Program-made: the position numbers and the translations under genes
Part shown: in pieces, positions 1 to 64,000 of the stretch
Position numbering within the stretch: the stretch's first letter is position 1
Layout: each line of letters opens with the position of its first letter
Assembly (NCBI RefSeq): GCF_035658495.1
Contig: NZ_CP141945.1
Coordinates: forward strand, 62,001 to 126,000
Direction: 5' to 3'
Length of the DNA stretch: 64,000 bases
DNA from: Novosphingobium sp. RL4
GTDB lineage: Bacteria; Pseudomonadota; Alphaproteobacteria; Sphingomonadales; Sphingomonadaceae
Notes under the pieces: generated by a model
Told to the model about the DNA's origin: nothing
What the model saw: only the letters and a program-made list of their open reading frames with translations
Databases searched by the model: none

Positions 1-972
1 CATGTCCTCCGGACGGGCGATGGGGGCGAAAGGCAGGCCGGTGCCTTCCAGCTTCGCCACGATCTCGGCCCGCGTCATCGAGGCGACGAGCTGGCGGACC
101 TGCGGCAGGATACGGTCGCGGGCGAGGACGCGCTGGTTGTTGGTGCGCAGGCTCTCGTCGGCCCAGAGCTCATGCAGTTCGAACAGGGCGCAGAACTTCT
201 GCCACAGCACGTCGGAAACCACGCCGATGAATACGGGCTCGTCGCGGGTTTCGAACACGTCGTAGATCGCCCAGGCCGAGATGCGCGCGGGCATCGGCGC
301 GGCGGCTTTCCCGGTGACGGCGAACTGCGCCATGTGCTGGCCAACGAGGTAGGCGGTGGTCTCGAACAGGCTGGCGACGACCTTCTGGCCGCGCCCGGTG
401 CGATGGCGCTCCTCCAGCGCGGCGAGGATGCCGATCACGCCGAACATGCCGCCGGTCACGTCGATCACGCTGGAGCCCGCGCGCAAGGGGCGTCCCGGCG
501 GGCCGGTCATATAGGCAAGGCCGCCCATCATCTGCGCCACTTCGTCCAGCGCGGTGCGCTGTTCGTAGGGGCCGGGCAGGAAGCCTTTTTCCGAGCAGTA
601 GATCAGGCGCGGATTGGCCTGTGCCAGTTCCTCGTAGGACAGGCCGAGCCGGTCGAGCGCGCCGGGGCGGAAATTCTCGATCAGCACGTCGGCGCCCTCG
701 GCAAGGTCGCGGGCGACCTGCAGGCCCTCGGCCGACTTGAGGTCGAGGCAGATCGACTGCTTGCCCCGGTTGTACATCGGGAAATAGCCCGAGCCCGAGC
801 CGAGCAGGCGCCGGGTCTGGTCCCCGCCGATGGGCTCGATCCGCACCACTTCGGCGCCCAGCCCGGCGAGGATGTGGCCCACGGCGGGGCCCATGACCAT
901 GTGCGTGAATTCGGCGACGCGGATGCCGGCCAAAGGCTGCGGGACCGCTGGCTGCGTTACGTTCTCGCTCAT
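1..972 (-). CDS. CaiB/BaiF family (class III) CoA transferase, partial
   Basis: Left-edge gene, read from an ATG at 972 and open to base 1 (324 codons seen; the C-terminus lies outside the window). Class III CoA transferases move CoA between carboxylic acids through an aspartyl-CoA thioester. The N-terminal motif LAGIRVAEFTHMVMGP, the Rossmann-like segment AGLGAEVVRIEP and the block LDEVAQMMGGLAYMTG fit the family. Asp143 in that block is the likely nucleophile. The start overlaps the stop of the HMG-CoA-lyase-like gene by 4 bp (ATGA), so it is the last visible gene of a leftward operon. In context it probably activates the dicarboxylic acid made by the LeuC/LeuD pair so the lyase can cleave it; that role is inferred. 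Confidence 0.9.
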   Translation of the reverse strand, partial: MSENVTQPAVPQPLAGIRVAEFTHMVMGPAVGHILAGLGAEVVRIEPIGGDQTRRLLGSGSGYFPMYNRGKQSICLDLKSAEGLQVARDLAEGADVLIENFRPGALDRLGLSYEELAQANPRLIYCSEKGFLPGPYEQRTALDEVAQMMGGLAYMTGPPGRPLRAGSSVIDVTGGMFGVIGILAALEERHRTGRGQKVVASLFETTAYLVGQHMAQFAVTGKAAAPMPARISAWAIYDVFETRDEPVFIGVVSDVLWQKFCALFELHELWADESLRTNNQRVLARDRILPQVRQLVASMTRAEIVAKLEGTGLPFAPIARPEDM

Positions 973-1889
973 CGGGCGATCCTTTCGTTGTAGTCGAGCA
1001 TCGGCCCGGCATCCGGCGTGAAGCCGTAGAGTGGTTCGCCGGGCAGGGCGGCGGCCAGGATCTGGCGCACTTCCAGCAGGCGTTCGAGGTCGATGCCGGT
1101 ATCGAGCCCCATGGCATTGAGCATGAGCACGAGATCCTCGGTCACGAGATTGCCCGAGGCCCCCGGCGCGGCGGGGCAGCCGCCGAGCCCGCCGAGCGAG
1201 GCGTCAAGCGTGGTGATGCCCTCCTCCAGCCCGGCCAGCGCATTGGCGAGGCCGAGCCCGCGCGTGTTGTGGAGGTGGAGCGTGGTCAGCATGTCCGCCC
1301 CCACCGCCGCCCTGACCTTGCGAACCAGCCGCCGGACCTGCGCGGGGTCGGCATAGCCGGTGGTGTCGGACAGGCTGAACTCCTGCGCGCCCGCCTCGGC
1401 CGCGGCAAGGGCGAGGCGCACGACAGTATCCTCCGCGACGGCGCCCTCGATGGTGCAGCCGAACGCCGTGGCGAGGCCGACGGCGAAGTGAACGCCTGCC
1501 GCCCTTGCGATTTCGGATGCGGCCGCGATTTCCGCCAGCATCGCCGGATGGTCCTTGCGCACGTTGCGGATGGAATGGGTCTCGCTCATCGAAAGGGGGA
1601 TCGACATGGCGTGGACACCCGCCTCCACCGCCCGCTGCGCCCCTTTGGCATTGGGCACGAGGGCGACGACGTTGAGCCCCTCGATCCCCCGCGCGAAGCG
1701 GACCAGTTCGGCGGTGTCGGCCATCTGGGGCAGCAGGCTGGGCGGCACGAAGCTGCCCACCTCGATCTCGCGCACCCCGGCGGCGGCCTCTGCGGCGATC
1801 CACGCCTTCTTGGCCTCCAGCGGCATGATCGCCTTGATCGACTGCAACCCGTCACGCGGGCCGACTTCGGAAACGAGTATCTGCGTCAT
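969..1889 (-). CDS. Hydroxymethylglutaryl-CoA lyase-like protein
   Basis: 306-residue TIM-barrel of the HMG-CoA lyase family, which cleaves 3-hydroxy-3-methylglutaryl-CoA-like substrates to acetyl-CoA and an oxo acid. Visible signatures are VGPRDGLQ near the N-terminus (catalytic Arg/Asp and metal site), LHLHNTRGLGLANA (metal-binding HxH) and GGLGGCPAAPGASGNLVTED, the cysteine-containing active-site loop. Length matches the bacterial family (about 300 residues). Upstream leuD and downstream CoA transferase both overlap it by 4 bp, indicating tight coupling. Because it travels with a CoA transferase and a LeuC/LeuD hydro-lyase, the substrate may be a hydroxylated alkyl-dicarboxylyl-CoA such as a citramalyl-CoA analogue rather than HMG-CoA from leucine; this is inference. 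Confidence 0.9.
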   Translation of the reverse strand: MTQILVSEVGPRDGLQSIKAIMPLEAKKAWIAAEAAAGVREIEVGSFVPPSLLPQMADTAELVRFARGIEGLNVVALVPNAKGAQRAVEAGVHAMSIPLSMSETHSIRNVRKDHPAMLAEIAAASEIARAAGVHFAVGLATAFGCTIEGAVAEDTVVRLALAAAEAGAQEFSLSDTTGYADPAQVRRLVRKVRAAVGADMLTTLHLHNTRGLGLANALAGLEEGITTLDASLGGLGGCPAAPGASGNLVTEDLVLMLNAMGLDTGIDLERLLEVRQILAAALPGEPLYGFTPDAGPMLDYNERIAR

Positions 1890-2503
1890 GGTGTTCTTTC
1901 GAGAGTGGCCCCGAGGTAGACCCAGGGCCGCGCCTTGCGGTCGGCCGAGGTCCAGTCCTCGATTTCCGGCAACGACTTGAGCGTGAGGTCGATGGCATCG
2001 AGCCCTTCGAGCAGCATCTCGCGCGGTTCGGGCTCGATGGCGAAGCGGTGGATGGCGGCGCCGCAGCGCACTTCCTGCGCGGGCAGGTCCACGGTCACCT
2101 CCTGCCAGGCCATGGCGGCGATGGCCGCTTCGGGCAGGACCACGGGAAGGAGCCCGTTGCGGATGCAGTTGGCCCGGAAGATCGGTGCGAAGCCTTGCGC
2201 GATCACGCAGCGCATGCCGTACTCCGCCAGCGCCCAGACGGCATGTTCGCGGCTTGATCCGCAGCCGAAGTTCGCCCCGCCCAGCAGCACTTGCGCGCCC
2301 GCCGCTTCGGGGCGGTTGAGCGGGAACGCCGGGTCCGGCACGCGCGCGGCGGCGTCGATATAGCGCCACGGCGCGAACAGCCCGTCGGCAAGGCCGGTGC
2401 GCCCGGTGCTTTTCATCTCGCGGCTGGGGATGATCGCGTCGGTATCGACATTGTCGCGCAGCAGCGCGGCCGCGCGCGAGGTGAGGGTGGTGAACGGGGT
2501 CAT
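1886..2503 (-). CDS. LeuD-type small subunit of aconitase-family hydro-lyase (copy 1)
   Basis: 205-residue swivelling-domain protein of the 3-isopropylmalate dehydratase small-subunit family. The motif NVDTDAIIPSREMKS and the signature GANFGCGSSREHAVWALAEYG are diagnostic, and RANCIRNGLLPVVLP follows as in LeuD. It pairs with the upstream large subunit (overlap 4 bp) and precedes the lyase gene (overlap 4 bp). No leuA or leuB lies nearby and a second LeuC/LeuD pair is present at 43.8-45.9 kb, so a catabolic isomerase/hydratase for a branched or unsaturated dicarboxylate (citraconate, alkylmaleate or similar) is more likely than leucine biosynthesis. The exact substrate cannot be read from sequence. 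Confidence 0.9.
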   Translation of the reverse strand: MTPFTTLTSRAAALLRDNVDTDAIIPSREMKSTGRTGLADGLFAPWRYIDAAARVPDPAFPLNRPEAAGAQVLLGGANFGCGSSREHAVWALAEYGMRCVIAQGFAPIFRANCIRNGLLPVVLPEAAIAAMAWQEVTVDLPAQEVRCGAAIHRFAIEPEPREMLLEGLDAIDLTLKSLPEIEDWTSADRKARPWVYLGATLERTP

Positions 2504-3882
2504 CGCGCCGGCTTCCGGATCATGAGTTCGCGGGGATCGGCGATCGCGCCGGCAATCGCGCTGGCAACCACGGTTTCCGGGCTGGCGATATGGGTGCGGA
2601 TGCCCGGCCCCTGCCGCCCCTCGAAGTTGCGGTTGGTGCTGCTGATCGTCCGGCTGCCTTCGGGGAAGCGTTCGCCCCCTGCGAAGAAGCATAGCGAGCA
2701 GCCGCTCTCGCGCCATTCGAACCCGGCCTCGGCAAAGATCGCGTCGAGCCCCTCGGCCTCGGCGGCGCGCTTCACGGCGGAGCTTCCGGGCACCACCATG
2801 GCCTTGCGGATCGATGGCGCGACATGGCGCCCCTTCACCAAAGCGGCGGCGCGGCGCAGGTCCGAGAGACGGGCATTGGTGCACGATCCCAGGAACGCCA
2901 CGTCGATCGGCGTGCCCAGCAGCGGGCTGCCGGCATCGAGGCCGATATAGTCGTGCGCCCGCGCCGGTCCCTGCGGCACCGTGCCGTCCACCGGCACTGC
3001 ATGTTCCGGGCTGGTGCCCCAGCTCACCATCGGGGCGAGCGCGGCGGCGTCTATCACGATCTCGCGGTCGAACCGGGCGTCCTCGTCGGTTTTCAGGCCG
3101 TGCCAGTATGGCTCGCCGAAGTCCTCCGGCGCATAGCGGCGGCCCGCCAGATATTCGAAAGTCTTTGCATCCGGCGCGACGATGCCGGTCATGGCCGCGA
3201 ACTCGGTGGCCATGTTGCACAAGGTCATGCGCGCCTCGATGTCGAGCGCGCGCACAGCCTCGCCCGCGAACTCCACCACATGTCCCGCGCCGCCGCCCGC
3301 GCCGTGCGCGGCGATGAGCGCCAGCACCATGTCCTTGGCGGTGACGCCGGGCGCAAGCGTGCCGGTATAGGTGACGCGCATCGTCCCCGGCCGGTCCAGC
3401 CGCAGCACGCCGGTTGCCATGGCATGTTCCGCCTCGCTGGAGCCGATCCCCCATGCCAGCGCGCCCAGCGCGCCCTGCGTGCAGGTGTGGCTGTCGGGCG
3501 CGACAAGGGTGACGCCGGGCAGGACGATACCAAGCTCGGGCGAGATGACGTGGGTGATGCCCTGGTCGCGGTCGTTCACGTCGAACAGGGTGATCCCGGC
3601 GGCCCGCGCGGCGGCGCGGGTCTCGGTGATGAAGGCGGAGCCGCCCTCCATCAGCGTGCCGTCGCCGCGGCCGGGGCGGGTATCGACGATATGGTCCATC
3701 ACCGCGAAAACGCGCGCCGGATCGCGCACGGGGCGCCCCGCTGCCGCCATCGCCTTGAGCGCGGCGGCGCCGGTCCGTTCGTGCAGGAACACGCGGTCTA
3801 TGGCGATGAGCGCGGCCCCGGTCGCGCTGTCCGCGACATGGTGGGCCTGCCAGATCTTTTCGAAGAGAGTCTTGCCTGTCAT
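2500..3882 (-). CDS. LeuC-type large subunit of aconitase-family hydro-lyase (copy 1)
   Basis: 460-residue [4Fe-4S] hydro-lyase large subunit. The cluster cysteines fit C334 (FLGSCTNARLSDL) and C395/C398 (GCSLCFFAGGERF). Other family blocks are PDSHTCTQGALGALAWGIGSSE and [17 protein letters not shown]. The ATG at 3882 is chosen because TLFEKIWQAHHV matches the usual LeuC N-terminus; upstream in-frame sequence is low-complexity antisense-like. The CSLCFF sequence differs from the CSMC(L/V)xMN usual in leucine-pathway LeuC and in copy 2 here, suggesting a different substrate. It is separated by 28 bp from the upstream reductase gene and overlaps leuD by 4 bp. Confidence 0.9.
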   Translation of the reverse strand: MTGKTLFEKIWQAHHVADSATGAALIAIDRVFLHERTGAAALKAMAAAGRPVRDPARVFAVMDHIVDTRPGRGDGTLMEGGSAFITETRAAARAAGITLFDVNDRDQGITHVISPELGIVLPGVTLVAPDSHTCTQGALGALAWGIGSSEAEHAMATGVLRLDRPGTMRVTYTGTLAPGVTAKDMVLALIAAHGAGGGAGHVVEFAGEAVRALDIEARMTLCNMATEFAAMTGIVAPDAKTFEYLAGRRYAPEDFGEPYWHGLKTDEDARFDREIVIDAAALAPMVSWGTSPEHAVPVDGTVPQGPARAHDYIGLDAGSPLLGTPIDVAFLGSCTNARLSDLRRAAALVKGRHVAPSIRKAMVVPGSSAVKRAAEAEGLDAIFAEAGFEWRESGCSLCFFAGGERFPEGSRTISSTNRNFEGRQGPGIRTHIASPETVVASAIAGAIADPRELMIRKPAR

Positions 3883-3910
3883 GTGTCGTCGCACCCGCTT
3901 TCGCGCGGTT

Positions 3911-4930
3911 TCAGTCGTCCTGTCCGGCAAGGTCGACCACGACCTTGCCCATCGATCGGCCCGAGAGCAGCCGCTCCACCGCGCCGAACACGCCCTCGAT
4001 GCCGATGTTCGGCTGATCGTCGAACCGCACCTTGATCCGGCCTTGTGCGTAAAGGTCGAAAAGCCGCTCGCGCGCATCGGCCCAGTGGGGCGTGAGCAGC
4101 CCGTTCATGAAGCCGCGCACCGATGCGCCCTTGTAGTAGATGGCATGGGCGATGCGCGGGCCGGTGACGATCTCGGGCTTGCCCTCCAGGTCCGAGGCGG
4201 CGCCGCCCACCACGAGGCGGCCATGATTGGCGAGATTGGCGAGAAAGGCATCGAAGATCGCGCCGCTCACCGTGTCCACCGCCACGTCGAGGCCGCCGGG
4301 ATATTCGGCCGCCAGCACGGCGCCCACATCCTCGGACTTGTAGTCGATCACCCGTTCCGCCCCGAGCGAGGCGACGAAATCGCATTTCGCCCGGCCGCCC
4401 GCCACGCCGATCACCCGCGCGCCCATGAGAACGGCAAGCTGAACCAGCAGGTGGCCAAGGCCGCCCGCCGCCGCCGAGATGGCCACGGTTTCGCCGCGTT
4501 TCAGCTCGCCGATCCGCTCCAGCGCGACAAGGGCGGAAACCCCGGTGGAGGCCAGCGCCAGATATTCGCGCGTGGCGGCGGGTGCCTTCACGAACTGGCT
4601 GGCGGGGCCGGTATTGGCCTCGCGGTAGCCGCCGGTGAAGCGCACCGTGACCGCCGCATCGCCCACCGCGAAGTCGCTCACACCTTCGCCCACCGCTTCC
4701 ACCGTGCCGATGGCCTCGACCCCGGTGAAAGTGGGCAGGGCGATCTTCACATAGTCCACCGCGTTGCGGGCGATCTGGGTGTCGAAGATGCCGTTGACGC
4801 CGCAATGCAGGTTGCGCACGCGGATCTCGCCGGGACCGGGCGCGGCCAGCGGCAGTTCGACGATCTCGCTCCCTTCGCGGAACGAGGGCGCGACGCGTTC
4901 GAGGCGGATGGCGCGGTAGGTCTCGCTCAT
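3911..4930 (-). CDS. Zinc-free MDR-superfamily NAD(P)H oxidoreductase (quinone reductase/enoyl reductase-like)
   Basis: 339-residue medium-chain reductase. An N-terminal GroES-like domain is followed by a Rossmann nucleotide fold (VAISAAAGGLGHLLVQLAVLMGARVIG), the AAGGLG loop typical of quinone oxidoreductases and of prostaglandin-reductase-3-like enzymes. The zinc ligands of classical alcohol dehydrogenases are not evident. It probably reduces an activated C=C bond of a pathway enone using NAD(P)H. The start overlaps the stop of the upstream FAD-linked oxidase by 4 bp, so the two are coupled and may act in sequence on the same intermediate (inferred). Confidence 0.85.
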   Translation of the reverse strand: MSETYRAIRLERVAPSFREGSEIVELPLAAPGPGEIRVRNLHCGVNGIFDTQIARNAVDYVKIALPTFTGVEAIGTVEAVGEGVSDFAVGDAAVTVRFTGGYREANTGPASQFVKAPAATREYLALASTGVSALVALERIGELKRGETVAISAAAGGLGHLLVQLAVLMGARVIGVAGGRAKCDFVASLGAERVIDYKSEDVGAVLAAEYPGGLDVAVDTVSGAIFDAFLANLANHGRLVVGGAASDLEGKPEIVTGPRIAHAIYYKGASVRGFMNGLLTPHWADARERLFDLYAQGRIKVRFDDQPNIGIEGVFGAVERLLSGRSMGKVVVDLAGQDD

Positions 4931-6564
4931 TGCGCGATCTTTCCCTGCGGGAAGCCGAGCCCGCCCGGATTGAACAGGCCCTTGGGGTCCATCACGTTCT
5001 TCACCGCATCCAGCACATCGAGGAACGCAGGATCGCGCGTCTCGCGGTAGGGATAGGCGCGGCCGATCTGGAAATGGGCGGCGCCGTATTTCTTGCAGAT
5101 CGCCTTCACCTGCTCGCGCGCTTCGGCGACCAGCGCGGTCGCCTCCGGCGCGGGGCCAAGCTGCTTCAGGCGCTTGAGATGCTCGGGCTCGACCATGGAT
5201 TCGTGGACCGGGCGATAGCCTTCGGGCCAGAAGAACACCGGCTCGATGACGATGGCATTGGTGGAGAGCGAGGAGAACAGGAAACCGTTGTGAATGCCCA
5301 GCGCATCGAAGCGGGCCTTCATCGCATCGAAGTAGGCGCGGATTTCGCCGAACATGGCAGGCGCGGTGGAAAGCGAGGCCTGTCCGTGAACCGGCACCCA
5401 GCTTTCGCCTTCGGGGCCGAGGATCGAGTTCGGCGCCGGGAACGGCATGGCACGGATCACCTTGGCGATCGAGTTCTCGATCTCGGTGCCGCCGAAGCGC
5501 CTGGCGATATCGCGGGCACTGGCGATATCGGCCGCCACCGATTCCTTGCAGCGGCCCTCGGCGGTGATGTGAAGCGGGTAGTCGTCCTCAGGGATGAAGT
5601 CGCGCCCGCCCATGGCGATCTTCGCGGCGGCCAGCAGGCCCTTGCCCAGCGACTTCTCCTTGGCCACGACTTTGCCCAGCGTCTTCACGTCGCTGGCGAG
5701 CGACATGCGGCGCATGCGGACCTTGGTGAGGCCGGGGTCGAAGCCGCAGGTCTCCGAAGCGATGCCGGCGCGGGTCATTTCCGCCAGCGCCTCGATCATG
5801 ATCTGGCCGGTGGGGAACGAGAACGAGACCGAATCCTCGAACCGGGGCGTGCGGATCAGGCGGAAAGTCACTTCGGCCTTGAGCCCCAGCGTCCCGGAAT
5901 CGCCGCAGAACAGCCCGGCGAGATCGGGGCCGAAGTGGCGGTAGTGCGGCGTGTCGCCGTCAGGGCCGCGCGCGCCGGTGCGCAGCGTCCGTCCGTCCGC
6001 CAGCACCATGGTCACCGCGATCACGCTCTCGCTGGAGGTGCCGTGGTGCCCGGCGCCGAACATCGCGTTGAGCTGCGAAAGACCGCCGCCGATGGTGGAA
6101 TAGATGCCCGACATCGGCCCCCAGAAAGGGGTGCGCAGGCCATGCGGCGCGAGCGCCTCGTTGAGCGCGCGCCAGGTGCAGCCGCACTGCACGGTCACCG
6201 TCATGTCCTCGGGGCTGATCTTCAGCACCTTGTCCATGCGGGTGGTGTCGATGGTGACGGTGTCGTCCGTGACCGGGAGATAGCTTTCGGTATAGCTCAT
6301 GCCCGCGCCGCGCGGCGCCAGCGCCACACCTGCCTCGTTCGCGGCCTTGACCACGGCGGCGAGCTCAGCGGTGGTGGCAGGCGCCACGGCCAGCATGGCG
6401 ACGTGATCGGCGCGGGTCCACACGTCCTCGCTGAACAGGCGAAGGCGCGCCTCGTCGTCGCTGACGTTCTCCGGCCCGACGATGGCCACCAGCGCGGCGC
6501 GCAGGTCGGCGGGGCAGGGGGCGATCCCGGACAGGGTTTCGTTCGTGGCAGGGTTGGCGGACAT
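4927..6564 (-). CDS. FAD-linked oxidase/dehydrogenase, VAO/4-cresol dehydrogenase type (paralog 1)
   Basis: 545-residue flavoprotein with an N-terminal PCMH-type FAD-binding domain (about residues 45-235: ALAPRGAGMSYTESYLPV, MTVTVQCGCTWRALNEALAPHG, STIGGGLSQLNAMFGAGHHGT) and a C-terminal FAD-oxidase domain ending in QIGRAYPY and MDPKGLFNPGGLG. The family (GlcD, 4-cresol dehydrogenase, vanillyl-alcohol oxidase) oxidises hydroxy acids, phenols or alcohols. It is clearly homologous to the protein at 15.6-17.2 kb. No signal peptide, so probably cytoplasmic. It heads the distal half of the leftward run, 96 bp after the preceding flavoprotein gene, and overlaps the reductase gene by 4 bp. Substrate unknown. 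Confidence 0.88.
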   Translation of the reverse strand: MSANPATNETLSGIAPCPADLRAALVAIVGPENVSDDEARLRLFSEDVWTRADHVAMLAVAPATTAELAAVVKAANEAGVALAPRGAGMSYTESYLPVTDDTVTIDTTRMDKVLKISPEDMTVTVQCGCTWRALNEALAPHGLRTPFWGPMSGIYSTIGGGLSQLNAMFGAGHHGTSSESVIAVTMVLADGRTLRTGARGPDGDTPHYRHFGPDLAGLFCGDSGTLGLKAEVTFRLIRTPRFEDSVSFSFPTGQIMIEALAEMTRAGIASETCGFDPGLTKVRMRRMSLASDVKTLGKVVAKEKSLGKGLLAAAKIAMGGRDFIPEDDYPLHITAEGRCKESVAADIASARDIARRFGGTEIENSIAKVIRAMPFPAPNSILGPEGESWVPVHGQASLSTAPAMFGEIRAYFDAMKARFDALGIHNGFLFSSLSTNAIVIEPVFFWPEGYRPVHESMVEPEHLKRLKQLGPAPEATALVAEAREQVKAICKKYGAAHFQIGRAYPYRETRDPAFLDVLDAVKNVMDPKGLFNPGGLGFPQGKIAQ

Positions 6565-6660
6565 GGCTTGGTTCCCCGGACGCTGGAAGCCTTGAATTGG
6601 CTTTGCCTTAGATCAATTGAACGCGGGTTTCGCGATTGCCCGCCTGTCGGATGAACATGG

Positions 6661-8073
6661 TCACCTGTCGGACAGTTCGGCCTCTGCGAAAGCGCTCCCC
6701 ACGCGCGCGGCGCCCAGCCCGGCGAGCCGCCCGAAGGTCACCGCCGTGGCAAGGCCCATCGCGGGCAGGTAGCCCCAGTAGGACGGTCCCGAGACCGACC
6801 TTGCGGCGCCGCCGCCGGCGAAGAGATTGGGCAGCCGCGTGCCATCGGCGCGCAGGACGCGGGCCTCGCCGTCGATCTGGAGGCCGCCCTGCGTGTGGAA
6901 GATCGCGCCCACCACCCTGAGCGCCCGGTACGGGGCGGCAGGCGGCAGGTCGGTTCCCCAGACGCGGCCCAAGGGGTCGGCTCTACCCTCGCTCTGTGCC
7001 GTTTGTGTCGCTTTCAGTGTCGCCTCGAGCGCGGCGGCGGGAACGCCCATCGCCTCGGCCAGATCCGCGATGGAATCGGCCTTTTTCAAGGCGTTGAGGG
7101 CCTTGAGCTGCTGCATTTCGGGAATATAGTCGGCAGCGGCCTCGATCCTGGCGTCGAACACCACCCAAACGTGATCGCCCTCCTGCCGAAGCACCGGATG
7201 GACCATGCCGGCGATGTCGGTGGTCTCGTCGGTAAACCGCTCCCCCGCCATGTTGACGAGCACGCCGCCCTCCACCGGAACACCCGGCGGCACCGGGATT
7301 CCCTGCGGTTCGGTCAGCATGGCGTAGCCCTGGTAGGCCCCCATGTCGCCCAGGGCGGCGCCCAGTTGCTCGCCCACCCGCACTGCCGTTCCCCGGCTGC
7401 CTTCGTGGCCGTTGTTCCGGGCATGGGCCATCTCGGGCATGTACCGGGCGACCATGGCGTGATCGGCGGCAAAACCGCCGCAGGCCAGCACCAGCGCGCC
7501 GCAGCCCACACGCTCTACCGAGCCATCGCGCCGGGTCAGGGAAACGCCCAGAATCCGGCCGTTTTCATCGGATTCTACCCCGGAAAGCCGAGTGCCCGCC
7601 ATCACGTCCACCCCGGCGTCGTCAAGCCGCCGGTGCAGCAGTTCCACCATGTCCTGCCCCGAATGGCCGCGCCATCCGTGAACCCGGTAAGTGCTGTTGC
7701 CATAGGCCGGGCGGAAGCCGGTATCGAGCTGCCACGGCATGTCGAGAGCGCCGACCATCCAGTCCACCGTCGGCCCTGCGTGATCGGCGATGGCGCGGGC
7801 CAGCACCGGGTCGGTCTGCCCGCGGGTCTTGGCGATGATATCGGCGTAATAGCGCTCGGCATCATCCTCGATCCCGTGCTCCGCCTGCGACCGGGTGCCC
7901 GCCGCGCAGATCAGGCCCTGCGACATTCCGGTGGAGCCCATGGGCCGCTCGTCCTGTTCGACCAGCAGCACTTCGGCACCGGATTCCCGCGCGGAAAGCG
8001 CGGCAATGCAGCCGCATGCCCCCCCGCCGACCACCAGGACCGGGACGCTGAATTCGAAGGCCTCGCCGCTCAT
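6661..8073 (-). CDS. FAD-binding_2 family flavoprotein (fumarate reductase/ketosteroid dehydrogenase-like)
   Basis: 470-residue flavoprotein. The N-terminus VPVLVVGGGACGCIAALSA is the dinucleotide-binding motif, followed by VEQDERPMGSTGMSQG, as in succinate dehydrogenase/fumarate reductase flavoproteins and 3-ketosteroid dehydrogenases. C-terminal FAD contacts fit GGLQIDGEARVLRADGTRLPNLFAGGGAA. It is soluble, with no partner iron-sulfur or cytochrome subunit next to it, so it may be a stand-alone FAD (de)hydrogenase acting on a C-C bond next to a carbonyl. ATG 8073 overlaps the stop of the small upstream protein by 4 bp. Downstream 97 bp hold only a weak 5-bp GC stem. Confidence 0.87.
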   Translation of the reverse strand: MSGEAFEFSVPVLVVGGGACGCIAALSARESGAEVLLVEQDERPMGSTGMSQGLICAAGTRSQAEHGIEDDAERYYADIIAKTRGQTDPVLARAIADHAGPTVDWMVGALDMPWQLDTGFRPAYGNSTYRVHGWRGHSGQDMVELLHRRLDDAGVDVMAGTRLSGVESDENGRILGVSLTRRDGSVERVGCGALVLACGGFAADHAMVARYMPEMAHARNNGHEGSRGTAVRVGEQLGAALGDMGAYQGYAMLTEPQGIPVPPGVPVEGGVLVNMAGERFTDETTDIAGMVHPVLRQEGDHVWVVFDARIEAAADYIPEMQQLKALNALKKADSIADLAEAMGVPAAALEATLKATQTAQSEGRADPLGRVWGTDLPPAAPYRALRVVGAIFHTQGGLQIDGEARVLRADGTRLPNLFAGGGAARSVSGPSYWGYLPAMGLATAVTFGRLAGLGAARVGSAFAEAELSDR

Positions 8074-8429
8074 GCCTCGCTCGCGAGTTCGTCGCCCACA
8101 TCGCCCGAGGCGACATCTTCGGCGAGCATGGCGGCCTCGTTCTCCTGCTGCACGATGCGCAGGATACGGGCGATGTATTCCTGATTCCACATCTGCCGCT
8201 CGGCCGAGGCAGCGCGGTCCGGCGTGAAGGCGTCGATCTCGCCTTCCGACAACACGCCCTTTTCGAGCAGCAGGCGTTCCAGCGTGTCCGCGCGCTGGCG
8301 GGTAACCGCCAGTTCCTGCGCCACCGCCATGGTGATGGCGAGGACCCGCTCCACTTGCGGTTCGAGGAAATAGGGGCGTTTTCCGGCCGGTTTGGCGCCG
8401 GCGTGGTTGAGGGCGTCGGTAAAGCTCAT
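8070..8429 (-). CDS. Small helical hypothetical protein coupled to flavoprotein
   Basis: 119 residues, not recognised. It is charged and predicted mostly helical, with heptad-like stretches (AITMAVAQELAVTRQRADTLERLLLEKG) and an acidic tail. No signal peptide, membrane segment, cysteine or metal motif is seen. Its start overlaps the methyltransferase stop by 4 bp and its stop overlaps the flavoprotein start by 4 bp, so it is almost certainly translated and co-regulated with both. The segment LLLEKGVLSEGEIDAF recalls small accessory subunits that cap a larger enzyme, so an assembly partner or second subunit is possible, but this is a guess from context. Confidence 0.7.
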   Translation of the reverse strand: MSFTDALNHAGAKPAGKRPYFLEPQVERVLAITMAVAQELAVTRQRADTLERLLLEKGVLSEGEIDAFTPDRAASAERQMWNQEYIARILRIVQQENEAAMLAEDVASGDVGDELASEA

Positions 8430-9670
8430 GCCACGGCTCCGATCACGTGCCAGGCCGCCTTGCGGCCGTAATCCTCGGTTTCGTCCTCGGCCGCATCGGG
8501 GAACAGTTCGCGGTCGACGACGCCGAACACGCCGCCGTGGATCAGACTGTCGGCGGCGAACCCCGCGGCGACCATTTCGGCATCGAGGTCCATCTCGTGC
8601 ATCCGGCTCCAGAACGGCTCGTTGTTGTAGAAGGCATCCCAGTCGCGCATGGCCTGCTCGAAAAGCGGCATTTCGGGCGCGTACTGCGGCTGCTCCACGT
8701 GAAGGACGACGCCGCCGGGCCGCAGCAGGCGGCGGGTCTCGGCGAAGATATTGCGCAGCGCCTTCGTCGAAAGCTCGTGCAGGAACATCGTCGTCTGGAT
8801 CCAGTCGAAGCTCTGGTCTTCGAACAGCGAGAGATCCTCGCCGCTGGCCTGCACGAAGCGCACGTTGTCAACGCCGAGCGACTTGGCGCGCGCAAGACCG
8901 TAGCGCAGGACCGGCGCGCCGAGATCGGCGATCGTCAGTTCGGCATCGGGAAAGGCCTGGGCCAGCGGCAGGCTGGAATGGCCCACCGTGCCGCCGATTT
9001 CGAGGATCCTGCGGGGCCTGAAATCCGGAAGGTTGCGGCGGACCCAGTTGACCACGGCATGCCCGCCGCCGTCCGAATACTTGCCCAGCAAGCCGCTGGT
9101 GGTGACGAAACCGGCGTGGTCGTAATTAGCGCCGTTGGTCACGTCGCCGGGGAAGTATTCCGTGTGGTAGCTGCCCGGCATGCAGTGATGATCCACGGCC
9201 GAGACGTAGCGCGGGATCGCCAGCGAGGGATCGAGGGCCAGTCGCTCGTCGCCATCGGTAAGATCGGCGGCGATCCGGGCGAGCCGTTCGTTCTGGCGCA
9301 GCGCCGTCCAGCGCCCGGCCTGCTGCCGCTGCTCCATCGTCATGCGGCGCAGTGCCGACCAGGTCTGGAACGCCGGGTCATCGAGCATGGCCTTGCGCGC
9401 TTCGTGGCGATTGGCGAGCGGACGGCCGTTCTGCGCGGCGAAGCCCGGCGCAACGCGGTTTTCAAACGATGCCTTGACCCCCGGCACCACGCGCGCGGCG
9501 AGATGGCGGTTCATCTGCGCGAGGAAGTTGATCCGCTCGATCTCGTCATGGCTGGTCTCGGGGAAAACCGCGTGGCGGCCAATCACCCGATAGTCCGGCG
9601 GGCCATCGTAGGCCGCGTTAGGGTCGTTGCCGGCCGGGGCTGGGGAATGGGGTTTCTGAGACGTCTTCAC
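8426..9670 (-). CDS. Class I SAM-dependent methyltransferase
   Basis: 414 residues. The SAM-binding motif I is RRILEIGGTVGHSSLPLAQ (about residue 220), motif II contains ELTIADLGAP, and the later FVQASGEDLSLFEDQSFDWIQTTMFLHEL corresponds to motifs III/IV. A roughly 200-residue N-terminal extension with no recognised domain precedes the fold, making it longer than typical small-molecule methyltransferases. The start is GTG at 9670, preceded by GAGGT six bases upstream. It is the first gene of the leftward run and faces the HapK-like gene across a 101-bp divergent promoter. A methyl transfer or demethylation role in the catabolic pathway is inferred. Confidence 0.85.
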   Translation of the reverse strand: MKTSQKPHSPAPAGNDPNAAYDGPPDYRVIGRHAVFPETSHDEIERINFLAQMNRHLAARVVPGVKASFENRVAPGFAAQNGRPLANRHEARKAMLDDPAFQTWSALRRMTMEQRQQAGRWTALRQNERLARIAADLTDGDERLALDPSLAIPRYVSAVDHHCMPGSYHTEYFPGDVTNGANYDHAGFVTTSGLLGKYSDGGGHAVVNWVRRNLPDFRPRRILEIGGTVGHSSLPLAQAFPDAELTIADLGAPVLRYGLARAKSLGVDNVRFVQASGEDLSLFEDQSFDWIQTTMFLHELSTKALRNIFAETRRLLRPGGVVLHVEQPQYAPEMPLFEQAMRDWDAFYNNEPFWSRMHEMDLDAEMVAAGFAADSLIHGGVFGVVDRELFPDAAEDETEDYGRKAAWHVIGAVA

Positions 9671-9685
9671 GGCCTACCTCATTTG

Positions 9686-9704
9686 TTATAGAGATATGAT
9701 ATAA
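9686..9704. promoter_or_regulatory. AT-rich operator/promoter element (TGATATA motif, site 1)
   Basis: In the 101-bp gap between the divergent methyltransferase and HapK-like genes, an AT-rich island contains TTATA and TATAA arms 9 bp apart, the heptamer TGATATA (9697-9703) and a perfect TATAAT hexamer (9700-9705). The same heptamer recurs in two other promoter gaps of this cluster. It could be a -10 element, a regulator site, or both; the GntR protein at 21.7 kb is the obvious candidate binder. Confidence 0.45.
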
Positions 9705-9771
9705 TGGCCGGGCGCCGGAAGCAAGCACGCTAAGCGGCGATGACCGGCAGGCGACAAGAAAGGGACGAAGA

Positions 9772-10095
9772 ATGCTGATTTTCGCGCTGTTCAACCTGAA
9801 GCCGGGGATCTCGGTCGAAGCCTATGAGAGCTGGGCCCGCGAATCGGACCTCCCCACGGTGAATGCATTGTCCTCGATCGAGAGCTTTCGCGTTTTCCGC
9901 ACGACCGGCGTGCTCGGCAGCGATGCGCCGCCGCCGTTCGGCTATGTCGAAGTGCTGGACGTGAAGGACATGGAGCAGTTCGGCGCCGAAGTGGCTTCGG
10001 CGGCGATGCAGGAAGTGGCCGCTGCATTCCAGGGCATGGTCGAAGTGACATTCCTCACCACCGAGGAAGTGACCATCGGAGAATTGGCCGCATGA
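9772..10095 (+). CDS. REDY/HapK-like small alpha-beta-barrel protein
   Basis: 107 residues resembling the REDY/HapK family, first named from prodiginine gene clusters, where its role is undefined. The pattern LIFALFNLKPGISVEAYESWARESDLPTV and the segment GYVEVLDVKDMEQFGAEV fit a dimeric ferredoxin-like barrel related to EthD/ABM-type proteins. No prodiginine biosynthetic genes are nearby, so the protein is used here in a catabolic setting. An AAGGGACGAAG ribosome-binding region precedes the ATG. It is the first gene of the rightward operon and overlaps the SDR gene by 4 bp. Catalytic or chaperone function is unknown. Confidence 0.7.
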   Translation: MLIFALFNLKPGISVEAYESWARESDLPTVNALSSIESFRVFRTTGVLGSDAPPPFGYVEVLDVKDMEQFGAEVASAAMQEVAAAFQGMVEVTFLTTEEVTIGELAA

Positions 10096-10913
10096 GGTTC
10101 GCGGGCAAGGTTGCGGTCGTCACCGGGTCGGGCCGCAAGGGCGGTCTTGGCGAGGCCATTGCGCGGCGGCTGTCGGAAGAGGGGGCAAGGGTCGTCATCT
10201 CGGACATCGGCGGTTCGCGCGATGCGGCGACGCCGGATGGCATGATCGGCGGAACCGAGGAAATGCGCGAGATTGCTGCCTCGCTGCCCTCCGGCGGCTC
10301 GACGTTCGCCTGCGACGTGCGCGATCCGGCCCAGGTCGAGGGATTGGCCGATCATGCCATGGAAAAGCACGGTTCGCTCGATATCTGGGTGAACAATGCG
10401 GGCATTGGCTACATCATGAAGCCGCTCGCCGAAGTCTCGCCGGAAGACTGGCGCGCGGTGATCGATGTGAACCTGAGCGGGGCGTGGTTCGGCCTTCAGG
10501 CGGCGGCGGCGCGCATGGTGCGCCAGGGGCGCGGCGGCCGCATCGTCAACATCGCCAGCCAGGCCGCCAAGTCGGGCTTTCCCCATGCTCAGGCCTATAC
10601 GGCTTCCAAGCACGGGCTTGTCGGCCTTGTGCGGTCCGCCTCGATCGAGCTTGGACCGGAAGGGATCACCGTCAACAACGTCTGCCCGAACCATGTGACG
10701 ACCGGCCTTGGCAAGTGGCAGAACGAGCATTTCGCCGAAGTCCAAGGCATCTCGGTGGAGGAATACCTCAAGCGCATGGCTGCGCGTATTCCGATGGGCC
10801 GCCCCGGCCTGCCGCAGGACACCGCGAGCGCGGTCGCCTTCCTCTGCTCGGATGAAGCGGCCTATATCACCGGGGAAAGCATGAATGTCTCGGGCGGCGA
10901 GGAACCGCACTGA
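10092..10913 (+). CDS. Short-chain dehydrogenase/reductase (SDR)
   Basis: 273-residue classical SDR. The cofactor loop VVTGSGRKGGLGEAIARRL is a slightly expanded TGxxxGxG motif, NNAG is present (DIWVNNAGIG), and the catalytic Ser and YxxxK are in IVNIASQAAK and AYTASKHG. It probably oxidises a secondary alcohol or reduces a ketone with NAD(P). It overlaps the HapK-like gene by 4 bp and is followed after one base by the MmgE/PrpD gene, so the three form one unit. SDRs are too broad to assign a substrate. Confidence 0.92.
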   Translation: MRFAGKVAVVTGSGRKGGLGEAIARRLSEEGARVVISDIGGSRDAATPDGMIGGTEEMREIAASLPSGGSTFACDVRDPAQVEGLADHAMEKHGSLDIWVNNAGIGYIMKPLAEVSPEDWRAVIDVNLSGAWFGLQAAAARMVRQGRGGRIVNIASQAAKSGFPHAQAYTASKHGLVGLVRSASIELGPEGITVNNVCPNHVTTGLGKWQNEHFAEVQGISVEEYLKRMAARIPMGRPGLPQDTASAVAFLCSDEAAYITGESMNVSGGEEPH

Positions 10914-10914
10914 G

Positions 10915-12291
10915 ATGAGCGAAAATCCCGCCGAAGTCCTGATCGATCACGCCCTGTCGCTTCGCTGGGAGGCCATTCCCGGCGCGGCGCGCGAGCGGGC
11001 GTCCGTCTTCCTGCATAACAGTCTTGCCGTGGGGGTGGCCGGACGCAACGCCGCCCATGCCGACGGCGTACTGGAAATGGCGAAAGGTTGGGGCGAGGGC
11101 GGCGCCGCTGGTGTGCTGGGGCGGCCGGGGCTGCGCCTTCCGGCGGCTTCGGCGGCCTTCGTCAATGCCTTCCAGATTCACGGGCAGGAGTACGACTGCG
11201 TCCACGAACCGGCGGTGCTGCATCCGATGGCGACCGTGCTGGCAGCCCTGCTGGCCGAGGCCGAGCGCGGCGCGCCGGTGAGCGGGGAACAGTTCCTGAC
11301 CGCCATTGTCGCCGGCGTGGACGTGGCGGTCACGCTGGGTATCGCCGCGCCGGATGCGCTCCGGTTCTTTCGTCCGGCCACGGCAGGCATCTTCGGCTGC
11401 GTCGCTGCCATTGCCAGCCTCAGGGCGATGCCGCGCGTCATGGCGCTCGATGCTTTCGGGCATGCGCTCGCGCTGGCCTCCGGCACCATGCAGGCGCATG
11501 TCGAAGGCAAGCCCGCGCTGCCGGTGCAGGTTGCCGGTGCCGCGCGCTCCAGCCTTGTCGCCATCGATCTCGCGCATGCCGGAATGCCGGGTGTCGAGCA
11601 CCCGCTGGACGGCCCTTTCGGCTACTTCGCCCTGATGGAAAAGCGCGAGGAACTCGGCGCGGCGCTTGCGCGGCTGCAGGAGGGGCACCGGATCACCGAA
11701 GTGAGCTGGAAGCCGTTTCCGACCGGGCGGGCCGGCCATGGCGGTATCGTTGCTGTCCAGAGGCTGATCGAGCGGGGACTGATCGCGGGCGCGCCGGGTG
11801 CTGAAGGGCTGGAGAGCCTTGAATATCACGCGCCGCCGCTCATCCACCGCCTCGTCGGAAGGCCCGCCAAGGCGGCGATGGAGCCGGGCTATGCACGGCT
11901 TTGCCTGCCTTTCCTGGCGGCGGTGACACTGCTGCGGGGAACCGTTTCGCTTGGCGATTTCCAGAGGGAAACCCTCGACGATCCGCAAATCCTTGCGCTC
12001 GCCGCCCGGATACGGGTGGTGGCTGACGACAATCCCGATCTTGCCGCCTTCGTTCCCGCAAGAGCGTTGGCGCGAACCCGCGATGGCCGGGAATGGACGG
12101 AAGATGTCGCCGCGCAGTTCGGCTCTCCCGAGTGGCCGCTGTCCGGGGCAGAGCATCTCGCCAAGGCGCGCGCCTGCCTTGCCTTTGCAGGGCTGGAGCA
12201 TCTGCACGAGGCTCTCGCTCAGGCCATCGCGGACATGCCTGGCTCTGCCGATGCGGTGGCACTTCTGAACGATGCCGGCGTGATGGGTTGA
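10915..12291 (+). CDS. MmgE/PrpD family protein (2-methylcitrate dehydratase-like)
   Basis: 458 residues of the MmgE/PrpD fold, which includes 2-methylcitrate dehydratase, cis-aconitate decarboxylase and related lyases. Supporting blocks are VFLHNSLAVGVAG near the start, FVNAFQIHGQEYDCVHEPAVLHP, GIFGCVAAIASLRAM and EVSWKPFPTGRAGHGGIVAVQRLI. The ATG at 10915 is preferred over an in-frame start 30 bp upstream inside the SDR gene. It probably dehydrates or decarboxylates a carboxylic acid of this pathway rather than serving the methylcitrate cycle, because prpB/prpC are absent. A short GC hairpin follows the stop. Confidence 0.88.
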   Translation: MSENPAEVLIDHALSLRWEAIPGAARERASVFLHNSLAVGVAGRNAAHADGVLEMAKGWGEGGAAGVLGRPGLRLPAASAAFVNAFQIHGQEYDCVHEPAVLHPMATVLAALLAEAERGAPVSGEQFLTAIVAGVDVAVTLGIAAPDALRFFRPATAGIFGCVAAIASLRAMPRVMALDAFGHALALASGTMQAHVEGKPALPVQVAGAARSSLVAIDLAHAGMPGVEHPLDGPFGYFALMEKREELGAALARLQEGHRITEVSWKPFPTGRAGHGGIVAVQRLIERGLIAGAPGAEGLESLEYHAPPLIHRLVGRPAKAAMEPGYARLCLPFLAAVTLLRGTVSLGDFQRETLDDPQILALAARIRVVADDNPDLAAFVPARALARTRDGREWTEDVAAQFGSPEWPLSGAEHLAKARACLAFAGLEHLHEALAQAIADMPGSADAVALLNDAGVMG

Positions 12292-12300
12292 GGGGTGGTT

Positions 12301-12317
12301 TCTCCGCTGTGCGGAGA
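12301..12317 (+). terminator. Short GC hairpin after MmgE/PrpD gene
   Basis: Perfect 7-bp stem (TCTCCGC/GCGGAGA) with a TGT loop, 10 bp after the stop codon. No U-run follows, so it may be a weak or Rho-assisted terminator separating this unit from the next promoter. Confidence 0.4.
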
Positions 12318-12376
12318 GCTGTGCCGCAGGGCGGACAGGTCATGTGCAGGCAAGGCACGATTGCCTCTTGCATTAT

Positions 12377-12392
12377 GATATAAAACTATATC
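12377..12392. promoter_or_regulatory. Palindromic operator GATATA-N4-TATATC (TGATATA motif, site 2)
   Basis: Perfect 6-bp inverted repeat with a 4-bp spacer in an AT-rich island 33 bp upstream of the VOC gene. Outer arms also match loosely (ATTAT on the left, ATAAT on the right). Both half-sites contain TGATATA. A dimeric winged-helix regulator such as the HutC-type GntR protein of this cluster is a plausible ligand; this is inference. Confidence 0.5.
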
Positions 12393-12424
12393 AAATAATC
12401 GAGCGGATCGGGCAGGGAAGCGAA

Positions 12425-13315
12425 ATGACCTTACTCAAGTGCGCCACTCACGTCGTTGCGGACCTTCCGGCGGCGGTGGATCGGTATCGGGACTGGATGG
12501 GCTATCGCCTCGTCGAACAGGGAGTGGTTCCTCCCGACCTCGCTGCTGCCTGGCAGGCACCTGCCAGTGCCGGACGCGGCTATGCGCTGATGCAGCCCGC
12601 CTCGGGCGAGGCGGTGTTCCTGCGCTTCGTCGAAGGCGATCCGGTACCCGGCTACGCGCCGATCCGCAGCTATGGCTGGGCCGCCATCGAACTGTGCGTT
12701 TCCGATGTGGAAGCGGTGAACCTGCGGATGCTGGAAAGCCCGTTCGAGGTGATCGGTCCGCCCAGGGAGCTGGACGGTTTCGCCACCGTGAAGCCGATGC
12801 AGGTGCGCGGGGCAGACCAGGAGACCGTCTACCTCACCGAAATCCTTGCTCCGGGGCCGGACACCGGCCTTCCCCAGCCTCGCTCCCTCGTCGACCGGCC
12901 CTTCATCATGGTGCTGGCCTGCCCGGACCTGCGCAAGTCGGCGCAGTGGGTGAAGGACGTGCTCGGATTGCCGGTGATCGATCCGGTGGCGATCCGCTAT
13001 TCGATGATCACGCTCAGCTTCGGTCTCGAAGAGGATGCGAAGACGGAACTGGTGACCGCCAAGGGCGCGGGGCAGGTCTTCCTTGAGCTCGATCAGTATC
13101 CCGAAGGTGCGACCGAGCGCCCGCGACATCCCGGCGCTCTGCCGCCGGGCGTTGCCATCACGACCATGCTTCATCCCGATCTTGCGCGGCTCGAAGGGCA
13201 CTGGGCCGCGATGCCGGTGGTGCGCGAAGGGCCGCTCTATGACGGCCGCCGCAGCGGGGTGCTGGTGACGCCGGAGGGCGCGCTGCTCGAAGTGATCGAA
13301 GGCGGGGAGCTTTGA
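12425..13315 (+). CDS. VOC (glyoxalase/dioxygenase-fold) two-domain protein
   Basis: 296 residues with two vicinal-oxygen-chelate modules: an N-terminal one beginning TLLKCATHVVADLPAAVDRYRDWMGYRLVEQG and a C-terminal one beginning FIMVLACPDLRKSAQWVKDVLGLPV. I could not identify a complete His/His/Glu metal triad, so I do not call it an extradiol dioxygenase. The ATG at 12425, after GGCAGGGAAGCGAA, is preferred to an upstream in-frame start that would run through the palindromic promoter. It is the first gene of a four-gene unit (VOC, hydrolase, membrane protein, hypothetical) and lies 2 bp before the hydrolase gene. Isomerase, lyase or dioxygenase activity is possible. Confidence 0.8.
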   Translation: MTLLKCATHVVADLPAAVDRYRDWMGYRLVEQGVVPPDLAAAWQAPASAGRGYALMQPASGEAVFLRFVEGDPVPGYAPIRSYGWAAIELCVSDVEAVNLRMLESPFEVIGPPRELDGFATVKPMQVRGADQETVYLTEILAPGPDTGLPQPRSLVDRPFIMVLACPDLRKSAQWVKDVLGLPVIDPVAIRYSMITLSFGLEEDAKTELVTAKGAGQVFLELDQYPEGATERPRHPGALPPGVAITTMLHPDLARLEGHWAAMPVVREGPLYDGRRSGVLVTPEGALLEVIEGGEL

Positions 13316-13317
13316 CG

Positions 13318-14163
13318 ATGAACACGCAGATCCGCATCCGGCGCGGTTTCGCCGATCTTGCGCAGGGGCAGGTTCATTACAGGGCGGCCGGCACGAAAGG
13401 CGCGCCGCTGCTCATCCTTCACGCCTCGCCGGGCAGTTCGCGCCAGCAAGTGCGCCTGATCGAGGATTTCGCGGGCGAAGCCATGGTCTTCGCGCCCGAC
13501 ACCCCCGGAAACGGCGATTCCGATGCGCTTTGCGCTGAGGAGCCGGAGATTACCGCGCTGGCGGCAGCCATGGTGGACTATCTCGACGCGATGGGGCTGG
13601 AGCGGGTGCGTCTCTACGGTTCGCACACCGGCGCCGCCATCGCCGCGGAACTGGCGATACTCGCTCCGGAGCGTGTCAGCCATCTCGTGCTTGACGGGGT
13701 GAGCCTGATCGAAGGCGCCGAACTGGAAGAGATACTCGCCACTTACGCTTTCCCGTTCGAGCCCGACCTCGACGGCGCCTATCTGGCGCGGCTGTTCCAG
13801 TTCTGCCGCGATCAGTACCTGTTCTTCCCGTGGTATCGCCGCACCCGCGCCGGGCGGCGGGACGGCGGGCTGGGCAGCGCGGAGGACCTGCACGCCTGGG
13901 TCACCGAAGTGATGAAGGCGAGCACGACGTACCATCTCAATTACCGGGCGGCCTTCAAGTGGCCCGCAGACCGGCGCCTGTCGCTGATCCAGTGTCCCAC
14001 GCTGGTGACGGCGGCGACCAACGATCCGCTCTACGATGCCAGCGTGCGTCTGGCGCCGTTGCTGCCGAACGGCCACTTCCTGGAACTGCCGCGCTTCGAC
14101 GATCCCACATTCCGCGCTGTTCGCCATGACGCGATGGCCGCCTTCTTTGCAGGACATTCCTGA
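13318..14163 (+). CDS. Alpha/beta-hydrolase-fold protein with His at the nucleophile elbow
   Basis: 281-residue alpha/beta-hydrolase fold. The oxyanion region is LHASPGSSRQQ, the next strand VFAPDTPGNGDSD, and the elbow LYGSHTGAAIAAELA, where the G-x-Nuc-x-G position is His103 instead of Ser, Cys or Asp. Ser102 is shifted by one residue. The C-terminal block has a candidate Asp (AATNDPLYD) and an ordered LPRFDDPTFRAVRHDAM. It is homologous to the N-terminal half of the tandem protein at 18.5-20.3 kb, which also has His. The start is ATG 13318, 2 bp after the VOC stop. It may be a non-hydrolytic member of the fold (lyase, oxygenase-like or binding protein). Confidence 0.85.
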   Translation: MNTQIRIRRGFADLAQGQVHYRAAGTKGAPLLILHASPGSSRQQVRLIEDFAGEAMVFAPDTPGNGDSDALCAEEPEITALAAAMVDYLDAMGLERVRLYGSHTGAAIAAELAILAPERVSHLVLDGVSLIEGAELEEILATYAFPFEPDLDGAYLARLFQFCRDQYLFFPWYRRTRAGRRDGGLGSAEDLHAWVTEVMKASTTYHLNYRAAFKWPADRRLSLIQCPTLVTAATNDPLYDASVRLAPLLPNGHFLELPRFDDPTFRAVRHDAMAAFFAGHS

Positions 14164-14166
14164 ACC

Positions 14167-14829
14167 ATGGATATCGGTCTTTCGCTGCTCACGCTGCTTC
14201 ACATCCTGATTCCGGTCTACTGGCTGGGCGGCGATCTTGGCGCATTCTACGGTTCGCGCTTCATGGTCGATCCGAAGCGTTCGGTGGCAGAGCGCATGAT
14301 GGCGCTCAAGATCCTCAACAATATCGACATGGCGCCGCGCACCACGCTGATCCTCGCATTTCCGACCGGTTTCGGGCTTGCTGTCGCCAAGGGATGGCTG
14401 GATCTGTCCGCAAGCTGGGCGATCCTCGCAGGGGTGTTGGGCCTGGCATGGCTGGCGCTGGCCTGGGCGGTACACCTCAAGCACGGCCCGCAGGGACAGG
14501 CGTTCAAGCGCTTCGACATTCTCGTGCGCTACATCGTGCTGGCCGGGCTGGCGGCGGCGGTGATCCTGGGACTTTCGGGCCAGATCGCGCTGCCGCTGTT
14601 CATCACGCTCAAGATGCTGGCGCTGGGCGCCTGCATCACGCTCGGTCTTGTCGTGCGGCGCCAGCTGGTGCCGCTGTTCCCCGCCATCGTGCAGATGCGC
14701 GAAAGCGGCCCGACGCCCGAGACCGACCGCGTGATCGCCGCCGTCAACGGCCGCGCGCGCATCAGCGTCCTCACCATCTGGGTGCTGGTGCTGATTGCCT
14801 GCTTCCTCGGCATCGCCACCCCTCTCTGA
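14167..14829 (+). CDS. Polytopic membrane protein, CopD/DUF2269-like
   Basis: 220 residues with about five hydrophobic helices: residues 5-25 (LSLLTLLHILIPVYWLGGDLG), around 58-75, 80-100, 118-150 and the C-terminal ISVLTIWVLVLIACFLG. The N-terminal His in LHILIPVYWLGG and the small-residue-rich helices recall the CopD/DUF2269 group of inner-membrane proteins, some of which are b-type-heme or copper associated. It sits 3 bp after the hydrolase gene and 14 bp before the next gene, so it is part of the catabolic unit. It might pass electrons from a pathway dehydrogenase to the respiratory chain; that is speculative. Confidence 0.65.
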   Translation: MDIGLSLLTLLHILIPVYWLGGDLGAFYGSRFMVDPKRSVAERMMALKILNNIDMAPRTTLILAFPTGFGLAVAKGWLDLSASWAILAGVLGLAWLALAWAVHLKHGPQGQAFKRFDILVRYIVLAGLAAAVILGLSGQIALPLFITLKMLALGACITLGLVVRRQLVPLFPAIVQMRESGPTPETDRVIAAVNGRARISVLTIWVLVLIACFLGIATPL

Positions 14830-14843
14830 CTTACGGAGCAACC

Positions 14844-15575
14844 ATGCAGCAGCATCGCACGATCAGCGGAAAGATCCTCTACACCTCGCGCAAACCGGGC
14901 CGTGAAGGCCAGGAACGCGGGCGCGAATGGTTCACTTTCACGCACCACACCGACGGCAAGCGCTCCCTGCGCGCGCGATGCGAGATCGACGAGCCCGCGC
15001 CGACCGTTCACCGCGACGTGGTCTACAGCCTCGACGAGAACGACCGTCCGATGGATTGCTTCGTCCGCCTGACGATCGGCGACAGGTTCATGGGGTCGGG
15101 CCTGTTCATCATCGGCGAGGACACGGTGGAATGCGAAAGCTACGGTCCCTCGATCGGCCGTATCTCGCAGAAGATGCCGATCGGCGGCGATTTCGACGGC
15201 TTCGGCACGCATCCGATCTCGGGCGACGCCTATATCACCAAGAAGATCGACCGCTCGCTGGGCGTGCACAAGCGCAATTTCCGCTGCTTCCTGCCTTCGC
15301 CCGACCATCGCGGCGCAACGCCGCCGCTGATCGCGGAATCGAACATCGACCTCGGCTTCGTCGGAGAGGAGACCGTTACCGTCGCGGCGGGGACGTTCGA
15401 TTGCTACAAGTACCAGTTCACCGACGATGCAGGCGGCATGATCTCCGTCGATGGTCATGCCCATCCGCCCTACGAGCTGTGGGTGACGGCAGACGATGAT
15501 GCGATCTTCGTGCAGGGCGGTGTCGGCGGATATATGCAGACATGGTATGAACTTGTCGAACTAAGTCGCTTATAA
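14844..15575 (+). CDS. Hypothetical cytoplasmic protein of catabolic unit
   Basis: 243 residues with no signal peptide or membrane helix. It is rich in beta-strand-like alternation (VVYSLDENDRPMDCFVRLTIGDRFMGSGLFIIGEDTVECES), and its C-terminal half (GEETVTVAAGTFDCYKYQF) resembles the lipocalin-like beta-barrel style of DUF3108 proteins. I do not recognise a catalytic motif. It is the last gene before a strong convergent hairpin and shares its unit with the VOC, hydrolase and membrane proteins. A ligand-binding or isomerase-like barrel is possible. The start ATG follows TTACGGAGCAACC. Confidence 0.6.
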   Translation: MQQHRTISGKILYTSRKPGREGQERGREWFTFTHHTDGKRSLRARCEIDEPAPTVHRDVVYSLDENDRPMDCFVRLTIGDRFMGSGLFIIGEDTVECESYGPSIGRISQKMPIGGDFDGFGTHPISGDAYITKKIDRSLGVHKRNFRCFLPSPDHRGATPPLIAESNIDLGFVGEETVTVAAGTFDCYKYQFTDDAGGMISVDGHAHPPYELWVTADDDAIFVQGGVGGYMQTWYELVELSRL

Positions 15576-15585
15576 AAAGCATATA

Positions 15586-15613
15586 GCTGAGCCGGAAGGA
15601 ACCCCGGCTCAGC
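15586..15613. terminator. Convergent terminator hairpin
   Basis: Ten-base-pair perfect stem (GCTGAGCCGG/CCGGCTCAGC) with an 8-nt loop between two convergent genes; it overlaps the stop codon of the leftward FAD-oxidase gene. Reading leftward it is followed within about 10 nt by a run of five T, so it should be an intrinsic terminator on the minus strand and possibly bidirectional. Confidence 0.75.
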
Positions 15614-17186
15614 CCAGTTCGAGCGCGCCGGGGTTCATCAGCCCTTGGGGATCGACCGCGCGCTTGAGCGCTTCGAGCAGCGCGCGCGCTTGCGGGCGCA
15701 GGACCGAGGCATAGGGATAAGTACGCCCGATCTGGTTCGACGCCGCGCCCAGCTGCGCGAACAGGGCGATCAGTTCCTCGCGAACTTCCATGACCAGCGC
15801 GCGCGCATCCGCCGCGGCGGGCGGCTCGTCCAGACGGATCGCCGGGCCCAGCACGTCGCGGTGCAGCGGCAACCAGGCATCGCGCCAGTTCAGGACCGGC
15901 TCGTAACTGAAGGCATGGGTGCCCATCACGGTTATGAGGCGCGAGACGGTCACGCCGGCGGCGTCCAGTGCGGACTGGCGGCGGGCCAGCAGCGCTTCCA
16001 CCGCCGCGGTGAGGCGCTGCGCCTCGCTGTGCGGGACTTTGGCGTTAAGGGCGATCCAGCGGTCTGCCAGGGGGCCGAGGATCATGTCCCTGACCGGCGG
16101 GAACAGGTCGGCGCGGCCCGCGCGCGGAATGGAGTCCGGCAGTTCGCGGCCGCCGAAACGGGCGGCGATTGCCCGCGCCGCCTGCCTGTCCGCCGCGATG
16201 GCCGCCTCGCTGCGGCCGGCGAGGACGAGGTGGAGCGAATGGCATCCCGCCGCGATGAACGAGCGCCCCGCCAGGGCGAGTTTCGCACCGGCCCTCAAGC
16301 CCTTCAGGAGCCCGCGTTCCTGCCCGGCGACCTTGGCCAGCATCCGGGCGTCGCGGAGGAGATCGGTCGGGCCGGAGAGAGCGCTGCGGGTCTTGTCGGC
16401 GTCCATCAGGTAGGCATCTTCGGCAAGGTCGGCGCGGGCGACTTCGCAAAGCGCGGCGATGCCGTCGGCCTGTCGCTCGAAACCGAAGGAGAGATAGCCG
16501 AAGTGTCCCGGCGCGCGGATCAGGCGCAAGGTCACGCGGGCCTTGATACCCAGCGCGCCTGCGTCATGAACGAAAAGGCCGGTGGTATCGGGGCCGAAGG
16601 TGCGCAGGAACGGGCGCGGGGCGCGGGCGACGGCCCTTTGTCCGGTATGGAGGATCGAACCGTCCGCCAGTACCACTTCCATGCCAACGACCGCTTCCGC
16701 CGCCGAGACGTGACGCGCGGTGCCGAGGAACAGCGCGCCGTTCGACAGGCCGCCGCCCACCGTGGCCCGGCTGCCGGAAAAGGTCCCGAAAAACGGCAAT
16801 CGCAGGCCGAGCGGAGCAAGCGCATCGTGGATCTGCTTCCACGTCGCGCCGGCCTCCACGGTGATGGTCATGTCTGCTTCGCTCACCGCGATCACGCGGT
16901 CGAGGCGGGACAGGTCGATGGCGGCGAAGCGGCGGTCGGCGGGCGTATAGCCGCGAACATAAGTAAGGCCGCCGCCGCGCGGGGCCATGGCGATCCCGGC
17001 CCGCCCGATCAGCCCGACCGCTTCCGCAAGCGCCTCCACCGTTGCGGGGCGAACCACGAAGGCGCAGTCCGCGCCTTCGTCCAGCAGGTCCGAGCCATGG
17101 AGGCGCAGGCTGTCGGGATCGGTGAGGATGCCGTCCGGGCCGAGCGTCTCGGCCAGTCGGTCCAGCAGCGGGGTGAGGCCGGTCAT
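15609..17186 (-). CDS. FAD-linked oxidase/dehydrogenase, VAO/4-cresol dehydrogenase type (paralog 2)
   Basis: 525-residue flavoprotein, paralogous to the one at 4.9-6.6 kb. It shows IAMAPRGGGLTYVRGYTP and ATVGGGLSNGALFLGTARH in the PCMH domain, and QIGRTYPY plus VDPQGLMNPGALELG at the C-terminus. Alternating motifs align along the whole length with paralog 1, although identity is moderate. The ATG at 17186 overlaps the MFS transporter stop by 4 bp, so it ends a three-gene leftward operon (tandem hydrolase, transporter, oxidase). Two such paralogs in one cluster suggest two consecutive or stereospecific oxidations of related intermediates; this is inference. Confidence 0.88.
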   Translation of the reverse strand: MTGLTPLLDRLAETLGPDGILTDPDSLRLHGSDLLDEGADCAFVVRPATVEALAEAVGLIGRAGIAMAPRGGGLTYVRGYTPADRRFAAIDLSRLDRVIAVSEADMTITVEAGATWKQIHDALAPLGLRLPFFGTFSGSRATVGGGLSNGALFLGTARHVSAAEAVVGMEVVLADGSILHTGQRAVARAPRPFLRTFGPDTTGLFVHDAGALGIKARVTLRLIRAPGHFGYLSFGFERQADGIAALCEVARADLAEDAYLMDADKTRSALSGPTDLLRDARMLAKVAGQERGLLKGLRAGAKLALAGRSFIAAGCHSLHLVLAGRSEAAIAADRQAARAIAARFGGRELPDSIPRAGRADLFPPVRDMILGPLADRWIALNAKVPHSEAQRLTAAVEALLARRQSALDAAGVTVSRLITVMGTHAFSYEPVLNWRDAWLPLHRDVLGPAIRLDEPPAAADARALVMEVREELIALFAQLGAASNQIGRTYPYASVLRPQARALLEALKRAVDPQGLMNPGALELG

Positions 17187-18532
17187 GCCGTTTCTCCCGC
17201 AAGTTCGGCGGCGGCGGCGCGGAAGCTGCGCCGCGCCGCCATGAGGACGAAGAAGGCGCCAAGGCCGCAGCCGAAGAATACGCTTCCCAGCGACCAGGCG
17301 ATGCCGCTCCTGCCGGTGAACACCGTGTCCGACAGGAAGCCGACGATGAAATTGCCCGCTGTGAGCGCGATCAGGCCCGAAGCGATCGTCTGGAGCGCCA
17401 TGACCTGCGCACGCAGGGCATTGGGGGTTATCTGCGCGAAGCCGGAATAGACGGCCGAGGTGTTCCAGTTGAGGAACAGGGCGTTCAGCAGATATCCCGC
17501 CAGCGCAAGGCTGCCGCTTGGCGCAAGGCAGGCAAGCGTGCCGAATACCACCATCGAGGCGGCGCAGCCCATCGCGCAGAGGATCGGTGCGTCGGCATGC
17601 CCGCGCCGGGCTAGCCAGGCGATGACCCAGCCGCTGTTCACTGCCGCGAAGATCGAGACGGGAAAGCCGTAGAGACCGAGAATTTTCCCGGTTTCGGCGG
17701 CGCCCCAGCCATGCACGCGGATGAACAGCGCCGGGAACCAGCCGACGATGGCGTAGACGCAGACGAGGTTCAGCACCGATCCCAGCATGAACAGCGCGAA
17801 TGCGCCGGGACGGCGGGCGAACAGGCGAAGGATCGGGCGCAGGCTGATCGGTTCGGTCGCCCTTGCGCCGCCCTGCCGGGCCGGTTCCCGCGTCGTGAGC
17901 CAGAGCAGCAGGGCAAGGACGATGCCCGGCGCTCCGCAAAGCACGAAGACCACCTGCCAGGTCTGCATGCCGCCGAATACGGCGGGCAGGCCCGCAATCA
18001 GCCCGTCGGCCCAGTCGAGGAACAGGCCGCCCAGCGCCATGGCTCCGGCCGTGCCGAGCGAACTGCCGGTCACGAACAGGCCATAGGCCTTGGGCCGCAC
18101 GTCTGGCGCGAAGTAGTCGGCGATCAGCGATGTCGCGACCGGCACCAGCGCCGCTTCACCCACGCCCACCATCATTCGCGCGGCGAAGAGTTCGTGAAAG
18201 GTGGTGGCGAGCGAACAGCCGATCGTTGCCAGGCTCCAGAGCGTAAGCCCGCCCAGCAGCAGCGGCACGCGCCGCCAGCGATCGCTCAGCATCCCCAGCG
18301 GTAGCCCCAGGACGCTGTAGACGACGCTGAACGCCATGCCTTGCAGAAGGCCGAACTGGGTATCGTCAATCGCCAGCGACTTTTGCAGCGGTTCGATCAG
18401 CAGCGCGATCGAAACCCGGTCAAGGATAGCCAGCGCATAGGCCAGCGTCAGGAGCGCGAGGACGTACCAGGCATAGGACCGGCGCGGGAACGCGGCGGCG
18501 AGCGGCGCTGCGCTCTCGATGCCGGCGCTCAC
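17183..18532 (-). CDS. MFS transporter
   Basis: 449 residues, about 12 membrane helices. Family features include RVSIALLIEPLQKSLAIDDTQFGLLQG in the first loop, GLPLGMLSDRWRR (motif A, GxLxDRxxR type) and a pattern of paired glycine-rich helices. The start is GTG 18532, overlapping the stop of the upstream hydrolase gene (GTGA); no ATG is available upstream within the reading frame before the hydrolase coding region. It most likely imports the organic acid or aromatic substrate of the cluster through the inner membrane. Spinster/ACS-type MFS families are the closest by feel, but I cannot fix the subfamily. Confidence 0.9.
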   Translation of the reverse strand: MSAGIESAAPLAAAFPRRSYAWYVLALLTLAYALAILDRVSIALLIEPLQKSLAIDDTQFGLLQGMAFSVVYSVLGLPLGMLSDRWRRVPLLLGGLTLWSLATIGCSLATTFHELFAARMMVGVGEAALVPVATSLIADYFAPDVRPKAYGLFVTGSSLGTAGAMALGGLFLDWADGLIAGLPAVFGGMQTWQVVFVLCGAPGIVLALLLWLTTREPARQGGARATEPISLRPILRLFARRPGAFALFMLGSVLNLVCVYAIVGWFPALFIRVHGWGAAETGKILGLYGFPVSIFAAVNSGWVIAWLARRGHADAPILCAMGCAASMVVFGTLACLAPSGSLALAGYLLNALFLNWNTSAVYSGFAQITPNALRAQVMALQTIASGLIALTAGNFIVGFLSDTVFTGRSGIAWSLGSVFFGCGLGAFFVLMAARRSFRAAAAELAGETA

Positions 18533-20250
18533 GAAGCGGCCGTGACGGCGGCGCCGAGCATGGCGGTCAGGATGGCCGCGCCTTCCTGCGGCGAGGCGGG
18601 CAGGGCGGAGGTTTGCCCATCGCGCAGAAGGCCTGCGATTTCCTCCGCCTCGCGCTGGGCCGGATCGTCGCCAAGGGTCACGAAGGTCGGGACCGTGACT
18701 TCCCGCCACTTCTCTGCAGAGGCGGCAGTCAGGGCGGCGGCCACGCAGTCGCCATAACGCGGGAGTTGCTTGAGCACGCCGGTCAGCGCGGCGTGCATCT
18801 GCGCCGGTTCGGGCAGCGCCGCGGACTTGCGCGCTGCGCCTTGCGTGCCGTCGAACCATGGCCACTGCACCTGACTGTCCCGCAGCATATGCCAGATGCG
18901 GTGGAGATGGGTTCCGGCATGGGCATCGAAGGGGATGACCGGGCAGCAGGCGGCGTTGAAGGCAGCGTCGATGTCCATGTGGGGGGCGCCGTGGATCACG
19001 AGCGTTTCCACCAGATCGGGACGCTGCGCCGCCAGCCTGGCGCCCAGCGGCGCGGCAAGGCCGATGGCGAGCACGTCCACTTTGCCGAGAGCCAGATGCT
19101 CGATGACTTGGGCCAGGCTATTGGCCAGAAGGTCGGCATCCGGTTTGGCCAACGGATCGGAATCGCCAAATCCGGGCAGGTCGGGCACGAGTGTCGAGCG
19201 CGAACCGGCGAGGGCCTGTGCCCATGCCTGCGCTTCCAGGGTGGTCGGCGCGGAAAGCGCGAGCACCGTCCGCCCGCTGCCCGACAGGTTCCGCCGCCAG
19301 TGAAGTTGACCTTGCGGAAGGTCCACATAGCCGGCCTGCGCATCCGGTGCGGCTTCAGGCGGGGGTGGCGATGCCGCTCCCGCTCCCGCTCCCGCTCCCG
19401 CAAGCGTTTCCGCCAGCCAGTCCAGCCATTCGTTGCGATCGCTGCCGAGCCTTTCGACCGTCAGCCTGTCGTTCTGATCGACGGGTACCTTGCCGAGAAA
19501 CCCGTAGAGCACGTCGTCGCTACGGGCGGCCACCCGGGTCGGCACTTGCACGGTGCGCAGGTCCTCCAGCGGGTTCCAGCGCATCGCGGCGGCATAGGCG
19601 TCGGAATAGTGCGGTCCGGCGCTGAACAGGTCGATACCGTAGTCTTCCAGCCATTCGGGCGCCGGGGCATCCATCGCCATGCGGCTCTCGGCCTTGCGCG
19701 AGAACCAGGGGAACCAGCGCAGCATGTCGCGGGCATGAACCCATTCCGCCGCGAGGTAGGCCCCGTCGGCATCCGGGCGGAAGGGTCGCATATAGGCGTT
19801 GATGAAGGTTTCGGGGGCGGGGGCGTCGGGGATCGAGAGGCCGTCCAGCACCAGCAGCGGCATCTTGCCGCCCCGCGCGGCGAGGGCCAGCGCGATCTTG
19901 GCGCTGGTGTGCGTGGCGTAAAGCGGTGCTTCCTCCAGCCCCAGTGCCGCAAGCGCTTCGCGCAGAGCCTCGGCGAAATCGGGGATCGCCGGATCGATCA
20001 GGCCGAGCGGCTGCGAATTGCCGTAACCGGGCGTGTCGAGGGCGAAGACGCGAAACCGGCTGGCGAGCATTTTCATCGTGGCGGTGTGCAGGCGGGAGGA
20101 TCGCGGGGAATCGTGAAGCATGACCACCGCCGGCCCTTCGCCGCAGACCCGGTAGTGAACCAGCCGGCCTGCTTCCGCTCCCTTGCCGATCGCTTTGCCG
20201 GCAATCGGGGCAGTCACGTAGCGGCGCCTGATGGTGCTGGCGGTGGTCAT
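18529..20250 (-). CDS. Tandem alpha/beta-hydrolase-fold protein lacking canonical nucleophiles
   Basis: 573 residues made of two alpha/beta-hydrolase folds, about 1-285 and 305-573, joined by an Ala/Gly then Pro-rich linker. The N-terminal fold (MLHDSPRSSRLHTATMKMLA, VFALDTPGYGNSQ, LYATHTSAKIALALA) matches the single-domain protein at 13.3 kb and has His114 at the elbow. The C-terminal fold (LVPDLPGFGDSDPL) has A-I-G397-L-A where the nucleophile should be. Neither half therefore looks like a normal serine hydrolase. It is the first gene of a leftward operon with the MFS transporter and FAD oxidase, and shares a divergent promoter with another MFS gene. Confidence 0.85.
   Translation of the reverse strand: MTTASTIRRRYVTAPIAGKAIGKGAEAGRLVHYRVCGEGPAVVMLHDSPRSSRLHTATMKMLASRFRVFALDTPGYGNSQPLGLIDPAIPDFAEALREALAALGLEEAPLYATHTSAKIALALAARGGKMPLLVLDGLSIPDAPAPETFINAYMRPFRPDADGAYLAAEWVHARDMLRWFPWFSRKAESRMAMDAPAPEWLEDYGIDLFSAGPHYSDAYAAAMRWNPLEDLRTVQVPTRVAARSDDVLYGFLGKVPVDQNDRLTVERLGSDRNEWLDWLAETLAGAGAGAGAASPPPPEAAPDAQAGYVDLPQGQLHWRRNLSGSGRTVLALSAPTTLEAQAWAQALAGSRSTLVPDLPGFGDSDPLAKPDADLLANSLAQVIEHLALGKVDVLAIGLAAPLGARLAAQRPDLVETLVIHGAPHMDIDAAFNAACCPVIPFDAHAGTHLHRIWHMLRDSQVQWPWFDGTQGAARKSAALPEPAQMHAALTGVLKQLPRYGDCVAAALTAASAEKWREVTVPTFVTLGDDPAQREAEEIAGLLRDGQTSALPASPQEGAAILTAMLGAAVTAAS
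19376..19399. repeat. In-frame hexanucleotide microsatellite (GCTCCC)4
   Basis: Four perfect GCTCCC copies within the tandem hydrolase gene; on the coding strand they give alternating Ala-Gly codons in the interdomain linker. Because the unit is two codons, slippage would change linker length without frameshift. Confidence 0.9.
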
Positions 20251-20263
20251 GCGGCCCGTCCTT

Positions 20264-20283
20264 TATGGTATATCAATATGACT
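20264..20283. promoter_or_regulatory. AT-rich operator/promoter element (TGATATA motif, site 3)
   Basis: Within the 107-bp gap between the divergent tandem-hydrolase and MFS genes, the AT-rich stretch starting TATGGTATATCAATATGA carries TGATATA on the minus strand. TGGTATA also resembles half-sites bound by several HutC-subfamily GntR regulators. It is the third copy of the motif found in this cluster's promoter gaps. Confidence 0.4.
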
Positions 20284-20357
20284 ATTACTGTGTCAGGATC
20301 GCGGCCTTGTCCAGTGTCCGTCCAGAGCGGGGCGGCCCAATCTCCGACAGGTGAAAA

Positions 20358-21668
20358 ATGCGTTCGAATTCGATGGTGACAGCAGCACCGTCTTCTGCGG
20401 AGATACGGCCTTCATCTCCCGAAGCGACGTCCGATCGCAGCCTTCCGGCGCGAGACAGCGGCGCGGGTTGGGTCGTGGTCTTCGCGGCGATGGTGGGACT
20501 GGCGATGGGGCTGAGCCCCTTGCCGTTCTATACGGCGGGCATGTTCGCGCCGGAGTTGCAGAAGGCTTTCGGCTGGAGCTTCGCCGCGCTCATGGGCGCG
20601 ATTACCGTGCAGTCGCTGGTGGTCATGGCGACCGGGCCGATGGCGGGCTTTGCCGTGGACCGTTTCGGCGCGCGGCGGGTGGCGCAAGTCTCGCTGCTGC
20701 TGTTCGGCCTGACTTTCATGAGCCTCTCGTTCAGCGACGGCACGCTCTGGATCTATTACGGCCAATGGGTGCTCATGTCGGTGGTCGGCGCCGGAACCCT
20801 GACGGCGACGTGGATGCACGCCGTCAACGGCTGGTTCGACCGTCACCGCGGGCTCGCCATCGGCGTGGCCAGCACCGGCACGGGCATCACCGGTTTCCTC
20901 GTGAAGCCCTTGGCTGCCTGGCTGATCGGTGACTTCGGCTGGCGCTGGGCGTTCGTGGCGATCGGGGCGCTGCCGATCGTGATCGGCTTCCCGGTGGTTT
21001 CCCTGCTGTTTCGCGAAAGGGGCGAGCGGCGCGGTTCGGGCGAGGAAGAATCGCCGATCATGGAAAGCGGGCTGACCCTGCGCGAGGCGCTGCGTGACAG
21101 GCGCTTCTGGATCATGACCTTCGCCTTCCTGCTGATCGCCTTCGCGCTTACCGCGCCTACGCCCAATCTTGAGAATATCCTGCGCACCCGGCACTTTGCG
21201 CTGGCGGAGATCGGCGCGATCACGGCCGGATTCGGGCTTTCGGTGATCGCCGGTCGGGTGATCGGCGGCTGGCTGCTCGACCGGTTCTGGGCGCCCGGCT
21301 GCGCGCTGGTGATCCTCGCCATGCCCGCCACCGGCAGCTTCATGATGGCGCAGCCGCAACTCGACACCACCCATGCCGTGCTTTCGGTGATTGCGCTGGG
21401 CCTTGGGGCGGGCTTCGAGTTCGACCTGCTGGCCTATCTCATCGCGCGCTACTTCGGGCGGCGGAACTACGGCACGATCTACGGCTGTTTCTATACCGTG
21501 ATCGCGCTGGGCGGAGGCCTTGGCCCGGTGGTCTACGGGTGGGCCTTCGACACGATGGGGCGCTACGATCCGGCGCTCATGGCGGGGGTCGGCTGCCTGG
21601 TGGCGGGAGGGTTCTCGCTGCTGCTGATGGGCCGCTATCCGGTCTGGCGCGTGGCGGCGGCGACTTGA
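20358..21668 (+). CDS. MFS transporter (oxalate/formate antiporter-like group)
   Basis: 436 residues, about 12 membrane helices after a 35-residue hydrophilic N-terminus. Features are GPMAGFAVDRFGARRVAQVSLLLFG (motif A region), GAGTLTATWMHAVNGWFDRHRGLAIGVASTGTGITGF in helix 4-5, typical of the monocarboxylate/oxalate-formate antiporter branch, and a central cytoplasmic loop RERGERRGSGEEE. The start may instead be the ATG 15 bp downstream. It is divergent from the hydrolase operon and followed by the GntR gene after a hairpin. It probably imports an aromatic or organic acid feeding this cluster. Confidence 0.9.
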   Translation: MRSNSMVTAAPSSAEIRPSSPEATSDRSLPARDSGAGWVVVFAAMVGLAMGLSPLPFYTAGMFAPELQKAFGWSFAALMGAITVQSLVVMATGPMAGFAVDRFGARRVAQVSLLLFGLTFMSLSFSDGTLWIYYGQWVLMSVVGAGTLTATWMHAVNGWFDRHRGLAIGVASTGTGITGFLVKPLAAWLIGDFGWRWAFVAIGALPIVIGFPVVSLLFRERGERRGSGEEESPIMESGLTLREALRDRRFWIMTFAFLLIAFALTAPTPNLENILRTRHFALAEIGAITAGFGLSVIAGRVIGGWLLDRFWAPGCALVILAMPATGSFMMAQPQLDTTHAVLSVIALGLGAGFEFDLLAYLIARYFGRRNYGTIYGCFYTVIALGGGLGPVVYGWAFDTMGRYDPALMAGVGCLVAGGFSLLLMGRYPVWRVAAAT

Positions 21669-21697
21669 CTAAGCGGGGGCGGGCTCCGAAGAGCAGG

Positions 21698-21728
21698 GTC
21701 GGACCAAGGCGGGCGTCCTTGGCCCGAC
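21698..21728 (+). terminator. Stem-loop between MFS and GntR genes
   Basis: Twelve-base-pair stem with a single A-C mismatch (left arm GTCGGACCAAGG) and a 7-nt loop, 29 bp after the transporter stop and 18 bp before the regulator GTG start. There is no U-run, so it could be a partial terminator or attenuator controlling readthrough into the regulator and kinase genes. Confidence 0.5.
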
Positions 21729-21746
21729 ACCTCCCGGGGGAATGAC

Positions 21747-22484
21747 GTGCTCGATCGCGATGCGGCAGTGCCGCTCTATCACCAGATCTACCTCATGTTG
21801 CGCGACGAGATCCTGAGCGGCCAGCGTCCCTTTGGCAGCGCCATGCCCACGGAGGCGGAAGTCTCCGAAATCTACGGCGTCTCGCGTATTACCGCGCGCC
21901 GCGTGCTGAACGATCTGGCCGAGCAGAACTATGTCGAGCGCAAGCGCCGCCTTGGCACGCGCGTGGTGTTCAAATCCCCGGCCAAGCCGCTGGAGGCCAA
22001 CATCGACCAGGCGGTGGATTCGCTGCTGGCGCTGGGGCAGGGCACCACGGTCAACGTGATCTCGGTCGAAAGGCGCGAGGCGACCGCCACCGTGGCAAGC
22101 GCGCTGGGGCTGGGCGTAGGGGCCGAGGTGGTCCGGGCGGTGCGCGTGCGCTGTCTTGACGGGGTGCCGATCGGCTATGTCGTCAGCTACGTTCCGGGCG
22201 AACTGGGCGCGGTGGTCAACGAGGCGTCGCTGGTGCGCGCCCCGATCCTCAAGCTGCTGGACGAGGCGGGCCACCACGCCGCGCGGGCGGAACAGACCAT
22301 CGGCGCCATGCTGGCTGACGTGCTTTGCGTGGAACGGCTTCAGGTGGAGCCGATGTCCGCGATCCTGCGCATCACCCGTACCGTCTATGATCGGCAGGAC
22401 CGGCCGTTCCTGCGCACTTACGCGCATTATCGTTCGGACAGGTTCAATATCCGCATGGATCTTCAGAACCCCGGCGCGGAATGA
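21747..22484 (+). CDS. GntR-family regulator, HutC subfamily (UTRA domain)
   Basis: 245 residues. The N-terminal winged helix (AVPLYHQIYLMLRDEILSGQ, MPTEAEVSEIYGVSRITARRVLNDLAEQNYVERKRRLGTRV, residues 8-74) is classic GntR; the remainder is a UTRA effector domain ending PFLRTYAHYRSDRFNIRMDLQ. It most likely represses the surrounding catabolic operons until a small-molecule effector binds. The GTG start at 21747 follows a GGGGG ribosome-binding site. The stop overlaps the sensor-kinase start by 4 bp, an unusual coupling of a one-component regulator with a membrane kinase. The TGATATA motifs at 9.7, 12.4 and 20.3 kb are candidate operators. Confidence 0.92.
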   Translation: MLDRDAAVPLYHQIYLMLRDEILSGQRPFGSAMPTEAEVSEIYGVSRITARRVLNDLAEQNYVERKRRLGTRVVFKSPAKPLEANIDQAVDSLLALGQGTTVNVISVERREATATVASALGLGVGAEVVRAVRVRCLDGVPIGYVVSYVPGELGAVVNEASLVRAPILKLLDEAGHHAARAEQTIGAMLADVLCVERLQVEPMSAILRITRTVYDRQDRPFLRTYAHYRSDRFNIRMDLQNPGAE

Positions 22485-25450
22485 GGCCACTGGCTCGCCG
22501 TTTCGCGGCGCTGCTCTGGACCTTGCCGCTGCTGGGCCTTGCCGGGCCCGGCGCCGCGCTCGATCCGGCCCGCAGGCTCGATCAGTTCCGGCATACGCGC
22601 TGGTCGCTGGGAGACGGCGCTCCGGGCAATATCCGCGCGATGGCCCAGGGGCGCGACGGGTTCCTCTGGCTCGGCACTTCCACGGGGCTTTACCGCTTCG
22701 ACGGCATTCGCTTCGAACGGGTCAATCCGGTGGACGACGATCCCGGCCGGTCGATACAGGTCACGGCGCTGCTGGCGGCCCGCAACGGGGACATCTGGGT
22801 CGGCTATGATTTCGGCGGCATCGCGGTGCTGCGCGGCAGCGGTCCTCATCGCGGCGTGCTGCGAGGGGCGAACCCGCGGCCGCCTTCGGGCGGGGTGGAC
22901 AGCATCCGGCAGGGCCGCGACGGCGCCGTCTGGATCGCGGTTGACCGCAAGGGCGTGATGAACCTGTCGCGCTACCTCAACGGACGATGGACCTATTTCG
23001 GACCGGCGCAGGGCTTTGCCGAGGCGGCGATGGGATCGATGCTGAGCGCATCGGACGGCAGCTTCTATGTCGCCCAGCCATCGCGCGTGCTCCGCCTTGC
23101 TCCGGGGGCCTCGCGCTTCGAACCGCTGGGGGCCCGCGCCGGTTCGTTCGCTGCGCTTGCCGAGGATTCCCGTCGTCGTATCTGGCTGGCCGACGAGGGC
23201 GGGCTTCGCAACCTGTCGGGCGGCGGGCCTATCGCCCCGCTGTCTCCCGTCAATACCCCCTACGTTCGCCGGCAGATCGCCTTCGATCGCGGCGATGCCC
23301 TGTGGATCGCCGGTCAGGATGATGGTCTCGCCCGGGTCGTTCCCTCCACGGCGGCGGCGAGGCCCGTGTTCGATCGGCTTTCCGACCGGGACGGGCTGAC
23401 CGCATCGCTTGCCCTGTCGGTTCTGGAAGACCGCGAGGGCAATGTCTGGGTCGGCACCGAATCCGGTCTCGATCGGTTTTCCGCCAGCAATGTCGCCCGG
23501 CCGCGCAATCACGAGGCGGTGGTGACGGGGTTCGTGGCCGATCCGCGCTCGGGGCATGTGTTCTATGCCGGGCTTTCCGGTGTCTACCGGGCCGGGCGGG
23601 ACCGCGAGGAGCCGGAACTGATCTTCCGCAAGGCGTCCCTCGGCGTCCTGTGCGGCGATGCCCGGCGCCTGCTGGCCATCGGCCTTGACGGGAATTACCT
23701 GCTGACATTGCGGGGCGACGGAACCGTCGCGCAGTCCAAAGCGATAGCAGGTCCGCTTTCGGTATCCTGCACCGTGGACGATACGGGAACATTCTGGACC
23801 GGCATGGACCGGGTCTATCGGCTTTCAGGCACTCGACTGGAGCCTGCTTCCGGTCCGGCAGGAGACCGGAACGGCACCGTGCTGACCCTGCGCCCCGATG
23901 GGCCGGGCACATTGCTCGTCGGCCGCAGCAAGGCCGGATTTCAGCGCATCGCGGGCGGCTCGGCGATCAGCCTCTGGCCGGCAGGCGCAAACCGCATCGG
24001 TTCGGTCAACCTCGTCGTCGGGAGCGGGGGGAGCTTGCTGTTCGGCGGGCAGAAGGGCATCGCGCGGCTGCGGGGCACGCGTCTCGAGAGCCTTTCCGAG
24101 CGGGACTATCCCGTGCTGGCCGGCGTGACCGGCATTGGCCGAACCGGGGACGGTGCGGTCTGGACCATCGGGGCGACGGGGATCGCACGCATTCCGGCCA
24201 AGGGGCTGGACCGCGCCTTCCAGAGGCCCGGCGCCGCCCTGCCGTTCGACCGCTTCGGGCATGAGGAAGGGTTCCGGGCAAGATCCAATGTGTTCGGCAC
24301 CAATGACCTGGCGGCGGATGGCGGCGGGCGGCTCTGGCTTGCGTCCAACCAGGGGCTGGCCTGGATCGATACGGAACGGCTGACGCGCAACGACGTCGTG
24401 CCGCCGGTGATGATCCGCTCGCTGATTGCGGGCAAGACCCTGCATGCTCCGTCCGATAGCGTGATCGCACTGCCGGTCGGCACGGACCGCGTAGAGATCG
24501 AATTCGCCGCTCTCAGCCTTACCGATGCCGGTGCCAACCGATACCGCTATGTCCTGCGCGGCGCTGACGGCAACTGGGTCGATGCCGGGCACCAGCGCCA
24601 GGCGCTTTACACGAACCTTGGTCCGGGGAATTACGAGTTCCGCGTCATCGCCTCGAACAACGACGGCGTCTGGAACCGGCAGGGCGCGAAAATCGCCTTC
24701 ACCATCGCTCCGGCCTTCTACCAGACGGGCTGGTTCCTCGCTCTCGCATGTCTGGCGATCGGCGCGGCGGTCTGGGCATTCTATCGCTGGCGCCTGCGAA
24801 CGGTGGCGGCGCAGGCCAGCAGCCGATTGGAGGCCCGCCTCTCCGAGCGGGAGCGGATCGCGCGGGAACTTCACGATACCCTGCTGCAGGGTTTCCAGGG
24901 CCTGATGCTGCGGTTCCAGTCCATCGTCGAACTGCTCCCCAAAGGAGACAAGGCCCGCAGCGCGCTCGAGGATACGCTGGAGCGGGCGGACGACGTGCTG
25001 CTCGAAGGGCGCGACCGCGTCCGTTCTCTGCGGGAGGACCGCGAGCCGGTGCCGCTGGCGCCCTTGCTGGCTCCGCTCGCGGCCCGCATCGTGCCTTCGG
25101 CCCTGCGCTGGACGATCGTGGAGGAAGGCAGTGTCCGGCCGATCCGCGCCTCGGTGGCGGACGAACTGGCCCGCATCGTTGGCGAGGCGCTGGCCAATGC
25201 CGTTCGCCATGCGGAGGCTTCATCGGTCGAAATCCGTATCCGGTATGCGGCGGACAAGCTCACCCTCTCCATCGCGGATGACGGTATCGGCCTGCCCGAT
25301 GCGATCCGGGAAGCGGGGCGCCGCGAAGGTCACTATGGGCTGGTAGGAATGCGCGAACGCGCCGTCCGGCTGGGCGGCAAGCTGGAATTCCGCGCCCGGC
25401 AGCCGCACGGCACCGAGGTCTTTGCGGCAGTGCCTTCGCGCCTGGTATGA
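22481..25450 (+). CDS. Membrane sensor histidine kinase with beta-propeller sensor (Reg_prop/Y_Y_Y/HisKA_3)
   Basis: 989 residues: signal peptide about 1-27, then a long periplasmic region of propeller repeats (FLWLGTSTGLYRFDG, DIWVGYDFGG, AVWIAVDRKG, RIWLADEGGL, NVWVGTESGLDRF, RLWLASNQGLAWID), a Y_Y_Y domain (ELSL-like FAALSLTDAGANRYRYVLRG, NYEFRVIASNNDG), one membrane helix at about 749-770, and a HisKA_3 dimerisation domain with the phospho-acceptor His798 in ARELHDTLLQ. An HATPase domain follows (GEALANAVRHAEAS, IADDGIGLPDA, YGLVGMRERAVRLGG). There is no receiver domain and no response-regulator gene next to it; the next gene is a convergent LysR. It overlaps the GntR gene by 4 bp. Confidence 0.9.
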   Translation: MRPLARRFAALLWTLPLLGLAGPGAALDPARRLDQFRHTRWSLGDGAPGNIRAMAQGRDGFLWLGTSTGLYRFDGIRFERVNPVDDDPGRSIQVTALLAARNGDIWVGYDFGGIAVLRGSGPHRGVLRGANPRPPSGGVDSIRQGRDGAVWIAVDRKGVMNLSRYLNGRWTYFGPAQGFAEAAMGSMLSASDGSFYVAQPSRVLRLAPGASRFEPLGARAGSFAALAEDSRRRIWLADEGGLRNLSGGGPIAPLSPVNTPYVRRQIAFDRGDALWIAGQDDGLARVVPSTAAARPVFDRLSDRDGLTASLALSVLEDREGNVWVGTESGLDRFSASNVARPRNHEAVVTGFVADPRSGHVFYAGLSGVYRAGRDREEPELIFRKASLGVLCGDARRLLAIGLDGNYLLTLRGDGTVAQSKAIAGPLSVSCTVDDTGTFWTGMDRVYRLSGTRLEPASGPAGDRNGTVLTLRPDGPGTLLVGRSKAGFQRIAGGSAISLWPAGANRIGSVNLVVGSGGSLLFGGQKGIARLRGTRLESLSERDYPVLAGVTGIGRTGDGAVWTIGATGIARIPAKGLDRAFQRPGAALPFDRFGHEEGFRARSNVFGTNDLAADGGGRLWLASNQGLAWIDTERLTRNDVVPPVMIRSLIAGKTLHAPSDSVIALPVGTDRVEIEFAALSLTDAGANRYRYVLRGADGNWVDAGHQRQALYTNLGPGNYEFRVIASNNDGVWNRQGAKIAFTIAPAFYQTGWFLALACLAIGAAVWAFYRWRLRTVAAQASSRLEARLSERERIARELHDTLLQGFQGLMLRFQSIVELLPKGDKARSALEDTLERADDVLLEGRDRVRSLREDREPVPLAPLLAPLAARIVPSALRWTIVEEGSVRPIRASVADELARIVGEALANAVRHAEASSVEIRIRYAADKLTLSIADDGIGLPDAIREAGRREGHYGLVGMRERAVRLGGKLEFRARQPHGTEVFAAVPSRLV

Positions 25451-25459
25451 GGCCGGTGT

Positions 25460-26359
25460 TCACCGGGAGCGCGCTGCCGTCATCAGCTTGTCCTTGAACC
25501 AGATCATCCCTGCATCGGTGGTGCGGGCGGCATGGTACTGGATCATCTCGCGCATCGCCGGCATGGCCATCGGCGCCGGACGGATTTCCAGCGGCAGCAG
25601 CGGCGCGAAGACCTGGGCAAGGCGTTCGTGCATCAGGGCCAGCAGGTTCGTGCCGGGCAGCAACCATGGCACCAGCGAAAACGATGGCGCCGTCACCTCG
25701 ATCCGGCGGCGGTCTTCCGATGCCAGCAGGTGGCGCTCGGCAAAGGAGGGAACGCCGGTGATCCGCACCGCGACCTGACCGCAGGACAGAAACGCTTCCT
25801 CTGTCATTTCCTGCCGGAACACCGGATTGCCCGACCATCCGACGACGACGTGCCGTTCCTCGAACAGGAGTTCGCTGGGGTGGTCGGGGCTGAGGTATTG
25901 TTCGGGCGTGAGCTGGAAATCGAGCTTGCCGTCTTCCAGAAGCGCGCTCGATTCCCGGTTGGGCAGGACGACGTTGATCTCCACCCCGGGCGCCTCGTGC
26001 TTGAGCTGGGGCAGCAGCGGGCTGAGGAGCACCGTCGAGATATAGTCCGAGGCCGCGATCTCGAAGCGGCGATCGGACGTGGCGGGATCGAAGGCGGTCG
26101 CGCCCGAGATCAGCACGCGAAGATTGCGCACCGCTTCCGATACCATCGGCGCCAGCGCCAGCGCATGGGGCGTGGCCACCATCCGGCGGCCGTGCGGCAC
26201 CAGCAGTTCATCGTTCAGCGCCAGTCGAAGCCGACCCAGCGCGGCGCTCATCGCGGATTGCGTCAGGTTCAGTCTCTGTGCCGCTCTGGTGACGTTCTGT
26301 TCCTCCAGCAGCAGTTCAAAGGCGATCAACAGGTTGAGGTCGAACTTGTCCAGGCGCAT
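25460..26359 (-). CDS. LysR-family transcriptional regulator
   Basis: 299 residues. The N-terminal helix-turn-helix is DKFDLNLLIAFELLLEEQNVTRAAQRLNLTQSAMSAALGRLR, similar to the NodD branch, followed by a periplasmic-binding-like effector domain. ATG 26359 is chosen because the family N-terminus begins there; further upstream in-frame sequence overlaps the promoter gap. It is divergent from the flavin monooxygenase gene, the standard arrangement for a LysR activator of an aromatic-degradation operon. Its 3' end is only 9 bp from the convergent sensor-kinase stop. Confidence 0.92.
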   Translation of the reverse strand: MRLDKFDLNLLIAFELLLEEQNVTRAAQRLNLTQSAMSAALGRLRLALNDELLVPHGRRMVATPHALALAPMVSEAVRNLRVLISGATAFDPATSDRRFEIAASDYISTVLLSPLLPQLKHEAPGVEINVVLPNRESSALLEDGKLDFQLTPEQYLSPDHPSELLFEERHVVVGWSGNPVFRQEMTEEAFLSCGQVAVRITGVPSFAERHLLASEDRRRIEVTAPSFSLVPWLLPGTNLLALMHERLAQVFAPLLPLEIRPAPMAMPAMREMIQYHAARTTDAGMIWFKDKLMTAARSR

Positions 26360-26516
26360 CAGGTATCGATTCCATCGTTGGTAATGGACAAAAACAAAAA
26401 ATTTGATCTGTGGCAAGCGGTCCTGCAATCCCTCCGGCAACGGGCTCGCGATGGGCATGGGAGAAGAATGGCGGCGCATCGTGGCGGATGCGGATGGCGT
26501 TCCTGAAAGCAGGTAT

Positions 26517-27632
26517 ATGGAAAAACTCGATATTCTCGTGATCGGCGGTGGCATCGGCGGCCTTTCCGCCGCGATTGCGCTCCTTCGCAAGGGGCATCGC
26601 GTCACCGTGATCGAGCGCGATCCTGAGTGGTCGGTCTATGGCGTCGGCATCATCCAGCAATCGAACGTGGTCCGCGCGATGGACCAGCTCGGCGTGCTCG
26701 AAGCCTTTCTGGATGCGGCCTGCGGGTTCGATGCCGTGGAGATCTACCTTCCCGACGGGACCCGCGTGGCTCGTATTCCCACGCCGAGACTGGTGGAGGG
26801 CAGGCCCTCCAACGTCGGTATCGGCCGCCGTGCCCTGCAGAAGGTGCTTGGCGACAGCGCCCGGGCCCTCGGCGCCGAGATCCGCCTCGGCGTGACTGTC
26901 GAACTGCTGGATCAGGATGAAACGGGCGTTTTCGTGCGCTTCTCCGATGGCTCCGACGGGCGCTATGATGTGGTGGTCGGCGCTGACGGCGTCTATTCGC
27001 AAACCCGCCGCATGGTCCTGCCTCAGGCGGAAAGCCCGGAATTCACCGGTCAGTCGGTCTGGCGCTACAACTTTCCGCGCGCTGAAGGGCTCGATGCGCT
27101 TCACGTCTACAACGGACCTACCGGCGTCGGCCTCGTGCCGATGTCGGCCGACACGATGTACATCTATGCGACCACGCCGGAGCCGGACAATCCCCGCTAT
27201 CCGGTGGATGGCCTGGCCGCGGCGATGCGCGCGAGGTTGTCCGGGGCCGCACCGGCAATCCGCGAACTAGCCGAACATATCACCGATGACGAGGGCGTGG
27301 TCTACCGCCCGCTCGAAGGCATGATGGTTCACGGTCCGTGGCATGCAGGCCGGGTGGTGCTGCTGGGCGATGCCATTCACGCCACCACGCCGCATCTGGG
27401 GCAGGGCGCCGGCATGGCGATCGAGGATGCGCTGGTTCTGGCCGAGGAACTCTCGGCGCACACCGCTCCCGAGGAGGCATTCGCTGCCTATCGCGCCCGT
27501 CGTTACGAGCGCTGCCGCTACATCGTCGAGGCTTCGCTGGCGATCTGCCACGGCCAGATCGGCAAGGGCCCCCCGGTCGATAACCACAAGGCCACCGCCG
27601 AGATGTTCGCGGTTGTCAGCCAACCCATTTGA
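26517..27632 (+). CDS. FAD-dependent aromatic monooxygenase (salicylate hydroxylase-like)
   Basis: 371-residue group A flavoprotein hydroxylase. The FAD motif is ILVIGGGIGGLSAAIALLRKGHRVTVIERDPEW, the DG region VVVGADGVYSQTRRMV, and the GD motif VVLLGDAIHATTPHLGQGAGMAIEDALVLAEEL. It should hydroxylate an aromatic or heteroaromatic substrate using NAD(P)H and O2, producing the diol for the adjacent extradiol dioxygenase. ATG 26517 gives the normal N-terminus; earlier in-frame ATGs at 26403-26460 lie in the LysR divergent promoter region. It is the first gene of the LysR-facing operon, 25 bp before the dioxygenase gene. Confidence 0.92.
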   Translation: MEKLDILVIGGGIGGLSAAIALLRKGHRVTVIERDPEWSVYGVGIIQQSNVVRAMDQLGVLEAFLDAACGFDAVEIYLPDGTRVARIPTPRLVEGRPSNVGIGRRALQKVLGDSARALGAEIRLGVTVELLDQDETGVFVRFSDGSDGRYDVVVGADGVYSQTRRMVLPQAESPEFTGQSVWRYNFPRAEGLDALHVYNGPTGVGLVPMSADTMYIYATTPEPDNPRYPVDGLAAAMRARLSGAAPAIRELAEHITDDEGVVYRPLEGMMVHGPWHAGRVVLLGDAIHATTPHLGQGAGMAIEDALVLAEELSAHTAPEEAFAAYRARRYERCRYIVEASLAICHGQIGKGPPVDNHKATAEMFAVVSQPI

Positions 27633-27657
27633 CCATTTCATTCAAGGAATTGCAGCC

Positions 27658-28560
27658 ATGAGCCGAGTGACCGAAATCCGCTATGTCGGATATGGCGTTC
27701 AGGATTTCGACGCCGAGCGCGCCTTCTATACCCAGGACTGGGGCCTCGTGGAGGTCGCCGCGCAGGACGATTTCGCCTGGTTCAAGACCCACGGGCATGA
27801 CGAGCACCATGTCGTGCGCCTCCACAAGTCGGATGCCGACCATGTCGAGGTGATCGCGTTTGCCGCCGATACGCGGGGGGATGTGGATGGTCTGCACGAG
27901 AAGGTCGTGGCGGCAGGCTGCAAGGTGATCTTTGCCCCGCGCGAACTCGATGCCCCCGGCGGCGGCTATGCCTTCCGCTTCTTCTCGCCCGACGGCCTCC
28001 CCTTCGAGATTTCGGCGGACGTGGAGAAGCTCGGCAAGCGGGCGATGGAGCGTTGGGAAGGCGTGCCGGTGAAGATCAGCCACATCGTCATGCACTCGCC
28101 CGATCATCAGGCGCTGGTGGCTTTCTTCACCGATGTGCTCGGCTTCAGAATCAGCGACTGGCTGGGCGACTTCATGTGCTTCCTGCGCTGCAACGAGGCG
28201 CACCACCGCGTCGCCATCCTGCCCGGTCCGCCCTGTCTCAACCATGTCGCCTACGATATGCTCTCGGTCGACGACATGATGCGCGGCGTCCATCGCCTCA
28301 AGCAGCGCGGCACGGACCTGCGCTGGGGGCCGGGCCGCCATACGGCGGGCAACAATACCTTCAGCTACTTCACGACGCCCGGCGGTTTCGCGGTCGAGTA
28401 TACGTCCGAGCTGGAAGAGGTCGATTTCGAAACGCATCAGCACAAGGTCCATATTCCGGGCCCGCAGATCATGGACCAGTGGGGCATCGGTGTCGGGGGC
28501 CCGCAGACGATGCCGCATCCCGCACCCGATGCGCGCCTGTTCCAGCCGGCGGAGGCCTGA
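27658..28560 (+). CDS. Type I extradiol dioxygenase
   Basis: 300 residues with two VOC modules. The catalytic C-terminal module has the complete metal triad: His142 (KISHIVMHS), His196 (CLNHVAYDM) and Glu247 (AVEYTSELE). The family cleaves catechol-type rings next to the diol using Fe(II) or Mn(II), giving a yellow ring-fission product. The ATG follows CAAGGAATTGCAGCC. It is 3 bp upstream of the hydrolase gene. Combined with the preceding hydroxylase this indicates hydroxylation and meta-cleavage of one aromatic or heteroaromatic ring; the substrate is not deducible. Confidence 0.93.
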   Translation: MSRVTEIRYVGYGVQDFDAERAFYTQDWGLVEVAAQDDFAWFKTHGHDEHHVVRLHKSDADHVEVIAFAADTRGDVDGLHEKVVAAGCKVIFAPRELDAPGGGYAFRFFSPDGLPFEISADVEKLGKRAMERWEGVPVKISHIVMHSPDHQALVAFFTDVLGFRISDWLGDFMCFLRCNEAHHRVAILPGPPCLNHVAYDMLSVDDMMRGVHRLKQRGTDLRWGPGRHTAGNNTFSYFTTPGGFAVEYTSELEEVDFETHQHKVHIPGPQIMDQWGIGVGGPQTMPHPAPDARLFQPAEA

Positions 28561-28563
28561 ACC

Positions 28564-29721
28564 ATGGCTCTGTTCGAATACTTTCCGAACTACATCTGGA
28601 ACCTCTCGGTTTCGATCGCGATGGAATCGGGCGCGCAGCTTGGCGAGATCATCGACATGTGCCAGCCGATCCGCGACGCGGCGGCCAGCGGCGCCGATGC
28701 CGGTACGCCGCAGTTCATGAAGGCATGGGCGGCGATGGGCGACAAGCTGCTCGAACTTGCCGCCGAGGACGAGGCTGAGGGGCGCAAGTTCTCCGCCTCG
28801 AACAAGCTGGAGCGCGCCTCGCTCTACCTCATCACCGCGGAACGCATGCAGGGCCACGGCCATCCCGGCCGTCAGGAAACTTACGCAAGGGCGCGCGAAG
28901 CGTTCGACCGTTCGACCGCGCTGGGCCGGATCAACCGCGAGCGCGTGGAAATCCCGCTGGAAACCGGCACGATGCCTGCGCTGTTCACGCGGGCACCCGG
29001 AGAGGGACGCCAACCGGTGGCGGTGTTCTGCAACGGTCTCGATAGCTGCAAGGAACTGCTCTACTGGACCCGCCTGCCGCAGGAACTGGCGCGGCGGGGC
29101 ATCTCCACGCTCTGCGTCGACCAGCCAGGATCGGGCGAGGCGCTGCGCCTTCAGAACCTGCCGGTCGATCCCAATTCGGAAAGCTGGGCGAGCAAGGCGG
29201 TGGACTGGCTGGAGCAGCAGCCGGACGTCGATCCGGCGCGCATCGGCATGACCGGCATCTCTCTCGGCGGCCACTTCGCGCCGCGCGCGGTCGCTTACGA
29301 ACCGCGTTTTGCATCCGGCGCGGTCTGGGGGGCCAACCACAACTGGCGCGAAGTGCAGGACAAGCGCATGGCACGCGAGGGCGAGAACCCGGTGCCGCAC
29401 TACTGGGCGCATGTCCACTGGGCCTTCGGTGCCGAGGATCAGGACGATTTCCTGGCGAAGTCCGATGCGATGAACCTCAACGGCCACATGGACCGCATAA
29501 AGGTACCCTTCCTCGTCACTCACGGCGCGCAGGATCGCCAGATCAGCGTGAACTACGCCAGCGATCTCTACGACCAGCTGGTCAATTCGCCGCGCCGCGA
29601 GAAGGTGATCTTCACGCCCCGCGAAGGCGGCGTCGAGCACGTCGGAGCGGACAACATGGCTTATGGCCGCGATCTGATTTCAGACTGGTTCGCCGAGACG
29701 CTGGGAGGAAAGACCGCATGA
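28564..29721 (+). CDS. C-C bond hydrolase, 2,6-dihydroxypseudooxynicotine hydrolase-like
   Basis: 385-residue alpha/beta hydrolase with a 110-residue helical N-terminal domain, as in the 2,6-dihydroxypseudooxynicotine hydrolase and FrsA group. The catalytic triad fits Ser233 (TGISLGGHF), Asp324 (GAQDRQ) and His359 (VEHVGAD). Unlike classical meta-cleavage hydrolases (about 280 residues, no helical cap of this type), this family cleaves a C-C bond in a ketone side chain. It follows the extradiol dioxygenase by 3 bp and overlaps the cyclase gene by 4 bp. Position in the operon suggests it acts on the ring-cleavage product. Confidence 0.85.
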   Translation: MALFEYFPNYIWNLSVSIAMESGAQLGEIIDMCQPIRDAAASGADAGTPQFMKAWAAMGDKLLELAAEDEAEGRKFSASNKLERASLYLITAERMQGHGHPGRQETYARAREAFDRSTALGRINRERVEIPLETGTMPALFTRAPGEGRQPVAVFCNGLDSCKELLYWTRLPQELARRGISTLCVDQPGSGEALRLQNLPVDPNSESWASKAVDWLEQQPDVDPARIGMTGISLGGHFAPRAVAYEPRFASGAVWGANHNWREVQDKRMAREGENPVPHYWAHVHWAFGAEDQDDFLAKSDAMNLNGHMDRIKVPFLVTHGAQDRQISVNYASDLYDQLVNSPRREKVIFTPREGGVEHVGADNMAYGRDLISDWFAETLGGKTA

Positions 29722-30509
29722 CTCGCCGTTTCGTCGATCTCTCGATCTCGCTCTGTAACGATGTCGTCAGTGATCCTCCGTTCCTGAAGCCGGAGATCAC
29801 CTACCAGACCCATTCCGAAACGGTGGGCGAACTGAACATGTTCTTCCCCGGCGTGACCGCCGAGGATACGCCGGATGGCGCCGGTTTCGCCGCTGCGGAA
29901 TGGGTCAGGCTGACCACGCACAGCGGCACGCATCTTGACGCGCCTTATCATTTCCATCCGACAATGAACGGCAAGGACGGAGAGCCTGAGCGTTCTCTCA
30001 CCATCGACGAAGTGCCGCTGGAATGGTGCTTCCAGTCCGGCGTGAAGCTTGATTTCCGGCACTTCCCGGATGGCTATGTGGTTACGGCCAGGGATGTCGA
30101 GGACGAACTGGCCCGCATCGGCCATACGTTGAAGCCGCTCGATATCGTCCTCGTCAACACCGCCGCCGGCAAGGCGCTGGGCGAGCCGAACTATGTCAAC
30201 CGCGGTTGCGGCATGGGCTACGAGGCGACCATGTACCTCACCGAGCGGGGGGTACGGGTGACGGGCACCGATGCCTGGTCATGGGATGCGCCGTTCAGCT
30301 ACACCGCTGAAAAGGTCAAGGAAACCGGCGATCTGTCCCTGATATGGGAAGGCCACAAGGCAGGCCGCGATATCGGGTATTGCCACCTCGAAAAGCTGCA
30401 CAACCTCGAAGTGCTGCCCGACCATGGTTTCACCGTCTCGTGCTTCCCGCACAAGATCAAGGGTGCCTCGGCGGGCTGGACCCGCGCCGTCGCGATCTTC
30501 GAGGATTGA
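29718..30509 (+). CDS. Cyclase/kynurenine-formamidase-family metal hydrolase
   Basis: 263 residues of the cyclase family (KynB, isatin hydrolase). The metal-binding signature is TTHSGTHLDAPYHF, a HxGTHxDxPxH variant, binding Zn or Mn. Family members open amides, lactams or lactones. The ATG overlaps the C-C hydrolase stop by 4 bp and the FAH gene starts 2 bp after its end. A formamide, lactone or enol-lactone intermediate is likely in this pathway, consistent with ring cleavage of an N- or O-heterocycle; this is inference. Confidence 0.87.
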   Translation: MTRRFVDLSISLCNDVVSDPPFLKPEITYQTHSETVGELNMFFPGVTAEDTPDGAGFAAAEWVRLTTHSGTHLDAPYHFHPTMNGKDGEPERSLTIDEVPLEWCFQSGVKLDFRHFPDGYVVTARDVEDELARIGHTLKPLDIVLVNTAAGKALGEPNYVNRGCGMGYEATMYLTERGVRVTGTDAWSWDAPFSYTAEKVKETGDLSLIWEGHKAGRDIGYCHLEKLHNLEVLPDHGFTVSCFPHKIKGASAGWTRAVAIFED

Positions 30510-30511
30510 GC

Positions 30512-31471
30512 ATGCGCCTTGCAACTCTGGAAAACGGCCGCCCGGATGGCGCGCTGGCGGTCGTCTCGGCCGATGGTGCACGCTATCTGGAGGCGGCCGG
30601 GCTGAGCCTGCTGTCGGCCATGGAGGACTGGCCGGCGGCCGAGCCCGATCTCCTTCGGCTTGCCGCGGCGCTTGAGGGCGGAGCGGGCGGACGGCTCGAT
30701 CCCGCCCGCCTGCGCGCGCCGCTGCCGCGTTCGTGGCAATGGCTCGACGGGTCGGCCTTCGGCACGCATGGCGAACTCATGCAGATCGCTTTCGGCCTGC
30801 CTCCGGTCGATAGCGACCGGCCGCTGATGTACCAGGGCGTTTCCGACCGCTTCTACGGCCCGAGCGACGCGGTGCCGTTTGCAGACGCTGGCCACGGCAT
30901 CGATTTCGAGGGCGAGTTCGGCGTGATCGTCGATCACGTTCCCATGGGCACCCGCGCCGAGGATGCGTCGAAGCACATCAGGCTGGTGGTCCAGATCAAC
31001 GACTGGTCGCTGCGCACCTTGGCGCCGGTGGAGATGAAGACCGGCTTCGGCTGGATCCAGGCCAAGCCGCCGTGCTCGATGGCGCCGTTCGCCGTCACCC
31101 CCGCCGCGCTCGGCAATGCGTGGCGCGATGGGCGTGTCTGCCTGGATCTGGAAATCGATCTCAATGGGCAGCGGTTTGGCGCGGCGAGCGGTTCGGCCAT
31201 GGATTTCGGCTTTCATGAACTGATCGCCCATGCCGCGCTGACGCGCGATCTCGTTGCCGGAACGGTGATCGGTTCCGGTACGGTGTCCAATGCGAACTAC
31301 GCCGAAGTGGGATCGAGCTGCATTTCCGAAGTCCGTGCCATCGAGATCATCCGGGAAGGCAGACCCGTTACGCCGTTCATGGTGCATGGCGACACGATCC
31401 GCATGACGGCAACCGGCGCGGACGGCACCGCGCCGTTCGGTTCGATCGATCAGGAAGTCGTCGTTATCTGA
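30512..31471 (+). CDS. Fumarylacetoacetate hydrolase (FAH) family protein
   Basis: 319 residues. The FAH core is at residues 120-310, with metal ligands in DFEGEFGVIVDHVPMG (Glu-x-Glu) and the following NDWSLRTLAPVEMKTGFGWIQAKPPCSMAPFAVTP and SGTVSNANYAEVGSSCISE motifs. The N-terminal 100 residues match the smaller FAH_N-type domain. FAH enzymes hydrolyse acylpyruvates or hydrate 2-oxo-dienoates. It is the last gene of the LysR-linked operon and only 10 bp separate its stop from the Fur-box-like palindrome of the next locus. Confidence 0.9.
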   Translation: MRLATLENGRPDGALAVVSADGARYLEAAGLSLLSAMEDWPAAEPDLLRLAAALEGGAGGRLDPARLRAPLPRSWQWLDGSAFGTHGELMQIAFGLPPVDSDRPLMYQGVSDRFYGPSDAVPFADAGHGIDFEGEFGVIVDHVPMGTRAEDASKHIRLVVQINDWSLRTLAPVEMKTGFGWIQAKPPCSMAPFAVTPAALGNAWRDGRVCLDLEIDLNGQRFGAASGSAMDFGFHELIAHAALTRDLVAGTVIGSGTVSNANYAEVGSSCISEVRAIEIIREGRPVTPFMVHGDTIRMTATGADGTAPFGSIDQEVVVI

Positions 31472-31481
31472 TTTTCCATAA

Positions 31482-31500
31482 ATTGCGATTGGTTCGCAAT
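31482..31500. promoter_or_regulatory. Fur-box-like palindrome upstream of heme locus
   Basis: The 19-bp sequence ATTGCGATTGGTTCGCAAT has perfect 7-bp arms and a 5-bp spacer. Its 17-bp core agrees with the TTGCGAAT-N-ATTCGCAA form I associate with alphaproteobacterial Fur sites except in the three central positions near the spacer. It ends 25 bp before the sigma-factor start, where it could block the promoter when iron is plentiful. Confidence 0.6.
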
Positions 31501-31525
31501 AAGTGATCTGCTATCCGTCCCGGCC

Positions 31526-32065
31526 ATGGATCGAGCAGACAGGGAAAACGGAGCATCGTCCGATGGCGAACTGCTGCGCGTCTTCCTGGCGCAGCGTTCC
31601 GAACTCGTCCGTTATACCGCGAACATCGTTGGGGACCGGGCCGGGGCGGAAGACATCGTCCAGGAGGCCTGGCTGCGTTTCAATGCTGCGGCGAAGAAGC
31701 AGCTTATCGGCGAACCTCGGGGATTCCTGTTCCGCATCGCCCGTAACCTTGCGCTCGATGGCCGGCGCCGCCGCAGCTTCGAGCAGAAGCTGTTCAGCGG
31801 CGACGACAGCGGCGTGGCCGAACTGATTGCAAGCGACGAGCCTTCCGCACAGACCCGGCTGGAGGCGATGGATGAGCTTTCGATCATTCGCACGGCCATG
31901 GACGCCCTGCCGGAGCGGACGCGGCTGGCGTTCACCATGCACCGGTTCGAGGGCGCGCGCCTGATCGACATCGCGGAGCGGCTCGGCATTTCCAGGAGCC
32001 TGGCGCAGGAACTCGTGGTGGATGGTCTGGAGCGCTGCCGCAAGGCTTTGCGGCGGCGGCCATGA
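31526..32065 (+). CDS. ECF RNA polymerase sigma factor, FecI type
   Basis: 179 residues. Region 2 is LVRYTANIVGDRAGAEDIVQEAWLRFNAA and RGFLFRIARNLALDGRRRR; region 4 is MDALPERTRLAFTMHRFEGARLIDIAERLGISRSLAQELVVDGLERCRKAL. FecI-type factors are activated by FecR when a TonB receptor binds its ligand. It is followed by the FecR gene after 63 bp and by the STN-domain receptor, the standard cell-surface signalling trio. The start ATG is immediately downstream of the Fur-box-like palindrome, suggesting iron-starvation control of the system. Confidence 0.93.
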   Translation: MDRADRENGASSDGELLRVFLAQRSELVRYTANIVGDRAGAEDIVQEAWLRFNAAAKKQLIGEPRGFLFRIARNLALDGRRRRSFEQKLFSGDDSGVAELIASDEPSAQTRLEAMDELSIIRTAMDALPERTRLAFTMHRFEGARLIDIAERLGISRSLAQELVVDGLERCRKALRRRP

Positions 32066-32128
32066 CGATACCTGCATTTTTATCCGGATTCCCGGCGGCG
32101 TCGTTCGTCTCAATCATGTGGAGTCTCG

Positions 32129-33124
32129 TTGGCGACAGGAAATGCGGCAAGACCCGTGATGAATGACGAAGTGGATATGGGCGCGGTCGAGCGAATGGCA
32201 TCGACCTGGCTGGTTCGTCTCGATGACGATCCGGAGGACGCCGGATTGCGCGCGGAATTCGAGCAGTGGCTCGATGCCAGCCCTGAGCATCGCCGGGTAT
32301 GGGCGGAAACGCGGGATCTCGATCTCCTGCTTGAGGCTGCAAGGCCGGTGGATGCCGTAGCGCTGCCTTCCGGGAATGTCGTTCCGTTGAAGTTTCGCCG
32401 CAAGGCGCGGGGCAAATGGCGTGTGTTTGTGCCGCTCGCGGTAGCGGCCTGCCTTGGGCTGGTTCTGGCGGCCGACATTCCGGTCTGGATGCAGGCGCAG
32501 GATATCGCGCGCACCGGAGAGGTTCACAAGGTGGCCTTGCAGGACGGCAGCACCGCCTGGCTCGCGCCCGGCGCTGCGATGGCATTCTCGATGGACGCAG
32601 AGGGCCGGCGCCTGAAACTTCTGCGCGGAAAGGGCTATTTCGACGTGGCCCACGATCCTGCCCATCCCTTCCGCGTGGAGGCCGGAGACGGGGCGGTGAA
32701 GGTTCTCGGCACCGCGTTCGAGGCAGGGTTCAACGAGCAGGGCATGGCGGTTTCCGTTCGGCGGGGGCTTGTGGAGGTTTCCTATCCCAAGGGCCGGGTG
32801 CGAGACCGGCTGCGCCCCGGACAATCGATCGCGGTGCCCTGGGCCGGAAGCCCTTCGCGCGGCCAGGTCCGGCCGGACCGGATCGCGGCGTGGATGAACG
32901 GCCGCCTTCTGGTCAACGATCGCCCGGTAAGGGACGTGCTCGAAGCGCTGCGTCCCTGGTACGGGGGCTATATCGTCGCCCGAGGGCCGGGGCTCGACAC
33001 GCGGCGGGTAACGGGCATTTACGATCTGCGCCATCCGGATGCAGCGCTGGAGGCGCTTGCAAGAGCCCACACCATCGCCGTGCGCGACATTACGCCATGG
33101 CTGAGGATCGTCACGGTAGAGTGA
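32129..33124 (+). CDS. FecR family anti-sigma/sigma-regulator protein
   Basis: 331 residues from a TTG start with a GGAG five bases upstream (an ATG lies 30 bp downstream at 32159 with a poorer site). The N-terminal cytoplasmic DUF4880-like part (STWLVRLDDDPEDAGLRAEFEQWLDASPEHRRVWAETRDL) should bind the sigma factor. One membrane helix follows (about residues 103-122, FVPLAVAACLGLVLAADI), then a periplasmic FecR domain (VHKVALQDGSTAWLAPGAAM, GYFDVAHDPAHPFRVEAGDGAVKVLGTAFEA). It relays the ligand-bound state of the STN receptor to the ECF sigma factor. Confidence 0.92.
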   Translation: MATGNAARPVMNDEVDMGAVERMASTWLVRLDDDPEDAGLRAEFEQWLDASPEHRRVWAETRDLDLLLEAARPVDAVALPSGNVVPLKFRRKARGKWRVFVPLAVAACLGLVLAADIPVWMQAQDIARTGEVHKVALQDGSTAWLAPGAAMAFSMDAEGRRLKLLRGKGYFDVAHDPAHPFRVEAGDGAVKVLGTAFEAGFNEQGMAVSVRRGLVEVSYPKGRVRDRLRPGQSIAVPWAGSPSRGQVRPDRIAAWMNGRLLVNDRPVRDVLEALRPWYGGYIVARGPGLDTRRVTGIYDLRHPDAALEALARAHTIAVRDITPWLRIVTVE

Positions 33125-33217
33125 GCCGGGGGATGACCGGCGGGCGCTGAAAAGGCTGCTTTTCCATGCAGTTTCCCTTAGCCTTCAATTAATTCACCGC
33201 TCACTGCATTTTTTTCC

Positions 33218-33241
33218 GGAATTTCCTGAGCCTCGCCCGTC
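33218..33241 (+). promoter_or_regulatory. Candidate ECF-sigma promoter for the heme receptor operon
   Basis: GGAAT (33218-33222) and CGTC (33238-33241) are spaced by 15 bp, matching the general -35/-10 pattern of ECF promoters. They lie 66 bp before the receptor start in a 183-bp gap that is otherwise free of genes. Confidence 0.4.
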
Positions 33242-33307
33242 GTTAGGATATGCGACTGACTTGCATTAGCATTTAGTCGCCCGTTTGACGAATGGGGGAT
33301 TTTGACG

Positions 33308-36300
33308 GTGATTGCGGGGGTGAAGTTTTGCGGGATGGGGCGGCGCGGTGCCTGGGCGGGGGCGCTTCTGGCGTCGGTATCCGCAGGAGGACTGGCTTTT
33401 CCCGCTGTGGCCGCAGCGCAGGCCAGCACAAGCGGCGAAGCACGGGCGTTCAGCATTCCGGCGCAGTCCCTGGCCGATGCGCTGACGGATTTCGGAGAGC
33501 AGTCCGGCCTGCAGGTCAGCGTCAATGCGGATGATGTGCGCGGCCGTTCGACCGGCGGCGTGAGCGGCCGCATGGCTCCGGCGCTGGCGCTGGGGCGCCT
33601 GCTGGCGGGCACCGGCCTCGGTTATCGCATCGAAGGCAGCGTGGTCAGCCTCTCGAAACTGCCTGCCGCATCCGACGGAAGCGTCCAGCTCGGCCCGCTG
33701 CGGGTCGAAGGCAGCGTGAGCAACGCGGCGGAGACCGGCGGCGAGCGCGATACCCGGCAGCGCGATGCAGTCTACGATCAGGATATCTCTTCGACTTATG
33801 CGGGCAAGGAGGAGGTCGAACGCTACAAGGGCGTGAATACCGCCGACGTGCTGAAGGGCATGGTCAATGTCTTCAGCGGCGATGCCCGTAACGGCGGCGC
33901 GCTCGACCCCAGCATTCGCGGCATCCAGGGGCCGGGCCGCGTGCCCGTGCTGATCGACGGAACCGAGCAGGCGTTGACGGTCTGGCGCGGATACAACGGC
34001 GCCAGCAATCGCAGTTACATCGATCCCAGCCTGATCTCGGGCGTGCAGGTGCTCAAGGGGCCGGTTTCCACCCGCGGGGTCAACGGATCGACCGGCGGTG
34101 CCGTGGTCATCAACACGCTCGACGCCAGCGACATCCTCAAGCCCGGGCAGAGCTTCGGCGTGGAGATGCGGCTGGAAGGCGGCAACAACTCCACCGATCC
34201 GCGCCTGCCGACGCTGCTGACCGGGCAGGACTATCGCGATATTCCCGGCTTCGTCGGCTCCGGTGTGGGCGCTTCGCCGACCTATCCCTATGCGGACCCT
34301 TCGTTGCGGGTGAACCTGAAGGGCAGCGACGACAACGAATTCGTCTCGTTCGGCGATCGTGCCGCGCGGCTGGCCGTGGCGGGGCGCGTGGGAGACTTCG
34401 AACTGTTCGGTGCTTACGCCTACCGCGAGCGCGGCAATTACTTTTCGGGCAAGACGGGGGCCGGTTATTACCAGCAGGAAGACCTGCCGCTGAACGCCGA
34501 TACTTATGTGCGGAAGCTGGGCCTCAATTACGAACCCGGCAACGAGGTTCCCAATACCTCGAGCGAGCTGGAATCGTGGCTGCTGAAGGCGACCTGGAAG
34601 ATCGCCGACGATCAGGCTCTCCAGATCGGTTTTCGCGACAGTCGCTCGAAGTTCGGCGAGATCATGCCATCGCGGATCATGACCGCCGGAGGCGGCTATT
34701 TCGGCAATATCCAGTGGCCGCTCAGCAAGGTCCATGCACAGGCCTGGAACGGGGAGTACAAGTGGGACCCGGATAGCCGCCTGATCGATTTCAAGGCCAA
34801 TCTCTGGGCGACCCATACCGTTGGCGATACCTACAGCGCGGGTGGCTTTCCCAATGCCGCTTCGGAGGCGGACCCGATCATCACCAATACGGCGCTCTCC
34901 AACTCGCGGAACAACCGCTATGGTCTGACCGCCAGCAACCAGTTCGAACTGACCTCGACGCTGGACCTGCTGATGGAGGGAAGCTGGCAGCACGAGAAGC
35001 TGCGTTCGGACGACGAATATTCGGAGGCGATGGCCAACGGCTGGCGTCAGTTGCCGCGTGCGGGACGGCGCGAGGAATATCGCCTCAGCCTCAAGGGCGA
35101 ATGGCGCCCCGCGCAATTCCTGAAGTTCAATGCCGGACTGACCTATTCGGGATATTGGGCGAAGGACGATTTCCTGCCCAAGTATCTCGAACTGCAGGGC
35201 GGTTCGATCTCGCAGTATGTCACGCCCTCGTGGAAGACCACTTATGAAACGGAGGAATCCGGCGCCGCCGCGTGGGAAGCCTATCGCAGGGCCTATTGGA
35301 CCGGGCTGAACATGCCGCAATCGGTGATCGACATCATCCTGCCGATCGAGATCGCCAGCTACGCGGCCAATCCCTATACTTTCGTCGTCAGTCACGACGG
35401 GCCGGACTGGACCCCGGACGCCTCGGGCAACTTCCACCGCGCGGGCAATTTCTGCCTGAACGGTTCGACCGACAGCATCGCCGGCTTCGTGGCGGGCCGC
35501 TGTGTGGTCAGCGCCCAGAACGAACGGGTCGCGATAACGCAGGCCAAGCGCAAGTCGGGCAGCGGCTGGGCGCCGACGCTTTCGGCCACCGCTTACATCA
35601 GCAGCGCCAGCCGGGCCTATCTGCGCTATGCCGAGGCCTATCGCTTCCCCAGCATGTTCGAGAGCACGATCGGCTTTTCAGCCTCGATCAACCCCTCGCG
35701 CGATCTGAAGCCCGAGCGCATCCGTTCGTGGGAAGCGGCCTGGATACAGGACCTGCGCCCGCTGTTCGGCCTGAACGACGGCCAGTACGCCGATCTCAAG
35801 CTGACCTGGTATCACAACACCACCCGCGACGTGATCGAGCGCGACATCCACCTGATGTTCAGCAATCTCGACAAGCAGGTGATCGCCGGCTTCGAGCTTC
35901 AGGCGCGGTATGACAACGGGCGCTTCTTCACCGATCTGAGCGCCGGCCATATGACGACCAATAAGGTTTGCGACGAGAGCCAGGCGGCGACCATGGACCC
36001 GAGCCGGGGCCGGGTGCCCGACTGCGTGAAGTACGGCTTCATCGCCGGTTTCCTGCTCACGCAGGCCACGCCCGAGGATACGGTGAACTGGACGGTGGGC
36101 GGCCGTTTCCTCGACCGTCGGCTCGAACTGGGCGGCAGGGTCACCTGGTATGCGGGCTACGACAACCCGCAACTGGCCGAATTCACCAACGAGGCGGACT
36201 GCATCGGCGGCTGCGCGCTCAATATCCCGTACACCTGGGGAGAGATCGTGACCCTGGATGCCTTCGCGAAGTTCCGCATCAACGACCGGTTCAGCGCCGA

Positions 36301-36409
36301 GCTGACCGGCCTCAACCTCAACAACCGCTATTACCTCGACCCGCTGTCGCGTTCGTTGCTGCCCGCACCGGGACGCACCGTGAAGCTCAGCGTGACCGGC
36401 CGGTTCTGA
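33308..36409 (+). CDS. TonB-dependent outer-membrane receptor with STN signalling domain (putative heme/hemophilin receptor)
   Basis: 1033 residues from a GTG start with GGGGGA seven bases upstream; a TTG two codons earlier is too close to that site. A signal peptide ends near VAAAQA. Next is an STN domain (FSIPAQSLADALTDFGEQSGLQVSVNADDV, about residues 45-110), then plug (GKEEVERYKGVNTADVLKGMVNVFSGDARN, SIRGIQGPGRVPVLIDGTEQ) and a 22-strand barrel ending KLSVTGRF. The STN domain, upstream FecI/FecR and downstream hemophore-like, Slam, heme-oxygenase and TonB genes indicate a heme or hemophore receptor that signals its own induction. Ligand identity is inferred from context, not from conserved His motifs. 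Confidence 0.9.
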   Translation: MIAGVKFCGMGRRGAWAGALLASVSAGGLAFPAVAAAQASTSGEARAFSIPAQSLADALTDFGEQSGLQVSVNADDVRGRSTGGVSGRMAPALALGRLLAGTGLGYRIEGSVVSLSKLPAASDGSVQLGPLRVEGSVSNAAETGGERDTRQRDAVYDQDISSTYAGKEEVERYKGVNTADVLKGMVNVFSGDARNGGALDPSIRGIQGPGRVPVLIDGTEQALTVWRGYNGASNRSYIDPSLISGVQVLKGPVSTRGVNGSTGGAVVINTLDASDILKPGQSFGVEMRLEGGNNSTDPRLPTLLTGQDYRDIPGFVGSGVGASPTYPYADPSLRVNLKGSDDNEFVSFGDRAARLAVAGRVGDFELFGAYAYRERGNYFSGKTGAGYYQQEDLPLNADTYVRKLGLNYEPGNEVPNTSSELESWLLKATWKIADDQALQIGFRDSRSKFGEIMPSRIMTAGGGYFGNIQWPLSKVHAQAWNGEYKWDPDSRLIDFKANLWATHTVGDTYSAGGFPNAASEADPIITNTALSNSRNNRYGLTASNQFELTSTLDLLMEGSWQHEKLRSDDEYSEAMANGWRQLPRAGRREEYRLSLKGEWRPAQFLKFNAGLTYSGYWAKDDFLPKYLELQGGSISQYVTPSWKTTYETEESGAAAWEAYRRAYWTGLNMPQSVIDIILPIEIASYAANPYTFVVSHDGPDWTPDASGNFHRAGNFCLNGSTDSIAGFVAGRCVVSAQNERVAITQAKRKSGSGWAPTLSATAYISSASRAYLRYAEAYRFPSMFESTIGFSASINPSRDLKPERIRSWEAAWIQDLRPLFGLNDGQYADLKLTWYHNTTRDVIERDIHLMFSNLDKQVIAGFELQARYDNGRFFTDLSAGHMTTNKVCDESQAATMDPSRGRVPDCVKYGFIAGFLLTQATPEDTVNWTVGGRFLDRRLELGGRVTWYAGYDNPQLAEFTNEADCIGGCALNIPYTWGEIVTLDAFAKFRINDRFSAELTGLNLNNRYYLDPLSRSLLPAPGRTVKLSVTGRF

Positions 36410-36428
36410 GGAGAATTTCAGGACCGCC

Positions 36429-36465
36429 GCCGGTGCCCTTGATCCTGACAGAGCAGGGCACCGGC
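36429..36465 (+). other. Intercistronic hairpin 1 (receptor-hemophore gap)
   Basis: Perfect 10-bp stem GCCGGTGCCC/GGGCACCGGC with a 17-nt loop, 19 bp after the receptor stop. No U-run follows, so it is more likely an mRNA-stability or partial-termination element than a full terminator. Confidence 0.65.
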
Positions 36466-36482
36466 GACGATCCTGGATCAAC

Positions 36483-36502
36483 GCGCCCGAACGATCGGGC
36501 GC
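36483..36502 (+). other. Intercistronic hairpin 2, next to hemophore ribosome-binding site
   Basis: Perfect 8-bp stem GCGCCCGA/TCGGGCGC with an ACGA tetraloop. It ends about 9 bases before the AGGAG of the hemophilin-like gene and may protect the 5' end of a processed hemophore mRNA or affect its translation. Confidence 0.65.
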
Positions 36503-36523
36503 ACCAACTGCAGGAGAAGTAGA

Positions 36524-37297
36524 ATGAAGTCTGCCTATCTCAAAGCAATTGCTGCCGCCTTCACCCTTTCGACCGCGCTGGCCGGTACTGCCCAGGCGCA
36601 AGTGGTCGGTGCATCGAGCGACACGGCGAAAGTGAAGATCGCCGCCAGCACGGTCAGCGGCGGACCTCACGTGGCCGGACGCGTGGGCATCAACGTGCCG
36701 AGCCTGACCAGCGTGCAGTACGTCGATTTCCAGGGCCTTCAGGCCTATGCCGCAGCTGATGCCAACGGCGTGACCTCGGTTGCGCAAGTCACCGGCACCG
36801 TCACCGACCACAGCAAGTACGGCCGTTTCGACTTTGCCAAGGTCGGCACGCAGGATGTCTACTTCGGCGAATGGTCGCAGACCGGCAGCGCCACCGCCGG
36901 CGATCACACCGTCTACTACGGCGGCACCGGCCAGACCAGCGCAGTGCCCAACAGCGGCGCCGCCAGCTACTCGGTCAAGGGCATCAGCGACTATGCCAAC
37001 AAGGGCATCCTGACCGGCACCTTCAACGCGACGTTCACGGGCGGCGGCACCGGCATTCTCACCGGCAGCCTGAGCAATGCATCGGGAAGCTACGGCGTCA
37101 ACATCGGTACGGCGGGCATCAGCGGAGGCGCCTTCTCCGGCACTACCGCCACGGCTACCAGCGGCACCACCACGGTCGCCACGAACGGCGCCGTCAGCGG
37201 CAGCTTCTTCGGCACCAATGCCGATGCGCTGGCCGGGATCGTCAACTTTGCGTCGGCCCGCCAGTACAACACCGCGTTCGGCGGCACCAAGAACTGA
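36524..37297 (+). CDS. Secreted hemophilin-like heme-binding protein (Slam substrate)
   Basis: 257 residues. Signal peptide 1-25 (ALAGTAQA | Q) with no lipobox cysteine, so a soluble secreted product rather than a lipoprotein; no cysteine anywhere. The N-terminal half (about 26-150) should be the ligand-binding part and contains the only three histidines, H49, H96 and H128, candidates for heme coordination. The C-terminal half is a small Gly/Thr/Ser-rich beta-barrel whose end, GSFFGTNADALAGIVNF, matches the G-x-FFG-x-x-A-x-x-L-x-G signature of TbpB-like Slam-client barrels. It lies between an STN TonB receptor and a Slam gene, as in Acinetobacter hemophilin clusters. Heme binding is inferred. 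Confidence 0.8.
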   Translation: MKSAYLKAIAAAFTLSTALAGTAQAQVVGASSDTAKVKIAASTVSGGPHVAGRVGINVPSLTSVQYVDFQGLQAYAAADANGVTSVAQVTGTVTDHSKYGRFDFAKVGTQDVYFGEWSQTGSATAGDHTVYYGGTGQTSAVPNSGAASYSVKGISDYANKGILTGTFNATFTGGGTGILTGSLSNASGSYGVNIGTAGISGGAFSGTTATATSGTTTVATNGAVSGSFFGTNADALAGIVNFASARQYNTAFGGTKN

Positions 37298-37373
37298 TCC
37301 GAGCGTGAAATCGGGATCGGGCGCCGCCGTGCGTCCGGTCCCACCACGCGCGAACGGGATAGACACGATCCTC

Positions 37374-38864
37374 ATGGCCGCCTTTCGCAAGTACCTGCTG
37401 CTGCTCTGTGCGGGCATGCCGCTCGGAACCCCCCCGGCAGTGGCACAGAGCGGAAGCGGGCAGGACACGCGCCTGCGCCTGGACCAGCAGATCGACCGGC
37501 AGCAAGCCCAGCGCGACGCCGAAGCGCGGGAGGATGCCGAAGCACTGGACGAAGTGCCCTCTTCAATGGTGATCGACGGCGAGACCTATGCGGTCGGCAA
37601 CAATGCCAGCGACCTCGGGCAGGCGCTCTACATTTCCGTCTCTCGCAAGCAATGGCGCGACGTGCGCCGTTTTCTGGCGGCCTACCGCAAGCTGGAAGAT
37701 CGCGATCCGATGCTGGAGCTTTACGCTCTCGGCGCGCTTGCCCGCAGCGAGGGCAAACTGGCGCAGGCGGAACGCGATTACCGTGCGCTGCTGGACCTCA
37801 AGCCGGATTTCCTGCCCGGGCAGCTCGAACTGGCGCGGACGCTGTTCGAGAACCGCAAGGACCGGGAGGCCGCCCGCATCTTCCGCGCCGCGCGGCTTCA
37901 GGTGGCCGGGGGCGGGCCGCAGGGCGAAGGAGTGCTGCGCTCGATCGACGCTTTCCTCTCCGCATTGAAGACGCGGCAGGGCTGGCAGGGCAGCCTGGCG
38001 CTTGGGCCGGGCTACAGCACCAATCTCAACCAGTCCTCGGCAAGCTATACCTGCCTGCTCGCCGCCGATGACGGCACCTGCCTGATCGATCGCAAGGTGC
38101 CGGATGCGATCGCCTCCACCGGGATCAACATCGAGGGAACGCTCAGCCGCCGTATCGCGCTTGGCGGGCATGGCGGGCTGCGGGCAAGGGTGATGCTGTT
38201 CGGGGACATCTATCCCGAGCATCACGCCTATTCGCAAACCACCGCGATCATGCGGCTCGGCTACGATTACCAGACGGCGCGAGACGGTGTGGCCATCTCG
38301 CCCTCCTTCGATCTGGGGACGTTCGGTTCCTCGATCCTCTACACGGCCTGGGGCGTGAATGCGGAGTGGACGCATACCCTTTCTCCGCGCGCGCTGTTCA
38401 AGCTGGAGGGCAACTACCGCCGGTTCGACTATGCCCTGGCCGGCTACGACACGCAGGACGGCGGGCTGGCCGATCTGTTCCTCACCGGCTGGTATACCCT
38501 GCCGCACGGCTGGACCCTGCTGGGCGGGCCTGATGCGCTCGACAAATCGGCGGGCGATCCCGTCGATGCCTATCGCCAGCTGGGTGCGCGCCTCGGTGTG
38601 GCGAAATCCTTCGGCAGTGCCGCCAGCCTGCTCCTGCTCGGCTCCGCGAGGGAGCGCCGCTACCGGGCCTACAGCGAACTTTTCGAAGCGAAGCGCCGGG
38701 ACCGGGAGCAGGTCTATACCGCAATCCTGCGCGTGCCGGCGCTCAGGCTGGCGGGGCTCGTGCCCGAGGCGCTGGTCCAGCACAACCGGGTGAAGAGCAA
38801 TATCGACTGGCTCTATTCCTACCGGCGCACGACCGTCAGCCTCCGGCTTAGCCGCTCCTTCTGA
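37374..38864 (+). CDS. Slam-family outer-membrane translocon (surface lipoprotein assembly modifier, DUF560)
   Basis: 496 residues. A signal peptide (FRKYLLLLCAGMPLGTPPAVAQ) is followed by a periplasmic TPR-like helical region (about 90-200: LYISVSRKQWRDVRRFLAAYRKLEDRDPMLELYALGALARSEGKLAQAERDYRALLDLKPDFLPGQLELARTLFENRKDREAARIFRAA, given here as its boundary motifs LYISVSRKQWRD and RKDREAARIFRAA). The rest is a C-terminal beta-barrel starting GSLALGPGYSTNLNQSS and ending TVSLRLSRSF. This architecture is that of Slam proteins, which move TbpB-like and hemophilin-like clients across the outer membrane. Its direct neighbour is the probable client. ATG 37374 is preferred since the signal peptide begins there. 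Confidence 0.88.
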   Translation: MAAFRKYLLLLCAGMPLGTPPAVAQSGSGQDTRLRLDQQIDRQQAQRDAEAREDAEALDEVPSSMVIDGETYAVGNNASDLGQALYISVSRKQWRDVRRFLAAYRKLEDRDPMLELYALGALARSEGKLAQAERDYRALLDLKPDFLPGQLELARTLFENRKDREAARIFRAARLQVAGGGPQGEGVLRSIDAFLSALKTRQGWQGSLALGPGYSTNLNQSSASYTCLLAADDGTCLIDRKVPDAIASTGINIEGTLSRRIALGGHGGLRARVMLFGDIYPEHHAYSQTTAIMRLGYDYQTARDGVAISPSFDLGTFGSSILYTAWGVNAEWTHTLSPRALFKLEGNYRRFDYALAGYDTQDGGLADLFLTGWYTLPHGWTLLGGPDALDKSAGDPVDAYRQLGARLGVAKSFGSAASLLLLGSARERRYRAYSELFEAKRRDREQVYTAILRVPALRLAGLVPEALVQHNRVKSNIDWLYSYRRTTVSLRLSRSF

Positions 38865-38891
38865 AACCGATCCCCGAAAAAGGAGAATTCG

Positions 38892-39491
38892 ATGACCATG
38901 ACCACCGATACCGTTCCCCTTCCGCTCTCGAAGCGTCTCAAGGCGGAAACCGAAAGCGTTCACGAGGCGCTGGACAAGCGCATCATGTCTGCCGATCCTT
39001 TCGCGGACCGTGAGCGCTACGGGCGCTTCGTTGCCGTTCAGTACCTGTTCCACCGCGATATCGATGCGCTTTACGAGCAGCCCGCGCTGGCCGCCTTGCT
39101 CCCCGATCTTGCCGACCGCCGTCGACTGCCGCTGATTGCGTTCGATCTCGCCGATCTCGGCCTTGCGGTTCCCGAGGCGAGCGCGGCGCCGGCCTTCGGC
39201 GCAGGCGCGGACATTCCCACGGCGCTGGGCTGGCTCTATGTTGCGGAAGGCTCAAACCTGGGGGCGGCGTTCCTGTTCAAGGCGGCGGCGGCACTGGGTC
39301 TGGACGAGAATAGCGGCGCGCGCCACCTCGCCGGTCATCCCGAGGGCCGCGCCCGGCACTGGCGCAGCTTTACTGCCGCACTGGACGCGGCGGCGCTTTC
39401 CCCGGCAGAGCAGGCCCGCGCGCGCGCCGGAGCGGAAGCGGCATTCCTGCGGGTGAGGGGGCTCGTCGAGGATCATCTCGCCCGTGCCTGA
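38892..39491 (+). CDS. hemO: Biliverdin-producing heme oxygenase
   Basis: 199-residue bacterial heme oxygenase, the usual length. The proximal heme ligand is His24 in ETESVHEALDKRIM, and the distal-helix region is LGWLYVAEGSNLGAAFLFKAAAALGL with the glycine-rich kink. The enzyme opens imported heme to biliverdin, CO and Fe(II). The strong AAAAAGGAGAATTCG ribosome-binding site directly precedes the ATG. It follows Slam by 27 bp and overlaps tonB by 8 bp, so heme degradation is co-expressed with uptake. Phytochrome-linked BphO proteins are similar, but no phytochrome gene is present and the context is heme import. Confidence 0.92.
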   Translation: MTMTTDTVPLPLSKRLKAETESVHEALDKRIMSADPFADRERYGRFVAVQYLFHRDIDALYEQPALAALLPDLADRRRLPLIAFDLADLGLAVPEASAAPAFGAGADIPTALGWLYVAEGSNLGAAFLFKAAAALGLDENSGARHLAGHPEGRARHWRSFTAALDAAALSPAEQARARAGAEAAFLRVRGLVEDHLARA

Positions 39492-40182
39492 TTTAAAGGC
39501 AGGCCAGACAGGTTACGCACCGGCCCGCAATCCGGCTGCATTCGGGCTGAGCGTGGCGCTGCATCTGGCTGTTGCCGGGGCCATGCTGGTGGTCTGGCGG
39601 GAGGCGCCGAGGATACTGTCCGCCTCCACGCCTGCGCTCACGGTCAATCTCGTACCGCTTGCGGCGCCCGACCCGGTCCGCGATGTCGCGCCCGGGCCGG
39701 AGCAGGTCGAGAGGCAGGAGGAACGGGTGGAGGTCCAGGCCGAGGAAGCGCCCGCATTCACGCTGCAGAAGGTTTCCATCCAGCCTCGGGAGGAGCGGCA
39801 GGAAGTGGCCGAGCCGGTCGATCCCGGCCCGCCGATACCGGAAACGACCGCACCGAAAAGCATCCAGGCGCCGCCTGCGCCGCGGCTTTCGAACATGGCC
39901 GAGCCGGACTGGGAAGCCCGGCTTCTTGCGCATCTTGAACGGTTCCGCCGCTATCCGGCGCGCGCCCGCTCGGCGCGGCAGCAGGGGACCGTTCTGGTGC
40001 GCTTCAAGGTTACGCGCGGCGGGCAGGTTCTTGCTGCCGTCATCCAGCGCAGTTCTGGCTTTTCGGGACTGGATCAGGCGGCGCTCGAAACCTTTGGGCG
40101 CGCGCAGCCGCTGCCCCGTCTTCCCGAAGACCGGCCTGACCCGCTGGAACTGACGGTTCCTGTGGAATTCTACTTGCGCTGA
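39484..40182 (+). CDS. tonB: TonB energy-transducing protein dedicated to heme locus
   Basis: 232 residues from a GTG start overlapping hemO by 8 bp. One N-terminal membrane helix (FGLSVALHLAVAGAMLVVW, about 20-38) is followed by a periplasmic Pro/Glu-rich linker (about 55-135) and a C-terminal TonB domain (about 145-232: YPARARSARQQGTVLVRFKVTRGGQVLAAVIQRSSG to PVEFYLR). It should couple proton-motive force to the receptor at 33.3 kb. ExbB/ExbD are not in the window and must be supplied elsewhere. It ends the operon 7 bp before a strong terminator. Confidence 0.93.
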   Translation: MPDLKAGQTGYAPARNPAAFGLSVALHLAVAGAMLVVWREAPRILSASTPALTVNLVPLAAPDPVRDVAPGPEQVERQEERVEVQAEEAPAFTLQKVSIQPREERQEVAEPVDPGPPIPETTAPKSIQAPPAPRLSNMAEPDWEARLLAHLERFRRYPARARSARQQGTVLVRFKVTRGGQVLAAVIQRSSGFSGLDQAALETFGRAQPLPRLPEDRPDPLELTVPVEFYLR

Positions 40183-40188
40183 AAAGAG

Positions 40189-40219
40189 AAGGGCCGGGCG
40201 CTCCCCGCGCCCGGCCCTT
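40189..40219. terminator. Bidirectional intrinsic terminator of heme locus
   Basis: Perfect 12-bp GC-rich stem AAGGGCCGGGCG/CGCCCGGCCCTT with a 7-nt loop between convergent tonB and the next TonB-receptor gene. The A-rich left flank and TTCCTT right flank fit termination in both directions. Confidence 0.88.
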
Positions 40220-40245
40220 CCTTCGTAGTTGAATGAAGACCGCGA

Positions 40246-42756
40246 TCAGAACGTGATCTTGGTCTGGATACCGGCCGTGCGCAGTTCCGGCAGGCCCAGC
40301 ATGAGCGCGGAATAGCGCGCGGTGTAGCTGAACGTCGGGTTGAACACGAAGTTGTCCGATACCGAGATCGGCGTGTGGTTGTTGAACAGGTTGTTGACGA
40401 AGGCCTCCACCGTGATCTGGCCGTGAGTGATGCCGGCACGCACATTGAAGAGGTGCAGGTCCGGCGTCTTCGCGAGGTTGGCCTCGTTCGACCATTGACC
40501 GGACTTGAAGTTCCAGTCGCCGCGCACGAACCAGCGGCCTTCGTCCCAACCGGCGATCTCGGTGCCCAGCGTCACGCCGACGTTGGCCGAATACTTGGAG
40601 GTGTTCTTCATCTCCTTGCCGGAGAAATCGTAGATGCCCGTCAGCGCGCTGATGGTGGTGCTGGTGAACTTCTGGATGTCGGTTTCGTTGACCGCGCCGG
40701 CCGCATCGATGGTGATGAAGTCGGTCGGCCGCCAGGAAACCTCGCCCTCGACACCGTAGAGATCGACGTCGCCCGAGTTGGCCGAGGTGTTGACGAAGCT
40801 GAACCCGGTAGCCTGCGTGGAATCGGGCGCGACGATGGTCACCGCGTTGATCTGGTCGCGCCACTGGGCGTAGTAGGCCGCCAGGCTGTAGCGCAGGTTG
40901 CCGCCCAGCGCCTTGCCCTTGAGACCCAGTTCGTAGTTGGTGATCTTCTCCGGCTTGATCGAGAGCTGGCCGCCCGCATCGAGCGCGGCCTGCTGCACGG
41001 TTGCCGCGTTGGACAGGATCGAGGTGTTGAACTGGGCGGGATTCACGCCCTTCGACCACGAAGCGTAGACCATCATGTCGGGCGAGATCTGCCAGTTGAT
41101 GATCGCACGCGGCGTGAAGTTCTTGTAGGTAGCGCTGGCCAGCAGCGAACCGCCTTCGTAGAACCCGGCCGGGATGAAGGCGCTGGAGGCCACGGTGAGC
41201 CCCGATGCGGTGGCGAAGGCCTGCAACTTGTCGATCTGGTAGCGACCTTCGACACTGGCCGAGATGGTGTCGGTCAGGTCATAGGTCAGGCCGAAGAAGA
41301 AGCCGGTCGTCTTGTTGCGGCTGAGACCGCCGGGGAACATCGACGCGGTGAGCAGGGAGCCGGTACTGCCGCCGTTGCCCTGGATCTGGTCGGCGCTGAG
41401 GTAGCTGACACCGGCGACGCCGCGGAACGGCCCCTTGGTGTAGGACAGGCGCCCTTCGAGCGAGAAGTCCTCGATCTTGCGCTCGATCAGGTAGGGATAG
41501 TCGAAGTAGCCCTTTCCGTAGTTCGCGGGCGGATCGTAGGAGTCGTTGCTGAAGGCGCGGGTATCGTAGCCGTCGAGGTCGATCAGCGTGGTCCAGACCT
41601 CGCGGTTGTAACCGGCGAGGGCGGAAGCGGTAAGGTTGTCTGTCAGGTCCACGTCGATGGTGCCGTGGACGTGGCGGGTCTTGCGCAGCAGGCCGTAGCC
41701 CGAGACGGTATCGTCAGGCGAGACGACGCGGCCGCGCGTGCTGGCCAGGAACTGGCGCACCTGGTCGGTATTCTCGACGTTGGCCGTGACGGGGTTCGCG
41801 ATCGTCGGGATCGTGCCGCAGAAATAGGGATTGCTGACTGCGGTGCCGATCGGCTGGCCCGTGGTGGGATCGAGCACGCCGCGCGTATCGCCGGTCAGGG
41901 TGCAGTTCGACTGGCCCTGAAGCACGACGCTGCCGTTGGGGGCGGTGACGGTATAGGCGCTGAGGCGGGTCTGTGCCGCCGGGCCGTCCTTGTCCTCGCC
42001 CATCATGCCGAAGAGCTTGATGGTGACGGAGGAGGAGGGGGTGATCGCCAGCATCGCGGTGCCGACGGTGGAGGACTGGTCGCCCAGCGTGCTGCCGTCG
42101 TAGTTCTTCCACGAGCCGCTCTTCGACCACTTCTCGCCGGTGACGCGGAAGGAAATCAGGTCCTCGATGATCGGCCCTTCGACAGAGCCCTGCAGGCGCC
42201 AGTTGTCGCGCGTGCCGACCATGCCGAGGATCTGGCCGCCCCAGTCGTTGCCGGGCACCTTGTTCACGACGTTGATGGCGCCTGCAAACGTGTTGCGGCC
42301 GAAGTAGGCGCTTTGCGGGCCCTTGAGGATTTCGATGCGCTCGGGATTGCTGATCGCGCCGACCTGCGAGGGTGACGAGACAGGCACGCCGTCGATGAAG
42401 GTCGAAACCGTGGTCGCCAGCGTCGTCGACGGCGTGAAGCCGCGCAGCACGACCTGCTGGAACGAGCGATCCGCATGGCCCGAGGAGCTGTTGTTGATGT
42501 TGATGCCGGGCGTCGAGTTGGCGACATCCACCATCGAGACGATGCCCTTGGCTTCGAGCGTCTCGGACGTGATCGCCGTCACCGTAACCGGCACCTTGAG
42601 GATGTCCTCGCCGGTCTTGCGCGCGGTGACGACGATGTCGCCACTGGTGTTTTCGGGAGCTTCGGCCATGGCCGGTGCCGACCATGTCATACCGGCGACG
42701 AGCGCCAGGGTTGATAGCGTGGAAGCGAGACGGATGGTGTGAGAATTGCCAGTCAT
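40246..42756 (-). CDS. TonB-dependent receptor (no STN domain)
   Basis: 836 residues from an ATG preceded by GAGGGAAA. A signal peptide ends near APAMA; the TonB box region reads DIVVTARKTGEDI. The plug includes VANSTPGININNSSSG, VLRGFTPST, IDGVPVSSPSQVG and ERIEILKGPQSAYFGRNTFAGAINVV; the barrel ends TAGIQTKITF. It is the sphingomonad type used for oligosaccharides, aromatic or siderophore ligands. It lacks an STN domain and signalling partners. The nearest leftward genes encode the isochorismatase/LeuCD operon, 456 bp upstream, so it may import that pathway's substrate, but no link is proven. Confidence 0.92.
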   Translation of the reverse strand: MTGNSHTIRLASTLSTLALVAGMTWSAPAMAEAPENTSGDIVVTARKTGEDILKVPVTVTAITSETLEAKGIVSMVDVANSTPGININNSSSGHADRSFQQVVLRGFTPSTTLATTVSTFIDGVPVSSPSQVGAISNPERIEILKGPQSAYFGRNTFAGAINVVNKVPGNDWGGQILGMVGTRDNWRLQGSVEGPIIEDLISFRVTGEKWSKSGSWKNYDGSTLGDQSSTVGTAMLAITPSSSVTIKLFGMMGEDKDGPAAQTRLSAYTVTAPNGSVVLQGQSNCTLTGDTRGVLDPTTGQPIGTAVSNPYFCGTIPTIANPVTANVENTDQVRQFLASTRGRVVSPDDTVSGYGLLRKTRHVHGTIDVDLTDNLTASALAGYNREVWTTLIDLDGYDTRAFSNDSYDPPANYGKGYFDYPYLIERKIEDFSLEGRLSYTKGPFRGVAGVSYLSADQIQGNGGSTGSLLTASMFPGGLSRNKTTGFFFGLTYDLTDTISASVEGRYQIDKLQAFATASGLTVASSAFIPAGFYEGGSLLASATYKNFTPRAIINWQISPDMMVYASWSKGVNPAQFNTSILSNAATVQQAALDAGGQLSIKPEKITNYELGLKGKALGGNLRYSLAAYYAQWRDQINAVTIVAPDSTQATGFSFVNTSANSGDVDLYGVEGEVSWRPTDFITIDAAGAVNETDIQKFTSTTISALTGIYDFSGKEMKNTSKYSANVGVTLGTEIAGWDEGRWFVRGDWNFKSGQWSNEANLAKTPDLHLFNVRAGITHGQITVEAFVNNLFNNHTPISVSDNFVFNPTFSYTARYSALMLGLPELRTAGIQTKITF

Positions 42757-43212
42757 GTTTTCCCTCAATGCTGATCGAAAGGACACGCAAGGGCGCATCG
42801 CTTCAAATTGAGTCCCTGCTGCTTGAACACTTTGTTCTTGCAAGGCGTCAGGATCGCGCTTCAGCGCTTGTCTCCGGATGTTCGCCCGATTTTTTCTTCA
42901 GATTGTATTCTGGTTGTTTTTACGTGTTCTTGGGGTGTTGTTTGGCGGTCCCGATATTTGTCCGGGTTGTCGCCATGATTGCTTCTTCCCTCTTTTTGTC
43001 TTGCGTCCCGATCGAGCGGGCCGCTGCTTTTTTGTCAGTGATAGATTTACTTGAGTCTCGTCAGAATGACGGCGAATCTGGTGCGTATTCGCCTGTCGGA
43101 TGAGCGTGCGCGGCGCTCGCGGCCGGCCCATGCGCTGCGAACCCGCGCGGGCTGGGCCCGGCGGGTTCGGCATGTGATCGTGCTGGGAATGCGCCTTTTC
43201 AGGCGCGCCGAT
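42757..43212. other. 456-bp gene-free gap rich in inverted repeats
   Basis: No convincing gene on either strand: the longest frames are low-complexity and lack ribosome-binding sites or family motifs. The receptor-proximal part (42,890-43,010) is unusually T-rich on the plus strand. The other part holds three perfect inverted repeats: 43071-43093 (GGCGAAT/ATTCGCC, 9-nt loop), 43139-43168 (GAACCCGC/GCGGGTTC enclosing CGGGC/GCCCG, giving about 13 bp with one bulge) and 43191-43206 (GCGCCT/AGGCGC, TTTC loop). The last lies 7 bp beyond the isochorismatase stop and may be its terminator. The first may be an operator. Confidence 0.6.
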
Positions 43213-43848
43213 TCAGCGGCTCAGGCCCCCGAGGAAGGCAATCGTCTCCGCCTCGCTCACGACGTCCGCGTATTTTGCGTTCATGTCGAAGAGGTTGGCA
43301 TCGTGCGGCGCCGCGTGACGGTCGCCGCAGGCCTCGGCAACGACGGCGGTGCGGAAGCCGTGGCTCATCGCATCGACGCAGCTCGCGCGGACGCAGCCGG
43401 AGGTTGTGAGGCCCGTGAGGATCACGCTGTCGATCCCTGCCGCCGTCAACGTCGAGGCGAGCGATGTGCCGAAGAAGGCGCTCGGATATTGCTTGGACAC
43501 GACGAGTTCGTCATCGAACGGTTCCAGCCCCGGTCCGAAGGCGCCCATCGGGCTGCCCTTCAGGAAGTTCTTCAGCGGCATGGCTTTCTCGTAGAATCGG
43601 CCGCCGTCGAACCCGGTGGGGTGATAGACGACATTGGTCAGCACCACCGGCACGCCCGCCGCCCGGGCGGCCGCGCGCACGCGCAAGGCCGATTCGAGGG
43701 CATCGTCGACTTCGGAATAGAGCGCGTTACCCGGTTCGAAATAGGCCTGGCAGAAGTCTATCAGGATCAGCGCCGGACGCGATCCGAAGCCGACGCGGTT
43801 GTCATAGGCCTTCCTGTAGTTGGCCAGCAGGTCTTCCTCGCTGCTCAT
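43213..43848 (-). CDS. Isochorismatase-family amidohydrolase (N-carbamoylsarcosine/maleamate amidase-like)
   Basis: 211 residues. The cysteine-hydrolase triad is complete: Asp31 (LILIDFCQAYF), Lys119 (VVSKQYPSAFF) and Cys152 (TGLTTSGCVRAS). The family covers isochorismatase, nicotinamidase, N-carbamoylsarcosine and maleamate amidohydrolases; the TTSGCVRASCVDAMSHGF sequence fits the amidase side. ATG 43848 overlaps the LeuD stop by 4 bp, so it is the third gene of a LeuC-LeuD-amidase operon. Together these would suit maleamate to maleate to D-malate chemistry (nicotinate-type endings), but an N-carbamoyl or other amide substrate cannot be excluded. Confidence 0.88.
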   Translation of the reverse strand: MSSEEDLLANYRKAYDNRVGFGSRPALILIDFCQAYFEPGNALYSEVDDALESALRVRAAARAAGVPVVLTNVVYHPTGFDGGRFYEKAMPLKNFLKGSPMGAFGPGLEPFDDELVVSKQYPSAFFGTSLASTLTAAGIDSVILTGLTTSGCVRASCVDAMSHGFRTAVVAEACGDRHAAPHDANLFDMNAKYADVVSEAETIAFLGGLSR

Positions 43849-44474
43849 GCGTCCTGTTCCTTGTGATGCAGCCATGGCTGCGTGCGGCGCTGCCGCTGTT
43901 CGAAAGAGTCTATCTCGGCGCCGTACTGGTTGACGATCTGGTCGGTCTCGTCCCACCCGTTCAGCATGGCGAGGCGCCGTTCGGGCGGAACTTCGAAAGC
44001 CCGCGCGGGGCGCCCTTCCACACCGAGTTGCTGCGCATCGAGATCGACCGTGAACCGGGCGCCGCTCTCCGCTGCATCCATCAGCGCGGAAACCTCGGTT
44101 TCGGGCAGCACGATCGGGACCACGCCGTTGCGCAGGCAGTTCGAATAGAAAATCTCGCCGAAGCTGGAAGAGATCACCGCACGGGTACCGCGGCCGAGCA
44201 GGGCCCAGACCGCCTGCTCCCGGCTGGACCCGGAACCGAAGTTCGCCCCTGCGACGATCACCGGCGCATCGCGGAACCCGTCCGAATTGAGCACGAAGCC
44301 TGGCACTTCCTTGCCGTCCGCGTCAAATCGGCGGTCATGGAAGGCATATTCGCCGAGCCCGGCCCGCGCGGTGATGAGCAGGAAGCGGGCGGGGAAGATG
44401 ATGTCGGTGTCGATATTCTCCTCGCGCATGGCGGCGGCGAGACCGGAGACGGTGACGAAAGGCTGGTTCGGCAT
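43845..44474 (-). CDS. leuD: LeuD-type small subunit of aconitase-family hydro-lyase (copy 2)
   Basis: 209 residues. Motifs NIDTDIIFPARFLLI and GANFGSGSSREQAVWALLGRGTRAVISSSFGEIFYSNCLRNGVVPIVLP are standard for the LeuD family. Length is close to biosynthetic LeuD (about 200). Its start and the LeuC stop share TGATG, so the two subunits are translationally coupled, and it overlaps the amidase gene by 4 bp. Because the third gene is an amidase and no leuB follows, the pair could be a maleate or alkylmaleate hydratase rather than the leucine enzyme; the symbol reflects homology only. Confidence 0.88.
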   Translation of the reverse strand: MPNQPFVTVSGLAAAMREENIDTDIIFPARFLLITARAGLGEYAFHDRRFDADGKEVPGFVLNSDGFRDAPVIVAGANFGSGSSREQAVWALLGRGTRAVISSSFGEIFYSNCLRNGVVPIVLPETEVSALMDAAESGARFTVDLDAQQLGVEGRPARAFEVPPERRLAMLNGWDETDQIVNQYGAEIDSFEQRQRRTQPWLHHKEQDA

Positions 44475-45880
44475 CAGGCGAAGTCCCTCACGTCGGCCAG
44501 GTGGCCGGAGACGGCGGCGGCGGCGGCCATGGCCGGGCTCATCAGGTGTGTGCGCCCGCCGGGGCCCTGCCGTCCCTCGAAGTTGCGGTTGGACGTGCTG
44601 GCACAGCGTTCGCCCGGCGCGAGGCGGTCATCGTTCATGGCCACGCACATCGAACAGCCTGCAAACCGCCACTCGAATCCCGCGTCCCGGAACACGCGGT
44701 CCAGCCCTTCGGCCTCGGCCTGCGCGCGGGTCGCGGCGGAGCCCGGCACGACCAGCGCGCGGACGCCTGCGGCGACCTTGCGCCCCGCTGCGATCCGGGC
44801 GGCGGCGCGCAAGTCCTCGATGCGGCCATTGGTGCAGGAGCCGATGAAGACGTGATCGATGACCACCTGCGATAGCGGCTGGCCGGCCATGAGGCCCATG
44901 TAGGCAAGCGCCTTCTCCGTCTCGCGGCGCTCCGAGGGGTCGGTGATTGCCAGAGGATCGGGAACGAGGGCGCCGATCGGCAGCGTCTGGTTGGGGCTGG
45001 TGCCCCAGCTGACCTGCGGCTCTAGCCGGTCCAGGTCGAGCGTGACGACCTTGTCGTAGACCGCGCCGGGATCGCTGGCGAGCGTGCTCCAGTAAGCGGT
45101 GGCCGCATCCCACATCTTCCCTTCGGGCGCGAGACGGCGGCCGGCCAGATAGGCGAAAGTCACGTCGTCAGGCGCGACCAGCCCCATGCGGCTGCCGGCC
45201 TCGATGGTCATGTTGCACAAGGTCATGCGCTCGGACATCGCCATGCCCGCCACTGCCGCCCCCACATATTCGACCGCGTGGCCGACCGCGCCATGCGCGC
45301 CGATTTTCGCGATCAGGGCCAGGGCGATGTCCTTGGCATCTATCAGGGGATGGCGTTCGCCGAGCAGTTCGACCTTCATCGTGCGGGCCCTGGCCTGCGG
45401 CAGTGCCTGCGCCGCCATGACCGTGCCTTGCTCGCTTGCGCCGATCCCGAAGGCCAGCGCGCCGAATGCGCCGTGGGTGGTCGTGTGGCTGTCCCCGCAG
45501 ACGATGGTGGTGCCGGGCAGGGTGAAGCCGGTTTCCGGGCCGATGACGTGGACGATGCCTTGTTCCGGCCCATCGAGCTGCGCGTAGGGCACGCCGAACT
45601 CGGCGACGTTGTCCTCCAGTTCGGCCACTTGCGCGCGGGCCTGCGGATCGGCGATTTCGCCGCCGCGGCTCCGGGTCGGCACCGCGTGATCGGCTACGCC
45701 GAGGTGCGTCTCGGGACGGCGAAGCTTTCGCCCGCTCTCGCGCATGGCGACGAAGGCCTGCGGACTGGAAACTTCGTGGACGATGTGGCGATCGATGTAG
45801 AGCAAGCTGGCGCCGCCGGGCATTTCGGCGACGACGTGGCTGTCCCACAGCTTCTCGTAAAGCGTGCGCGGTGCGGTCAT
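44474..45880 (-). CDS. leuC: LeuC-type large subunit of aconitase-family hydro-lyase (copy 2)
   Basis: 468 residues, the usual LeuC length. The N-terminus [39 protein letters not shown] and the [23 protein letters not shown] block are family-typical. [4Fe-4S] ligands fit C349 ([13 protein letters not shown]) and C409/C412 ([10 protein letters not shown]). This copy is nearer to biosynthetic LeuC than copy 1, but the position after GIGASE reads [10 protein letters not shown] instead of the common VEHVLATQTL. It is first in a LeuC-LeuD-amidase operon. The symbol is given by homology; a catabolic role is possible. Confidence 0.88.
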
Positions 45881-45964
45881 GCCCTCTTACTAGGCCGGAA
45901 CCGGACGGGAAGGAGGGCGGGGCGGCATAGTCTCCGAACAGCGGGCACTCGGCGCCCGTCCCGG

Positions 45965-46975
45965 CTACCGCGCCGGATCAGGCGTCCCCGCCTCGACATA
46001 GGCGGCGATCAGCTGGGCGAAGCGGTCCGGAACTTCCAGCGGCGGATAGTGGCCCACGTCAGGCATGATGACCTTGGAAATCTGGGCATGGGAAAGATAG
46101 CGCGTGATCGCGGTGACCGCCGATTCCGGCAGGAGCGGGTCGGCACCGCCCCAGATCAGGAACGTGGGCTTGTCGACCTTGGCCATTTCTATCGAAGCCT
46201 GCTTGCCGTCGCCGATGCGGGCGATCAGCGCGATGAGGTTCTTTTCGGGCACGCGGCGGTAGAAATCGTAGTATTCCTTGCGCGTCTGAGTGGAAATGCG
46301 GGAGGCATCGCCGGCGAAATAGCTCAGGAACTCGTCCCAGAAATCCTGGTCGCGAAAGCCGGTCTGCCTGGCCCGGGCCTGCGCATCGAGAAAGCTCTTC
46401 GGCATGACGAGATGGCTGGTATCGACAGGATCGGAAGGCGTATTCGACAGGATCAGCCGCTCGACCATGTCCGGCCGTCTGGCCGCAAGGTACATGCCCA
46501 TGGTGCCGCCGCTGGAAACGCCCACGAAAGTGACCTTCTTCACGCCCAACCGGTCCAGCAGGGCGATGGGGACGTCGGTGGGTGAGAGGGTTTTCGCCGC
46601 CTCGTCGGTCGCGCCGTCCGACAGGCCGTAGCCGGGCAGGTCGAAGCGGATCACGCGGTATCGGCCCTTGAGCACTTGTGCGATACGGTCCCAGGTCCGC
46701 AGGCTGCTTTCCGACCCATGGACCATCAGCAGGACGGGCGCACCGCGCGGGCCCTCGTCCTTGTAGTGGATGGAGAGCCCGCCCACGGTAAAGAACCGGC
46801 TTTGCCTGTCCGTATAGGTCTTGCGAAGCTGCGCGACGGTCAGCCATGGATGGGCCTGCGCCGCGGCATCCGGCGCGGCGGTCTGGGCGAGGGCGGAGGG
46901 CGCAACCGACAGCGACAGGGCCAGCCCGGCGGCGAGCACCGCCAGAGCGCGGTCGATGTTTCGCTTTATCGTCAT
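45965..46975 (-). CDS. Exported alpha/beta hydrolase
   Basis: 336 residues with a signal peptide (ALAVLAAGLALSLSVAPSALA, cleavage near residue 30), so periplasmic or secreted. The canonical nucleophile elbow is FVGVSSGGTMG with Ser154; HGSESS is the oxyanion motif, and DP/H candidates (GGADPLLPE, DVGHYPP) complete the triad. A strong GGAGGAACCTC site precedes the ATG. It is downstream of, and in the same direction as, the two-component genes but separated by 128 bp. Likely an esterase, lactonase or haloperoxidase-like enzyme; no specific substrate. Confidence 0.88.
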   Translation of the reverse strand: MTIKRNIDRALAVLAAGLALSLSVAPSALAQTAAPDAAAQAHPWLTVAQLRKTYTDRQSRFFTVGGLSIHYKDEGPRGAPVLLMVHGSESSLRTWDRIAQVLKGRYRVIRFDLPGYGLSDGATDEAAKTLSPTDVPIALLDRLGVKKVTFVGVSSGGTMGMYLAARRPDMVERLILSNTPSDPVDTSHLVMPKSFLDAQARARQTGFRDQDFWDEFLSYFAGDASRISTQTRKEYYDFYRRVPEKNLIALIARIGDGKQASIEMAKVDKPTFLIWGGADPLLPESAVTAITRYLSHAQISKVIMPDVGHYPPLEVPDRFAQLIAAYVEAGTPDPAR

Positions 46976-47103
46976 GAGGTTCCTCCGGGGCGGTCTGTTC
47001 GCGGGCGCTGTTCTTTCCAGACGCCGGTTCTGCCGGTGCCGCTGCCGCTGTCGAATGCGCGAGGATGAAATGTCCGCCTGTAGGATAGTCCGTCCTCCAC
47101 GGA

Positions 47104-48399
47104 TCAAAGGGCCGCGGGTATCTCGATCTCCACCCTGAAGCCGCCTTCGGGCAGGTTTCGGGCGGTGATGAGCCCGCCGTGCACGGCGATGGCCCGCGAC
47201 GCGATGGCCAGCCCCAGTCCGAGGTTCTTCCCGTCCGGCCTGCCGCGCACGAAAGGGTCGAAGATCGTGTCCACCAGTTCCGAAGGAACGCCGGGCCCCT
47301 CGTCGCTCACCGAAATCAGGAAGCGGTTCTCCTGCTCCCGGTAGGTGCAGCACACGTCGATATGTCCGAGCGGCGCCGAAAAGCGCAAGGCATTGCGAAC
47401 GATGTTGTCGATCGCCCGGCGAAGAAGCTCGGAGCTGCCGCGAACGGGCGGAAGTTGCTCCGCCATGGCGGCGGGCGGTTCGAAGGAGATTTCGATGCCG
47501 CCGGGCTGCGCTTCATAGCGTGCATCGGCCACCACGCTTTCGGCGATCCCGGCGATATCGAAATACTCGTCGCCCGGATTTTCCTCGTTCTCGACCCTCG
47601 CGAGGATCAGCAGTTCGCCGACGAGCCCGTCTAGCCTGTCGACCTCGCGCTCCATCCGTTCCATCGCACTTTCGAACCGCTCGGGGGCCTGGCGTGCGAG
47701 CGCGATGGCGAGTTGCAGCCGGGCCAGCGGCGAGCGCAACTCGTGCGAAACATCGTGCATCAGCCGCTCACGGCTTTCGACGAGTTTTTCGAGCCGACGC
47801 GCCATGCGGTCGAACTCGCGTGCGAGGTCCGCCACTTCGTCGCGCCGGCTGCCGATCGCCGGCGAGACGCGGGCGGTCAGTTCGCCGCGTGCGAGCCGCT
47901 GGAAGCCGCGGCGGAGATGCTCGATCGGGCGCACCAGATACCAGGCGAGGAACGCGCTGAACAGCAGCCCGGCGATGACGCCGATGAAGAGAAGTTCGGG
48001 CGGGACATTCAGCCGCCAGGGCTGCCTGTCCCGGTGGTAGCGGAAGCGCACGACGAAGGGGTTTCCGGCCTGGTCGGTCACCCCGCGCTCCATCGCGGCA
48101 TTCTCGGGATCGTCCGCGAGAGGCGCCGGGACCGGCTGGCTTGCATCGAAGATGTCGAGACGGCGGCGCTGGTCCTGCGGCAGGTGGCTGGCCATCTCGT
48201 CGTACTGCGCCCGGCCGCCTGCCGCGACGGCCTGGGTGGCCGCCTCCAGCACGGCGGGGCCGATCTGCTGCGTCACCAGCCATTCGGGAAACTCGCGGTC
48301 GTCACGCAGGGCGAACAGCAGCCATACCGCCTGCGTCATCAGCAGGAACGTCACCAGGAAGCCCAGCAGGATCTTCCAGAACAGCCTGCGCCGCATCAT
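47104..48399 (-). CDS. Sensor histidine kinase, CpxA/EnvZ-like
   Basis: 431 residues. An N-terminal membrane helix (KILLGFLVTFLLMTQAVWLLFA) and a periplasmic loop of about 110 residues are followed by a second helix (LLFIGVIAGLLFSAFLAWYLV), a HAMP domain (VRPIEHLRRGFQRLARGELTARV), the H-box with His219 (MHDVSHELRSPLARLQLAI) and a catalytic domain (N-box IDNIVRNALRFS, SDEGPGVPSEL, GLGLAIASRAIAVHGG). The start ATG overlaps the response-regulator TGA. The HELRSPLARLQ H-box is typical of CpxA-type kinases, suggesting envelope-stress sensing. Confidence 0.92.
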   Translation of the reverse strand: MMRRRLFWKILLGFLVTFLLMTQAVWLLFALRDDREFPEWLVTQQIGPAVLEAATQAVAAGGRAQYDEMASHLPQDQRRRLDIFDASQPVPAPLADDPENAAMERGVTDQAGNPFVVRFRYHRDRQPWRLNVPPELLFIGVIAGLLFSAFLAWYLVRPIEHLRRGFQRLARGELTARVSPAIGSRRDEVADLAREFDRMARRLEKLVESRERLMHDVSHELRSPLARLQLAIALARQAPERFESAMERMEREVDRLDGLVGELLILARVENEENPGDEYFDIAGIAESVVADARYEAQPGGIEISFEPPAAMAEQLPPVRGSSELLRRAIDNIVRNALRFSAPLGHIDVCCTYREQENRFLISVSDEGPGVPSELVDTIFDPFVRGRPDGKNLGLGLAIASRAIAVHGGLITARNLPEGGFRVEIEIPAAL

Positions 48400-49097
48400 C
48401 GGACCTGAAGCCGGTAGCCCACCCCGCGGATCGTCTCGATCGAGGCCGCACCCTGCGAGGCGCCCTCCAGCTTGATGCGCAAGTTGCTGACGTGGACGTC
48501 CACGCTGCGGTCGTAGGACTGGCGCGCGCGGCCCAGCCCCCTCAGCGAGAGTTCGTCCTTGGTCGAAACTGCCTCGGCCGCGCGGGCCAACACGAGCAGG
48601 ATGTTGAACTCCGATGCGGTCAGTTCCACCGCGCTGCCCAGCCATAGCGCCTTGCGGGCGGCCACCTGCACTTCGAGCCCGCCTGCCTCGACGACCGGGG
48701 GCGGCAGCGGCGTCCGGTCGGACGGGTAGTGCCGGCGCAAGTTGGCGCGCAGGCGCGCAACGAGTTCGCGCGGGTAGCAGGGTTTCGCCACATAATCGTC
48801 CGCGCCGAGTTCGAGCCCGATCACCTTGTCCACCTCGTCGCCGCGCGCCGAAAGCATGATGACGGGCACTTCGTTGTTCTCGCGCAGCTGGCGCAGCACC
48901 TCTATCCCGTTCAGGCGCGGCAGCATGATGTCGAGTACGACCGCGTCATGCTCTCCGGACAGGGCGCGGCGCATGCCGTCCAGACCGTCCGTCACGATCT
49001 CGACCCGGAACCCTTCGCTTTCGAGATACTCGCCGAGCATGGCGCCCAGTTCGAGGTCGTCGTCGATCAGCAGGATGCGTTTGGCTTCCTCTTGCAC
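48396..49097 (-). CDS. OmpR/CpxR-family response regulator
   Basis: 233 residues. The receiver domain has the acidic pocket IDDD (12-14) and phospho-acceptor Asp56 (VVLDIMLPRLNG); the linker LELGADDYVAKPCYPRELVARLRANLRR closely follows CpxR. The winged-helix output domain is LTASEFNILLVLARAAEAVSTKDELSLRGLGRARQSYDRSVDVHVSNLRIKLEG. It is transcribed with its kinase (overlap) and is divergent from a TonB-receptor gene. A 45-bp element with CpxR-like GTAAA half-sites sits in that divergent gap and again before macA. Confidence 0.92.
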   Translation of the reverse strand: MQEEAKRILLIDDDLELGAMLGEYLESEGFRVEIVTDGLDGMRRALSGEHDAVVLDIMLPRLNGIEVLRQLRENNEVPVIMLSARGDEVDKVIGLELGADDYVAKPCYPRELVARLRANLRRHYPSDRTPLPPPVVEAGGLEVQVAARKALWLGSAVELTASEFNILLVLARAAEAVSTKDELSLRGLGRARQSYDRSVDVHVSNLRIKLEGASQGAASIETIRGVGYRLQVR

Positions 49098-49145
49098 ACC
49101 CCCTGATGGCGCAGTCCGCCGCGAATGTCAGCCTTTCGCGTTGCG

Positions 49146-49190
49146 CCTTACGAAAACTTTACGATGCGCTTGCGAACTCTTTACCCACAA
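49146..49190 (+). promoter_or_regulatory. 45-bp repeated promoter module, copy 1 (candidate CpxR-like box)
   Basis: Module in the gap between the response-regulator and TonB-receptor genes. It is 39/45 identical to 53076-53120. On the minus strand it contains GTAAA-N17-GTAAA and a neighbouring GTAAG six bases on, resembling tandem CpxR boxes (GTAAA-N5-GTAAA in E. coli). Downstream, TTTACC and CATATC are 21 bp apart, with the same spacing in copy 2, so a shared promoter architecture is likely. The proximal response regulator is the natural candidate binder. Confidence 0.65.
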
Positions 49191-49291
49191 GTGCGCCGCC
49201 TAGCGCCATATCCTCATTACTCGGACAAATAGAGGTCCGGTCTAGTTTGAAGGGGCATGGTATCGGCCAGCCCCTCAGGGAGGGTTGATTC

Positions 49292-52096
49292 ATGGCGCTC
49301 AAGCCATTCGCGTTCTGCACCGCATCCGTTCTCGCTCTCGGCCTTGCCGGGATGGCCCAGGCGCAGGACGCCGGGTTAGGCCAGGGTGCGGCGGACAATG
49401 CCGCCAGCGACGACAGTTCGCAGCCGACAGCGGAAGACATCATCGTCACCGGCGTGCGCGCCTCGATTGTCGGCGCGCTCAACGTGCGCAAGGAGAATAT
49501 CCAGATCGTCGATTCGGTGGTGGCCGAGGATGTGGGTAAATTGCCGGACAATAACGTGGTAGAAGCGCTCCAGCGCGTGACCGGCATCCAGATCACCGAT
49601 CGCGCCGGCGGCGAGGCGGGCACCGTTACCATTCGCGGGCTTCCCGACGCGGTGACGACGATGAACGGCCGCAACATCTTCACCTCGACCGGGCAGTCCT
49701 TCGCGCTGCAGGACATCTCCGCCAACCTCGTGAAGCAGGTGGACGTCTACAAGACGCGCTCGGCCGATCAGCTCGAAACCGGGCTGGCCGGACAGATCGA
49801 CGTCAAGACCCGCCGTCCGTTCGATTTCGATGGCCTGGCGGTCTCCGGCCTCGTGCGCGGCATCTACAACGAGGTTTCTGACAGCTTCAATCCGAACTTG
49901 GCGCTGCTCGTGTCCGACCGCTGGGAGACACCGATCGGCGAGATCGGCCTGCTGGTGAACGGCAGCTACAGCCAGACGAAGTATCGCAACGAGACCGTCA
50001 CTGCCGGCGCACTGGTGCCCTTCGCCACCGAGAACCCGACGGAAGGCTCCGGCCTCTCCCCGCTCGAACGCATCTTCTCGGGCTGGACGCCCGGCCTCAA
50101 CGAAGGCCTGCCGACCACGCCCGGTTCGACGATCAACTACAACGGCGTAGAGGTGCCTTACTACCTTTCACGCGATGCGGTGTTCTCCACCGACCAGTAC
50201 GGCAAGCGCAAGCGTCCCTCGTTCAACGCGGCGCTCCAGTGGGCCCCCAACAGCAGTTCGGTCTACACCGCCGAGGTGTTCTACACCGGCTATCGCAGCT
50301 CGCTCTACAGCGACATGATGTTCAGTTATGTCGATTACTGGAGTAATCCGGGCGCCTTCGAGCTCTACCCCGACACGAACATCATCAAGTCACGCACGAC
50401 CGACGACGTCTACGGCTTCAACAGCGGCGACTATACGAGGTCGAAGACCGACAGCTACGTCTACGCGCTCAACGGCCAGTGGGATCTGGGCGATCGCGGC
50501 AAGATCACCGGCGACCTCGCCTATCAGACCAGCACCGCGAAGACCTCGTTCATCGCCATGCGTACCGATCGCACGGCAGACCAGATTTCGGTGGACTTCA
50601 ACTCGGGCGGCGGCGTGCCCTCGTACCACTTCGACGACGATTCCCTGCTCACCGATCCTTCTGCCTGGAACGTCGCGCAGCTTTACGACAACGCCAACAA
50701 GGACAAGGGCAGTGCCGTCACGGCCTCGCTCGATGGCTACTATACCTGGGACGAAGGGTTCATCCGCCGCATCAAGGCGGGGCTGCGCTACGACGATCGC
50801 AAGGCGTCGAGCTACGTGCGCACCGCCGATGCCGCCAGCCTCGGCACCAGTCTGACCACGCTGCCTGAAGCCGCCTATTTCACCAACTCCGGTTTTATGA
50901 GCGGCGAGGCCGACGTGCCGCGAAGCTGGGTGACGGTCGATGGCGCGTGGCTTTACAATAACGCCGACTATGTGCGCAGCCTCTATGGCCTGCCGACCTC
51001 GGAATCGCTGGTCCTCAACAAGACCTTCGACATCGACGAGATTACCATGTCGGCCTACCTGCTGGCGGATGGGCAGGTCTCTGTCTTCGGGCGTCCGCTC
51101 GATATCGAAGGCGGCGTGCGCTATGTGAACGTGGCGACCGACTACAACTTCTTCGACCGCTACAACGATTATGCCCGCAGCCGCGCCAATTCGGGCTCGG
51201 CGAAGTTCCTGCCGAGCTTCACCGCGCGCTATGCCATCACCGACCGCCTGCGCCTGCGCTTCAACTATGGCGAGACGCTGCGCCGCCCGAACTTCAGCGA
51301 CGTGAACCCGACCTATTCGCTCACCGGCGATCTCACCAGCGTCGGTTACGGCAGCGGTACGGCGGGCAATGCAGGCCTGAAGCCCACGCATTCGAAGAAC
51401 TACGACGTGGCGCTGGAATGGTACTTCGACCGCGACAGCGCGATTACCGTGACCGCTTTCCGCCGCGAGATCGACGGCCTCGTCGTCAGCCTGCCGGTCA
51501 TGACCTACATCCCCGGCAACGGCATCGTCGCGGGCGCAACGGACTATTTCGTGGTGACGAAGCCGGTGAACGCATCCAACGGCGTGCTGAAGGGCGTCGA
51601 AGCGGGGCTGACCTACTTCCCGCACTACCTGCCCGGTCCGCTGGACGGGCTCGGCTTCCAGGGCAGCCTGACGGTGCTCGATTCCAGCCAGACCATCCCG
51701 GTCACGGACTCGGCCGGCACGATCACCGGCTATTCGCGGTCGGCATTCTTCGACGTCTCGAAGCTCTCGTACAATGCCACGCTGGCCTACGACCGGGGGC
51801 CGTTCAACGCGCGCCTCTCCTACATCTGGCGCAAGGGCTTCCTGCACAACAACGAGTCCAGCCTCTTCGCGAACCCGATCGGCATCTGGTACAAGTCCGA
51901 GGAGAGCCTCGACTTCCAGCTGACCTGGAACGTCACCAAGGCGATCGGCGTGACTTTCGACGCCACCAACCTCACCAAGTCGAAGCAGCAGAGCTACTAC
52001 AAGTTCGCCGATGCCGGCGGCTCCACCACCGACAATCTCGGCACGACCCTGCTGGCGCGGACGTTCGCCATCGGTGCGCGCTTCACGTTCCAGTAG
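49292..52096 (+). CDS. TonB-dependent receptor, Xanthomonas/Caulobacter subfamily
   Basis: 934 residues, signal peptide ending near GMAQAQ. The TonB box is DIIVTGVRASIVGALNVRKENIQIVDSVVAEDVGKLPDNNVVEALQRVTGIQI (key words IVTG and VGKLPDNNV), the hallmark of the TIGR01782-type receptors used for sugars and oligosaccharides. The plug has GGEAGTVTIRGLPDAVTTMNGRNIF; the barrel ends TFAIGARFTFQ. It is divergent from the CpxR-like regulator and preceded by the 45-bp module. A FadR-type regulator follows after a terminator. The ligand cannot be told from sequence. Confidence 0.92.
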   Translation: MALKPFAFCTASVLALGLAGMAQAQDAGLGQGAADNAASDDSSQPTAEDIIVTGVRASIVGALNVRKENIQIVDSVVAEDVGKLPDNNVVEALQRVTGIQITDRAGGEAGTVTIRGLPDAVTTMNGRNIFTSTGQSFALQDISANLVKQVDVYKTRSADQLETGLAGQIDVKTRRPFDFDGLAVSGLVRGIYNEVSDSFNPNLALLVSDRWETPIGEIGLLVNGSYSQTKYRNETVTAGALVPFATENPTEGSGLSPLERIFSGWTPGLNEGLPTTPGSTINYNGVEVPYYLSRDAVFSTDQYGKRKRPSFNAALQWAPNSSSVYTAEVFYTGYRSSLYSDMMFSYVDYWSNPGAFELYPDTNIIKSRTTDDVYGFNSGDYTRSKTDSYVYALNGQWDLGDRGKITGDLAYQTSTAKTSFIAMRTDRTADQISVDFNSGGGVPSYHFDDDSLLTDPSAWNVAQLYDNANKDKGSAVTASLDGYYTWDEGFIRRIKAGLRYDDRKASSYVRTADAASLGTSLTTLPEAAYFTNSGFMSGEADVPRSWVTVDGAWLYNNADYVRSLYGLPTSESLVLNKTFDIDEITMSAYLLADGQVSVFGRPLDIEGGVRYVNVATDYNFFDRYNDYARSRANSGSAKFLPSFTARYAITDRLRLRFNYGETLRRPNFSDVNPTYSLTGDLTSVGYGSGTAGNAGLKPTHSKNYDVALEWYFDRDSAITVTAFRREIDGLVVSLPVMTYIPGNGIVAGATDYFVVTKPVNASNGVLKGVEAGLTYFPHYLPGPLDGLGFQGSLTVLDSSQTIPVTDSAGTITGYSRSAFFDVSKLSYNATLAYDRGPFNARLSYIWRKGFLHNNESSLFANPIGIWYKSEESLDFQLTWNVTKAIGVTFDATNLTKSKQQSYYKFADAGGSTTDNLGTTLLARTFAIGARFTFQ

Positions 52097-52169
52097 GGCG
52101 GACTTGGCCGTTCGTCTTCCTTCCGGCAGCCAGCGACGTACCGCCATTCTGTCGCCGGTGGCCGAGGGT

Positions 52170-52202
52170 GCCCGTCCTTCGCGATGTTCGCGGAGGACGG
52201 GC
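52170..52202 (+). terminator. Strong intrinsic terminator after TonB receptor
   Basis: Fifteen-base-pair stem with one G-U wobble (left arm GCCCGTCCTTCGCGA), TGT loop, followed by GTCTTCCCCTTTCC, a pyrimidine-rich tail. It separates the receptor from the downstream regulator gene. Confidence 0.85.
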
Positions 52203-52255
52203 GTCTTCCCCTTTCCATCTCGCGGGTGCGTCGCGCTTGAAACGGACCTGACCGG

Positions 52256-53005
52256 ATGAACAAGATGACCTTTTCGCTCACGCCCGAGCCTGACGCCCTT
52301 GCGGCTGCGAGGCACGGAAGGCTGCATCACGACGTGGCTCGTCGCCTCGCGCTGCGGATCGTTTCGGGCGAATATCCCACGGGCCATCTGTTCACGGCCG
52401 AAGTGGAACATGCCGATGCGCTGGGCGTCTCGCGTTCGGTCCTGCGCGAGGCGTTCCGCATGCTCACCGCCAAGGGGCTCGTCTCGAGCCGCCCCAAGGC
52501 GGGGACCTGGGTCAACGAGCGCAAGCGCTGGAACCTGATCGATCCCGACGTGCTCGCCTGGCAGCTCCAGTGCGGCGCCAGCGATGCGTTCCTGAGGGAC
52601 CTGTTCGAACTGCGCAGGGTGGTGGAGCCCCAGGCCGCCGAAATGGCCGCGCTCCGCCGCGAGGAAAGCCAGCTTCTGGACATGGCCAATGCGCTCGACA
52701 CGATGGAGCATCACACGCTCCAAAGCGAAAAAGGCCGCGCTGCAGACTTGCGGTTTCACGCCCTGCTCATGGAAGCCACGCACAACGAGATGCTGCTGGC
52801 GCTGTCGAATTCGATCCTCACGGCGATCGCCTCGACCACGGCGGTCAAGCAGCACATCCATGTCCTTCCGCGCGACCCGATGTCGGAGCACCGCGAACTC
52901 CACCGGCATATCGCCGATCACAGCCCCGGCCGTGCACGGCGTGCCATGCGCAAGCTCATCGACCTGGCGCTGGCCGACATGGAAATGGCGCTCAAGCATT
53001 TCTGA
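52256..53005 (+). CDS. FadR/FCD-type GntR regulator
   Basis: 249 residues. The winged-helix part (ALRIVSGEYPTGHLFTAEVEHADALGVSRSVLREAFRMLTAKGLVSSRPKAGTWV, residues about 30-85) is followed by an all-helical FCD effector domain with metal-ligand-type histidines and an ending RRAMRKLIDLALADMEMALKH. Such regulators usually sense sugar acids or short carboxylates. The neighbour TonB receptor is a sugar-type transporter, so it may control it, but no carbohydrate catabolic genes lie nearby in this window. A Met two codons downstream (MTFS) could be the start. Confidence 0.9.
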   Translation: MNKMTFSLTPEPDALAAARHGRLHHDVARRLALRIVSGEYPTGHLFTAEVEHADALGVSRSVLREAFRMLTAKGLVSSRPKAGTWVNERKRWNLIDPDVLAWQLQCGASDAFLRDLFELRRVVEPQAAEMAALRREESQLLDMANALDTMEHHTLQSEKGRAADLRFHALLMEATHNEMLLALSNSILTAIASTTAVKQHIHVLPRDPMSEHRELHRHIADHSPGRARRAMRKLIDLALADMEMALKHF

Positions 53006-53075
53006 AGGCGGGCATTTTCCGGGGATGACCGGCGGCAAGGCGCGATGACGGTCCAGCAATACTTCGCAACCCTTT

Positions 53076-53120
53076 CCTTGCGATAACTTTACAGTTCGCT
53101 TTCGAACTCTTTACCCACAA
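53076..53120 (+). promoter_or_regulatory. 45-bp repeated promoter module, copy 2, upstream of macA
   Basis: Same orientation as copy 1 and 39/45 identical, including CTTTACCCACAA and the AACTTTAC element 17 bases upstream. The following CATACC lies 21 bp after TTTACC as in copy 1, only 8 bp before the macA ATG. If that hexamer is a -10 element, macA mRNA would be leaderless or nearly so. It links the efflux operon to the same regulator as the receptor/two-component pair. Confidence 0.65.
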
Positions 53121-53149
53121 CCGCCTCGTCCCTCGCCATACCGCAGGGC

Positions 53150-54343
53150 ATGTCGACCAAGCGCCGTCTCGTGATCGGGGGCATTCTCGTTGCCGCCGCC
53201 CTTGCCCTGCTCCTTGTCTGGAAGCTCTTCTCGGGACCGGCCGAACCCGTCGTCGCCACCGCGAAAGTGACGCGCGGCACGATGGAGCAGACCGTCGAGG
53301 CGACCGGCACGCTGGAGCCCAAGGAACTGGTCAGCGTGGGCGCGCAGGTTTCCGGGCGGCTCGAACAGCTCAACGTCGCGGTGGGCGACGTCGTGCATCA
53401 GGGCGACCTTATCGGCCTGATCGATCCCCGCACGCAGACCAACAGCCTCGAAACCGCCAGGGCCGACCTTTCCAACATGCAGGCCCAGCTTGCCGGAGCG
53501 AAAGCCACGCTCGCCAAGGCGCAACTGGCGTTCCGGCGCCAGCAGGCGCTCGGCGCGGGCGAGGCGACCTCCCAGGCCGATTTCGAGGCTGCGCGGGCCG
53601 AGCTCCAGTCGGCGCAGGCCAGCTTCGATGCCTTTCAGGCGCAGATCCGCGCGGCCGGGGTCAGCGTCGATACCGCGCAGGTCCAGCTTGGCTACACCAA
53701 GATCACCGCGCCCATGGACGGGGTGGTGGTTTCGGTCGTCACCAAGCAGGGGCAGACGGTCAACGCCAACCAGTCGGCTCCCACCATCGTCATCCTCGCC
53801 AAGCTGGACGTGATGACGGTGAAGGCCGAAGTTTCCGAGGCCGACGTGATCGACGTGAAACCGGACCTGCCCGTCTATTTCACGATCCTGGGCGATCCTG
53901 ACAAGCGCTACGAGGCGAAGCTGCGGCTGATCGAACCGGCACCGGAATCGATCGTCAACGAAGTGGATTCCTCGTCGACCACCTCGTCCAGCAGTACCAC
54001 GGATTCGGCGATCTACTACAACGCCCTGTTCGAGGTTCCCAACGAGGACGGCAGGTTGCGCGCGCTGATGACCGCCAAGGTCAGCATCGTTCTGGCCAAG
54101 CGCGCCAATGCGCTGATGATCCCTTCGACCGCGCTCGGCGCCAAGGCCAAGGACGGCACATATTCCGTCCGCGTGAAGGGCGAGGACGGCAAGATCGCCG
54201 CCCGCAAGGTGCGCATCGGCATCGACAACAATATCAGCGCCGAAGTGCTCTCGGGCCTGAAGGAGGGCGAATCCGTGGTGGTGGGCGAGGCCAGCACCGC
54301 GGCCAAGACCAATCAGGGGCCGATGGGCCCGCCCCCGGTCTGA
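53150..54343 (+). CDS. macA: MacA periplasmic adaptor (membrane-fusion protein)
   Basis: 397 residues. An N-terminal membrane anchor ([21 protein letters not shown]) precedes a biotinyl-lipoyl half-motif ([41 protein letters not shown]), a coiled-coil hairpin of about residues 100-180 ([30 protein letters not shown]), the second half ([14 protein letters not shown] [20 protein letters not shown]) and a C-terminal beta-barrel. A Ser/Thr-rich insert ([13 protein letters not shown]) lies near residue 270. The gene precedes macB by 16 bp. MacAB export macrolides, peptides or protoporphyrin-like molecules; export substrate here is unknown. Confidence 0.92.
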
Positions 54344-54359
54344 GCCGCCGGCCCGTTCG

Positions 54360-56309
54360 ATGACCCGCACCCCGCTCATCACCCTGTCGCACGTCCGGCG
54401 CGAGTATCCCTCGGGCGACGGTGTCTTCGCGGCGCTCAAGGACATCGACCTGTCGATCGAGGCAGGAGAGATGGTTGCCATCGTCGGCCAGTCCGGCTCG
54501 GGCAAGTCTACCCTGATGAACATCCTGGGCTGCCTCGACCGGCCGACTTCGGGGTCCTACCGCATCAACGGGCGGGACACCGGAGACCTCGAACCCGACG
54601 AACTGGCCGCGCTGCGCCGGGAGCATTTCGGCTTCATCTTCCAGCGCTACCACTTGCTGACCGACCTGTCGGCCCTCGGCAATGTCGAGGTGCCCGCCGT
54701 CTATGCCGGCCGCGCGCGCGGGGAGCGGGCAGGGCGGGCCCGCGAGATACTCGCCCGTCTCGGCCTTGCCGAGCGTACCGGCCACCGGCCGGGGCAGCTT
54801 TCGGGCGGCCAGCAGCAGCGTGTCTCTATCGCCCGCGCCCTGATGAACGGCGGCGAGGTGATCTTCGCCGACGAACCGACCGGCGCGCTCGATTCCGCCA
54901 GCGGCGTGGAAGTCATGGCCATCCTAGGCGAGCTTCATGCCGAGGGCCACACCGTCATTATCGTCACGCACGATATGAAAGTGGCCGAGCACGCGGACCG
55001 GATCATCGAGATCCGCGACGGCGAGATCATCGATGACCGCCGCACCCGCGAAAACGCGGTGCGCCCGGCCGTGCAGAAGGCCGCGCCGGTCGCCAGCGGC
55101 TTCCAGCAGGTGGCAGACCGCTTCCGCGAAGCCTTCCGCATGGCGGTGCTGGCGATGTCCGCCCACAAGCTTCGCACGTTCCTGACGATGCTGGGCATCA
55201 TCATCGGCATTGCCTCGGTGGTTTCGGTAGTGGCGCTGGGCGGCGGCGCGCAGGAGAAAATCCTCTCCGATATCAGCAGCCTGGGCACCAACACGCTGAC
55301 GATCTATCCGGGCAAGAGCTTCGGCGACATGCGGTCGGCCAGGATCGAGACGCTCAAGGATGCCGATGCCGATGCGCTCGGCCAGTTGCCTTACGTCGAC
55401 AGCGTCACCCCCAGCGTCTCGACCAGCGTGACCGCCCGCTATCGCAATGTCGCGGCGACCGCGCAGGTCAGCGGCGTCGGTGCCGACTACTTTCGCGTGC
55501 GCGGGCTGGAACTGATCTCGGGCGGCCTGTTCGATGCCCAGAGCGTGCGCGAACTGGCGCAGGACGTGGTGATCGACGAGAATTCGCGCGATACCCTGTT
55601 CCCCAATGGCGAGGACCCGCTCGGCAAGGTCGTGCTGCTGGGCAAAGTGCCCGCGCGGATCGTCGGCGTGGTCGGCACCCAGCAGCAGGGCTTCGGCGGC
55701 AGCGACAGCCTGACCGCCTATGTGCCCTACACCACGGCGATGAGCCGGATGCTCGGCCAGACCTACCTGTCCAGCATCACCGTGCGCGTGAACGACGATA
55801 CCTCCACGGCGGCGGCGGAATCGGCGGTGACGCAGCTTCTCGCCAAACGGCACGGGACCACGGACTTCTTCATCAGCAATTCCGACGATATCCGCGAGAC
55901 CATCACGAACGCCACCAACACGATGACGCTGCTGATCGCCGCCATCGCGGTGATCGCGCTGATCGTCGGCGGGATCGGGGTGATGAACATCATGCTCGTT
56001 TCCGTGACCGAGCGTACCGCCGAGATCGGCGTGCGCATGGCCGTGGGCGCGCGCCAGTCGGACATTCTCCAGCAGTTCCTGATCGAGGCGGTGCTGGTCT
56101 GCCTGATCGGCGGCGTGATCGGGGTGGGCCTGTCGCTCGCGGTCGGCGTTGCGATCTCCTTTACGCCGATCGACTTTCGCATGGCCTATTCGGTCACTTC
56201 GATCGTCGCCGCCTTTGCCTGTTCCACGCTCATCGGCGTGATCTTCGGCTTCCTGCCCGCCCGCCGCGCGGCCCGGCTCGACCCGGTCGATGCCCTTTCG
56301 AGAGACTGA
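54360..56309 (+). CDS. macB: MacB ABC transporter, ATPase-permease fusion
   Basis: 649 residues. The ATPase domain (1-230) shows Walker [10 protein letters not shown], signature LSGGQQQRV and Walker [13 protein letters not shown] with His-loop [18 protein letters not shown]. The permease half has four FtsX-type helices, the first at [23 protein letters not shown], a periplasmic MacB-PCD domain and the C-terminal helices ending [26 protein letters not shown]. Length matches MacB (about 650). It energises the MacA/TolC-type channel encoded on either side and overlaps the following outer-membrane-factor frame. Confidence 0.95.
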
Positions 56310-56313
56310 CCCC

Positions 56314-57708
56314 GTGCCCCAGCAGACCAAGCCCTTCCGCCCTGTCCTGCTGGCCACGCTGGCGCTCGCGCTGGGCACCGGCGGCTGCGCGGGTGTGACG
56401 CGTTCTCGCTATGCCGCCCCGGAACTGCCGATCGCGGATGCATGGGACCAGCCCTCGCAAGGCGCGGCCCGAACGGCGGGCGCCCCGTGGTGGAACGAAT
56501 TCGGCGATCCGGCGCTGAGCGCGCTTGTCGATCAGGTGCTGGCCGCAAATGCCGATCTGGCGGCGGCAGGCTTGCGGCTGAAGCAGGCCCGCCTTTCCGC
56601 CGAACAGGCGCGGCAGGGCCTGTTCCCGAGCGGCACTGCCAGCCTCTCGTCCAGCGGCTCGAAAGCGCTGGACGGCGGGGCGGGTTGGACGAAATCGAGC
56701 GCCGCCTCGCTCGGCGTGTCGTGGGAACTGGACCTTTTCGGCCGCCTTGGCGCCACTGCCGATGCCGCGAAGTGGGAAGAACAGGCTAGCGCGCAGGATC
56801 TGGCCGAAACGCGGCTCTCGCTGATCGGCACGGCGGCGCAGGCCTGGTGGCAGCTCGGCTATGCCAACGAACAGATCGCCATAGGCGAGGAAAGCCTGGG
56901 CTATGTCCGCCGTGCGCTGGACCTCGTGCAGCGCCAGTACGATGCGGGCGCGGTGTCACGCCTCGAACTGCGCGATGCCCAGCAATCGGTCGCGGCGCAG
57001 GAAGCCTCGCAGACCCAGCTCGTGCAGGCGCGTGTCTCGGCATTGAAGACGATCGCCGCGCTGGTGAACCGCCAATCCTACGAAGGGACCGAGCTTCAGG
57101 CACTTCCCCGGCAACCGCTGCCGCAAATCGCCGCAGAGGCGCCGGCCTCGCTGCTGTCTCGCCGTCCTGACCTCGCCGCCGCCGAACTGCGCCTGCGCAA
57201 GACGCTGGCCGCCAGCGATGCCACCGTCGCCGGCTATTACCCCAGCTTCAGCCTGACGGGCGGACTAGGCACGGCCAGCTCGGCGCTGCTGGGGTTCTTC
57301 AGCGATCCCGCAGCCAGCCTTGGCGCGGTGCTGTCACTTGCCGAACTCAACCCGGAGAAAATCCGCCTCGGCACCGGCATCGCCCGGGCCGATTACGAAA
57401 TCGCGGTGCAGGATTTCCGCCAGACCTTCTACGATGCCTTGCGCGATACGCAGGTCTCCCTCTCGGCGCGGGAGCAATATCTGAAGCAGGCAGGCTTCTT
57501 GGAGGCGAACTACGCTGCCGCGCGTGACGCCGAAAGGCTTTATGAACGGCAGTACCGGGCCGGGGCAATCCCTTTGCGCGACTGGCTGGACGCGCAGGAA
57601 CGCCTGCGCAGCGCCCGTACCGGCCTGATCCAGAACCGCTATAATCAACTGGTGACACAAGTGCAGGTCTATCAGGCACTTGGCGGAGATACTTCACCAG
57701 AAAGCTGA
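56314..57708 (+). CDS. NodT-family outer-membrane efflux lipoprotein
   Basis: 464 residues from a GTG start with GAGAG nine bases upstream; an in-frame ATG at 56290 lies inside macB. A lipoprotein-type signal sequence (LLATLALALGTGGCAG) has a cysteine after TGG, so probable lipidation. Two OEP repeats follow: TPWW-like GAPWWNEFGDPALSALVDQVLAANADLAAAGLRLKQARLSAEQAR, LGVSWELDLFGRLGATADAA, and the later SLLSRRPDLAAAELRLRKTLA. This is the outer-membrane channel of the MacAB tripartite system, the last gene of the operon; a 7-bp stem follows. Confidence 0.92.
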   Translation: MPQQTKPFRPVLLATLALALGTGGCAGVTRSRYAAPELPIADAWDQPSQGAARTAGAPWWNEFGDPALSALVDQVLAANADLAAAGLRLKQARLSAEQARQGLFPSGTASLSSSGSKALDGGAGWTKSSAASLGVSWELDLFGRLGATADAAKWEEQASAQDLAETRLSLIGTAAQAWWQLGYANEQIAIGEESLGYVRRALDLVQRQYDAGAVSRLELRDAQQSVAAQEASQTQLVQARVSALKTIAALVNRQSYEGTELQALPRQPLPQIAAEAPASLLSRRPDLAAAELRLRKTLAASDATVAGYYPSFSLTGGLGTASSALLGFFSDPAASLGAVLSLAELNPEKIRLGTGIARADYEIAVQDFRQTFYDALRDTQVSLSAREQYLKQAGFLEANYAAARDAERLYERQYRAGAIPLRDWLDAQERLRSARTGLIQNRYNQLVTQVQVYQALGGDTSPES

Positions 57709-57735
57709 GATCTATCCGGCCTTTTTGATCCTGCC

Positions 57736-57753
57736 GTTCCGGGAAGCCGGAAC
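57736..57753 (+). terminator. Hairpin after efflux operon
   Basis: Perfect 7-bp stem GTTCCGG/CCGGAAC with GAAG tetraloop, 27 bp after the efflux-channel stop, in a 287-bp gap before glgX. It lacks a U-run; the rest of the gap shows no gene. Confidence 0.45.
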
Positions 57754-57995
57754 CCGGCCGCCGTTCGCGATTTTACGCTGCCGATCACGACGTTTCCGAT
57801 CCGGGGGCCTAATGCACGGTGTGATTTCCGGCCGACGATCCTGCAAGATTGCCCCGGCGCCCACCGGCGCGGAACCGTGCCCGGCGCAAACGCGCTCCTT
57901 CCGGCCGGACTCCGCCTGCAGATACACTCCCACATATCGGCCTACGTGCCTGTTATCCTGACCGGCATCCATCCTCCTACCCGCAAGGGGAACCG

Positions 57996-60095
57996 ATGAC
58001 ATTTGCATTCGCCAAGCCCGACCGCCAGTACCATGAACTCGGCGCGGAATTCACGGGGGACGGAACGCACTTCGCGGTCTTCTCCGAAAATGCCGAGGCG
58101 ATCGAGCTCTGCCTCTATTCGGACGATGGCGACGAGGAACTGGCGAGGCTGGAAATGCCGAGCCGGGAGGGGGCGATCTTCTCCGGCTACGTTCCGGGGG
58201 TGCGGCCCGGCCAACTCTACGGTTACCGCGCGCACGGCCCCTATGCGCCGGAACAGGGCCACCGCTTCAACCCCAACAAGCTTCTTCTCGATCCCTACGC
58301 CCGCGAGATCGCCGGCAGCCTGGAATGGGACGACGCGCTCTGGGGCTACGACCTCGCCTCGGGCGACGACATGACTTTCGACATCCGCGATTCCGCGCCG
58401 TTCATGGTCAAGGGCGTGGTTCAGGACCCTGAATTCGACTGGGAGGGTGACAATTCCATCCGCCACCCATGGAATGAAACCGTGGTCTACGAAGCCCACG
58501 TCCGCGGACTGACCATGTCCCATCCCGACGTGCCCGAGGAATTGCGGGGCACTTATGCCGGCATGGTCAGCGAGCCCATCCTCGATCATTTGCGCCAGCT
58601 GGGCGTATCGGCGATCGAACTGCTGCCCTGCCAGTATTTCCTCGACGACCGGATGCTGCTGGACAAGGGGCTCTCCAACTACTGGGGCTACCAGACGCTG
58701 GGCTACTTCGCGCCGGAGCCCCGCTATCTCGGACCCAAGCGGGGCAAGGCGCCGGCGATCCGCCAGTTCAAGGACATGGTGAAGCGTTTTCACCGGGCCG
58801 GGATCGAAGTGATCATGGACGTGGTCTACAACCACACGGCCGAGGGTTCCGAGCGCGGTCCGACATTGTGTTTTCGCGGGCTGGACAATGCCAGCTACTA
58901 CCAGCTCTCCCCGGAAAACCCGCGCTACAGCTTCGACCAGACCGGTACCGGCAACACGCTCAGCGTGGCCCATCCGATGGTCATCCGCATGGTGCTGGAT
59001 TCGCTGCGCTACTGGGTACAGGCGATGCACGTCGACGGGTTCCGCTTCGACCTCGCCTCCACCCTCGGCCGCGAGGCCATGGGTTTCGACAGGGAAGGCG
59101 GCTTCTTCGACGCGATCAGGCAGGACCCGATCCTCTCCGGCGTGAAACTGATCGCGGAGCCATGGGACGTGGGCAGCGGCGGCTATCAGGTGGGCGGTTT
59201 CCCTTATCCGTTCCGCGAATGGAACGACAAGTTCCGCGATACGGCACGCGGCTTCTGGCGAGGCGATCCGGCGCTCGTGGGCGATCTGGCCAACCACCTG
59301 ATCGGTTCGCCCGAACAGTTCAACCATTCCGATCGGGGGGCGACGTCCTCGGTCAACTTCCTCGCCGCCCATGACGGCTTCACTCTGCTTGACACGGTTT
59401 CCTTCAACGATCGCCATAACGAGGCGAACGGCGAGGGCGGGGCCGATGGCCATGACAACAACCTGTCCGACGACATGGGCGCCGAAGGCGCGACCGGGGA
59501 TGAAGCCATCAACGCCGCCCGCGCGCGCCGCCGCCGCGCCATGCTGGCAACCCTGCTGCTCAGCCAGGGCGTGCCGATGATCCTGGCCGGGGACGAGATC
59601 GGCAACAGCCAGCAGGGCAACAACAACGTCTACTGCCAGGACAACGAGACGGCCTGGATCGACTGGCCGTGCCGGGATGACGCCCTGCTGGAGTTCTGTG
59701 CGCGGATGATCGGGTTCCGCCGGGACCATCCCGTGCTCTCTCAGGACAACTTCCTCAACGGCGAGCCTGCCGAGGACGGCCGCGTGGAGATCGCGTGGCA
59801 CCAGCCCGACGGGCGGCAGATGGACGCGGAGCTATGGGGGCAGGCCGAACTGCGCATCCTGGGCTTCGTCCTGAGCTATTCGGCGCAGGAGGCCTTCGTA
59901 GAAGGCGAGCGGCCGCTGTTCATCGTCCTGAACGCGGGCGATGCCGTGGACTTCGTCCTCCCGGCACATAACGGGGTTTCGAAATGGCACCGCGTGCTGG
60001 ACACCTCGCGCGATCTCGCTTTCGAGCCTGAGCCGGTCGAAGGAGAGGCGGCGACCATTCCGCCGGCCAGCGTCTGCGTCTTCGCACCGGAATGA
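57996..60095 (+). CDS. glgX: Glycogen debranching enzyme GlgX (isoamylase-type)
   Basis: 699 residues: an N-terminal CBM48 domain (1-130, HELGAEFTGDGTHFAVFSENAEAIELCLY), a GH13 barrel with WNETVVYEAHVRGLT and MDVVYNHTAEGS, the nucleophile Asp in MHVDGFRFDLASTLGRE, acid/base Glu in LIAEPWDVG, and NFLAAHDGFTLLD. It removes alpha-1,6 branches, freeing maltodextrins for treY/treZ. ATG 57996 follows CAAGGGGAACCG; an earlier in-frame start would add a low-complexity peptide. The stop overlaps treZ by 4 bp. Confidence 0.94.
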   Translation: MTFAFAKPDRQYHELGAEFTGDGTHFAVFSENAEAIELCLYSDDGDEELARLEMPSREGAIFSGYVPGVRPGQLYGYRAHGPYAPEQGHRFNPNKLLLDPYAREIAGSLEWDDALWGYDLASGDDMTFDIRDSAPFMVKGVVQDPEFDWEGDNSIRHPWNETVVYEAHVRGLTMSHPDVPEELRGTYAGMVSEPILDHLRQLGVSAIELLPCQYFLDDRMLLDKGLSNYWGYQTLGYFAPEPRYLGPKRGKAPAIRQFKDMVKRFHRAGIEVIMDVVYNHTAEGSERGPTLCFRGLDNASYYQLSPENPRYSFDQTGTGNTLSVAHPMVIRMVLDSLRYWVQAMHVDGFRFDLASTLGREAMGFDREGGFFDAIRQDPILSGVKLIAEPWDVGSGGYQVGGFPYPFREWNDKFRDTARGFWRGDPALVGDLANHLIGSPEQFNHSDRGATSSVNFLAAHDGFTLLDTVSFNDRHNEANGEGGADGHDNNLSDDMGAEGATGDEAINAARARRRRAMLATLLLSQGVPMILAGDEIGNSQQGNNNVYCQDNETAWIDWPCRDDALLEFCARMIGFRRDHPVLSQDNFLNGEPAEDGRVEIAWHQPDGRQMDAELWGQAELRILGFVLSYSAQEAFVEGERPLFIVLNAGDAVDFVLPAHNGVSKWHRVLDTSRDLAFEPEPVEGEAATIPPASVCVFAPE

Positions 60096-61837
60096 CGGGG
60101 CCGGAATTGGCGATGCCGCAGGATCTCGACTGGACGTGGGGAGCGCGGCCCCTTGGCGGCGGCAACTGGCGGTTCAGGCTCTGGGCGCCGGACGCGGGAA
60201 TGGTGGCGGTGGAACTCGCCGATGGCCTTATGCCGCTGGAGCGCGGGGAGGGCGGTTGGTGGAGCATCGACACCCGGGCCGCCTGCGGGGATACATACCG
60301 GTTTCGGCTGGACGACGCGGCCTTTCCCGATCCGGCCGCCCGCGCGCAAGAAGGCGATGTTCACGGGGCCTCGGTTCTGGTCGATCCGGCGACATATGCT
60401 TGGCAGGCGGAGTGGCGGGGCATCCCGTGGTCGCAGGCGGTCATCTACGAGCTGCACCTCGGCACGTTCACCGAAGAAGGCACTTTCGCCGCCGCCGCCG
60501 GGAAGCTGCGCCATTTGCGCGATCTCGGGGTGACGATAGTGGAAGTGATGCCGGTGGCCCAGTTCGACGGCGAGCGGGGCTGGGGCTACGACGGCGTCCT
60601 GCCCTATGCGCCCCACAACGCCTATGGATCGCCCGGCGATTTCAGGCGCTTCGTGGACAAGGCGCACGGTCTTGGCATGGGTGTCCTGCTGGACGTGGTC
60701 TACAACCACCTGGGGCCCTCCGGTAACTACCTTGCCGCGTGGGCGCCTTCGTTCTTTCATGCCGACCGCCGCTCGCCCTGGGGACGGGGCATCGCCTATG
60801 AGCAGCGCGCGGTCCGCGACTACTTCATCGAGAACGCGCTCTACTGGCTGGACGAATACCGGCTGGACGGCCTGCGCCTCGATGCGGTCCATGCGATCGA
60901 GGATCGCTCCGAGGTTCATTTCCTGGACGAACTGGCCGAACGGGTACGCGCGGTGGAATGGGGCCGCCCGGTTCATCTGGTCACCGAGGACGAGCGTAAT
61001 CCCGCGTCCGGCTTCGGGCCGGGAGCACCTTTCGACGCGACGTGGAACGACGACTGGCACCACGCGCTGCATTGCCTGCTCACCGGCGAGGACGAGGCCT
61101 ATTATGCCTCTTTCGCCGTCGACCCGCTGGCCGATATCGAAACCGCGCTGCGCGACGGTTATGTAGAGCAGGGCCAGCCTCGCAAGGGGGCCTCTCATCC
61201 GCGCGGGGAACCTTCCGCCGGGATGGCGCGAACCGCCTTCATCAATTTCCTCGGCAATCACGATCAGGTGGGCAACCGGGCAAGGGGCGAGCGGCTGCAC
61301 CATCTCGTCCGAGACCGGAACGCGCTTCGCGTGGTTACGGCGATGACGCTGCTTTCGCCTTCCGTGCCGATGATCTTCATGGGCGACGAATTTCTCACGA
61401 GTGCGCCGTTCCAGTTCTTTGCCGACTTCACCGGCGATCTCGCCGCAGCGGTACGGACGGGGCGGGCCGAGGAGTTTGCCGGTTTCACGGCGTTCGGCGG
61501 GGAGGTTCCGGACCCGATCTCGCCGGACACCTTCCTCGCCTCGAAGATCGGCCATGCCGTTGGCGCAGATCAGGTCTCGCATGAGGCTTTCGTGCGCGAC
61601 CTCCTGGCGCTGCGCCGGAACCGGATCGTGCCGCTGCTCGCCGCGGACGCACATCCTCAAGTGAAAGTGATGCGGGACGGCGGCGCGATCGACGTAGCCT
61701 GGACTTTCACCGAGCGCCGGCTGCTGATGCGCGCCTCCCTCGGCAGCGGGACGTTTGTGCCGCACGATGATCCGCTCATCGAAGTGGGAGGCGGGGCAAG
61801 CCGCTTCGCATTCTCCGCAGCGCTTGGGAACGGATGA
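60092..61837 (+). CDS. treZ: Malto-oligosyltrehalose trehalohydrolase
   Basis: 581 residues of GH13. It begins with a CBM48-like domain (FRLWAPDAGMVAVEL); the barrel has VIYELHLGTFTEEGTF, the nucleophile Asp in DGLRLDAVHAI, the acid/base Glu in VTEDERNPAS, and FLGNHDQVGNRARG, all diagnostic of TreZ. It cleaves the terminal trehalose released as maltooligosyl-trehalose by TreY. It overlaps glgX upstream and treY downstream (ATGA both sides), forming a glgX-treZ-treY trehalose operon. Confidence 0.94.
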   Translation: MTGPELAMPQDLDWTWGARPLGGGNWRFRLWAPDAGMVAVELADGLMPLERGEGGWWSIDTRAACGDTYRFRLDDAAFPDPAARAQEGDVHGASVLVDPATYAWQAEWRGIPWSQAVIYELHLGTFTEEGTFAAAAGKLRHLRDLGVTIVEVMPVAQFDGERGWGYDGVLPYAPHNAYGSPGDFRRFVDKAHGLGMGVLLDVVYNHLGPSGNYLAAWAPSFFHADRRSPWGRGIAYEQRAVRDYFIENALYWLDEYRLDGLRLDAVHAIEDRSEVHFLDELAERVRAVEWGRPVHLVTEDERNPASGFGPGAPFDATWNDDWHHALHCLLTGEDEAYYASFAVDPLADIETALRDGYVEQGQPRKGASHPRGEPSAGMARTAFINFLGNHDQVGNRARGERLHHLVRDRNALRVVTAMTLLSPSVPMIFMGDEFLTSAPFQFFADFTGDLAAAVRTGRAEEFAGFTAFGGEVPDPISPDTFLASKIGHAVGADQVSHEAFVRDLLALRRNRIVPLLAADAHPQVKVMRDGGAIDVAWTFTERRLLMRASLGSGTFVPHDDPLIEVGGGASRFAFSAALGNG

Positions 61838-64000
61838 CTTACATGGTTATCGTATCCAATTATTCATATGATATAACAGCTACATACAGAGTGCAGCTGC
61901 GAAACGGTGTGAGCCTTGATGACGCGCGCGCGCTGCTTCCTGCACTGGGTGCGCTTGGCGTCAGCCATCTCTATCTCTCGCCGCTTTTCAGGGCAGCGAC
62001 TGGCTCTACCCATGGTTACGACGTGATCGATCCCAACGAGGTGGACCCAGTGCTGGGCGGGGAGGAAGCCTTCATCCGCCTGAGCGACGCAGCAAGGATT
62101 GCCGGGATCGGGGTGGTTCTGGATATCGTGCCGAACCATATGGCCTGCGTACCGGAAAACCCGCTGCTGTATGACCTCATGAAGGGCGGCCGCGATAGCG
62201 CCTCCAGTGAGATTTTCGATATCGACTGGGCCAAGGGGCCGCTGCATTTCGCGGTGCTTGACGGCACGCCGGACGAAGTCCTTGCCGCAGGGCAGATCGC
62301 GATGGGGCGATTGGGCGATGATGCCGTGCTGGAGGTCTACGGTCAGAGCTATCCGCTCGCCGATACGCCCGTGTCGCGGGAGCTTGCGGAGCGCGGTGAA
62401 CTGGATGCGTCAGCGCTTGCCGACCTGCTGGCGGAGCAATGCTGGTCCATCGGGGACTGGCGGCAGTCCGCTCAATCCATAAATCACAGAAGATTTTTTA
62501 ATATCAGTAGTTTGATCGGTATTCGTCAGGAAAATATAGGAGTATTCCGGCTTACCCATCGCTGGATTTCGCGGCAAGTCGAAGCCGGCCGAATTCAGGG
62601 GCTTCGGGTCGATCACATCGATGGTCTGGCGCGGCCCGGCGGCTACCTTGCGCACCTGCGCGAGCTTGTGGGACCGGATGTGCCCGTGTGGGTGGAGAAG
62701 ATCGCCAAGGAAGGCGAGGATATCCCGGACTGGCCGGTACAGGGCATGAGCGGTTACGAGTTCATGACCCCGGTCACGCAGTTCCTCACGCAGCCGGATG
62801 GGCTTGCGGCGATGCGGGCAGCGGCCCGCCATGCCGTGCCTGAAGATATGGCGGATGAAGTGCGGAACGTCAGGCGGGAGCTGCTGCACGGCACTTTCGT
62901 GCCCGAGCACGCGCGCGTCGTCGATGCGGCCATGGCGGCGCTAGGCTGTACCGAGGCGCTGCGGGGTGCGGTCGAGCAGGCGGTGGAAGCACTTGCGCTG
63001 GTCTGGCCGGTCTACCGTTCCTACACGGCCGACGGTCTGCCGCTCTCGCCGGAATTCGCGGGGCTGCGCTCTGCCGGTGGGATGGCGGGGGCATTGCTGG
63101 ACTTGCTGCAAGCGGCTGCCGGAGATCCGCAGGCCCGGCAGTTCGCAGCCCGGTTCGAGCAGTTGACCGGAGCGCTCACCGCCAAGTCCGAGGAGGATAC
63201 CGTCTTCTTCCGTGCGGTATCCTACCTGCCGTTCTGCGAGGTGGGCGCCGAACCCGAACTTCAGACCATTTCGAGGAGTGCGTTCGAAGCCTTGATGAAC
63301 CGGCGCGCGGCGCGGACGCCTTACGGGCTCAACGCGCTTTCGACGCACGATACCAAGCGCTCGGCCGATGCGCGCGCGACGATCGTCGCGCTCTCATATT
63401 TTCCCGCGCTCGCCAGCCGCTTTTACGCTCATGCGGGTGAGTGTGCTTCTGCGTGCGGGCTGGCGCCGCGCTGGGGCATCTATGCACTTCAGACGGCACT
63501 CGCCATGCGGGAGGAACCCGATGCGCAGGCCCGCCTGATGCAGCACATGACGAAGGCAGCGCGCGAGGCCAAGGACTTGTCCAGCTATGAGAACCCGGAT
63601 GAAGGTGCCGAGCGGAAGCTCGGCGCGCTCGCTGCCGGGCTGCTGGAGGAACTCGCCGGGGATGGCATCTGGAGCGGGAAGGAGGAAGCGTCGTTCCATG
63701 AGGTGCTCGATGCGGTGATCCTGGCTCAGGTCGCGCTCCAGATCACCGCGCCGGGCATCCCGGACGTCTATCAGGGCACGGAGTGGGTCTCGGCAAACCT
63801 CACCGATCCGGACAACCGCCGCGCCGTGGATCGCCGGGCCGAACACGCCGCCGGCTCGCTCCCGGAACGGAAGTTCTCGCTCACCGCCCGTTTGCTGGCT
63901 TTACGGAAATCCGCGCCCGAACTTTTCGCGAGAGGGAGCTATGAACTTCGCGCCGCAAAGCGGGAATGGATCGTCAGGCGGACATGGCAGGGGCAATCCG
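61834..64000 (+). CDS. treY: Malto-oligosyltrehalose synthase (partial, runs off right edge)
   Basis: 722 codons seen from ATG 61834; full TreY proteins are longer, so the C-terminus is missing. Motifs: TATYRVQLRNGVSLDDARALLPALGALGVSHLYLSP near the start, HGYDVIDPNEVDP, VLDIVPNHMAC, nucleophile Asp in GLRVDHIDGLARPGGYL, VWVEKI with the acid/base Glu, and LSTHDTKRSADARA. The enzyme isomerises the reducing-end alpha-1,4 link of maltodextrin to alpha,alpha-1,1. Two short stretches, near 61,838-61,890 and 62,471-62,550, are much richer in A+T than the rest of the gene. It overlaps treZ by 4 bp. Confidence 0.94.
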   Translation, partial: MTYMVIVSNYSYDITATYRVQLRNGVSLDDARALLPALGALGVSHLYLSPLFRAATGSTHGYDVIDPNEVDPVLGGEEAFIRLSDAARIAGIGVVLDIVPNHMACVPENPLLYDLMKGGRDSASSEIFDIDWAKGPLHFAVLDGTPDEVLAAGQIAMGRLGDDAVLEVYGQSYPLADTPVSRELAERGELDASALADLLAEQCWSIGDWRQSAQSINHRRFFNISSLIGIRQENIGVFRLTHRWISRQVEAGRIQGLRVDHIDGLARPGGYLAHLRELVGPDVPVWVEKIAKEGEDIPDWPVQGMSGYEFMTPVTQFLTQPDGLAAMRAAARHAVPEDMADEVRNVRRELLHGTFVPEHARVVDAAMAALGCTEALRGAVEQAVEALALVWPVYRSYTADGLPLSPEFAGLRSAGGMAGALLDLLQAAAGDPQARQFAARFEQLTGALTAKSEEDTVFFRAVSYLPFCEVGAEPELQTISRSAFEALMNRRAARTPYGLNALSTHDTKRSADARATIVALSYFPALASRFYAHAGECASACGLAPRWGIYALQTALAMREEPDAQARLMQHMTKAAREAKDLSSYENPDEGAERKLGALAAGLLEELAGDGIWSGKEEASFHEVLDAVILAQVALQITAPGIPDVYQGTEWVSANLTDPDNRRAVDRRAEHAAGSLPERKFSLTARLLALRKSAPELFARGSYELRAAKREWIVRRTWQGQS

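What the first reader, a model, noticed from the sequence alone, without database searches (positions are those of the whole stretch)
31482..40219. Complete FecI/FecR-controlled hemophilin-Slam-heme oxygenase locus in a sphingomonad-like chromosome
Seen: in order, a Fur-box-like palindrome, ECF sigma, FecR, STN-domain TonB receptor, small secreted barrel protein, Slam-type TPR-barrel translocon, heme oxygenase, dedicated TonB and a bidirectional terminator. Established: Slam proteins translocate hemophilin/TbpB-like clients, and an Acinetobacter hemophilin cluster has the same gene classes. Inference: an alphaproteobacterial heme-scavenging machine in which a secreted hemophore feeds a signalling receptor, with heme opened by the encoded oxygenase. 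Slam-hemophore systems are known mainly from gammaproteobacteria and Neisseria, so a full operon here would widen their range.
Basis: partly seen in the sequence, partly recalled or inferred. Interest (0 to 1): 0.85.

Follow-up and report, generated by a model that had tools for sequence, protein, structure and literature searches.

The report
Slam-secreted hemophore heme-uptake cassette
A sphingomonad bacterium carries a complete, compact gene set that appears to secrete a heme-grabbing protein, sense and import the captured heme and break it open for iron; it is a relative of a system already known from the pathogen Acinetobacter baumannii.

The parts
31483..31499 (.). Fur-box-like palindrome TTGCGATTGGTTCGCAA, 26 bp before the ECF start
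   Evidence: Strict form TTGCGA-N4-TTCGCAA occurs 5 times in the held genome, reversed-pattern control 0; all 5 lie just upstream of an ECF sigma + FecR pair. Within 4 mismatches of the window's own site upstream of the ECF gene in 19 of 36 loci. That Fur is the binder is inference.
31526..32065 (+). FecI-type ECF sigma factor (179 aa)
   Evidence: Sigma70_r2 2.3e-12, Sigma70_r4_2 2.2e-09
32129..33124 (+). FecR-type anti-sigma/sensor (331 aa)
   Evidence: FecR 2.4e-15, DUF4880 1.2e-12; start codon uncertain
33218..33241 (+). Putative ECF-sigma promoter GGAATT-N14-CGTC before the receptor gene
   Evidence: G[GA]AA[AT][ATC]-N14-CGT[CT] in 24 of 36 loci (24 of 26 alphaproteobacterial, 0 of 10 gammaproteobacterial); at most 3 of 36 at any other spacing 8-24; shuffles mean 0.4, max 3. 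Pattern chosen after reading; some loci are near-copies.
33250..33266 (.). Second Fur-like box ATGCGACTGACTTGCAT just after the putative -10 element
   Evidence: Read from the upstream regions; 6 mismatches to the ECF-upstream box, which is within the reach of shuffles; weak on its own, similar sites stand at the same place in many of the loci by eye
33308..36409 (+). HphR-like TonB-dependent receptor with N-terminal STN signalling domain
   Evidence: Plug 1.6e-14, STN 7e-09; NCBIfam TonB-hemin 1.1e-68, under that model's curated cut-off; start inferred from homologues
36524..37297 (+). Hemophilin HphA, 257 aa, signal peptide by inspection, no cysteine
37374..38864 (+). Slam / type 11 secretion outer-membrane protein (HsmA-like), 496 aa
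   Evidence: SlipAM 2.8e-30, TPR_Slam 3.3e-24; AF2 pLDDT 85.7, helices 78-202 then 14 strands of 11 or more residues in 205-495
38892..39491 (+). Heme oxygenase, 199 aa
   Evidence: PF01126 1.5e-24; phmmer 1.5e-45 to pa-HO (1sk7) and 3.2e-42 to HemO/heme oxygenase 1 (1j77)
39484..40182 (+). TonB in the same operon, 232 aa
   Evidence: TonB_C 3.8e-17
40184..40223 (.). GC-rich hairpin between the operon and the convergent receptor gene 40246-42843(-); likely terminator
   Evidence: -35.3 kcal/mol, z -6.1, 0 of 200 shuffles as stable

Best explanation
This is a complete hemophilin (HphA)-Slam heme-acquisition operon under FecI/FecR cell-surface signalling, an alphaproteobacterial counterpart of the A. 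baumannii hemO cluster. When iron is scarce, Fur (inferred) leaves the palindrome before the ECF gene and the sigma/FecR pair is made. HphA is exported by Sec, crosses the outer membrane through the adjacent Slam and takes up heme by bis-histidine coordination (H49, H96). It delivers heme to the STN receptor, which the encoded TonB energises. The occupied receptor signals through FecR to the sigma factor, which transcribes hphR-hphA-slam-hemO-tonB from the GGAATT-N14-CGTC site. Imported heme is opened by the oxygenase to release iron. Shown here: gene identities, predicted folds, conserved ligands, gene order, motifs, co-occurrence. Inferred: heme binding, secretion, induction, promoter use, Fur binding.
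Against: I found no expression, heme-binding or secretion data for this organism. The genome shows a single FecCD permease, inside what reads by eye as a BtuB/BtuF/BtuC/BtuD cluster, so the inner-membrane heme step is unassigned. Two further heme oxygenases on C2, one in a second FecI/FecR heme locus, make the system possibly redundant. Three Pseudomonas loci with ECF/FecR gave no STN hit with my profile (L064 in Pfam 0.0029, under cut-off). The promoter pattern was picked after inspection and is absent from 2 of 26 alpha and all 10 gamma loci. 12 of 17 FecR matches of the genome lack the strict palindrome. One close homologue, P0007, has Gln for the second histidine. In the 11-row alignment the first histidine of A. 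baumannii does not fall in the same column as H49.
Confidence: 0.86

Rival explanations
1. Hemophilin uptake operon without true signalling: ECF/FecR and STN are carried along, and the operon is simply Fur-controlled, like the Xenorhabdus/Photorhabdus loci in which no ECF, FecR or STN was found.
For: 32 loci plus one truncated contig here have HphA and Slam without a detected ECF, and HrpC of X. nematophila is secreted by its Slam (PMC8406197, passages). A second Fur-like box lies by the receptor promoter.
Against: STN and ECF occur together in 33 of 36 loci across alpha- and gammaproteobacteria, and a motif before hphR is conserved at fixed spacing.
Confidence: 0.1
2. The barrel protein scavenges something other than heme, such as another tetrapyrrole or a cobalt compound; a cobalt-linked Slam cargo (CrpC) is known.
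For: PMC12282271 (passages and section 15) lists a cobalt receptor protein CrpC among cargo.
Against: The heme-ligating histidines are conserved in 70 of 71 rows each, a heme oxygenase gene is in 30 of 36 ECF-type loci, and the closest solved folds are holo-HphA structures.
Confidence: 0.03
3. The locus mainly detoxifies or recycles heme rather than scavenging it from outside.
For: The genome has three heme oxygenase genes.
Against: A predicted secreted hemophore, a Slam, an STN-TonB receptor and a Fur-like box point to acquisition under iron limitation.
Confidence: 0.02

Closest known systems
Acinetobacter baumannii hemO cluster (ECF sigma, anti-sigma, HphR, HphA, HsmA, TonB, HemO)
   Same: Same seven gene classes, same order for the first five, STN receptor, both heme-ligating histidines
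   Different: HemO and TonB swapped relative to the window (10 of 26 alpha loci have the A. baumannii order); A. baumannii has an extra downstream hypothetical/DUF454 gene; HphA about 34-40% identical
Hemophilins of Stenotrophomonas maltophilia, Vibrio harveyi, Haemophilus (8gmm, 8gm3, 8glo, 6om5)
   Different: H. haemolyticus hemophilin uses one histidine (PMC8560813, passage); here two are conserved. The operons of these species were not examined.
Xenorhabdus Hrp locus (HrpA/B/C, TonB)
   Same: Hemophilin, Slam, TonB receptor, TonB
   Different: No ECF, FecR, STN or heme oxygenase was found in the Morganellaceae stretches fetched
Serratia Has operon hasI-hasS-hasR-hasA-hasDE-hasB
   Same: Same logic and order: sigma, anti-sigma, receptor, hemophore, hemophore exporter, dedicated TonB, with Fur sites (PMC9249621 passages)
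   Different: Other hemophore (HasA) and exporter (HasDE versus Slam); no oxygenase in the operon as listed there. Works alike; not a member.
Slam/TXISS subcluster 1C of Sphingomonadaceae
   Same: DUF560/SlipAM proteins largely from environmental Sphingomonadaceae (PMC8406197, passage)
   Different: Whether this Slam falls in 1B or 1C was not tested; the passages and section read do not describe this operon

Membership tests
Hemophilin (HphA) | HphA_N heme-binding and HphA_C domains | tested here: met
   PF22828 2.7e-37 and PF22829 4e-29, both over cut-off
Hemophilin (HphA) | N-terminal clamp plus C-terminal 8-strand barrel fold | tested here: met
Hemophilin (HphA) | Two histidine heme ligands of A. 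baumannii HphA | tested here: met
   H49 and H96 share columns with them and stand in 70 of 71 rows each; in the 11-row alignment only the second shares a column; P0007 has Gln at the second
Hemophilin (HphA) | Heme binding and transfer to the receptor | not testable with these tools
   needs purified protein
Slam / type 11 secretion OMP | DUF560/SlipAM barrel with N-terminal Slam TPR | tested here: met
   106.3 bits (cut-off 22) and 85.8 bits (cut-off 35.2); 14 long strands after TPR helices in the model
Slam / type 11 secretion OMP | Cargo with TbpB-like barrel encoded next door | tested here: met
   HphA is the adjacent gene, with HphA_C over cut-off; TbpB_B_D itself 8.2e-05, 23.6 bits, under its cut-off of 26
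Slam / type 11 secretion OMP | Translocates the cargo | not testable with these tools
   needs a secretion assay
FecI/FecR cell-surface signalling | ECF sigma, FecR and STN-bearing receptor together | tested here: met
   STN in 33 of 36 loci with ECF, 0 of 33 without
FecI/FecR cell-surface signalling | Sigma-dependent transcription induced by the substrate | not testable with these tools
   conserved promoter-like motif only
HemO-type heme oxygenase | PF01126 domain and closeness to bacterial HemO | tested here: met
   1.5e-45 to pa-HO, 3.2e-42 to 1j77
Has hemophore system | HasA hemophore and HasDE exporter | tested here: not met
   hemophore is of the HphA family and fold, exporter is a Slam

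The most novel reading that the evidence does not exclude
A hemophilin can act as part of the extracellular signal of a FecI/FecR surface-signalling circuit: an independent re-invention of the Has regulatory logic around an unrelated hemophore and an unrelated secretion machine, spread among sphingomonads and other proteobacteria as a compact transferable cassette with its own sigma-specific promoter.
Probability: 0.4. Interest if true: 0.55.

Novelty: new member of a known kind. Interest (0 to 1): 0.38.

Why it matters
The seven experimentally verified Slam systems counted in PMC12282271 (abstract, in the listing) all come from an animal-associated cluster. The same operon layout in sphingomonads, found in 2 of 298 same-family genomes sampled and without shared flanks, suggests a wider, patchily held and possibly transferable heme-scavenging unit. 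The conserved promoter-like motif and the palindrome-ECF link give a direct way to test whether a hemophilin also signals.

Tried and rejected
Categorically new system: rejected, since A. baumannii hemO matches gene by gene. Chance gene order: rejected by conservation. A genome-wide regulon of the promoter motif: not supported; CCGGAAWT-N14-CGTY occurs 8 times in the genome against 2 for the reversed pattern, and what the other 7 precede was not examined. A heme ABC permease: one FecCD match only, read from its neighbours as a cobalamin cluster (names by eye, no family scan). 16S to judge the replicon: no match in either contig although the controls ring; masking is my guess. The Foldseek search of the Slam model gave cellulose and exopolysaccharide exporters, OmpG, FadL and porins, TM-scores by query length 0.24-0.39 in the 50 rows shown: uninformative beyond 'helical repeats plus barrel'. 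The heme oxygenase lacks the Asn19/Lys132 pair that I recall as setting delta cleavage in pa-HO (alignment; residue roles recalled), so alpha-biliverdin is a guess only. The two J Bacteriol 2024 papers on hemophilin prevalence and diversification were not held, so alphaproteobacterial hemophilins may already be described there.

Rows dropped: trees used 50 of 71 HphA, 49 of 70 Slam and 49 of 71 HphR rows (21 related Morganellaceae left out; L034 also left out of the HphR tree). The motif count used 36 loci: L034 (truncated), L079 and L080 were not in it, and the upstream stretches of L008 and L036 were re-cut by hand because FecR was not found or the spacer was long. The flank comparison left out L023.
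Full report
WHAT IS THERE. The window (G000:C2:62001-126000; C2 is 1,820,724 b and C1 3,625,401 b) carries seven co-directional genes from 31526 to 40182. Pfam gives each at least one family over its curated cut-off: ECF sigma, FecR/DUF4880, STN-Plug receptor (its barrel model did not ring), HphA_N/HphA_C, SlipAM/TPR_Slam, heme oxygenase, TonB_C. NCBIfam calls the 36524 protein 'Slam-dependent surface lipoprotein', although it has a Sec-type signal peptide by inspection and no cysteine. A GC-rich hairpin follows at 40184-40223.

RELATIVES. Of 251 homologues the best 120 were listed; where a source names the organism it is a sphingomonad, and 18 of the 120 are named 'Slam-dependent surface lipoprotein'. 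A scan of GTDB genomes with two conserved peptide patterns gave 67 loci: 24 from sphingomonads and Erythrobacteraceae, the others from Luteibacter and a Lysobacterales MAG, Halopseudomonas, Pseudomonas, Marinomonas, Neisseriaceae, Xenorhabdus and Photorhabdus; members without these peptides, Acinetobacter included, were missed. Gene content was read with profiles grown from the window's own proteins. With the window and L008 there are 26 alphaproteobacterial loci. ECF, FecR, STN receptor and HphA stand together in 25; in L008 the FecR profile did not ring. Slam is followed by HemO-TonB in 14 and TonB-HemO in 10; of the other two, L012 has a split HphA frame in the listing and L023 is a contig end. 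In the Xenorhabdus, Photorhabdus and Neisseriaceae stretches no ECF, FecR, STN or HemO was found. STN was found in 33 of 36 loci with ECF and 0 of 33 without (one of the 33, L034, is a truncated contig); the three exceptions are Pseudomonas. Pfam on 8 receptors agrees, A. baumannii having STN. These loci are related, so independent events are few.

FREQUENCY AND MOVEMENT. PF22828 rings in 2 of 298 genomes of the same family and 1 of 385 of the class, the window's own genome counted in both. tblastx (E 1e-20) of window 15001-56000 against 25 other alphaproteobacterial loci with mostly 10-kb flanks covers 7.0-8.7 kb of the operon in 24 of them, with only scattered matches outside (the longest 1.4 kb, L021); the 25th, Novosphingobium sp. 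ST904 (L012), is colinear over its 20.8 kb and about 98.9% identical over the operon (8753 identities, 94 mismatches, 8 gaps). The unit therefore looks like a discrete cassette; no mobile-element ends were sought. Trees: alphaproteobacterial Slams lie on one side of a branch (100/99) and, with three Luteibacter, on one side of another (100/100); the Lysobacterales MAG L034 lies outside. In the HphA tree support is weak (45/83) and L008 falls outside the Luteibacter branch with weak support; in a quick HphR tree SH-aLRT is 100. The trees are unrooted, so direction of transfer is open.

REGULATION. Upstream of hphR, G[GA]AA[AT][ATC]-N14-CGT[CT] is in 24 of 36 ECF-type loci (24 of 26 alpha, 0 of 10 gamma); at any other spacing from 8 to 24 in at most 3 of 36, on the other strand in 1 at spacing 14 and at most 5 at any; shuffles mean 0.4, maximum 3. 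The pattern was set after looking and some loci are near-copies, so spacing specificity is the better control. Upstream of the ECF gene, the palindrome of the window recurs within 4 mismatches in 19 of 36 loci (17 of 26 alpha), 8 of them exact, counting the window and its near-copy L012; shuffled stretches averaged 6.6-7.3 mismatches with single shuffles down to 3, and the template is the window's own site. In the genome the strict form occurs 5 times, control 0. All 5 lie just before an ECF sigma gene followed by FecR, as Pfam confirms (the start in L085 was set at the Met at 1478); 12 of the 17 FecR matches of the genome lack it. A Sphingobium Fur binds Fur boxes before iron-uptake genes (PMC7376174, passages); that paper's box sequence was not visible, so the Fur assignment is inference.

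MECHANISM AND COMPARISON. The A. baumannii cluster (L079; table in PMC10483418, passages) is the direct counterpart; there HphA is secreted by its Slam and heme uptake depends on HphR (PMC8560813 abstract). The order sigma, anti-sigma, receptor, hemophore, exporter, TonB also equals that of the Serratia Has operon, where heme at the receptor in the presence of the hemophore induces transcription (PMC9249621, passages), but hemophore and exporter are of other families. I propose the same logic here: acquisition plus signalling. Open point: inner-membrane heme transfer. The one FecCD permease sits in a cluster that reads as cobalamin uptake; PMC9249621 notes that E. coli uses a dipeptide permease for heme.

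NOVELTY. Slams largely of environmental Sphingomonadaceae form subcluster 1C in PMC8406197 (passages and section 6); PMC12282271 (passages and section 15) lists hemophilin-like and 'Sphingomonas surface' cargo. Searches for hemophilin with sphingom* gave 2 papers, with Novosphingobium 0; 226 papers held at least two of hemophilin, anti-sigma, FecR, FecI and cell-surface signaling, and the 20 listed had no hemophilin. These cover open-licence papers and that spelling only ('haemophilin' was not searched), and two 2024 hemophilin papers were not held. Verdict: confirmed, a new member of a known kind, with regulatory and evolutionary detail that I did not meet in the passages read.

Noticed in passing
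L011 8001-11564 (-), G000:C2 about 563,000-566,563: A second FecI/FecR heme locus (ECF, FecR, receptor, HemO, TonB; no HphA or Slam found) whose 1187-aa STN receptor carries an extra C-terminal outer-membrane barrel domain (PF13505, residues 921-1142): a two-barrel receptor. A search with that region gave 83 proteins, many of about 1130-1230 aa with the same domains, some named as Novosphingobium, Brevundimonas, Asticcacaulis or Ancylobacter, and five of 1567-1847 aa with further barrel-type Pfam names, which may overlap.
   Followed up: partly
L010 4213-9184 (-), G000:C1 about 3,059,000-3,064,000: A second Slam (PF04575) with two neighbouring putative lipoproteins (lipobox by eye); the 341-aa one has TbpB_B_D, the 875-aa one (not scanned) proline-threonine repeats, like the 'Sphingomonas surface protein' cargo of PMC12282271.
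   Followed up: partly
L009 13194-16090 (+), G000:C2 about 443,000-446,000: A third heme oxygenase beside a TonB receptor without an STN match.
   Followed up: partly
L081, L083, L084, L085: The strict palindrome TTGCGA-N4-TTCGCAA stands before 5 ECF-FecR pairs and has no other exact copy in the held genome; 12 further FecR matches lack it.
   Followed up: yes
L012 10001-10769: Novosphingobium sp. ST904 HphA is split by single-base deletions relative to the window; sequencing error or decay not decided.
   Followed up: no
L057, L059, L060, L074, L078: Xenorhabdus loci with a second HphA-Slam pair a few kb upstream of the first.
   Followed up: no
window 40246-42843 (-): Convergent TonB-dependent receptor next to the operon, best NCBIfam match siderophore type but under that cut-off; not shared as a neighbour by 24 of the 25 other loci compared.
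   Followed up: partly
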